This document shows positions 1 through 28,927 of a DNA stretch of 28,927 nt, piece by piece. The first letter of the stretch is position 1. Every line of letters begins with the position of its first letter. The stretch comes from a virus. Location: positions 1 to 28,927 of IMG/VR virus record IMGVR_UViG_3300028809_000055, one strand, 5' to 3'. A model generated the notes under the pieces. It saw nothing but the letters and a program-made list of their open reading frames with translations. It made no database searches and was not told the DNA's origin. Both the position numbers and the translations under genes were made by a program.

Positions 1-681
1 ATTTAAAGCTAGTCTATATGCATCATTGGCATTTTGAAACGCCAAAAGGTAAGCAGCATTTAAGTCTGCAAGTTCTGCTTCCCATATTTCTTGATTAACG
101 ATTCCAAAGCCTGCCGCCAAGATAGCCGATGGTGGTTCGGTAAGATTTAGTAGTTTGATACCGGCGACACGTCCAAACACAATCGGCCATGCCTTACCAA
201 TAAGGCTAGCTGGAATATAAGGAAACTGCCCTTCCTCTGCTGAGAAGCCCATTTCCTTATCTTCGAGCTTTGAAATCACATCAAACGTAAGAGTCCTAGC
301 ACCTTCGCTCCATACAATAGGTGAACTAATTTCACCTTCAAAAATAGCGAAGGCTTCATTCAAAGGTAGTGTTGCAAACCATTGAAGAACTTGGACTCTT
401 AACTTATGAATGTCTTGTCGGTTATATATCCTTTTAATTTGACCGTCTGCATCGTCTAATGTAACCGTGAGTGAAACTGAAGTAGCAGCAGCATTAATAT
501 CAATGACATCTTCGATGCCACTGATACTTAGTAGCTTTCCTACCAAACCTTCAGTTTCAAACTGGCGATCACAGTACCGTGTCGCGGTACTTCCTCCCCA
601 CCACACCCTTACAATAATGGCTGGTTGTACACCAGTTTCTTGTTGTAAAGCTGCGAGGGAAGCCGCAGAGATTGACCTCAC
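1..681 (-). CDS. Tail hub / baseplate-like protein, C-terminus cut by window edge
   Basis: I translated this frame by hand: it is open for 227 codons from a GTG at 681 to the left edge, with no stop, so the gene is partial (its 3' end lies outside). The GTG overlaps the TGA of the preceding gene (678-1037), implying translational coupling. Visible stretches include RYCDRQFE near the N-terminus, then FEGEISSPIVWSEGAR followed by LTFDVISKLEDKEMGF and WPIVFGRVAG. The pattern of a small N-terminal beta domain followed by a segment reporting an 'F.G.I..P' loop resembles siphovirus tail-tip hub proteins that sit below the distal tail protein. Position at the end of the tail module supports this. 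The family assignment is inference from pattern and gene order; the exact family is not recognised with certainty. Confidence 0.6.
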   Translation of the reverse strand, partial: MRSISAASLAALQQETGVQPAIIVRVWWGGSTATRYCDRQFETEGLVGKLLSISGIEDVIDINAAATSVSLTVTLDDADGQIKRIYNRQDIHKLRVQVLQWFATLPLNEAFAIFEGEISSPIVWSEGARTLTFDVISKLEDKEMGFSAEEGQFPYIPASLIGKAWPIVFGRVAGIKLLNLTEPPSAILAAGFGIVNQEIWEAELADLNAAYLLAFQNANDAYRLALN

Positions 682-1037
682 ACTAAGTCTCCCTCGAATA
701 GAATATTAATAGTCCAGATGGAGCGATTAGTCTGAACAAGCTCTGTGGCGGGATTCTGAATGATACCTTCCCATGTACGATTTTCATGGTCAGTATACTG
801 CATTAGCTGACCAATAGAATTACGTACAAGCTGTAACATCCTTTGAGCATCAGCTTCTTTTGGAAACGTAAAAGTTAAGTTTTGAACTTCTGTTTTAGGC
901 CAATCTGAATCACGATAAATAATCAAATCGCCACCGCGAGTCCGTCGATTAATTCGCTGAAACGAAAGCTCATCAATGTTCCCCAATGATGGGTTTCTAA
1001 ATTGATGACTAACACCATTGAGAACAAAAGTAACCAT
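678..1037 (-). CDS. Small tail-tip protein, distal-tail-like beta domain
   Basis: Predicted 119 residues, starting with ATG at 1037 inside the stop of the previous gene and ending in a 4-base overlap with the hub-like gene. The sequence is a run of alternating beta-prone segments: MVTFVLNGVSHQFRNPSLGN, then RTRGGDLIIYRDSDWPKTEV, and a C-terminal WEGIIQNPATE plus WTINILFEG. The same layout (an N-terminal 'F..P' loop, then a strand repeat, a 'W.G.I..P' turn and a terminal 'LEFEG' strand) is seen in the last ~110 residues of the 468-residue fibre-like protein at 11391-12797. Its location between the tape measure and the hub-like gene is where a distal tail or tail-tip adaptor is expected. Function is inferred from position and fold pattern only. 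Confidence 0.6.
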   Translation of the reverse strand: MVTFVLNGVSHQFRNPSLGNIDELSFQRINRRTRGGDLIIYRDSDWPKTEVQNLTFTFPKEADAQRMLQLVRNSIGQLMQYTDHENRTWEGIIQNPATELVQTNRSIWTINILFEGDLV

Positions 1038-1549
1038 TATGGCTCCACTACGTTAATGTCATATGCATTCCAACAATATCTAGGAATATAAGTATTCGCA
1101 CCTTGATTCAAAGTTAAAGTATCAGTAACTTGTAAATTCAAGGATTTAGTGACTGTAACCTCTTGCTCTAAAGCAATCACACTAGCAGCAGCTTTACTAT
1201 CTATGACAGTAACAGATTGAGCCAAGTTAATCGAGTGAATAACTATCGGCCATTGAGTATGATTGATAGCCTCACCCCACATGAACAAGAAGTTGCCAGC
1301 TTCAAGATTCGATGATCTAGGGTGAGTACCTTCGACAAACTCAATAGTATGGGTGATATTAAAGTTCAGAATTTTCTGAACATTAACACCTTGTGTTAAA
1401 TATAAAGCAGAAGAAGCCTGCTGCGGTAACAGATTTGTTCCCACAGCATCGCTGATACTAACAAGATGCTCTACCGCGAGAATCTTGATGTTAGTATCAA
1501 CTTCTTGCGTTAGAAACAAAACATTTACCGCAGAGGCTTCGATAATCAT
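1037..1549 (-). CDS. Tail protein with ~20-residue 'LxQxV' beta repeats
   Basis: Predicted 170 residues, coupled to its neighbours by 1-base TAATG-type overlaps at both ends. The protein contains several copies of a short repeat of the form 'S.I.L.Q.V.V', for example VNVLFLTQEVDTN, SALYLTQGVNVQK, SINLAQSVTVIDS, SVIALEQEVTVTK and DTLTLNQGANTY. The period is about 20 residues, two short strands per unit, as in fibrous beta-rich phage tail proteins. The same repeat recurs many times in the 468-residue protein (11391-12797) and once at the N-terminus of the head-completion protein (10870-11391). It has no signal peptide or membrane segment. A structural role at the tail tip or in a fibre is inferred; no named family is recognised. 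Confidence 0.6.
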   Translation of the reverse strand: MIIEASAVNVLFLTQEVDTNIKILAVEHLVSISDAVGTNLLPQQASSALYLTQGVNVQKILNFNITHTIEFVEGTHPRSSNLEAGNFLFMWGEAINHTQWPIVIHSINLAQSVTVIDSKAAASVIALEQEVTVTKSLNLQVTDTLTLNQGANTYIPRYCWNAYDINVVEP

Positions 1550-2109
1550 TAGCAGCTCACAGTATAGGTGACTCGGAGTTCGTCACCATTGGTGACTGCA
1601 ACGTCCGCAGAGAACAGAGCAGTCGCCCACAGAGTACCAGTCGTACCACCCTTCGTATTCTGAGTGGTAATAAAGACACCCTTGACAGTACCACTAGCAT
1701 TGATGCTAAAGGTAGCTGCTGAGGCATTCGTGGTGCTTTGAGTCGTAGCAGTGCCAGAACCCCACGCAACACGGTTAGCCTCAGAGTAACCAGTGAACTC
1801 TGTCCAGCCCGCGTGCGAAGACATCGTGTCCGCGGCAGCCAGTGCAGAGTAACCAGAGTTACTAATAAGACCAATGAACCAAGAGTTATTGGCAACCTGA
1901 GTACCATCGTTGAACATAACGTTCAACAGCAGGTTCTTACCAACGTTGACAATATCATTAAGAGCATCGTACTTGCCCTTAAGATTACCGTCCTTATCAT
2001 AGTGTTCAACTACGATAGGGTCAGTGAATTTAAGCCACTGTTCGACAAGCCGCTTACGAGCCATAGTAACGCTAGCGGCTTGCTTGAAATCCAAAGCGTC
2101 GTTGAACAT
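1549..2109 (-). CDS. Tail tip / fibre-associated phage protein
   Basis: Predicted 186 residues. The ATG at 2109 is preceded by AGAAGG at a good distance, inside the last bases of the tape measure gap, so this start is favoured over the internal MARKRL. The body has the layout of a widespread phage family: an N-terminal helix (RKRLVEQWLKFTDPIVV), a 'D....N.VNVGKNLLLNVMF' segment, a 'SWFIGLIS' strand, then DTMSSHAGWTEFTGYSEANR followed by a glycine/threonine/alanine-rich beta domain ending in ELRVTYTVSC. Proteins of this pattern are found next to tail fibre genes in many siphoviruses, usually unannotated. The gene sits directly downstream of the tape measure. Role in the tail tip is inferred from position. 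Confidence 0.65.
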   Translation of the reverse strand: MFNDALDFKQAASVTMARKRLVEQWLKFTDPIVVEHYDKDGNLKGKYDALNDIVNVGKNLLLNVMFNDGTQVANNSWFIGLISNSGYSALAAADTMSSHAGWTEFTGYSEANRVAWGSGTATTQSTTNASAATFSINASGTVKGVFITTQNTKGGTTGTLWATALFSADVAVTNGDELRVTYTVSC

Positions 2110-2111
2110 AT

Positions 2112-5100
2112 TTACCTTCTGTTAAGATTAATAGTACGCCTGCGTAATTCGCGTTCCAGCGTGCTAGCAATAGTACGGCCGGTGGCAATACCATTGTTCC
2201 CGCCGCTAACATTAACATTGATATCGCCAATATTAGTATCGCCTCCAACGATACCGCCATTAGCCATATAGCGTGGTGTCCTACGATAATTAATGGAATC
2301 TAGCATCGGCTTGAACATTGCCGCGCTTTGTGCATTAACTACATATTCACCGCGTGCAGCCCAAATTGGATAACGGTCCTGACCGCGTGGCTTACCTGGG
2401 AAAGCTCCCACTACACCACCAGTTGCCATGTAACTTGCAGTCTCAGCGTTAATCCCAACCCCACCCATCTGAAGTAATCGGTTGATTTCTTCAAGTTGTT
2501 TCCGCATATCTTCCAGACCGCCAGCAGCTAAGTCCTTGAAGCTTTGACCCATTGCTTCTGTTGTAGACTTAGTTACATTAGCTAATTCTGGAACAGAAGC
2601 TTTAAGTTGCTCGAAAGGCTGACGAATAGTCTGGTCAAAGATCGTAGCCCCTGTCTTTTCTTGAGTGATGCCTTCCATCACCTTAATCCAACTCGAAGTT
2701 ATCTCTTGTACTTGAAGATCAAAAGCTGCTTTCCCACCACCAGGTGTAATTGCACGACCACTAGCATCTTGCAACGTAAGGTCAGCTTGTCTACCAGCGT
2801 TATCGCGAGCTTTTATGATTGTATCTACAGCTGTAGTATAGGCTTGGCGTGCAGCTTCAAGATTTTCAGGCTTAAAGATGGCTACGCCATCCTTAACAGC
2901 CTTATCATTAAAGAGTGTCTTTAATGACTCTTGAAAGGCACCCATCTTATTATAAATTGCAAGCTGATCTTCATTAGAAACACCACCAACTCGTATAGCT
3001 TTATCTGCAAAACCAGCAAGCTCTTGTGGTTTGTTGCCTAAAGCTTCAAAAGCTGTCTTTTGGAAGGCAAGCTGTTCTTGACGAACTCGCTTGATATCTT
3101 CAATACGTTTCTTATAGACTTCCTCTTCACCAAGTAAGCGTTGCTCAGTAGTCTTGAGATAATCTGCACGCTCTTGAGCTTGAGCTTCTTTGAACAAAGA
3201 TTGACGCTTAGACCAAAGCAAAGTCTCAATAGCGATACGTTCTTCGGGAGTTCCCGCACTTTCCCGAATATCTTTCTCTAAGCGACCAAGTTCGCTTTGT
3301 AACTTGTCAGGTGCAAACTTACCACCTTGACCTCGGAATTCAGACTTAATAGAACCTGCTTTATCAAAGATATCAAGTTTCTCGTAACTCTGAAGAGCTT
3401 GCTCAAGTTTCCTAAGCCGCTCAGTTTCAGACTTATCAAGAGCTTGATTCTCTACAATCTGGGCTTTCTTAGTATTGGTGTACTTCTCTTCAAGAGCAGT
3501 CCGTTCAGCTAAAAGCTTATTAAGTTTCTGCTCCAAAGGTAAAGTATCAACCAAGAATAGACCAGTAGCACCAGCAGCTTCTGCTTGTTTCTTCTGAAGA
3601 TCGGTTTGTAATTCAAAGCGATCCTTCTCAATCTTAGCAATTTCATCGAAGAGTTGGCGAGCTTCATCAACAGCTTCAGGAGTACCTACTCCAAAGAGTT
3701 GAGCCGCACGAGATTTTAAGTTCTCTGCTTGCTTCTTCAGCAGTAAGTCTTTCTGCCCACCAATACCACCAAACTCACCACCGAACTCTTCATTAGCATA
3801 CTTGAACTTAGTATCGAATAATAGCTTGTCTAAAGTCTCACGGAAACCAAGCATCTTCTTGGTTGACTTATCAATTTCCGTGTTAGCTTCAGTTACACCC
3901 TTTCGAATTTCCTTGATACCGTTCTTGATACCGTCAGAATAAGTTCCAAACCCAATCTTAATAGACTCATTGACGCGCTTTGCATTTTCCTTAGCTTCAT
4001 CGAGGAACTTCTTGTTGGCAATCGTAGCCTTAGCGATAGTTCCACTAATTTCACGAAAAGTCTTGCTAAGATTCTCCGATTGAGTATTAAGACCAGCAAA
4101 GGTATCTTTCTTAGCTTCTTCATTAAAGCCCTGGAATTGTCGCTTCAGTCTTTCTAAAGCTTCTCCTGTGGCATCAAGCTTTGTAAGATCAACTTTACCG
4201 AATGCGTCCTCTATACCTTTCAAGCCCCAAATTTCTTGCAATGAGTCGCCTAATGCTAAGCCACCAAATACACCGAGTGCAGGTGCTGCAAATAGTAAAG
4301 CTTTACCTAAGGTGTTAAGCGATCCTGCAAAACCGAATGTTGCAATCTTACCTGCAATAGCTGCTGCCGTATAAGCACCTAAGGCAATTGCAGCTGATTG
4401 TGCTACTGGAACAAGAACACTTAATCCATTTTCAATACCCTTAGTTCCGCCAACAAACTCAAACATATTAGCAGTAATTTCTAAAACACGTTGACCGAAT
4501 TCAACAGTAAAGATATTACTGACTTTATTAAATTCTTTAACTAATTTGTCTGCGGAGCTTTCACCACGGATTGCAACAGCGTCATTATAAGTTTTAATAA
4601 CACCAGTCGTATCACTCAGCTTACCTGCAAAACGTTCAATCTGGTCAATAGATTGCTCAAAGACACCAAACTGCTTACGACCACGAATTTCGTCGAAGAA
4701 CGCAGAAACATCAACTTGACCAGTCTTGACAGCCTCAACCATCTTACGCAGAACACCATTGAAGCCTAGCAATTTAATTGCAGCTTCGCCGGTATTAACA
4801 CCTAAGCTTTCAAAGAATGCTTGCGTTGCGTCAGTTGGCTTTTCTAACTTAATAAGTAAGTTAGTTAAAAGCGTTAAGGCATCAGCAGTCTTAAAACCTT
4901 TCTGCGTCGTGATAGCAATTACAGAGTTCAATTCCTCGATAGACACGCCGAGGTTAGAACCAAGAACTGCCACACGACCGAAGGTATTGGCAAGCTCACT
5001 AGAGACAACACGACCTTCATCAATAGTCTTGAAGAAGATTGCAGAAAGTCGCTCAGCATCGCTTACAGATAATCCATAGGCATTAATTGCAGATGAAAGC

Positions 5101-5750
5101 AAGTTAACAGAATCTGGTAACTCACTTCCAGTTACACGCGCTAGGTTAGCAGCTTGCTCAACAAACGGTGCTGTATCAGCACCGCGAGCAACTTGATTAC
5201 TAATAGTGTCATAGAAAGCCTTACCTACTTGATTAATGTCGATGCCTGAACGATCCGAGACACCCCGAACATCACTACCAAATTTAGAGAATGATTGTTG
5301 AGCGTCTTGCGAAATCGTTCGGATTAACGATAATTGAACCTGAAAATCTTTAGCAGATGCAATACCTTGTTCAATCTGATTCGAGATAAAGTTAAAAGCA
5401 CGATAAGTTACGAAGTATTGTAACCCACGGCTAATACGTCCTAAGACTTCCTCCCATTCAATACTTTTACTTACAACGTCTGTAAGCTGATCTTTGAATT
5501 TAATGTTTTTCAGAGCCGTAAAAAACTGACCGTTACTATCTACATATCGCTTAAAAGTAGCAGTAAATTCTTTGCCATCTTTAGTCATACCTTGAATCGT
5601 TGAGCTGATTTGGTTACCAGCGCGATTGAAAGTATTGACTGTACTTGTAACTTGCTCAATACGATCTTTAATTGCACCTAATTGAGCAGTCAAGCTATTC
5701 ATAGCAGATGCAGCTTGCTTTGTATCTGCTTGAATATCAATTGTAGGCAT
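2112..5750 (-). CDS. Tape measure protein
   Basis: At 1212 residues this is the longest gene of the window, placed after the tail tube and chaperone genes as tape measures always are. It sets tail length and is threaded through the tube. The N-terminal ~110 residues are helical (KQAASAMNSLTAQLGAIKDR), followed by a TP901-like tape measure core around residues 120-400 (GSELPDSVNLLSSAINAYGL, GVSIEELNSVIAITTQKG). Residues ~437-503 are hydrophobic (SAAIALGAYTAAAIAGKIAT and LLFAAPALGVFGGLALG), the usual membrane-interacting part. Long charged coiled-coil stretches fill residues ~530-1000, and the C-terminus returns to a MATGG-type glycine-rich motif repeated twice (SYMATGGVVGAFPGKPRGQD and RYMANGGIVGG), common in tape measure ends. 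By the usual 0.15 nm per residue the tail would be roughly 180 nm. Overlaps the upstream gene by one base. Confidence 0.93.
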   Translation of the reverse strand: MPTIDIQADTKQAASAMNSLTAQLGAIKDRIEQVTSTVNTFNRAGNQISSTIQGMTKDGKEFTATFKRYVDSNGQFFTALKNIKFKDQLTDVVSKSIEWEEVLGRISRGLQYFVTYRAFNFISNQIEQGIASAKDFQVQLSLIRTISQDAQQSFSKFGSDVRGVSDRSGIDINQVGKAFYDTISNQVARGADTAPFVEQAANLARVTGSELPDSVNLLSSAINAYGLSVSDAERLSAIFFKTIDEGRVVSSELANTFGRVAVLGSNLGVSIEELNSVIAITTQKGFKTADALTLLTNLLIKLEKPTDATQAFFESLGVNTGEAAIKLLGFNGVLRKMVEAVKTGQVDVSAFFDEIRGRKQFGVFEQSIDQIERFAGKLSDTTGVIKTYNDAVAIRGESSADKLVKEFNKVSNIFTVEFGQRVLEITANMFEFVGGTKGIENGLSVLVPVAQSAAIALGAYTAAAIAGKIATFGFAGSLNTLGKALLFAAPALGVFGGLALGDSLQEIWGLKGIEDAFGKVDLTKLDATGEALERLKRQFQGFNEEAKKDTFAGLNTQSENLSKTFREISGTIAKATIANKKFLDEAKENAKRVNESIKIGFGTYSDGIKNGIKEIRKGVTEANTEIDKSTKKMLGFRETLDKLLFDTKFKYANEEFGGEFGGIGGQKDLLLKKQAENLKSRAAQLFGVGTPEAVDEARQLFDEIAKIEKDRFELQTDLQKKQAEAAGATGLFLVDTLPLEQKLNKLLAERTALEEKYTNTKKAQIVENQALDKSETERLRKLEQALQSYEKLDIFDKAGSIKSEFRGQGGKFAPDKLQSELGRLEKDIRESAGTPEERIAIETLLWSKRQSLFKEAQAQERADYLKTTEQRLLGEEEVYKKRIEDIKRVRQEQLAFQKTAFEALGNKPQELAGFADKAIRVGGVSNEDQLAIYNKMGAFQESLKTLFNDKAVKDGVAIFKPENLEAARQAYTTAVDTIIKARDNAGRQADLTLQDASGRAITPGGGKAAFDLQVQEITSSWIKVMEGITQEKTGATIFDQTIRQPFEQLKASVPELANVTKSTTEAMGQSFKDLAAGGLEDMRKQLEEINRLLQMGGVGINAETASYMATGGVVGAFPGKPRGQDRYPIWAARGEYVVNAQSAAMFKPMLDSINYRRTPRYMANGGIVGGDTNIGDINVNVSGGNNGIATGRTIASTLERELRRRTINLNRR

Positions 5751-6334
5751 TATTTAACCTGCTTTCGCGTCATGAATTTCAGCGGGTCAGGAAGCTCTAA
5801 ATTTTTATTTACATATTCAACAAAGGCTTCACCACCCGCTTTGAACGCTCCCCATTTTTCTGTGTCAAATTTATCAAAGTAAGTAATGTCTACTTTAAAG
5901 CGAAAGTAGAATGTAGTCTTACCTGAAGCCAATGATCCACCAGTGATGTCTAAAATCTTATCGGTAGGCGTTGCAAACGGTCGCCCTGATTGTGGACTAC
6001 GCTCGATCTTTTGACCACCGGGAGGAGTATAGTACCAGCCACGACGATATTTGCTGGTAATTTTCTCACCACCACCGCGACCAGCTGTTCCTCGACCTTG
6101 CGTGGTACGAATTCGAACGCCTGATGTTTTATCGTTTGTAACTTTACCAAATAAGTCTTCTGCGTTTCTGAAAGCTCCTCTCGCCATTCCTGTCCAGATA
6201 GGAATGCGAGGGATGGCTGCGAGTAGAAACTTTTGACCCGCTTTCATAAAGACTTTACGGATTTCAGCCTTTACCGCAGCCATATACTGTTCTTTATCGA
6301 ACTTTTCAACAGTCGCTGATATGGTTAGAATCAT
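5750..6334 (-). CDS. HK97 gp10-like minor tail / tail completion protein
   Basis: Predicted 194 residues, ATG at 6334 overlapping the TGA of the chaperone extension (ATGA). The N-terminal half is a helix (AVKAEIRKVFMKAGQKFLL) followed by IPIWTGMARGAF, which resembles the 'P..TG.L..S' signature of HK97-gp10-like proteins. A basic, glycine-rich loop (RGTAGRGGGEKITSKYRRG) lies in the middle, and the C-terminal half carries FYFRFKVDITYFDKFDTEKW and a final helix. Genes of this type normally act at the head-tail interface; here it lies between the chaperones and the tape measure, a less common position. The assignment is by motif resemblance, so moderate. Confidence 0.6.
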   Translation of the reverse strand: MILTISATVEKFDKEQYMAAVKAEIRKVFMKAGQKFLLAAIPRIPIWTGMARGAFRNAEDLFGKVTNDKTSGVRIRTTQGRGTAGRGGGEKITSKYRRGWYYTPPGGQKIERSPQSGRPFATPTDKILDITGGSLASGKTTFYFRFKVDITYFDKFDTEKWGAFKAGGEAFVEYVNKNLELPDPLKFMTRKQVK

Positions 6335-6519
6335 AATAGTCCTCGACGAGATTTTTCCTTAGCTTCGTCGTGAGAACGAATTTGATCGTAACCTAACAAC
6401 GACGCTTGTTCCCAAGCATTCATATCATCCCACCTAGCTTTACAACCAGGCGGGATGATATGAAAACGTTCGCAAGCGTGCCATATCGCAAATTCGTGAG
6501 TTCGGTAATCCGAGATCAC
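6331..6519 (-). CDS. Tail assembly chaperone, downstream part (-1 frameshift extension)
   Basis: As a free-standing reading frame this would start at a GTG (6519) overlapping the stop of the upstream chaperone (GTGA) and give 62 residues (HEFAIWHACERFHIIPPGCK and DDMNAWEQASLLGYDQIRSH). However the frame is already open upstream to the slippery heptamer at 6552-6558, with no stop in between, so the more likely product is a fusion made by -1 slippage in the upstream gene. In lambda-type phages the equivalent pair is gpG and gpG-T: the short form coats the tape measure and the fused T part recruits tail tube subunits. The product here would add 73 residues after the slip. Cys and His residues (WHACERFHIIPPGC) might bind metal; this is not established. 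Confidence 0.7.
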   Translation of the reverse strand: MISDYRTHEFAIWHACERFHIIPPGCKARWDDMNAWEQASLLGYDQIRSHDEAKEKSRRGLL

Positions 6520-6998
6520 TGTTTTGTCGATAAGTCCGCTTGCTGAGATGCTAAAAAACGTTCTCGTGCCTGCCTTAGCATCTGCTCAGTAACCATGTTA
6601 GCTTCAAGAAACTTAGAATAGATAAGCTGGATTTCCATTACGGAGAATCCAGCTTCTTTAAGTTCTGTACGCCAATTGACCCAAGATTTGGGGTCATCCA
6701 TTCTAATGGTTAACCATTCAATCTTACTGGGTTCAAGAGACTTCAGAACATACCAAGATTCTCGTTGCTCTGCATATAAGCCAAGTGCCGCTTTGTAACC
6801 GGGATCATCATACTTCGCCACCTTACCCTCGCCTGGCTTAATGGCCATTGGAGGCGTAGGTTCGGGGCAAATCTTATGAAACTCCGAATCATCATTAACG
6901 GCAATGAACTTAAAGGGGATATCATGGTCGTCCCGAGGAATTACAATAAGAACTTCCTTCGGGCCTTTCATCTCAAGGCCACCAATCTTAAGCGGCAT
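6516..6998 (-). CDS. Tail assembly chaperone (gpG-like)
   Basis: Predicted 160 residues from ATG 6998, which has AGG six bases upstream; an in-frame ATG at 7010 overlapping the stop of the tail tube gene is the alternative start. The protein starts with MPLKIGGLEMKGPKEVLIVI, then a proline-rich segment (CPEPTPPMAIKPGEGKVAKY), and a helical C-terminal half (WVNWRTELKEAGFSVMEIQL, EQMLRQARERFLASQQ). This size, position between tail tube and tape measure, and above all an in-frame T TTT TTA heptamer near its 3' end identify it as the upstream member of a frameshifting tail-chaperone pair. It is expected to be cytoplasmic and absent from finished virions. Confidence 0.8.
   Translation of the reverse strand: MPLKIGGLEMKGPKEVLIVIPRDDHDIPFKFIAVNDDSEFHKICPEPTPPMAIKPGEGKVAKYDDPGYKAALGLYAEQRESWYVLKSLEPSKIEWLTIRMDDPKSWVNWRTELKEAGFSVMEIQLIYSKFLEANMVTEQMLRQARERFLASQQADLSTKQ
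6552..6558 (-). promoter_or_regulatory. -1 ribosomal frameshift slippery site (T TTT TTA)
   Basis: Read on the minus strand the codons are CGT TTT TTA: the heptamer T TTT TTA lies exactly in the X XXY YYZ phase of the upstream chaperone frame (first codon position at 6560; 7010-6560 is divisible by 3). After a -1 slip the new frame continues AGC ATC TCA GCA and so on without a stop through the GTG of the downstream frame to 6331. This is the classic arrangement of siphovirus tail-chaperone genes. Frequency of slippage cannot be judged from sequence. Confidence 0.8.
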
Positions 6999-7009
6999 AG
7001 CTAACCTCA

Positions 7010-7723
7010 TTATTGAGCAATACGGACAGCAACTGCATCAGTTGCAAGGCAACGACCAGTACACTGAATGGTACCAGCCTTAACGTCGTGAGCCAACTCT
7101 TCATAGTAAAAGCGCGGCAGCGTGACCTTCTCGATTTCTACAGCTTCGCAGTTCGGCGGAGTGTGGACAACCCAGATATCAACACAGTAAGGAGCGCAAG
7201 GGTCTTCCGTATTAGAAGTAACCCACGCCGCTGCCTCACCAACACGCTTTAAAACATCTTCAGGACTCGGCGGATCACCGGTAGATGCGGTAATTTCGTT
7301 GTACTGAAGACTGAAGTTAACATCCATCGGCTCTTCGTCAGCATTACGAACCGTGTCAATAGTGCCACGATCCATAATGAATTCGCGAGGCTTCTTCTCC
7401 GTCCAAGCGATGGTGCCATCACCAACCTTGATACGCAAGAATTGGCCATCGACGGTAACAACGTCATCATCAGCAACAGCACCCCTCAAGCCAGGTGTGA
7501 AGTTGATGGTAGTCGTGTTACCCATCGTTTCGACGGTCGAAGTTACTTCGTAAAGCGGCACGCCATCAATTGTGATGAACGAGCCTACGGGAATAATCCC
7601 AGTAATGCCGTTCACAACAATTGAAGTTGCACCTTCCATATAACCAGTCATGAAGTCGACGGCACCAGTCATAATATTGCCGTCAACGAAAAAGACCTCA
7701 GCATTCTTAAGGTCAATTACCAT
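7010..7723 (-). CDS. Major tail tube protein
   Basis: Predicted 237 residues, ATG at 7723 with AAGG a short distance upstream. It forms the hexameric rings of the non-contractile tail tube. The N-terminus (VFFVDGNIMTGAVDFMTGYM) leads into a beta domain at residues ~31-92 with IPVGSFITIDGVPLYEV and PGLRGAVADDDVVTV; this insert is clearly similar to two copies inside the coat protein. The tube domain follows: WTEKKPREFIMDRGTIDTVR, then EEPMDVNFSLQYNEITAS and a 'SPEDVLKR' helix, a pattern typical of phage tube proteins. Residues ~170-190 hold three cysteines (DPCAPYCVDIW and PPNCEAVE). High confidence from pattern, size and position between the connector genes and chaperones. Confidence 0.85.
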   Translation of the reverse strand: MVIDLKNAEVFFVDGNIMTGAVDFMTGYMEGATSIVVNGITGIIPVGSFITIDGVPLYEVTSTVETMGNTTTINFTPGLRGAVADDDVVTVDGQFLRIKVGDGTIAWTEKKPREFIMDRGTIDTVRNADEEPMDVNFSLQYNEITASTGDPPSPEDVLKRVGEAAAWVTSNTEDPCAPYCVDIWVVHTPPNCEAVEIEKVTLPRFYYEELAHDVKAGTIQCTGRCLATDAVAVRIAQ

Positions 7724-7726
7724 AGG

Positions 7727-8203
7727 TTACCTTAGGGAAAAGAACATTTCATAGTGAGCTTCAACAACGCTTTGATATACTTCAGTATTCGGATCAATCA
7801 TCCCAAACTCACTAGTTTTAATAGCTTCATGTGGGATGAGTTGCATAAGTCCAACTAGTGAACCGTCATCAGCTTCATTGCTTTCTTCATTACCTGTTTT
7901 ATAGATACAGAAGTCACGAGTTAAAGCTTCTGACGCAACACCTTGCAAGTTCTCTTTCTTGTATACATTGGCTTGATCTCTTGTACTATTACAAAGAATA
8001 TTCACTTCAATGTAAGCACAATATTCGCCCTTAGTACCATTAGGCTTAACGTAAGGGCCATCAATACGAAGTTCATAGTGGTCAGGTGTTAACGAAGTCT
8101 GGCGATCTTCACCTTCAACAAAAAGCGATGCACCGCTAAGTAGCTTGCGTAGCTGTTTGCGGTATGATGCACTAATCCACCGCTTTAAATTAGTTAAGCT
8201 CAT
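7727..8203 (-). CDS. Tail completion / tail terminator-like protein
   Basis: Predicted 158 residues starting at ATG 8203, which has a strong AAGGGAGAG upstream; a longer frame from 8284 would overlap the previous gene by 95 bases and is not preferred. The start lies inside the last codons of the connector gene. The sequence has an N-terminal helix (NLKRWISASYRKQLRKLL), a strand LTPDHYELRIDGPYVKPN, then CAYIEVNILCNST, resembling tail terminator proteins that cap the tube and join it to the head. Position immediately before the tail tube gene fits. No diagnostic motif is present, so the call rests on order and size. Confidence 0.6.
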   Translation of the reverse strand: MSLTNLKRWISASYRKQLRKLLSGASLFVEGEDRQTSLTPDHYELRIDGPYVKPNGTKGEYCAYIEVNILCNSTRDQANVYKKENLQGVASEALTRDFCIYKTGNEESNEADDGSLVGLMQLIPHEAIKTSEFGMIDPNTEVYQSVVEAHYEMFFSLR

Positions 8204-8672
8204 AAGTGACTCTCCCTTGAATTTGAAGGGTATTGAAAGCCCGCTGCCGAACTTCGGCATAGGGATTCGCACCCTCAACTCCACGGACGGTCAACAAATA
8301 AGCCTGGTCATAGAAGCTGGTAATAGATACCCGCTCGTATCGTTTGTGCCCGTGTGTAATATACCCGTTAAGTTCAGGATTGAACTCAGGAGGCATATCG
8401 TGTATATCAAAAAGAATATTGAACGTATTAAAGTCGTTCAAAGCACCATAGGTGAAGTTCTTATTCGCGGCTAGGTAACCGATATCTTGAATGAACTTAC
8501 GAAGCTGATTCAAAGGCAGTAGTACGCCACGAAAGTGGAGTACATTGCGGTCAATTTGCCGCCTTCCAGTTCGATCATCAACTTCGCTTCGAATTATTTG
8601 AATATAATCGAACTCGGCTCCCCACTGTCTTTTGAAAGTGTAAAGCAGGCGGCGAAGCATCATCGTACTCAT
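8190..8672 (-). CDS. Head-tail connector / head closure-like protein
   Basis: Predicted 160 residues, ATG 8672 preceded by AGGGGCG. It is the first gene after the coat protein and its terminator. The protein has a basic N-terminus (MLRRLLYTFKRQWG), then alternating strands (DYIQIIRSEVDDRTGRRQID, VLHFRGVLLPL) and a C-terminal GHKRYERVSITSFYDQAYLL strand-rich segment. The 'gene after coat, before tail terminator' position and a length of ~110-160 residues are typical for stopper or head-closure proteins. No membrane segment or enzyme motif is seen. Assignment is by synteny. Confidence 0.55.
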   Translation of the reverse strand: MSTMMLRRLLYTFKRQWGAEFDYIQIIRSEVDDRTGRRQIDRNVLHFRGVLLPLNQLRKFIQDIGYLAANKNFTYGALNDFNTFNILFDIHDMPPEFNPELNGYITHGHKRYERVSITSFYDQAYLLTVRGVEGANPYAEVRQRAFNTLQIQGRVTYELN

Positions 8673-8689
8673 GTGTTCGCCCCTAAAAG

Positions 8690-8717
8690 GCCAGGGAGCC
8701 AGTAACGGCTCCCTGGC
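8690..8717 (-). terminator. Intrinsic terminator or attenuator after coat gene
   Basis: A perfect 11-bp stem (GCCAGGGAGCC / GGCTCCCTGGC, read on the minus strand) with a 6-base loop lies 12 bases after the coat stop codon and is followed on the minus strand by CCTTTTAGG. The short U run suggests partial termination or mRNA 3'-end protection, consistent with high coat expression relative to tail genes. Confidence 0.75.
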
Positions 8718-8728
8718 TTTGAGTAGGA

Positions 8729-10102
8729 TTAGCCGACAAGCACTGCACCAAGATCGGTGTCAAGAACCTGGATACCAGCAAGGAAGTCCAGAGTCCACAT
8801 ATGCTTCTGATACGTGGCATCGTAGCTAATGGTGCTACGCATTGCCAGACCATTCATGCTAACGCTGCTGGAAAGCGCACCAGCACCGCTCTTAACCGGA
8901 GCAAGACCGCGGATCGCGAGTGTGATCGCGTCCCGGTGAATGCACAGGTTGTAAGCACCAGCCGGACCGATGTTAACCGTAGCGTCGTTAACAATAGCAT
9001 CGGCCAGTGCCCGGTCAAGGGTAATGCCCGTAGTACCGTTAACAGCGATGATGGTGTAACGGTTGGTCGTATCCGTACCGAAGGTAACGAACTGGCCAAC
9101 ACGCGGAGCCACCGTGAAACCATCAACAGTGATTTCCTTAGACCAACCAGCCGCGTAACCTGCAAGCAGGTTAACAGCACCCGGCGTATAGACAGTCACG
9201 GTCGCATCGTCGGCAACAGCGCGAACAAGGCCATACGAAAGCGTAATAGCCGTGGTCGGAGCAGTACCAGTACGAGCCGAAACTTGGTAAGGAATACCGT
9301 CGATAGCAACCCACGTACCAACAGTGATTTCGCCCGTACCGGTGTCAACGGTAAGAGCTGTATCACCAACATTGTAACCCGCGGCGTTATTGATAGCAAA
9401 CGAGCGAACGGTGTTGCCGTTAGCCACGTTAGCCATGTTGAGGTCTTTGTAGAAGTCAAAGCCCAACTTGTGACCGATGGTTGCATTACGCAGACCTTCG
9501 GTGTCACCGCGCTTATCAGCAGACGTGAACCATTCCGGACGCAGCATATCACCTTCAGTCTTGCTGCTCAGAATCAGGTTACGACCAGCCTCGTAAGCCT
9601 TGTTATCATCCATCACCTGACGGAGATCGATGATGTAATCCTTAACATTGCTGGTGGTAATGCCGTTAAGCTTACCAGCAACGTTAGGAAGGAATCGAGG
9701 ATACTGGCCGAGAACCGTCCGGTCAACCATACGAGCCAAAGCGATAGCTGCCGGACGAGCGTACTCTTCCGAAAGCTTCTTCATCGACATCGTCTCTTCG
9801 ATATCGTCGATGGTGAACGTAACGTGGCACCACTGGTCCAGCGTAACCTGGACGTTATCAGCGATCGCGTCCTGAATGGTGACAGCGTCACCCTTCACCT
9901 TACGCTTACCCTCGAACTCACGCGGACGACGGGTGTTAACCACGTCACCGAACTTCTGGAAATACTTCTCAAAGTCGCGGTTCACAAGGCTAGCCGCAAC
10001 CATATTTTCTTCAAGAATAGCAAGCGTCTCATTCGCCCACCACTCCGGAATGTACGGGTCGATCTGGTTGTCGAAGTAGGTAACAGTCTTGAGCTTTAAC
10101 AT
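8729..10102 (-). CDS. Major capsid (coat) protein, P22 gp5-like
   Basis: Predicted 457 residues, with AAAAGGGT upstream of ATG 10102. It forms the head shell. The N-terminal third has the P22-coat-like pattern: an N-terminal helix (WWANETLAILEENMVAASLV), FEKYFQKFGDVVNTRRPREF and later DIEETMSMKKLSEEYARPAA and QVMDDNKAYEAGRN. Residues ~242-306 and ~320-378 are two successive beta domains (VGTWVAIDGIPYQV with YGLVRAVADDATVTVY; VGQFVTFG with LADAIVNDATVNI), probably surface insertions; the same module is in the tail tube protein. The C-terminus resumes the shell core. The first ten residues (MLKLKTVTYF) resemble those of the scaffold gene product. The antisense strand also carries a long open frame, a by-product of codon bias. 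Confidence 0.88.
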   Translation of the reverse strand: MLKLKTVTYFDNQIDPYIPEWWANETLAILEENMVAASLVNRDFEKYFQKFGDVVNTRRPREFEGKRKVKGDAVTIQDAIADNVQVTLDQWCHVTFTIDDIEETMSMKKLSEEYARPAAIALARMVDRTVLGQYPRFLPNVAGKLNGITTSNVKDYIIDLRQVMDDNKAYEAGRNLILSSKTEGDMLRPEWFTSADKRGDTEGLRNATIGHKLGFDFYKDLNMANVANGNTVRSFAINNAAGYNVGDTALTVDTGTGEITVGTWVAIDGIPYQVSARTGTAPTTAITLSYGLVRAVADDATVTVYTPGAVNLLAGYAAGWSKEITVDGFTVAPRVGQFVTFGTDTTNRYTIIAVNGTTGITLDRALADAIVNDATVNIGPAGAYNLCIHRDAITLAIRGLAPVKSGAGALSSSVSMNGLAMRSTISYDATYQKHMWTLDFLAGIQVLDTDLGAVLVG

Positions 10103-10111
10103 AATACCCTT

Positions 10112-10873
10112 TTACTTTTGATTTTTCCGCCAAGCACGATACTCGGCAGGATCACTAGGAGGAGGACCGCCACCGGCTTTGTTATTGCCGTTGGCACTTG
10201 GAGAACCACCAATTCCAGGTACACCGTTCACTAAAAAGAGATTAGAATAATCCGGATCTTCACGCAACTTACCAATTGCCTCTACAACGTCGAGTTCAAC
10301 GTCAACAGGCTTCTTGGTCTTAGGGTCAAGAACAGTCATAGGGAGCTTTGGAACGAAGCGACCAGTCGGCTGACCTTGATCGTCAACTTCCTCAACGACC
10401 TTAACTTTATGACCGAACATAGCGATAATCTGACTGGCTTTAGCAGCCTGATGCTTTGTAGCACCTTCCAAGAGAGCCTGAGTCGCAAGCGTAGTATGGA
10501 ACTGACTCTGCCACTTCTTAGCTTCATTGGCTAAGGTTTCAGTTTCAGTCTTGTACTTCTTGCTAACCTTCTCAAGTTCACCTGAAAGTTGCTGCTCCTT
10601 CGTCAAGTGCTGTTGTTGCAACGTAGTAATACGAGCATCAAGCTCGTCCTTCTGCTGTTGCGTCAAATTAGCATTTGAACGAATCTCTTCAAGCTGCTTT
10701 ACAAGCTGAGCGTTCTCCTGTTGTAGAGTACGCTTATGCTCCGCCATCATCTTGTTCACTTCATCTTGAGTGAACACCTTACCAGCCGGAGGCGGCGGGG
10801 GAGGCGGAGGCGGAGGAGGAGGCGGGGAGTTACCGTCGCCATCAAAGTAAGTCTTGGTCTTAATCCGAATCAC
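10112..10873 (-). CDS. Capsid scaffolding protein with polyproline tract
   Basis: Predicted 253 residues, immediately upstream of the coat gene and overlapping the head-completion gene by 4 bases. Residues 1-12 (MIRIKTKTYFDG) are followed by an uninterrupted run of 13 prolines at about 17-29, then FTQDEVNKMMAEHKR and a long charged coiled coil (about residues 35-130, rich in Gln, Glu, Lys), a more compact segment (ASQIIAMFGHKVKVVEEV) and a basic, disordered C-terminus ending DPAEYRAWRKNQK. Coiled-coil content, basic C-terminal helix and place next to the coat gene are typical of scaffolds that direct procapsid assembly and are then released. The proline tract is unusual. Confidence 0.82.
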   Translation of the reverse strand: MIRIKTKTYFDGDGNSPPPPPPPPPPPPPAGKVFTQDEVNKMMAEHKRTLQQENAQLVKQLEEIRSNANLTQQQKDELDARITTLQQQHLTKEQQLSGELEKVSKKYKTETETLANEAKKWQSQFHTTLATQALLEGATKHQAAKASQIIAMFGHKVKVVEEVDDQGQPTGRFVPKLPMTVLDPKTKKPVDVELDVVEAIGKLREDPDYSNLFLVNGVPGIGGSPSANGNNKAGGGPPPSDPAEYRAWRKNQK

Positions 10874-11391
10874 GAATCTCTCCTAAGTGAAACACCCAAC
10901 CGCGGACGTAAATAAGGCAATAACAAATTCCATGCAGTTTTGCATGGTATGCCTGAATTAATCCACGGCGGTATTGAACTCCGGTCGTAATCCGACCGTA
11001 ATCCACCATAACCCTGAGAGGACATAGCAAGGTTGTCTGCCTCAGTATCAGGATCAACCCCGTTAAGCAAGGCCAAAGCAAATTCGTATGTGGCTTGCCT
11101 AATGTCTACCGGAACTTCGGTGTCCGTGCCCCTAGGAAACTGCAAAGGTTGATCTTCGTCAGCTTTCTCACCTACGAAATTCAACCTATCAATCCGCTTC
11201 GTTGCACTAACCAAAGCTTGAAGTCGCTTTAATCTTTCCGTATAATGCCATCGTTGACCTTCAAGCATCATAGCGAAATAATTATCCGCTTCTTCGACAC
11301 TACCGTAGATTGGAAGTGTGGAACCATTGGCAACCACAACTTCCTGTGTCAGTAGAATAATGCTTTCAACCGACCGGATGATGATTGCCAT
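10870..11391 (-). CDS. Head completion adaptor (DnaT-like family) with extra N-terminal repeat
   Basis: Predicted 173 residues, ATG 11391 overlapping the stop of the upstream gene. From about residue 28 it follows the pattern of the phage 'DnaT-like' head-completion adaptors: YGSVEEADNYFAMMLEGQRW, then a helix with LVSATKRIDRLNFVGEKADE, LQFPRGTDTEVPVDIRQATY and a helix EFALALLNG. These bind under the portal. The first ~25 residues (IIRSVESIILLTQEVVVANG) are one copy of the 'S.I.LTQ.V.V' beta repeat found many times in the neighbouring fibre-like gene, so the adaptor seems to have gained this module. The C-terminal part (NLLLPYLRPRLGVSLRR) is basic. Confidence 0.72.
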   Translation of the reverse strand: MAIIIRSVESIILLTQEVVVANGSTLPIYGSVEEADNYFAMMLEGQRWHYTERLKRLQALVSATKRIDRLNFVGEKADEDQPLQFPRGTDTEVPVDIRQATYEFALALLNGVDPDTEADNLAMSSQGYGGLRSDYDRSSIPPWINSGIPCKTAWNLLLPYLRPRLGVSLRRDS

Positions 11392-12797
11392 TAGTTAATT
11401 CTAACCCCTTCAAATTCCAAAGTGACCGTAGAGCGATTACCTTGATCGCCCTCCCACCGGCCAACTTCTGAAAAACTGAATGGATTATTGGTGAATTGAA
11501 CTCTCCAGAGTTCACCCTTCCAATTCTCCAAAGTGAAGTAATTGCTATTGTTATTAAGTACAAAGTTCCTTAATTCAATAGCTTTACGCCGATCAATTAC
11601 AAAGCTATAATTCAACCTCGAAGTTAATGAAGCTCGAACATATACTCGACGATCCCCATTCATTGAACGTTTGATATTGATAGTTCCATTGGAACCTTCA
11701 AAATCATTAAATTCAGGAGTAGGCAACACAATTGCTTGTGTATCAGATCGCAAAGTAACAAGCCGACGAATCTTAACTACAATCAATTCCGGAACAGTTA
11801 CATACGTCCCATCACCCAAAGGCTTAGCAAAGCTACTATTGAATGTAATCGTGTTTGATACTGAACGATCAAACGTCGCATTCATTGCTAACGTTTGCGT
11901 CAATTCAATAGTATGGGATACTGACCTATTCCGAATCACAGACAGTGAGACTGTCTGGGTCAAAGTAGTCAATGAATTCGTTGCTTCATTGTATCTTGTA
12001 CGAACTAAATCTTGATCTAATGGAATCGTGCTACTTACAGACTCTTCGATTAACCGAGTGCCGCGTGCGTTCTGAACAAAAGCAAGAATACTACTTGCTT
12101 CAAGGTTCAGAGTTTTCTTGACTGTTACAGTTTGATTAAGATTAATCGTGCTTGTACGCGAGCGACCAATCGAATAACCAACTTCAACAGTTTGATTTAA
12201 AGCGATTTCACTATATGCGGCCTTAGCAGCAAACGCGCTTGCAGTGTGTGTTAATACTAATGTATTAGAGGTTGGTTTGCTTGCAAATCCTGACACAGAC
12301 TGTGAAAGCGCAATCGTGTTCTCAGCTGACCGATTATATAGACCTTCCAACGAAACAGTTTGAAAGGGGATCAGTAAGCTATTAAGAGAACGCTCTCGAC
12401 TGATCGTGTAACTTGCATCTTGTGTAAATTCAAGTTCATTTTCTGCGGCTACATTAACACCCTTAATTACCTCACTCGTTAAGGTAATTGTACTGCTAGC
12501 TTCAACCGCGATAGACTTATTAACTTCAACAGATTGTTGTAAGTTAATAGTGTTGTCTGCTTCTTCTTCATAAAGACCAGCAACAGTCGATGGATCGCTT
12601 AAGACTTCAACATATTCTTGAAAGCATCGAGCAGAAGAACGAGAAGTTGCTAGAACTTCCGCATATATTTGATATACCTGAGCATGTGGAGTACCAGTGC
12701 TCAGAACCTCACTATATATTTGTAAAATTCTAGCAACAGGAGCGCCAGATGCTAGAACTTCTACATATTCTTGATAGAGTCTAGCATTTGATGCCAT
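11391..12797 (-). CDS. Repeat-rich fibre / adhesin-like virion protein
   Basis: Predicted 468 residues in three parts. Residues 1-80 hold four ~20-residue repeats of form 'AR.YQ.YVEVLS.G...' (ARLYQEYVEVLASGAPV, ARILQIYSEVLSTGTPH, QVYQIYAEVLATSRSS, ARCFQEYVEVLSD). Residues ~85-340 hold about twelve ~20-residue repeats of form 'TI.L.Q.V......RS.S' (such as TINLNQTVTVKKTLNLEASS and TIELTQTLAMNATFDRSVSN), suggesting a trimeric beta fibre or solenoid. The last ~110 residues form a beta domain (INIKRSMNGDRRVYVRASL, ENWKGELWRVQF, VTLEFEGVRIN) similar to the 119-residue tail-tip protein at 678-1037. Located between the LamG-like gene and the head genes, which is unusual for tail adhesins. Attachment or decoration role is inferred. 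Confidence 0.65.
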   Translation of the reverse strand: MASNARLYQEYVEVLASGAPVARILQIYSEVLSTGTPHAQVYQIYAEVLATSRSSARCFQEYVEVLSDPSTVAGLYEEEADNTINLQQSVEVNKSIAVEASSTITLTSEVIKGVNVAAENELEFTQDASYTISRERSLNSLLIPFQTVSLEGLYNRSAENTIALSQSVSGFASKPTSNTLVLTHTASAFAAKAAYSEIALNQTVEVGYSIGRSRTSTINLNQTVTVKKTLNLEASSILAFVQNARGTRLIEESVSSTIPLDQDLVRTRYNEATNSLTTLTQTVSLSVIRNRSVSHTIELTQTLAMNATFDRSVSNTITFNSSFAKPLGDGTYVTVPELIVVKIRRLVTLRSDTQAIVLPTPEFNDFEGSNGTINIKRSMNGDRRVYVRASLTSRLNYSFVIDRRKAIELRNFVLNNNSNYFTLENWKGELWRVQFTNNPFSFSEVGRWEGDQGNRSTVTLEFEGVRIN

Positions 12798-12798
12798 A

Positions 12799-13854
12799 TT
12801 ACACCGTTACTTTCAATCCAAATTCAGCGGCATCAACATCAGATTTAGTCCAACCAGAGCTAGTACCTGGATTGGTTTCGTAAATCTGTTGATAATTTAC
12901 AGATGTTGCGCCAAGAGATTGATTAGAACCATCGTAATCAGTTCCACTGTGTCGAACTACAGGACATACAGAACGAGCGTCAGCATCAGTACGCAAACTA
13001 ATGTGATTAATGGATAGACCATGAATCACAGTTGTAGTTGAAAGCGTGTCTGTGAATGCATAAGTATCCTTATCATTAACAGCCGCACCATCATTATAGT
13101 CTGCGGTATTCAGTGCAGTTTCGTCAACCTGCTGGTAATTGTTAACAGAATTACCATCACTACCAGTGAAATTACTAGTATTACCGTTATCGTTAGGGTA
13201 CAATGTCTGAATCCGAGCATCACCTAACGGTGCATTATTAACTGAGCCAGTTAAATCAAGCCAATATACATCGTCGATAAAGGTAGTATTATTCGTAGCG
13301 GTATTCGGAGACGGACCGAGCAGACGAAACTTAGTAGCGTAAGCGTTAGCCGTATTCTGAGTATCTGCTGCGGCTGAAAGCGTAAGGACAGCAACACCAT
13401 CAAAATACAAAATAACGTCACTACCACCAATACTGTTGTTAATTGCCCATTTAAGCTCAACGTACTTCCACGTACCAGTCGTCAATGTCTCAGTAGTAGT
13501 ACCAAGAACAGTGGAAGTGGTAGCACGGCAAATAGATACAGTATTGTCTGTATTTAGACGCAAGAAAATCTGTACTGTTGTGTCATCAAACAACACCAAC
13601 ATATTACAGGTTTGCCCGGCTGTATCGTTTCTGAAAGCAAAACCAATTACACCACTAGCTTCATTAGAACCGAAAGCTTTTTCAATATAGTGGTTACTAT
13701 TGGTACAAGACAAATAGTTACCACTACCTGAACCAAAGCGTAAAGTTCCAGCAATATTACCCGTAGCTAACCCGGAGCTTGCAGTCCATTTTAGTTGAGT
13801 AACAAAATTACCAATTGTCGTCGTCCAGTCAAAACCTTCAGTGAACCTAAGCAT
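12799..13854 (-). CDS. Concanavalin/LamG-like tail or head fibre protein
   Basis: Predicted 351 residues, ATG 13854 adjoining the previous stop. Residues ~1-205 have the jelly-roll layout of LamG/concanavalin-like domains found in phage carbohydrate-binding proteins: MLRFTEGFDWTTTIGNFV, IAGTLRFGSGSGNYLSC, WKYVELKWAINNSIGGSDVI, LYFDGVAVLTLS and TFIDDVYWLDLTG. The C-terminal ~145 residues (RIQTLYPNDNGNTSNFTGSD, NYQQVDETALNTADY, NYQQIYETNPGTSSGWTKSD) match the accompanying domain in such proteins. Probably exposed on the virion and binds host surface glycans. The composition is rich in Thr, Asn and Ser, typical of beta fibres. It has no enzyme motif. Confidence 0.75.
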   Translation of the reverse strand: MLRFTEGFDWTTTIGNFVTQLKWTASSGLATGNIAGTLRFGSGSGNYLSCTNSNHYIEKAFGSNEASGVIGFAFRNDTAGQTCNMLVLFDDTTVQIFLRLNTDNTVSICRATTSTVLGTTTETLTTGTWKYVELKWAINNSIGGSDVILYFDGVAVLTLSAAADTQNTANAYATKFRLLGPSPNTATNNTTFIDDVYWLDLTGSVNNAPLGDARIQTLYPNDNGNTSNFTGSDGNSVNNYQQVDETALNTADYNDGAAVNDKDTYAFTDTLSTTTVIHGLSINHISLRTDADARSVCPVVRHSGTDYDGSNQSLGATSVNYQQIYETNPGTSSGWTKSDVDAAEFGLKVTV

Positions 13855-14055
13855 TTATACCTCTGTTAAAGCTTCAAGATACATTTGGCGATTACGGACA
13901 GCACCTTCACCACGACTCAAAACTTCGACAACTTGTTGATACGTTCGGGCGTGCGATGTACCTTTACCCAACAGTTCAACATATATCTGTCGAAGTCTTA
14001 CTGCCCCTTCACCAGAGCTTAGGACTTCAACTACGATTTGACTGTTACGGATCAT
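13855..14055 (-). CDS. Small protein made of three YVEVLS repeats
   Basis: Predicted 66 residues, starting with ATG 14055 inside the stop of the portal gene (ATGA). It consists almost only of three copies of the ~21-residue unit 'R.RQ.YVEVLS.GEGAV': NSQIVVEVLSSGEGAV, RLRQIYVELLGKGTSHA, RTYQQVVEVLSRGEGAV, with a partial fourth RNRQMYLEALTEV. The same unit opens the 468-residue protein at 11391-12797, so one probably derives from the other by duplication or splitting. Function unknown; a small linker or decoration protein near the portal is possible. Confidence 0.6.
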   Translation of the reverse strand: MIRNSQIVVEVLSSGEGAVRLRQIYVELLGKGTSHARTYQQVVEVLSRGEGAVRNRQMYLEALTEV

Positions 14056-15827
14056 TCAGCCCCTCTAGTTTTGTCCTGGGCGGGATTCGATTGCTTGTCT
14101 TTATTTTTCTGAGAATTATCCTTTTCACGCTTTGCATCAGCATCTTTACCTTGAACCGGAGCCTCATCAGGGTTACCGCGAGCGGCACCCTTAGCTTGAC
14201 TCTCAGCAATCAAGGCTAGACGCTTAGCATGTTCCTCTTGGGCCTTAGGTACAACCTTATCACCGTTAAAGCCAAGAGCATTGGAACCAGTAACTGCATC
14301 TACCATCCCAAGTTCCGAAGCTGTCTTAATCAAGTCAGGATCGGAAGAAATATACTCAGCTTCATCGATCTCTTGCTTAATCGTTTCAAGAGTTTTGTTA
14401 GCAACCTTATCTGAAAGCATAACATCAACAATTTGTTTCCCAACTTCCTTTGCAAAGGTTCGCGAAGGAGCGGAAGTCTTAATGTCGTTAAGTTTCTCAG
14501 CTTCATTAAGACGCTGTTCATCACTCTTGAGTGTATACTTAGGCGGATACTTAACTTCAGCAGGCTCTTCGCTTTCGTAGCCAGCCCAAATCTTGGCAAT
14601 TTCGCGTTCGCCCCATTCAAGCTCCAAGCCAATATAGCTTAAGCCTGATTCAATGCCACGATCGTCCATCTGCTTTGATTCAGCAGATGCGTGCTGAGGT
14701 TGAGCGTTAGAAGCTGCGACATCAATAAGTTCAAAGATGTCAGCTTTCATTTGCTCTTGCTTCTTCATGCTAGCAAGAAGCGGCTCAGTAGGTGGCGCAA
14801 TGAAATCGGGGCGATCAACACCCTTAGGATATTTGCGACCTTTCAAAGTACCTACAATTACTTCATCATCTCGGTCGGCTCGCTGCGAGTCAACATACGT
14901 CCCTTCGGCCGGGTCAACACTAGCATTACGAGCAATATTAGGCAAAGGAGGACGACGGTTATACACCTGAGCAGCAACAGGATCGAACTGCTCAGTGTAG
15001 AACGGAAAGTTCGCATTCTTGACATAGTTAAGGTCTGAAGAAGCTAGATTAAGAAGGCCAATTTGATAATCAGCAACGTCCGCTAATAAGCTTTCTTTCA
15101 AACCAAGAACTACGAAAGGCAAACGCTTCAAAGGAAGGGTGATTTCTGGCCCGTCCTTAATATCGTTTTCATCATCTTCGTCATTAGCAGTCCAGAATTG
15201 GATATGGACATAACCGTCTTCTCCAATCCACATATGACGAAAACGTTCCCGCGTTCCGCCAACTAAGCCTGTAGTTTGATCGTAAGTATAGTCTGTATCA
15301 CGAAGGAGAATGTTATAATATACAAATTCACCGTCGTAATACGACCAATTCCAACTAAGAATGTCTTCAGCTTTGTAAATATAAAGATAAGGCTTCTTAT
15401 CGTTATTCTTAGATAAAAGCTTACCGTCTAAGGGTGGTTTGTCAACGTATACTCCAACAGTTCGCATAGTCATCAGTTCAGGGAGAACCTTTTCTCCCAT
15501 GAACCGATTCATCGCAGAACCATAGAGATCTACGCCACCCTTTTCACCGTTACAAGCTGAAATATAAGACTTAGGACCACCAATGCGAACAATCTCAGAC
15601 ATTCGCGAATAGAAGGTATTTTTGAGCTTATTAATACCTGCTTTTGCGAACGAAGGAGAGTGGGCCATTGCCCTACGCTCCTTGAATTCATTTTCGTCTT
15701 CACGCTTTGAAAAACGAACTAAGTAGTTCTGAACAAAGTTACGTCCACCTTGGAAAGTTAGACGCCACTTAACGTAATCTTCATAGCTACGAAGATAATC
15801 GGGGTGTCTGATCGCTGAAATTTTCAT
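14052..15827 (-). CDS. Portal protein (DUF4055-like)
   Basis: Predicted 591 residues directly after the large terminase, as expected of the dodecameric ring through which DNA enters the head. The N-terminus HPDYLRSYEDYVKWRLTFQG and FVQNYLVRFSKREDENEF, followed by FAKAGINKLKNTFYSRM, matches the pattern of the DUF4055 portal family. Further: MRTVGVYVDKPP, YIYKAEDILSWNWSYYDGEF, LPFVVLGLKESLLADVADYQ and a long helix region (SAESKQMDDRGIESGLSYIG, ELEWGEREIAKIWAG) corresponding to stem and clip. About 60 residues at the C-terminus are charged and disordered (DADAKREKDNSQKNKDKQ). No catalytic motif. Stop overlaps the next gene by 4 bases. Confidence 0.85.
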   Translation of the reverse strand: MKISAIRHPDYLRSYEDYVKWRLTFQGGRNFVQNYLVRFSKREDENEFKERRAMAHSPSFAKAGINKLKNTFYSRMSEIVRIGGPKSYISACNGEKGGVDLYGSAMNRFMGEKVLPELMTMRTVGVYVDKPPLDGKLLSKNNDKKPYLYIYKAEDILSWNWSYYDGEFVYYNILLRDTDYTYDQTTGLVGGTRERFRHMWIGEDGYVHIQFWTANDEDDENDIKDGPEITLPLKRLPFVVLGLKESLLADVADYQIGLLNLASSDLNYVKNANFPFYTEQFDPVAAQVYNRRPPLPNIARNASVDPAEGTYVDSQRADRDDEVIVGTLKGRKYPKGVDRPDFIAPPTEPLLASMKKQEQMKADIFELIDVAASNAQPQHASAESKQMDDRGIESGLSYIGLELEWGEREIAKIWAGYESEEPAEVKYPPKYTLKSDEQRLNEAEKLNDIKTSAPSRTFAKEVGKQIVDVMLSDKVANKTLETIKQEIDEAEYISSDPDLIKTASELGMVDAVTGSNALGFNGDKVVPKAQEEHAKRLALIAESQAKGAARGNPDEAPVQGKDADAKREKDNSQKNKDKQSNPAQDKTRGAE

Positions 15828-15828
15828 T

Positions 15829-17484
15829 TTACCCTCTAATATCGCTTGAAACGCCTAAGCCTAGAGCGAAGGGTAACGCAATTTCAGCGTAATTCCTCGC
15901 GTGTCCATAGTGGTCATGTCGATTGCCAGGAGTTTCGTACCTAGCAATAGGATTACCGTCCTTATCCTTCTTCGGGATACGGACTTGCGCTTTCACTTGG
16001 TCCTTGTAGGCGATGGTAGTGTCAATAGGCAATAAAATAGTGCCTGTTTTGAAACGTCCAAGGCTTAAATCTAGCCAAGAAGTACGGTCAACATTAATAA
16101 TCGCTTCTTCTTCGCTAGAAATCGTAATATTCCGGCCATTTACGCCAACAGGATACCGACAAAGTTTTACTCTACCAGGAAACCTGTTAGCAAACTCCAA
16201 AGCTTTACGTCGCTCAGGTTGAGAGTCGATCACGCAAAAGTGAACGCCCATATCAAACATTAAGCGGTCAAGTTCTTCGAAGTGGTCAAGTTCCAGGTGA
16301 TTAAGAACCCGGCAACGAGCGTAAGAATTAATATCATGGCCGGAAGCTCCGCCCAAGTCCCACTGGTCAATTTCAACGTGAAGCTGACGACCAACGTCAA
16401 CTCCCATTGTGACAATACCTTGACGATTGAAGTCAATTCTAGAGTGAGTTCCAATACATTGGTCAAGCATCCCGTCAGTAATCCGGGCACCAGCTACAAT
16501 GTGAGGCATTCCGAGCTTTGCATTGAACAATGTTTGCTCGGCAGACGGGTCTTTTAAGCTATTAAGGAAAGCTTTAGCGAAAACCTCCGGATGAAGGTGC
16601 ATCGCGTAAAGCTGATTAATGTAAAAGCCACGAGCGTCCCGCCCAGGATGCTCTGCAACCCACTGACCTTTATTAAGGAACTCAAACTTAGCTTCATGTG
16701 GAAGAACAGCTTTACACTCGTTGCAAATTAAGTGCGATTCTTTAGTACGAGGGTCAGCAGCGTCATCTCCACAAATTACAACATTTTCTGGATATCGTAG
16801 TTCAATCAACTTACTGCAAGACGGACAAGGGAAGAAGAAGTGTTCTTTCGTTGTGTCATTGTAGTAATAATTGATGCCGTAATCAGGAATAGTTGGAGTA
16901 GAAAGCATCAACTGGTGACGCTCGATCTGACCAGAAAGTCGTTCCTGTGCAATAGAGATATTCTCTTGCGCCATTTCGTCAAGTTCATCAAGAACTAGTA
17001 ACGAAACAGGAATCGACATAAGGCCAGATCGAGAGTTCGAGCCACGAATGAACAAGTTTGAAGAACCTGCTCGCTTATGGCCCACGTTTTGAACATCTGA
17101 AAATAACGTTTTTAAGTGTTCTGACAACTCTAACGCTTTATCAAAGCGACTAGAGGAAAAGTCAGCAGCATCAGGGCGGGTATTAGGCAATACGTAGAGA
17201 ACATCCATTCTCTTTACGTCAATAAAGAAGAATGACTTATTAAGTGCCCATTCAGTATACCCGCACTGAGCTGCTTTTTGCCCTACATTGAGGCTAGCTT
17301 TAGAGTCATGCATATCCCTTAGCCAAGGATGGTGTTCAAAAGTCCACAATCCAGGGTAAGGGTGCCCCATATAACGATATTTGCAAGCCCACCGACTAGG
17401 TTCAGTGATCGACTTGCGCGACAGCCCTTGCTGAATGCGTTGGGCTAGCAGCGTTGATAATTGACTCACAGATTTTAGCCCCAA
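15829..17484 (-). CDS. Terminase large subunit (GpA-like)
   Basis: Predicted 551 residues. The packaging motor ATPase and nuclease. The N-terminus EPSRWACKYRYMGHPYPGLW fits the start of GpA-type terminases, so a TTG at 17484 (or GTG at 17469) inside the small terminase gene is chosen over ATG 17370. Motifs: degenerate Walker A VGQKAAQCGYTE (67-78), Walker B LLVLDELDEM (D166, E167), coupling STPT (195-198), a zinc pair CPSC...CNEC (C220, C223, C254, C257), and nuclease acidic residues D363 in MGVDVGRQLHVEI, D420 in CVIDSQPERR and near the C-terminus RHDHYGHARNYAEIAL (about D524). All key residues are present. The 83-base overlap with the small subunit is long but common in compact phages. Confidence 0.9.
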   Translation of the reverse strand: MGLKSVSQLSTLLAQRIQQGLSRKSITEPSRWACKYRYMGHPYPGLWTFEHHPWLRDMHDSKASLNVGQKAAQCGYTEWALNKSFFFIDVKRMDVLYVLPNTRPDAADFSSSRFDKALELSEHLKTLFSDVQNVGHKRAGSSNLFIRGSNSRSGLMSIPVSLLVLDELDEMAQENISIAQERLSGQIERHQLMLSTPTIPDYGINYYYNDTTKEHFFFPCPSCSKLIELRYPENVVICGDDAADPRTKESHLICNECKAVLPHEAKFEFLNKGQWVAEHPGRDARGFYINQLYAMHLHPEVFAKAFLNSLKDPSAEQTLFNAKLGMPHIVAGARITDGMLDQCIGTHSRIDFNRQGIVTMGVDVGRQLHVEIDQWDLGGASGHDINSYARCRVLNHLELDHFEELDRLMFDMGVHFCVIDSQPERRKALEFANRFPGRVKLCRYPVGVNGRNITISSEEEAIINVDRTSWLDLSLGRFKTGTILLPIDTTIAYKDQVKAQVRIPKKDKDGNPIARYETPGNRHDHYGHARNYAEIALPFALGLGVSSDIRG

Positions 17485-17971
17485 TCTCGTTCAAAGCATC
17501 TGGATCTTTAATGTAATTGCCAATAATCGTTGTAATACTGTCGGCAATTACAATCACAATCTTGCGGTCAAGAAGATTATTGTTCTTTTCCTCAAGATTT
17601 TGTGCTGTTTGAATCAGCTTTGAGACAACATTGACAAGATTAGTGATCTTGTCGCTATAAATCATCAACTTATTAGCGTTATCGCACTGATTTAGCAGAT
17701 TTTCAAGAGTCATGCGAATGATGCCGATTTCTTCCCGAAGATTTTTGACCTCCGGATTGTTAGCGAAATCAGCGACACGCTCGCTATACTGTTGAAGGCG
17801 ATAATTTGAAAGCGCCGCCTTCTTATTCAGATTCTCTTGGTTGATTCCGCCGTGTAGCCGACAGAACTTAGAACCATCTACAGCCTTCATTGGACATTGA
17901 TCTCGCGACATGCCAACATTAACAGCATGGCAACGCCGCGGATCATCGGGAGCTACACGTTCATAATCCAT
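17402..17971 (-). CDS. Probable terminase small subunit with Cys/His (HGG) motif
   Basis: Predicted 189 residues just upstream of, and overlapping, the large terminase. The N-terminus has a likely zinc site C14-x11-C26-x10-C37-x2-H40 ending CRLHGGINQEN, a motif seen in phage small terminase-like proteins. It is followed by an alpha-helical region (EVKNLREEIGIIRMTLENLL, KLIQTAQNLEEKNNN) suited to ring assembly, and a C-terminal helix (SITTIIGNYIKD, EIGAKICESIINA) for contact with the large subunit. DNA recognition is expected from the zinc motif, but the packaging site is not identifiable here. Called from motif plus position. Confidence 0.75.
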   Translation of the reverse strand: MDYERVAPDDPRRCHAVNVGMSRDQCPMKAVDGSKFCRLHGGINQENLNKKAALSNYRLQQYSERVADFANNPEVKNLREEIGIIRMTLENLLNQCDNANKLMIYSDKITNLVNVVSKLIQTAQNLEEKNNNLLDRKIVIVIADSITTIIGNYIKDPDALNEIGAKICESIINAASPTHSARAVAQVDH

Positions 17972-17972
17972 C

Positions 17973-18281
17973 TTACAGTCCTAACTTGCTGAGTCCCCAC
18001 TTAACAAGCTTTGTAACCAAGGCTTGAACGAGGATTTCGAGTTCAGGGGATAGGGTTACTGGCTGGTCGCTAGCCAATTGCGCAACAATCTCATTAACCT
18101 TAGGATCAGTAACTTCTGGCGGAGCGTCAAGGAGGTATTGTGCTTCTTGAAAATACTTCCCTAAGCCAAAGCCAGCAAGCTCCCACACTGCTAAGGACAA
18201 ACGGCCAAGGTCAGTGTCCGCTTTTGTTAGAAAACGGGCAACCTGCCGGGCAGCCTGGAGCGGGAATTCCTTGGGAAACAT
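17973..18281 (-). CDS. Small hypothetical protein before terminase
   Basis: Predicted 102 residues. ATG 18281 has AGAGGG nine bases upstream, a good ribosome site, although the frame overlaps the 3' end of the coiled-coil gene by 71 bases. Largely helical: PLQAARQVARFLTKADTDLG, LSLAVWELAGFGLGKYFQEA, and C-terminal LEILVQALVTKLVKWGLSKL, which is amphipathic and could associate with membrane. No family recognised. It lies between lysis-like and packaging genes, so either role is possible. Confidence 0.55.
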   Translation of the reverse strand: MFPKEFPLQAARQVARFLTKADTDLGRLSLAVWELAGFGLGKYFQEAQYLLDAPPEVTDPKVNEIVAQLASDQPVTLSPELEILVQALVTKLVKWGLSKLGL

Positions 18282-18681
18282 TTTTATAGCCCTCTAAAGC
18301 AATAGAAAGTTTGAGTAACTTGTCTTCCAACGCGGCCATTCGCTCTTTATTTACGCCTTCAATTGCTTCGAGTCGTGCTTTATTTTTCTCACTTTCAACA
18401 AATTTGTCATAAAGGTCTTTAATTTGTCGATCCTGAGCTTCATCACGCGCACGAAGCGTAGAAAGTTCTGCGTCTCTATATTCAAGAATACGTTTCCATT
18501 CGGCTTCCGTATTAATACGATTACTTTTGTCGTGTTCGGACTGCTGGTGGGCAACTTCCAAGTCCAAAATCCTTCCTTGCTTAGAAAGCTCGAATTGGGC
18601 GTTTCTAAATTTAATATACAAAGGTACGCCGGAAGCGACCGCTCCCATCAAGGCGGAGATCAGTGTCGAAAGCCAGTCCAT
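18211..18681 (-). CDS. Membrane-anchored coiled-coil protein, spanin/holin-like
   Basis: Predicted 156 residues, ATG 18681 inside the 3' end of the exported protein gene (22-base overlap). One N-terminal hydrophobic segment (WLSTLISALMGAVASGVPLY) is followed by a long charged coiled coil (about residues 30-130: FELSKQGRILDLEVAHQQSE, YRDAELSTLRARDEAQDRQI, ERMAALEDKLLKLSIAL) and a C-terminal PAPGCPAGCPFSNKSGH with two cysteines. A single anchor plus coiled coil, overlapping an exported-protein gene in another frame, resembles inner-membrane spanin partners of phage lysis cassettes. It has no enzyme motif. A structural anchor is the alternative. Confidence 0.55.
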   Translation of the reverse strand: MDWLSTLISALMGAVASGVPLYIKFRNAQFELSKQGRILDLEVAHQQSEHDKSNRINTEAEWKRILEYRDAELSTLRARDEAQDRQIKDLYDKFVESEKNKARLEAIEGVNKERMAALEDKLLKLSIALEGYKNVSQGIPAPGCPAGCPFSNKSGH

Positions 18682-19115
18682 TCAGAAACTCCTCCGGGAC
18701 AACCCGGTGAAGAGCTGCCCGGAGGCGGGCTAAGACTATTTTGGATCACCCCCTCGGCATTCAGTGTAGACAACATTGCTACACTGTACGTCTTAGCCCG
18801 TTCAACCATCGTGGCACGCCGGATGCCTACCACTACCCCTGGCTGAACATCCTGGAGAGCTTTGCTCTCTGTGAAGGAGTGAAGTGCATCGGGGTACCGC
18901 AACTTCAGGCTCTTATACAGCTTTAGATCGACACAATCGACCCAAAGAATGAATAATTGCCCTTCCTTCATTGGCCGGGACAAATCATTAACATAATTTG
19001 CCCTACACTTCATCCTCTCAAATTCCATTGAGAGTTTGATCTCTTCCTTATCCGCTGCGAATAATGAAGTAGGTAAAATCAAAATGATAGGCAGGGTAAG
19101 GAAGATTTTTCTCAT
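18660..19115 (-). CDS. Exported protein of lysis-like region
   Basis: Predicted 151 residues from ATG 19115, which overlaps the preceding stop (ATGA); a longer upstream frame is not preferred because the signal peptide begins exactly here. MRKIFLTLPIILILPTSLFA is a clear Sec signal peptide, with cleavage likely after FA before ADKEE. The mature part has four cysteines or so (ERMKCRANYVNDLS, WVDCVDLKLYKSLK) that could form disulfides, a GVVVGIRRATMVERA stretch, and a proline/glycine-rich tail (PPPGSSSPGCPGG). Partly encoded in the same DNA as the next gene's N-terminus. A periplasmic part of the lysis or superinfection machinery is possible; the family is unknown. Confidence 0.6.
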   Translation of the reverse strand: MRKIFLTLPIILILPTSLFAADKEEIKLSMEFERMKCRANYVNDLSRPMKEGQLFILWVDCVDLKLYKSLKLRYPDALHSFTESKALQDVQPGVVVGIRRATMVERAKTYSVAMLSTLNAEGVIQNSLSPPPGSSSPGCPGGVSEWTGFRH

Positions 19116-19384
19116 GGCTTGTAAGTGTGTTCCCAGAAGATCGATACAGTAGCGGTTGCTACTGTGAAGGTAACATCGGCCGTACCAGCGAACACAAGTC
19201 CCCAACAAAAATCGTCGGACATTCCAGCGGCAACATCAAAGACATAGGAAGTGGTACCGTCAGAAATAGTGACGGTACCTGTGCCGTTAGCTGTAAAGCG
19301 GAGCTTTGTAATCAGAATCTGGCTATTGTCAGGCTGCGCTTTAATAGTATGCGTGCCAAGAGCAGCCAGACGAATATAGCTCAT
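19112..19384 (-). CDS. Small beta-rich virion-like protein
   Basis: Predicted 90 residues, ATG 19384 sharing a base with the TAA of the peptidase gene and ending in ATGA overlap. Nearly all beta: THTIKAQPDNSQILITKLRF, GTGTVTISDGTTSYVFDVAA and ADVTFTVATATVSIFWEH. This immunoglobulin- or jelly-roll-like pattern is found in small phage decoration or tail accessory proteins. No signal peptide. Function not known. Confidence 0.6.
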   Translation of the reverse strand: MSYIRLAALGTHTIKAQPDNSQILITKLRFTANGTGTVTISDGTTSYVFDVAAGMSDDFCWGLVFAGTADVTFTVATATVSIFWEHTYKP

Positions 19385-20304
19385 TAGTGTCTCCAGGTGA
19401 CAATGTCTTGGGCAGGGTAGCCGTCGAACTGACTACCAGTGAAGGAGTCACCTTGACGGAGCATACGTTCACAAATTTCAGCGTCAACAAAGAAAGAGTT
19501 ATCGGGTTGATCCAAAGCTAAGGGGCCATCCGGAACCATTCCGCCCCACGATTGGAGGCAGCCCAACCCCGGACGCCGACCCTTACGCGTTGCCATGAAC
19601 AACATGGCGTGATACCAAGTACCCTTCGGTCGGCAGAAACCGTCCGAATCACGGGTCATGGTGAAACCCTGATCCGAGCAAACGACCACGGGGTAACCGT
19701 TATCAATCGCCGCGACAGCTTCCTTGTAAGATTTCACCAGGGAAACTGTTTTGACGAGCTTTGTTTTAGCGTCAGGTTCAAGATTGTCGGGTAAGCCTTT
19801 GGCTCCCCATTCCTTTGCACGGCGCGAATCATAAGCTCCGCTGAGTCCCTTACGCTCAAGGTGCTTACGACTGAGGTTGCCCCATAAGTTAACTGCTCGG
19901 AGTGCCCAGATTCCGGTGGAACCGTCCGAATAGGAACCTCGCTGACCACCAACTTCTACTCGACTTAAAGCATAGATAACTTCCGTGGCGATCTCTTCGT
20001 AAGCCAAGATAATATTATTCTTGGCAAGCTCATCGTCTGGATCGACAGTTTTAAGAGCTTGATCGATAGCTACACATTGAAGGTAGTTGACGAAGTTCGC
20101 AGTTGCCCACGAAACACAGTCGCCAATTCCTTGCGGACCCTTCGGAGCGTCCTGATTAATGACACTGCGAACAATCTTATAAAGAAGAGTGTCGGCGTCA
20201 TTAGTCTTAGGTTGAAGGGAATTGCCAAAGAGTGGCTTTGGAAGCTGAGTTAACTGTCTTTGGACTTCTTCGGGATTGTTAACCCATCCAAAGTGCATGT
20301 GCAT
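19384..20304 (-). CDS. Papain-like (C1-type) cysteine peptidase
   Basis: Predicted 306 residues from ATG 20304; a TTG at 20313 and ATG 20298 are also possible, and none has a good ribosome site. The core shows the papain order: oxyanion Gln and nucleophile in PQGIGDCVSWATANF (Q58, C63, compare Q...GSCWAF), then GTWYHAMLF with H232, then CLQSWGG where the usual NSWG is QSWG (Gln in place of the catalytic Asn). A helix of ~20 residues follows the Cys. No signal peptide, so it acts in the cell or virion. Possible roles: virion maturation protease, cell-wall or host-protein cleavage. The Gln substitution lowers certainty of activity. A TATAAT hexamer on the minus strand at 20317-20322, close to the start, suggests a separate promoter with very short leader. 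Confidence 0.7.
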   Translation of the reverse strand: MHMHFGWVNNPEEVQRQLTQLPKPLFGNSLQPKTNDADTLLYKIVRSVINQDAPKGPQGIGDCVSWATANFVNYLQCVAIDQALKTVDPDDELAKNNIILAYEEIATEVIYALSRVEVGGQRGSYSDGSTGIWALRAVNLWGNLSRKHLERKGLSGAYDSRRAKEWGAKGLPDNLEPDAKTKLVKTVSLVKSYKEAVAAIDNGYPVVVCSDQGFTMTRDSDGFCRPKGTWYHAMLFMATRKGRRPGLGCLQSWGGMVPDGPLALDQPDNSFFVDAEICERMLRQGDSFTGSQFDGYPAQDIVTWRH

Positions 20305-20365
20305 AGTAGGCAACCCATTATAGGATGGTGGCTAGATAATAAATGAAAGCAACAATGGCAGACAA

Positions 20366-21037
20366 TTAGTCTGGAATTTTCTTCAACGCTGCGATCACGT
20401 CCTTTAGTGCAGCGGAAAGCTTGGCTTTGTTCCATCCTTGTTGCCCAACCTTTGCAACAAAGTAATCGGCAACTGTATTGCGGACGTTTTGAAGGTCGTT
20501 GCCAATCCGCTTTGGAGTCTCAACCTGAAGAACTTTTTCGACTTCCTTGAAGGATGTATAATTGTCGATATCCTCCAAAACAACTTCGTAGATAGCAGTT
20601 AGCTTTGCCTTTGATTCAGCAGCCGGTGAGACCTTGTAGGCCGCGAGGAGGTCTTTGTAAAGCTGAGAATCGACTGGGACGGGAGTGGGTGAGTCGCCGT
20701 CCGGGGATACAGTAACTTCATGCGTTTCAAGAAACGTTTTTCCACCCTTTGTCCCTGCAATAACGAAGGTATATAACGTAGACTTTTGGTCGGCTGGAAC
20801 CGACTTTTTACCTGGGACGAAGATGATCCATGCTTGGCCACCAAAGTCCTTGGTTGCTAACCAGTCAGGGTTGTCAGGAAAGCACTTAATTTTCGGGTCA
20901 TCAACTTCCAGTTGCGATAATTTCAGCTTTAGCATGTAGCCAACAGTCGCCGTCTTGTCGCCTTCAACCTTAATCTGCGCATTTGCATTGGTAGCTAAAG
21001 CAAAAATCGCGATAATCGCTAAAAACATCTTGTTCAT
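20366..21037 (-). CDS. Exported protein, first gene of late operon
   Basis: Predicted 223 residues from ATG 21037 (a GTG at 21049 is the alternative). MNKMFLAIIAIFALATNANA is a Sec signal peptide with cleavage after ANA. The mature N-terminal half is Ig-like (KVEGDKTATVGYMLKLKLSQ, GQAWIIFVPGKKS, TLYTFVIAGTKGGKTFLETH) with a proline linker (DSPTPVPVD), and the C-terminal half is helical (LYKDLLAAYKVSPAAESKAK, NDLQNVRNTVADYFVAKVGQ). It lies at the 5' end of the left-reading block, preceded by palindromes at 21045-21153. Phage-encoded exported proteins at this place may act in superinfection exclusion or envelope modification; nothing specific can be stated. Confidence 0.6.
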   Translation of the reverse strand: MNKMFLAIIAIFALATNANAQIKVEGDKTATVGYMLKLKLSQLEVDDPKIKCFPDNPDWLATKDFGGQAWIIFVPGKKSVPADQKSTLYTFVIAGTKGGKTFLETHEVTVSPDGDSPTPVPVDSQLYKDLLAAYKVSPAAESKAKLTAIYEVVLEDIDNYTSFKEVEKVLQVETPKRIGNDLQNVRNTVADYFVAKVGQQGWNKAKLSAALKDVIAALKKIPD

Positions 21038-21044
21038 TCTGATA

Positions 21045-21153
21045 CTCACTCACTTATTGGACAAAATCGGAGTGTATACACTCCTTCCTACCAGTGATAC
21101 GCAGTTTGCGGCACCAAAAACCATTTTATTTTGTTGTCCAAAAAGCGAGTGAG
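21045..21153. promoter_or_regulatory. Late-leader inverted repeat and central 16-bp palindrome
   Basis: Arms 21045-21064 and 21134-21153 are complementary at 18 of 20 positions (first arm begins CTCACTCACTTATTGGACAA). Between them sits the perfect palindrome GGAGTGTATACACTCC at 21069-21084. The set lies directly upstream of the first minus-strand late gene, overlapping its leader. It could bind a dimeric regulator as DNA or fold in the mRNA leader. Symmetry is directly seen; role is inferred. Confidence 0.6.
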
Positions 21154-21162
21154 AGGACACAT

Positions 21163-21180
21163 AAAATTTGGGGAAATTTT
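21163..21180. repeat. AT-rich perfect inverted repeat
   Basis: AAAATTT-GGGG-AAATTTT: 7-bp arms around a G4 loop, upstream of the late-leader repeat. It might be a weak operator, unwinding site or hairpin. Seen directly; the role is unknown. Confidence 0.4.
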
Positions 21181-21252
21181 TCTGCTTTAAAACACATTCC
21201 CAGCTTTGATAATAGTTTGTACCATTGGGAACTCACCTTTGTAGAAAGCTTC

Positions 21253-21292
21253 AAATTAATTTTCAGATTTGAAAATTAATTTTCAGATTTCA
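21253..21292. repeat. AT-rich tandem 20-bp repeat
   Basis: Two adjacent 20-bp copies (AAATTAATTTTCAGATTT plus GA or CA) that differ at one position. They include the palindrome GAAAATTAATTTTC at 21271-21284. Such tandem AT-rich blocks occur at duplex-unwinding elements of replication origins; here it lies at the start of a repeat-rich non-coding region. Origin role is a guess. Confidence 0.5.
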
Positions 21293-21403
21293 AAAATTGG
21301 GGAATCCCGCTTAGTATCCTAGGTACGTCCAACGTTCGTACAAGTGTATTAGTGTTAGAAGAACTAACCCACCCACCCTCGTCAGACTGTCAGACTGTCA
21401 TAC

Positions 21404-21537
21404 TCTAACGAGTGTTAGAGTATGATACTTAGACGATTGTTTGAGCATGACATTCTAACACTCGTTAGACTATCAGGTGTACGGATTCACTGACACTTGT
21501 ACTACCTTGCGAACGTGACATTCTAACAGTGGTTAGA
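21404..21537. promoter_or_regulatory. Three TCTAAC-N4-GTTAGA palindromic sites
   Basis: Sites at 21404-21419, 21454-21469 and 21522-21537 all read TCTAAC, four variable bases, GTTAGA. The first extends to 12-bp arms (21398-21425). Starts are 50 and 68 bases apart, and the last two are also preceded by TGACAT. Equal half-sites with a variable middle are typical of operators for a dimeric DNA-binding protein. The same half-sites (CTAAC / GTTAG) flank the spacers in the array at 21860-22323. Confidence 0.65.
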
Positions 21538-21545
21538 CTATACCC

Positions 21546-21784
21546 CTAGCAACTATCGTGCCAACGACACTTGTATCATGATCCAAACGTACCCTTGTAC
21601 GGCGAAGCGACCGATTCTAGGGCACCTAGCATCGCCCAGGATCGATCGATTTTCTGACCGTACCTATACCAGTCTTCCGCTTTCGTCGTTCCTAGAGCAT
21701 CCTATGCGATCCTAGGGGCATGACATTCTGTCATCTGACAGATTTACAAGTGTGGCTTTTGGGGTTTGGCACGATAGTTGCTAG
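21546..21784. repeat. Inverted pair of 19-bp repeats
   Basis: Copies at 21546-21564 (CTAGCAACTATCGTGCCAA) and its exact reverse complement at 21766-21784 enclose 201 bp. A third, 16-bp copy in the first orientation is at 24008-24023. No transposase gene is present. The enclosed sequence has other short repeats (CCTAGG, GATCCTAG) but no gene. May be protein-binding sites of the control region. Confidence 0.6.
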
Positions 21785-21859
21785 AGTTAAACGCAAGTGT
21801 TTCCGTTTTTTCGACATGCATTAGATTAATTTTTGTTTGAACGTTTCCTGCCCCTCGCT

Positions 21860-22323
21860 TTAGGCAAGGCTAACACCAACACTTAGGCTAGACTAACGAT
21901 GTACAGTTAGGTGAGGCTAACAAGGTATGTTAGGTGAGGCTAACTAGTCCAGGTTAGGTGAGGCTAACACCAACACTTAGGCTAGACTAAGGACATGGGG
22001 TTAGGTGAGGCTAACACCAACACTTAGGGTAGACTAACAAGGTATGTTAGGTGAGACTAACGATGTGTAGTTAGGTGAGGCTAAAGCGTTCCCTTAGTCT
22101 AGACTAACACCAACACTTAGGGTAGACTAACACCAACACTTAGGTTAGGCTAACTAGTCCAGGTTAGGTGAGGCTAACACCAACACTTAGGTTAGGCTAA
22201 CTAGTCCAGGTTAGGTGAGACTAACGTTCCGCTTTCGTCAAGGCTAACAAGGTTTGTTAGGTGGGGCTAACTAGTCCAGGTTAGGCAAGGCTAAAGCGTT
22301 CCCTTAGTCTGGGCTAACTAGTC
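21860..22323. repeat. Array of about twenty TTAG-N6-CTAA units
   Basis: Roughly 20 units of 14 bp (commonest TTAGGTGAGGCTAA, also TTAGGCTAGACTAA, TTAGGGTAGACTAA, TTAGGTTAGGCTAA) separated by 9-10 bp spacers, giving a 23-24 bp period, about two helical turns. Unlike CRISPR, spacers come from a small set: CACCAACAC six times, CTAGTCCAGG five times, CAAGGTATG or CAAGGTTTG three times, AGCGTTCCC twice, CGATGTACAG and CGATGTGTAG. The unit frame is palindromic (TTAG/CTAA). Likely a multi-site binding array such as an iteron or centromere; the ParB-like gene is 2.4 kb away. Confidence 0.8.
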
Positions 22324-22412
<89 letters not shown>

Positions 22413-22423
22413 AACACGCCTAG

Positions 22424-22499
22424 AACGCTCTAGGATCAACGAACGTAGTTCAACCGTGGGATTTGTGGTCGGAACTACGTTCGTCGATCCTACGCAACG
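22424..22499. repeat. Composite repeat, copy 1
   Basis: Consists of AACGCTCTAGGAT (22424-22436) and a 22-bp element (22478-22499, contains TCGATCCTACGCAACG), which are repeated in the same order at 23368-23453. Each copy lies beyond a transcription terminator on the minus strand. The two parts contain complementary pieces (TAGGATC / GATCCTA) and so can pair. Confidence 0.6.
22431..22492. repeat. 21-bp hairpin with 20-base loop
   Basis: Arms 22431-22451 and 22472-22492 match at 20 of 21 positions; the one mismatch becomes G-U in a minus-strand transcript, so the stem would be continuous in RNA. It follows the terminator of the 93-residue gene on that strand. Its right arm is part of a 22-bp sequence repeated at 23432-23453. 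Confidence 0.6.
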
Positions 22500-22510
22500 T
22501 GAGAAGGGTT

Positions 22511-22544
22511 AAAACGAAAACGCCCCGCGAGACTCGCGGGGCGT
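22511..22544 (-). terminator. Intrinsic terminator of 93-residue gene
   Basis: Perfect 11-bp GC-rich stem (ACGCCCCGCGA / TCGCGGGGCGT) with 3-base loop, followed on the minus strand by TTTTCGTTTT. Almost identical to the terminator at 23466-23498. Confidence 0.9.
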
Positions 22545-22562
22545 GGGGAGCGTTGCGGCAGG

Positions 22563-22844
22563 TTAGACGCGAAACTCGCGTTCTGTCAGACGCAACGCGA
22601 GGTCAAACCTTCCCGCCTGATTCGCGGCAACGATGTTACGGAACGTCCAACCGTCGCGGGAGAGTTGCGGAGAGGTCGCGGGGATGATTTCAACACTCGC
22701 GTGAGGGTCTAACCGATGGTCCGCCGCGACACGTTCGGCATCTTCCCGCGAGTAGCGTGCAGCGTATCCGACGCAACCGACTAGTTGCCGATCGATTGCG
22801 TAGGCGACCCAACGCGAACAAGTTGTAACCTTGACGATGAACAT
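22563..22844 (-). CDS. Small hypothetical protein, 93 residues
   Basis: ATG 22844 preceded by CGGAGAAACACA, a good site. It forms its own unit between two terminators. The sequence (MFIVKVTTCSRWVAYAIDRQ, YAARYSREDAERVAADHRLD, SVEIIPATSPQLSRDGWTF, LRLTEREFRV) has a short beta-alpha-beta start followed by a helix with an AERVAA pattern, then an unusual Arg-rich end. High GC and Arg-rich coding contrasts with the late operon. No family recognised. It reads like a small accessory protein expressed early, but that is not shown. Confidence 0.6.
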   Translation of the reverse strand: MFIVKVTTCSRWVAYAIDRQLVGCVGYAARYSREDAERVAADHRLDPHASVEIIPATSPQLSRDGWTFRNIVAANQAGRFDLALRLTEREFRV

Positions 22845-22917
22845 TGTGTTTCTCCGATGCGGGTGAAGGGAACCGAACTAAGTAGAGTCTAGTGCGAGTT
22901 GCTCGCGGTGGAGCAAC

Positions 22918-22954
22918 AAAAAAACGAAAAAACCCCGCGAACGCTCGCGGGGTT
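22918..22954 (-). terminator. Intrinsic terminator of 57-residue gene
   Basis: Perfect 10-bp stem (AACCCCGCGA / TCGCGGGGTT) with ACGC loop, followed on the minus strand by TTTTTTCGTTTTTTTG. Lies 18 bases after the stop at 22973. Confidence 0.9.
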
Positions 22955-22972
22955 GTCGGATTTTCGGACTGT

Positions 22973-23146
22973 TCAGATTTTGACCGGACGCAAGGCGGGA
23001 CACTTGCCGCGGATACTCAAACCGATAAGCAACGATTGGAAGAAACGAACCGCGGCGGGTTTGCGGAACGCGAGACGCGGATAGAGTCTCACCCAACGCC
23101 CCTGCCGATTGCGGAAGAACAAACCGTACATGCGAGCGTTTTTCAT
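22973..23146 (-). CDS. Small basic protein, 57 residues
   Basis: ATG 23146 has GGAGAA nine bases upstream and the frame ends just before a strong terminator, which supports it although it is short. The sequence begins MKNARMYGLFFRNRQGRWVR and continues with LYPRLAFRKPAAVRFFQSLL and GKCPALRPVKI: very basic, with a central hydrophobic stretch (FFQSLLIGLSI). It could be a nucleic-acid or membrane-associated peptide. It probably forms a unit with the 28-residue gene upstream. Unknown family. Confidence 0.6.
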   Translation of the reverse strand: MKNARMYGLFFRNRQGRWVRLYPRLAFRKPAAVRFFQSLLIGLSIRGKCPALRPVKI

Positions 23147-23182
23147 TCTAATTCTCCGTTGAGGGTTTGAGGAACGACGTTC

Positions 23183-23269
23183 TCACATCCGGGCGAGTTT
23201 TTCAAAGAAGTCGGGAAACTTGACACCCGCCCACACAACGACCGCGGCGACCAGAAGGTAAGTAACCAT
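23183..23269 (-). CDS. Tiny single-pass membrane protein, 28 residues
   Basis: ATG 23269, preceded by AGGTG. The peptide MVTYLLVAAVVVWAGVKFPD followed by FFEKLARM is one transmembrane helix with a short cytoplasmic or external tail. It lies 36 bases upstream of the 57-residue gene in the same unit. Size and form recall small phage membrane modulators. Short open frames can arise by chance; the clean membrane helix and the ribosome site favour a real gene. Confidence 0.5.
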   Translation of the reverse strand: MVTYLLVAAVVVWAGVKFPDFFEKLARM

Positions 23270-23367
23270 GTTGCACCTGTTGTGAAGATAACCGTAACTG
23301 AAGGAAGTGTAGGGCGGGTAACTCGGAACGCAAGTAGGTAGCTACCATTTTGTCGAGATTGGCAAGA

Positions 23368-23453
23368 AACGCTCTAGGATGCTCTAGGATCGATTTCAAG
23401 AGGTCGGCAGGGTCAAGACACATCCGCCCCGCGTTCGTCGATCCTACGCAACG
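23368..23453. repeat. Composite repeat, copy 2
   Basis: AACGCTCTAGGAT at 23368-23380 (with a second GCTCTAGGAT at 23381-23390) and the 22-bp element at 23432-23453. 9-bp pairing TAGGATCGA (23385-23393) with TCGATCCTA (23438-23446). It sits between the terminator at 23466 and the start of the 28-residue gene, where a promoter for that gene is expected. Confidence 0.6.
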
Positions 23454-23465
23454 CTAGGCATGTAG

Positions 23466-23498
23466 AAACGAAAACGCCCCGCTAGTCTCGCGGGGCGT
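23466..23498 (-). terminator. Intrinsic terminator of 117-residue gene
   Basis: 9-bp stem ACGCCCCGC / GCGGGGCGT with a 7-base loop, followed on the minus strand by TTTTCGTTTC. Almost the same sequence, including the GTGGGGAGCGTT on its upstream side, as the terminator at 22511-22544, suggesting duplication of a gene-plus-terminator unit. Confidence 0.88.
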
Positions 23499-23509
23499 GG
23501 GGAGCGTTC

Positions 23510-23863
23510 TCAGTAGGTGCGACGGAGCGTTGCCGTTTCTCCGTTCGCGGAGAACCGCAAGGAAACTCGCGGCAGGTGATCGGTAGCAAGGAACGCGAGT
23601 ACCGACGATTCCGCCCCATCGATCCGTTGTGAGACGATATAACGATCGTTTCCGGGTAGTCCCGACACAAGATACGTTGACGTTGTGACGTAGACGCGAG
23701 TATCAACGTTCTGTGCGGAACGCTCCGCGGGGTTTGTGAGAACGTAGGAACCATCCCGCCGCGGAGTGTAGACCGCGGTATCCACCTGACGCGAGACGAT
23801 GGTAACTTGCCGACCGTTGAACGTGAACGATTTGCGAGCCTTGCGACGGATGGTAGCGGTCAT
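23510..23863 (-). CDS. Hypothetical protein, 117 residues
   Basis: ATG 23863 with AAGGGGAAACGCTC upstream. The sequence is basic at the N-terminus (MTATIRRKARKSFTFNGRQV) and then beta-rich (TIVSRQVDTAVYTPRRDGSY, VDTRVYVTTSTYLVSGLPGN, RYIVSQRIDGAESSVLAFLA, VSLRFSANGETATLRRTY). No membrane segment or known motif. Ends 12 bases before a strong terminator. First gene of the small GC-rich minus-strand block; its product is unknown. Confidence 0.65.
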   Translation of the reverse strand: MTATIRRKARKSFTFNGRQVTIVSRQVDTAVYTPRRDGSYVLTNPAERSAQNVDTRVYVTTSTYLVSGLPGNDRYIVSQRIDGAESSVLAFLATDHLPRVSLRFSANGETATLRRTY

Positions 23864-23958
23864 GAGCGTTTCCCCTTGTTTGCCGCGACGAAGTACCGCG
23901 GACAGTAGATTCTAGGTCCGCTAACTCGCGTGGCAAGGAAACTTGACGGATTTTCCGC

Positions 23959-23990
23959 TTTCAGGTGACAGCGTAGCTTTTCAGGTTACA
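23959..23990 (+). repeat. Paired TTTCAGGTKACA 12-mers (first pair)
   Basis: TTTCAGGTGACA at 23959-23970 and TTTCAGGTTACA at 23979-23990, start-to-start 20 bp, about two helical turns. A related pair lies at 24453-24483. Confidence 0.5.
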
Positions 23991-24153
23991 GATGAAAGCT
24001 CCTGGGTGCAACTATCGTGCCAAACTTTCCGGAAACTTTATTTGCATCTCGCGTGGCAGGGGCTAGATACATGGTGTCGGTTCCACTGCCGACGACAACC
24101 GATCTTTGAAAACCCGACCCGCACACAGTAACTCGCAACGCGAGTTGCCCGCA

Positions 24154-24328
24154 ACCTCGACAACGCGAGGTGCAAGGGTAACGCGAAACGAGTGAACCGG
24201 GCGGGTCGCGTCAGACGGTTCTGACGCGAGTAGACGCGACCTCACTAGCAAGTAGCGTGCCAGTAGACTGAGACTGTAGGGATTACGCTCCGCGGAAGTG
24301 TCGGCGACCTCGACAACGCGAGGTGCAA
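24154..24328. repeat. Direct repeat with internal hairpin, two copies
   Basis: Identical 22-bp copies at 24154-24175 and 24307-24328, 153 bp apart, each holding the small hairpin CCTCG-ACAACG-CGAGG and ending GGTGCAA. No gene lies between them. Possibly protein-binding sites. Confidence 0.6.
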
Positions 24329-24452
24329 CGATACCGGCGGATGCCGAACTGGACAGTGAGAGTAGACCGGAAAAACATGCTGCGAAGTGAACGGGGAAAC
24401 GCTAATACTCGCCTCAACGTCCGATCTTTGACAATTCAAACCCTGCCTTAAA

Positions 24453-24483
24453 TTTGAGGCTACAGATGAATTTTGAGGCTACA
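24453..24483 (+). repeat. Paired TTTGAGGCTACA 12-mers (second pair)
   Basis: Exact copies at 24453-24464 and 24472-24483, start-to-start 19 bp. The second is followed by CCTCAA, which pairs with TTGAGG to form a small hairpin. Compare the pair at 23959-23990. Confidence 0.5.
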
Positions 24484-24651
24484 CCTCAATAATTCAGCCT
24501 GGACCTTAGATTTCATGTCTGGCAAAACCCGCCGCGGCTCGCCGGGAAGATTCTTTACCGGAAGATAACCGGACCGAATTTGAAAACCGAACCGCGACAA
24601 ACTCAGCCGGGGTGCTACCAGTGAAACAACTCATGAGGCAGGGTCAAACAA

Positions 24652-24683
24652 ACGCTAGGGGATTTGGTAGGCGGCCGTTGTGC
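24652..24683 (+). repeat. Inverted repeat E, left arm (brackets ParB-like gene)
   Basis: Pairs with the right arm at 26107-26138: 29 of 32 positions are complementary and one of the three differences is G-U in plus-strand RNA. It lies 53 bases before the ATG of the ParB-like gene. Contains GGGGATTTGGTAGG, shared in part with the other arms. Confidence 0.75.
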
Positions 24684-24736
24684 GGTGGATAATAATAAAA
24701 GCGTTACACACCACACACAAAACGGAGAAGTCTACC

Positions 24737-26050
24737 ATGTCCGCTAACACCAACCCGACCGTCAAGGCTAACGTTACTGTAGATGAGAAGTTTGAGGTTA
24801 TCCCTGATTCGGTCAAGTGGACCGCTAAGGGCAATAAGATTGTCTATGGTAACATTGCAGACTTGACGGTCGATCCGACCTTGAACATTCGTTTCCGGGC
24901 GGGTTCGGAATTCTTCGGAGTGAAAGTCGAGAAAGACACTTACGACATTCCCGGTATGCGACAACAGGTTGTAGACGGGGGTGGAATTCGTGAACCGATT
25001 TGGGTGTCGGTTCGTGCCGACGCTTCAAAGATTGTCATGCGTGGGAACCGCCGGACGTTGACGGGGCAGGAACTACTTGCCGACGAAACAACTCCAGCGG
25101 AACTACGCAAGGCCCTTTCAGAACGCACACCGATGATTCTGTTTCACGGGTTGACCCCGGAACAAGAAAGGGAAATGGTCAATGACCAAACCCAAAAATC
25201 GTTCCTACGGTCCGAAGTGATTCGGAGTATCTTTGAACTCCGCCGAAATGGTTGGACGTTCCCGCGGATTGCTCGCCTATATTGGGAACCTCTCGGGCGG
25301 TTCACTGGTAATGCCGCGAAGATTGCAGAAATCCGCGACATTACCGACCCCAATGCCAAGATTGAGAAAATCACTACTTGGTTGCGGGGAACACTCGATA
25401 ACTACCTGATTTGGGGTTATGATCTCGGGAAGTTTGTCCAGAAATGCATCATGCTCTCAGTAATGAAGATTGACGGTTTGTTGACTGCAAATGGTGAACA
25501 ACCGTATTTCAATACTGAGAAGAATTCTCAGAAGAGAATCGCAGCGTTGCGTAAGGCGAAGGAAGCCGATGGAACGAAGTTCAATGGTACGATTCCGCAA
25601 GAAGGATCGGAATTCAAGAAACTATTGGATGAGTACCACTCGCAAGATTACGGTGCGACTCCGGTGGTTCGGAATCCAGGTCCGAAAATGATGGCACGGA
25701 AGGATTTGGAGGGTATTAAGGGTAGCTTCCAATCACAGGCTATTAGCCAAATGTTGGAACACATCCTTGATACTAACAAGCCCTTGCCTACTTCGGCGGA
25801 TGAATTTACGGCAATGTGTGAGACAAAGGCAATGCTGGTAGAACAGTATTTGCCGCGTCTCAAGCCTGAGATTGCCGCAATCATCCGACTATGTTTCGTC
25901 AATCCCGATCCAATGGATTTCCAGAACTATCTGGAATCCAATCAGGTTGAGGAAATCACAACGGAACCGGAACCGGAAACGTTCGATCTGCCGAATGAGT
26001 CGGAATCCGCGGCAGCGGAAGATGAGCAATCCGTTCCGCCCGTTGAGTGA
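24737..26050 (+). CDS. ParB-like nuclease-fold protein
   Basis: Predicted 437 residues from ATG 24737, which has CGGAGAAG eight bases upstream; an upstream in-frame start at 24680 lacks a ribosome site. Residues ~35-110 look like the ParB/sulfiredoxin fold: YGNIADLTVDPTLNIRFR, GIREPIWVSVRADASKIVM and the box RGNRRTLTGQEL (G103, R105, R106), like the ParB GERR motif. A probable helix-turn-helix follows at ~147-170 (EVIRSIFELRRNGWTFPRIA). The centre is helical, and the last ~15 residues are acidic. It may bind the nearby arrays as a partition or transcription factor, or act as a ParB-type CTPase or nuclease. No ParA is in the window. It is enclosed by inverted repeat E. Confidence 0.7.
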   Translation: MSANTNPTVKANVTVDEKFEVIPDSVKWTAKGNKIVYGNIADLTVDPTLNIRFRAGSEFFGVKVEKDTYDIPGMRQQVVDGGGIREPIWVSVRADASKIVMRGNRRTLTGQELLADETTPAELRKALSERTPMILFHGLTPEQEREMVNDQTQKSFLRSEVIRSIFELRRNGWTFPRIARLYWEPLGRFTGNAAKIAEIRDITDPNAKIEKITTWLRGTLDNYLIWGYDLGKFVQKCIMLSVMKIDGLLTANGEQPYFNTEKNSQKRIAALRKAKEADGTKFNGTIPQEGSEFKKLLDEYHSQDYGATPVVRNPGPKMMARKDLEGIKGSFQSQAISQMLEHILDTNKPLPTSADEFTAMCETKAMLVEQYLPRLKPEIAAIIRLCFVNPDPMDFQNYLESNQVEEITTEPEPETFDLPNESESAAAEDEQSVPPVE

Positions 26051-26106
26051 AATCTAAAGGTCAATCGCAAACCCATAACTAGGGCGTGCAAGCCCTTCTG
26101 ATAAAT

Positions 26107-26138
26107 GCACACCGGCCCCCTACCAAATCTCCTAGCGT
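26107..26138 (+). repeat. Inverted repeat E, right arm
   Basis: Complement of 24652-24683 at 29 of 32 positions. It starts 57 bases after the stop of the ParB-like gene and ends three bases before repeat A. Confidence 0.75.
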
Positions 26139-26141
26139 GAA

Positions 26142-26417
26142 TCTGTTCAGGATTTGATGAATCCCTCTACTTGCAAATCTAACGCTAAAATCCCTGCCTC
26201 AACACTCACAACTAGTAGCGACGGTAAATCCCGTCTCACAATGAGTGTACCTTGTCGCCGGGTTTCGGCGTGGAACGTATCAACCTGGGTTAAGGGTGTC
26301 CCCACAAATGGGGTAACGTAACTTACTCTAAGGTGTCCCCACAAATGGGGTGTTAACTTCTTATACTCTAACAATCCCGCAAGTCACAAACGAGGGATTC
26401 ATCAAATCCTGAACAGA
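26142..26417. repeat. Inverted repeat A, perfect 25-bp arms, no gene inside
   Basis: Left arm 26142-26166 (TCTGTTCAGGATTTGATGAA and five more) and right arm 26393-26417 are perfect complements. The 226-bp loop has no supported gene but two copies of a 20-bp direct repeat (26295-26314 and 26332-26351). It begins three bases after repeat E ends and ends exactly where repeat B starts. Confidence 0.85.
26295..26351 (+). repeat. Direct repeat GGTGTCCCCACAAATGGGGT, two copies
   Basis: Identical 20-mers at 26295-26314 and 26332-26351 (start-to-start 37 bp), each with the palindromic core CCCCA-CAAA-TGGGG. Inside the loop of inverted repeat A. Possibly operators or small RNA hairpins. Confidence 0.7.
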
Positions 26418-26469
26418 GTGAAGGGGATTTGTACCTACAATCTAAAGGGCACTATCAAATCCCCTTCAC
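26418..26469. repeat. Inverted repeat B, perfect 14-bp arms
   Basis: Arms GTGAAGGGGATTTG (26418-26431) and CAAATCCCCTTCAC (26456-26469) around a 24-base loop. Adjoins repeat A on the left and repeat C on the right with no spare base. Confidence 0.85.
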
Positions 26470-26494
26470 AGTATCGGCATTCGGTGAAACCCCG
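26470..26494 (+). repeat. Inverted repeat C, left arm
   Basis: 25-base arm (with core CATTCGGTGAAACCCCG) pairing with 26905-26929; the only difference is G-U in plus-strand RNA. It is followed by TACCTAACGGGAGCTTTCA and then the ATG at 26514. Confidence 0.85.
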
Positions 26495-26513
26495 TACCTA
26501 ACGGGAGCTTTCA

Positions 26514-26699
26514 ATGTACAGAATCACTCGGAATGACGATAAAATCATGGCCGAATTCAAGGATTTTGATACGGCAATGTGTTGGCTTGTGACTCTAGCC
26601 AATGAGTGTCACCGTCCGACATGGGTTAGAGAGAAGGATTCGATCATGACGTTAGATTTGGATTTCGGAAAGTTTCAGTTTCGATTGCAACAGATTTAA
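26514..26699 (+). CDS. Small protein, 61 residues, first of a tandem pair
   Basis: ATG 26514 with ACGGGAG seven bases upstream. The sequence MYRITRNDDKIMAEFKDFDT, followed by AMCWLVTLANECHRPTW and a beta-rich end (TLDLDFGKFQFRLQQI), is the same length as and similar in the first ten residues to the next gene (MYRVIRDDGKIL). The two are probably tandem duplicates and are both enclosed by inverted repeat C. The pattern is a short strand, a helix and two more strands. No family recognised. Confidence 0.65.
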   Translation: MYRITRNDDKIMAEFKDFDTAMCWLVTLANECHRPTWVREKDSIMTLDLDFGKFQFRLQQI

Positions 26700-26709
26700 T
26701 GAGGTTCAA

Positions 26710-26895
26710 ATGTATCGAGTAATCCGTGATGACGGTAAGATTCTATTTGAATCGTTCGCGTTCACTCCAGCAATGCGAAGATTGTTGGAAGAGACAAATG
26801 GCGAAAGTGTAACTTGGTACGATGCCGTAGATCCACAGGATGTTATAATGTTTGCTAATAAATTTGGCGACATTTACAAACTACAACGTGTGTAG
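26710..26895 (+). CDS. Small protein, 61 residues, second of a tandem pair
   Basis: ATG 26710 with GAGG six bases upstream, 10 bases after the first paralogue. The sequence MYRVIRDDGKILFESFAFTP, then AMRRLLEETNGESVTWYDAV and DIYKLQRV. Same start and length as the preceding gene, but diverged in the middle. Stop codon is followed directly by GTCAGAAAC and the right arm of repeat C. Function unknown. Confidence 0.65.
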   Translation: MYRVIRDDGKILFESFAFTPAMRRLLEETNGESVTWYDAVDPQDVIMFANKFGDIYKLQRV

Positions 26896-26904
26896 GTCAG
26901 AAAC

Positions 26905-26929
26905 CGGGGTTTCACCGAATGTCGATACT
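26905..26929 (+). repeat. Inverted repeat C, right arm
   Basis: Complement of 26470-26494 with one G-U. Preceded by GTCAGAAAC right after the stop of the second 61-residue gene; the same GTCAGAAAC precedes the right arm of repeat D. Confidence 0.85.
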
Positions 26930-26934
26930 TTCAA

Positions 26935-26958
26935 TGGTAGGGATTTGATGAAGCCCCG
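26935..26958 (+). repeat. Inverted repeat D, left arm
   Basis: 24-base arm (core GGATTTGATGAAGCCCCG) perfectly complementary to 27351-27374. It starts five bases after repeat C and is followed by TACTTAACGGAGCTTTCA and the ATG at 26977, the same inner border as in cassette C. Confidence 0.85.
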
Positions 26959-26976
26959 TACTTAACGGAGCTTTCA

Positions 26977-27339
26977 ATGCAACTACTCGTTGTAATCCGG
27001 ATTAACTATCCGCTTGGCGAAATGCCAGATGGCTTGCAAATCAAGAAAGATATCTACCTTGACGTTAAGGACGTTCAAGATGGTATCGAAACTGCGAATA
27101 GGGTTCGTAGTGATGAGTTGATTCCGGTTGCAATCTTGGGTGATAGGGATATTTTGTATCCTTTCCCAGGTATCAAATGGGTTAGTCAGAAATGGAATGA
27201 AGGTGAAAAGAAAGTGTTTGAAGGTGGCAGGGAAATGCTCAACTACTTTGATGAGCTTGACGGACGGTGGTTTGCGTGGTGCGTATTCAGTGAGGGTGAG
27301 ATTATCAGTGCGTATTCAGTCAAACCAATGATCGATTAA
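26977..27339 (+). CDS. Hypothetical protein, 120 residues, in cassette D
   Basis: ATG 26977 with ACGGAG upstream, alone inside inverted repeat D. The protein is a mixed alpha-beta sequence (MQLLVVIRINYPLGEMPDGL, KKDIYLDVKDVQDGIETANR, ELIPVAILGDRDILYPFPGI, GREMLNYFDELDGRWFAWCV) without membrane segment or signal peptide. No known motif. Its cassette borders match those around the two 61-residue genes, so it may be expressed and controlled in the same way. Confidence 0.65.
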   Translation: MQLLVVIRINYPLGEMPDGLQIKKDIYLDVKDVQDGIETANRVRSDELIPVAILGDRDILYPFPGIKWVSQKWNEGEKKVFEGGREMLNYFDELDGRWFAWCVFSEGEIISAYSVKPMID

Positions 27340-27350
27340 AAGTCAGAAAC

Positions 27351-27374
27351 CGGGGCTTCATCAAATCCCTACCA
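27351..27374 (+). repeat. Inverted repeat D, right arm
   Basis: Exact complement of 26935-26958, 11 bases after the stop of the 120-residue gene and 18 bases before the start of the next gene. Confidence 0.85.
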
Positions 27375-27392
27375 ACCAACAAGGAGTAAATG

Positions 27393-27608
27393 ATGTGGTA
27401 CGCTTTCAGGGTCGTTTCGGGCTGCGGTGAGGTCTACTGGATTAGCGATTCAGTTTCCGAAATGCGGCGAAAGTTAGAGGAAGCGAAAACGTTTCTTGGT
27501 GGAAAGATTCTTTACGAAAGTCAGGGAATTGTAGTCGCTACGTCCTGGGAATCAGCCCAACAGAAACTCCGAAATGACCAATGGTTTTCCTGTGCTGTTC
27601 ATTGTTAA
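27393..27608 (+). CDS. Hypothetical protein, 71 residues
   Basis: ATG 27393, six bases after AAGGAG, is preferred over ATG 27390, which is too close. The sequence MWYAFRVVSGCGEVYWISDS, then SEMRRKLEEAKTFLGGKILY and VATSWESAQQKLRND, mixed alpha-beta with an amphipathic helix. It is outside any inverted-repeat cassette. The next gene begins 11 bases later. Unknown family. Confidence 0.65.
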   Translation: MWYAFRVVSGCGEVYWISDSVSEMRRKLEEAKTFLGGKILYESQGIVVATSWESAQQKLRNDQWFSCAVHC

Positions 27609-27619
27609 AGGGGATGGTC

Positions 27620-27829
27620 ATGGTCAAGGTTATTGGGTTTGATGTTTTTGACGGGATTCCGATGATCGGGGTTTCGTTAGGAATGTCGGATGCAATGGCA
27701 TTACCGGCACCACCGGGCATAGTACGCTTGGAGTATTATGACCGGCGGGGAACACTAATCAATGTAAGGAGAGTGTGCTTTGGAAATCCTCGTTGTGATG
27801 GCGGCAATCTGCCGATGGTGGCTCAATGA
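27620..27829 (+). CDS. Hypothetical protein, 69 residues
   Basis: Start ATG 27620 has AAGGGG six bases upstream; ATG 27614 would be too close. The sequence MVKVIGFDVFDGIPMIGVSL, then MALPAPPGIVRLEYYDRRGT and CFGNPRCDGGNLP, has an early beta pair and a cysteine pair. It overlaps the next start by four bases (ATGA). No family recognised. Confidence 0.65.
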   Translation: MVKVIGFDVFDGIPMIGVSLGMSDAMALPAPPGIVRLEYYDRRGTLINVRRVCFGNPRCDGGNLPMVAQ

Positions 27830-28101
27830 ACGTGATCCTGATTAAGAGCATTTTCAACTATCAACACAGTAGGCATATTATACTGCTTCAATGTACTGCG
27901 AAAATCGTTGAGACGGAAAGCGGTAACTTAAAATGGAAGATTATTGAGGAGGGTGAAGTTACTTACGATTGGGGTGAGAAACTTCCTTACATCAGGAGTT
28001 GGGATCGGCGTGTTAGTAAAGAGCAGCTTGTTTTAGTCTATCCTGAACTTGCGAAAATGCCGAAGGCTCAATGCTTTGATTACGTCAAGGATAGATTGTA
28101 A
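27826..28101 (+). CDS. Hypothetical protein, 91 residues, last of rightward operon
   Basis: ATG 27826 overlaps the stop of the previous gene (ATGA), so probably translationally coupled. The sequence MNVILIKSIFNYQHSRHIIL, then LQCTAKIVETESGNLKWKII, EEGEVTYDWGEKLPYIRSWD, and PELAKMPKAQCFDYVKDRL: an alternating strand pattern followed by a short helix. Ends six bases before a strong terminator. Unknown family. Confidence 0.65.
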   Translation: MNVILIKSIFNYQHSRHIILLQCTAKIVETESGNLKWKIIEEGEVTYDWGEKLPYIRSWDRRVSKEQLVLVYPELAKMPKAQCFDYVKDRL

Positions 28102-28106
28102 GAGTT

Positions 28107-28134
28107 AGCCCGCCAATGGACTGGCGGGCTTTTT
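28107..28134 (+). terminator. Intrinsic terminator of rightward operon
   Basis: Perfect 9-bp stem AGCCCGCCA / TGGCGGGCT, six-base loop, followed by TTTTTGTGCTTT. It ends the plus-strand unit six bases after the last stop and lies just before the end of the converging minus-strand gene. Confidence 0.95.
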
Positions 28135-28139
28135 GTGCT

Positions 28140-28379
28140 TTAGGTGAGGGTATTCGGGCGGAATTCCCTAGCATTGTTGATCTTATTTACAAGATGCTCA
28201 AATCCTTGTTGCTCAATTACTTTGAAACACTTACCATCGTCAAGGTATAAGTAGTATTCTGATGGTTTGCCTGTCCCCTCAACTAGTACGATTTGGGCTG
28301 GATTTAAAGCAATTAACACTTCAGTCGGTTTCTCTTCTGGCTTGGTAATCAATGCAATGAAAATCTGTAACTTATTCAT
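28140..28379 (-). CDS. Small FlbD-like pattern protein, 79 residues
   Basis: ATG 28379, preceded by GAGGGG. Residues ~22-65 (VLIALNPAQIVLVEGTGKPS, EYYLYLDDGKCFKVIEQQGF) follow the pattern of FlbD-type small proteins ('INP..I..I....D..I.L.NGK...V.E....'), and LVNKI ends the motif. The next minus-strand gene has the same layout, so the two are probably related. The resemblance is by eye; a regulator role is not shown. Converges on the rightward operon. Confidence 0.6.
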   Translation of the reverse strand: MNKLQIFIALITKPEEKPTEVLIALNPAQIVLVEGTGKPSEYYLYLDDGKCFKVIEQQGFEHLVNKINNAREFRPNTLT

Positions 28380-28418
28380 GGTCCCCTCAAAATGATTGTG
28401 TTAACGTACACTTCTTTG

Positions 28419-28613
28419 TCAATTAACGGTTCTACTATTTTTTAAATCTTCAACCACTACAGGAAATGGCGTTCTTGTTTGAAGGCGAGTCCCTTCAAAC
28501 AAGTAAATGTAAGCACCTAGTTCTTCATCTTCATGAGGCAAATCTTCCACCTTAACAATCGCTTTAATATTAACTAGAACCGGGCCGGATACAGTGTTAG
28601 CTAGGTAAAACAT
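28419..28613 (-). CDS. Small FlbD-like pattern protein, 64 residues
   Basis: ATG 28613 with CGGAGC upstream. Pattern: VLVNIKAIVKVEDLPHEDEE, then GAYIYLFEGTRLQTRTPFPV and VVEDLKN, resembling the 79-residue gene downstream (a 'V..N...I..V' strand, a 'Y.YL..G' turn, then 'V.....L.N'). Presumably one unit with it. No known motif beyond this. Confidence 0.6.
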   Translation of the reverse strand: MFYLANTVSGPVLVNIKAIVKVEDLPHEDEELGAYIYLFEGTRLQTRTPFPVVVEDLKNSRTVN

Positions 28614-28927
28614 AAAGCTCCGCTTTGATATTCTAATTATCGTTAGATTCTTTAGGTGATAGTAGTATGCCTATCTGCCTACTCTTTTATATACTACATT
28701 TTCTTTTAATCATCATTACGCATACGGAGGGGTAGTCAATTCATACATAACACATACGTTGAGAAATCACTTCCCTTGAAATGGCGTAGTTGCGTCCACA
28801 TTCGGCAGGATCGTTGAACTGACGCGAAATGGTAACGAATGGTGAGGTTTTACGGCAATGCCCGCCCGACCTCACCATTCGCAACGCTTTAATTTTCAAA
28901 TGCACGTTAGAACGTCTTGTTCCGCTT
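28614..28927. other. Right-edge region with no supported gene
   Basis: A 13-bp perfect inverted repeat lies at 28836-28848 and 28869-28881. A 7-bp inverted pair GTAGTAT / ATACTAC lies at 28662-28668 and 28691-28697, upstream of the 64-residue gene. On the minus strand a frame is open from the window edge to a TGA at 28741 (about 62 codons); it lacks a start in the window and may be the end of a gene or chance. Confidence 0.5.
28836..28881. repeat. Inverted repeat near right edge, 13-bp arms
   Basis: CGAATGGTGAGGT (28836-28848) and ACCTCACCATTCG (28869-28881) are exact complements with a 20-base GC-rich loop. There is no strong U run after either side, so a terminator is doubtful. Confidence 0.65.

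Follow-up and report, generated by a model that had tools for sequence, protein, structure and literature searches.

Organization of the locus

The window analyzed here, 28,927 bp long, spans a complete IMG/VR record that is classed as linear and represents a phage fragment. A leftward structural operon encodes the tape measure, major head protein, portal and terminase, with the terminase large subunit (TerL) at 15829-17484 (minus strand), and ends at its first gene, which specifies a secretion-signal-like protein (20366-21049, minus strand). Between this late operon and the side occupied by a rightward gene for an orphan ParB-like protein (24737-26050, plus strand) is a 1.4 kb intergenic region that contains an array of 20 TTAG-N4-G-N-CTAA units (21860-22317, plus strand). 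The array is followed directly by a (CAGG)22 microsatellite (22324-22411) and then by an inverted repeat with 21-bp arms, 95% complementary, and a 20-nt loop (22431-22492). Small leftward genes with strong terminators sit between the intergenic region and the ParB-like gene, and the intrinsic terminator (22520-22544, minus strand) of one of them (22563-22844) insulates the array region. Neither the array nor the surrounding intergenic DNA matched annotated phages or plasmids.

On the late-operon side of the array, three CTAAC-N4-GTTAG inverted repeats (21400-21537, minus strand) occupy a probable late-operon leader (21380-21550, minus strand) that folds strongly as RNA (z -4.4). Stem-loops of the forms TCTAAC-N4-GTTAGA and TCTGTC-ATCT-GACAGA (near 21728) have a common shape built from different arms. 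Elsewhere in the window, a 432-aa open frame (8801-10099, plus strand) covers the major head protein gene in antisense orientation and is probably an artifact of coding bias.

The array is a non-random row of predicted protein sites

A first-pass annotation of this DNA had described about twenty TTAG-N6-CTAA units with a small, reused set of spacers, and both parts of that description were borne out. Nineteen units are exact and the twentieth, at 22234, is degenerate by one mismatch (TTCG-N6-CTAA), against a chance expectation for the whole window of 0.49 (maximum 3) in dinucleotide simulations; the only exact copy outside the array, at 11391, is within a gene. Spacers are 9 or 10 bp long and fall into about six types: CACCAACAC (six copies), CTAGTCCAGG (five), CAAGGTATG/TTTG (three), CGATGTACAG/GTGTAG (two), AGCGTTCCC (two, plus one derived copy) and GGACATGGGG (one). 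This reuse rules out a CRISPR, in agreement with the first-pass annotation, and no cas-like protein was found among the window ORFs scanned. Repeated shuffling of units had also been suggested, and we could specify the shuffled element. The type of a spacer is associated with the left half of the unit that follows it (mutual information 1.51 versus 1.05 when shuffled, P=0.0024) and shows no association with the right half of the unit that precedes it (P=0.31), so the copied block consists of a spacer plus a left half. Read from its sequence, the array has grown by duplication or exchange of such blocks.

Other elements of the earlier description had to be revised. Units recur every 23 or 24 bp, with a mean period of 23.37 bp that corresponds to ~2.2 helical turns instead of the two proposed, and unit centers in the window array show no helical phasing at 10.5 bp (R=0.06). 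This contradicts the idea of a dimer bound to one DNA face, rules out a one-face helical filament, and would fit a loading site better than such a filament. The palindromic frame does suit a dimeric protein, although the dyad is imperfect: position 9 is G in 30 of 30 units (20 in the window and 10 in its closest relative), making the motif directional. RNA folding of the array is weak (z -1.2), which places its function at the DNA level; together with the lack of an Rfam match, it rules out a structured RNA. The array is a real, non-random row of predicted dyad protein sites, whose function we infer.

Array position is kept among relatives while array sequence is not

Relatives were sought with TerL: 58 related loci came from viral contigs, whereas the cellular genome collection yielded none. 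The closest relative (L002; 85% TerL identity) has 10 units of the window's motif in the same intergenic place, at spacings of 14, 22 and 23 bp. A more distant one (G003; 61% TerL identity) is 94.6 kb long with contig ends that overlap by ~120 nt, and was taken as a complete relative; it has replication genes of its own and resembles a virulent-type phage. Its late genes and parB are collinear with the window, and the first gene of the late operon is collinear in both L002 and G003. The junction in G003 is occupied by a 0.4 kb tandem array of a different, ACGTGTCAC-type sequence, with a motif that reappears past the parB operon, at 6.4-6.5 kb.

Tandem arrays also adjoin the orthologous parB in G007 and G020. 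In G006, one contig end has upward of 40 CATATG dyads, most of them spaced at 16 bp, and the opposite end has parB; adjacency is probable but would require a circular genome. No obvious array was seen beside parB in G026, and the arrays of G003 and G020 are not dyad-rich. The position of the array is widely kept across these relatives and its sequence is not. The conservation that the first-pass annotation proposed to look for therefore exists for position, whereas the array sequence is lost beyond the closest relative; this loss, and the conserved late-operon junction itself, were absent from that annotation.

Several further features of the relatives were observed. The G020 array (L121 4227-4573), beside the parB orthologue, is composed of CTAG-bounded segments that are shuffled and inverted. 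The contig ends of G003 (L118 85-133 with L003 1-40) meet at a perfect palindrome with 22-bp arms, whose loop occurs in both orientations, reflecting either assembly ambiguity or a flip-flop hairpin. The same genome has, in the stretch that separates parB from the small leftward genes, a very long inverted repeat with 56-nt arms (89%, 128 nt apart; L118 2523-2762). At 55501-56029 and 56604-56782 it also has a second ParB-type gene together with an adjacent tandem array, GCTTATCAGGTAT. PF02195 matches elsewhere in the relatives represent a second ParB type, mostly without adjacent arrays.

An orphan ParB-like protein is the best candidate binder

The ParB-like gene lies 2.4 kb from the array, and its product has a GNRR motif and a helical DNA-binding region. 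Pfam ParB_N was not recognized in this protein, which had no match in phages, yet its AlphaFold model (mean pLDDT 67, pTM 0.58; residues 31 to ~280 fairly well predicted) gave as best Foldseek matches Noc (7ng0), ParB-CDP (6sdk), KorB (8qa9, TMt 0.50) and ParB (7bm8). Five orthologues keep both the GNR(R) motif and an invariant Asp. The earlier idea that a ParB-like protein uses the array thus gains partial support, from the ParB/Noc/KorB fold and from the arrays that adjoin its orthologue in several relatives. Its centromere aspect fares less well: a ParB-fold protein near clustered palindromic sites recalls the parS clusters of ParABS systems, but ParA (PF13614) is absent from both the window fragment and the complete relative, the phage site is unlike parS, and that relative appears to be of virulent type with replication genes.

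Two orphan or long-range members of the family offer further parallels. KorB of the IncP plasmid RK2 (the KorB-OB system) is a ParB-family CTPase clamp and long-range repressor that affects promoters up to 1.5 kb away through sliding (PMC11790492), and its palindromic operators, TTTAGC(C/G)GCTAAA, carry TTTAG/CTAAA, and hence TTAG/CTAA, half-sites (PMC2680271). KorB sites (TTTAGCSGCTAAA) differ from those of the window in having N3 between TTAG and CTAA and in not forming a 20-copy array, and KorB works with KorA; no OB site was present here at up to 2 mismatches. VirB, the Shigella antisilencer, is an orphan ParB-type clamp that loads upstream of promoters, although a single virS site suffices and there is no long array (PMC10770331); any regulation of this kind in the phage studied here would be hypothetical. 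Divergent ParB-fold proteins of plasmids and prophages are mostly orphans (PMC12704722).

Taken together, these points make the ParB-like protein the best candidate binder of the array. We tentatively favor the reading, possible though short of probable, that the array is a cluster of loading sites for this orphan ParB/KorB-type protein, serving DNA organization or control of the flanking promoters. Dimers would recognize the TTAG and CTAA half-sites, close as nucleotide-gated clamps and then spread over the flanking control region, where they might organize or tether replicated phage DNA, with a possible effect on segregation; alternatively, they might modulate transcription from flanking promoters, among them the late operon's sigma54-type promoter, in the manner of KorB and VirB. 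The evidence suggests, in short, a predicted landing pad for a clamp protein that organizes phage DNA or controls late genes. The array sequence changes in step with ParB as that protein diverges (to 40% identity and below), and L002, as a close relative, still has the motif; this pattern fits a site co-evolving with a phage-encoded binder. Against this stand the half-site spacing of N6 versus N3 in KorB, the lack, at up to 2-3 mismatches, of any match to a site known for KorB, parS or Noc, the parB of G026 with no array beside it, the G003 and G020 arrays poor in dyads, and a directional motif that is odd for a symmetric dimer.

Sigma54-type promoter motifs lie beside the array

The sequence TGGCAC-N5-TTGCW is the sigma54 -24/-12 consensus. 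Four perfect matches occur in the window (0.04 expected), all between 21.5 and 24.3 kb, and three in L002 (0.0 expected; at 1091, 2213 and 2269), compared with three in 1.22 Mb of the other viral loci. These motifs had escaped the first-pass annotation. One, TGGCACGATAGTTGCT (21548-21563, minus strand), points at the late operon, with the array ~0.3-0.75 kb upstream of it; an identical, inverted copy (21767-21782, plus strand) points into the array. The other two, TGGCACGATAGTTGCA (24007-24022, minus strand) and TGGCACGCTACTTGCT (24247-24262, minus strand), have no TTAG dyad upstream, and no TTAG-N6-CTAA within 1 mismatch was found between 22318 and 26043. As sequence matches, the motifs suggest a sigma54-using host and RpoN-dependent late transcription. 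Such promoters at the late operon would tie the phage to host RpoN, an arrangement of which no natural phage example appeared among the papers listed in the literature searches.

Alternative readings of the array

These motifs raise the alternative that the array is an enhancer for a sigma54 activator, a bacterial enhancer-binding protein of host or phage, which would act on the -24/-12 promoter at 21548 to drive the late operon. The perfect motifs at 21548 (minus) and 21767 (plus) are within reach, the array is upstream of a leftward promoter in both the window phage and L002 and sits between divergent motifs in the latter, and within the lineage the motif array and the promoters, so rare in other viral loci, occur together only in these two. 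The promoters themselves are convincing, but we regard an enhancer as unlikely: two of the four motifs (24007 and 24247) lack an upstream dyad and a third (21767) has the array downstream, G003 and other relatives have arrays with no sigma54 motifs, and the long relatives, G003 and G006 among them, yielded no activator gene (PF00158). Twenty sites that begin 300 bp away would also be unusual for an enhancer. Iterons of a replication origin, which the first-pass annotation had raised together with a GC-skew check, would account for the tandem dyads, the inverted repeat and the A+T-rich stretch that the window has in an intergenic region where the coding strand switches, and for the recurrence of arrays at the same junction in relatives; iteron origins of plasmids and phages likewise have tandem sites of ~22 bp in a control region. 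The window units are palindromic, however. In the complete relative the skew runs leftward nearly everywhere and does not change direction at the array, leaving an origin unsupported by this measure; no initiator gene adjoins its array, its replication genes lie far away (primase at position ~57 kb), and its array motif occurs again at 6.4-6.5 kb. An origin is accordingly an unlikely function.

Repressors that bind TTAG/CTAA half-sites form another group of alternatives. Operators of some late regulator or repressor whose phage gene lies beyond the fragment would be in keeping with the occurrence of TTAG-N6-CTAA clusters (at least 3 sites, ~22-24 bp spacing) in many unrelated phages, a few of them adjoining HTH/Cro-type genes; the window array adjoins no HTH gene, however, and its 20 sites are far above the usual number of operators, making this reading quite unlikely. 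An operator or decoy for a host metal-dependent repressor of the DtxR/IdeR type, serving regulation or titrating the repressor, is a separate alternative. Judged against the published IdeR consensus (PMC8464063), 17 of 20 window units and nine of 10 L002 units are one mismatch from the half-site TTAGGNNNNCCTAA; both systems place TTAG/CTAA half-sites in a 14-bp site, and two Dadabacteria contigs have three TTAG-N6-CTAA units directly next to a 225-aa gene that is apparently DtxR-family, from Pfam hits assigned by position and length. No unit equals the half-site exactly, though, C never occurs at position 10 of the window units, the best match to the 19-bp consensus has 4 mismatches, and the window fragment encodes no metalloregulator. 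Because array sequences in the relatives are unrelated at the same locus, the constant partner is more likely to be phage-encoded, and a DtxR/IdeR operator or decoy is distinctly improbable.

The ParB-like protein as a loaded clamp also admits a bolder form, which we consider unlikely as a whole: an orphan ParB/KorB-type clamp on a fast-evolving array would switch or insulate the late operon, in this branch at a promoter that depends on host sigma54, and protein and site would evolve rapidly in concert. Were it true, this sliding-clamp late switch would be unlike known phage late regulators. Binding of the array by the ParB-like protein would by itself show a ParB-family clamp at work with no ParA, in a phage with a complete relative that has replication genes of its own; the role of the clamp would probably be gene control or DNA organization and not partition, and the relatives would then provide a natural set of ParB proteins and sites whose specificities diverge.

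TTAG-N6-CTAA arrays in other genomes

Clusters of at least three TTAG-N6-CTAA sites were present at 49 loci in viral contigs, versus 5 and 8 for two controls of the same composition. No neighboring gene was common to the arrays of other phages and bacteria, so they did not reveal the identity of a binder. Apparent DtxR-family genes lie beside only two of these other arrays, those of Dadabacteria, where the three units (L150 1145-1202; L172 901-958) are a likely operator of the adjoining 225-aa gene. Arrays of TTAGG-N4-CCTAA-like sites with a 22-bp period occur in Bacteroidales and Kiritimatiellae (L138, L141, L144, L145, L160, L161, L163 and L164); they are intergenic with respect to genes in any orientation, some lying between convergent genes. 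In an unrelated high-GC phage, a TTAG-N6-CTAA cluster (L050 347-501) contains a canonical parS-like sequence, GTTTCACGTGAAAT. Lastly, five phage contigs (L018, L037, L038, L043 and L047) have GTGAGYRCTCAC near their TTAG-type arrays, a sequence that we take to resemble the SlmA nucleoid-occlusion site.
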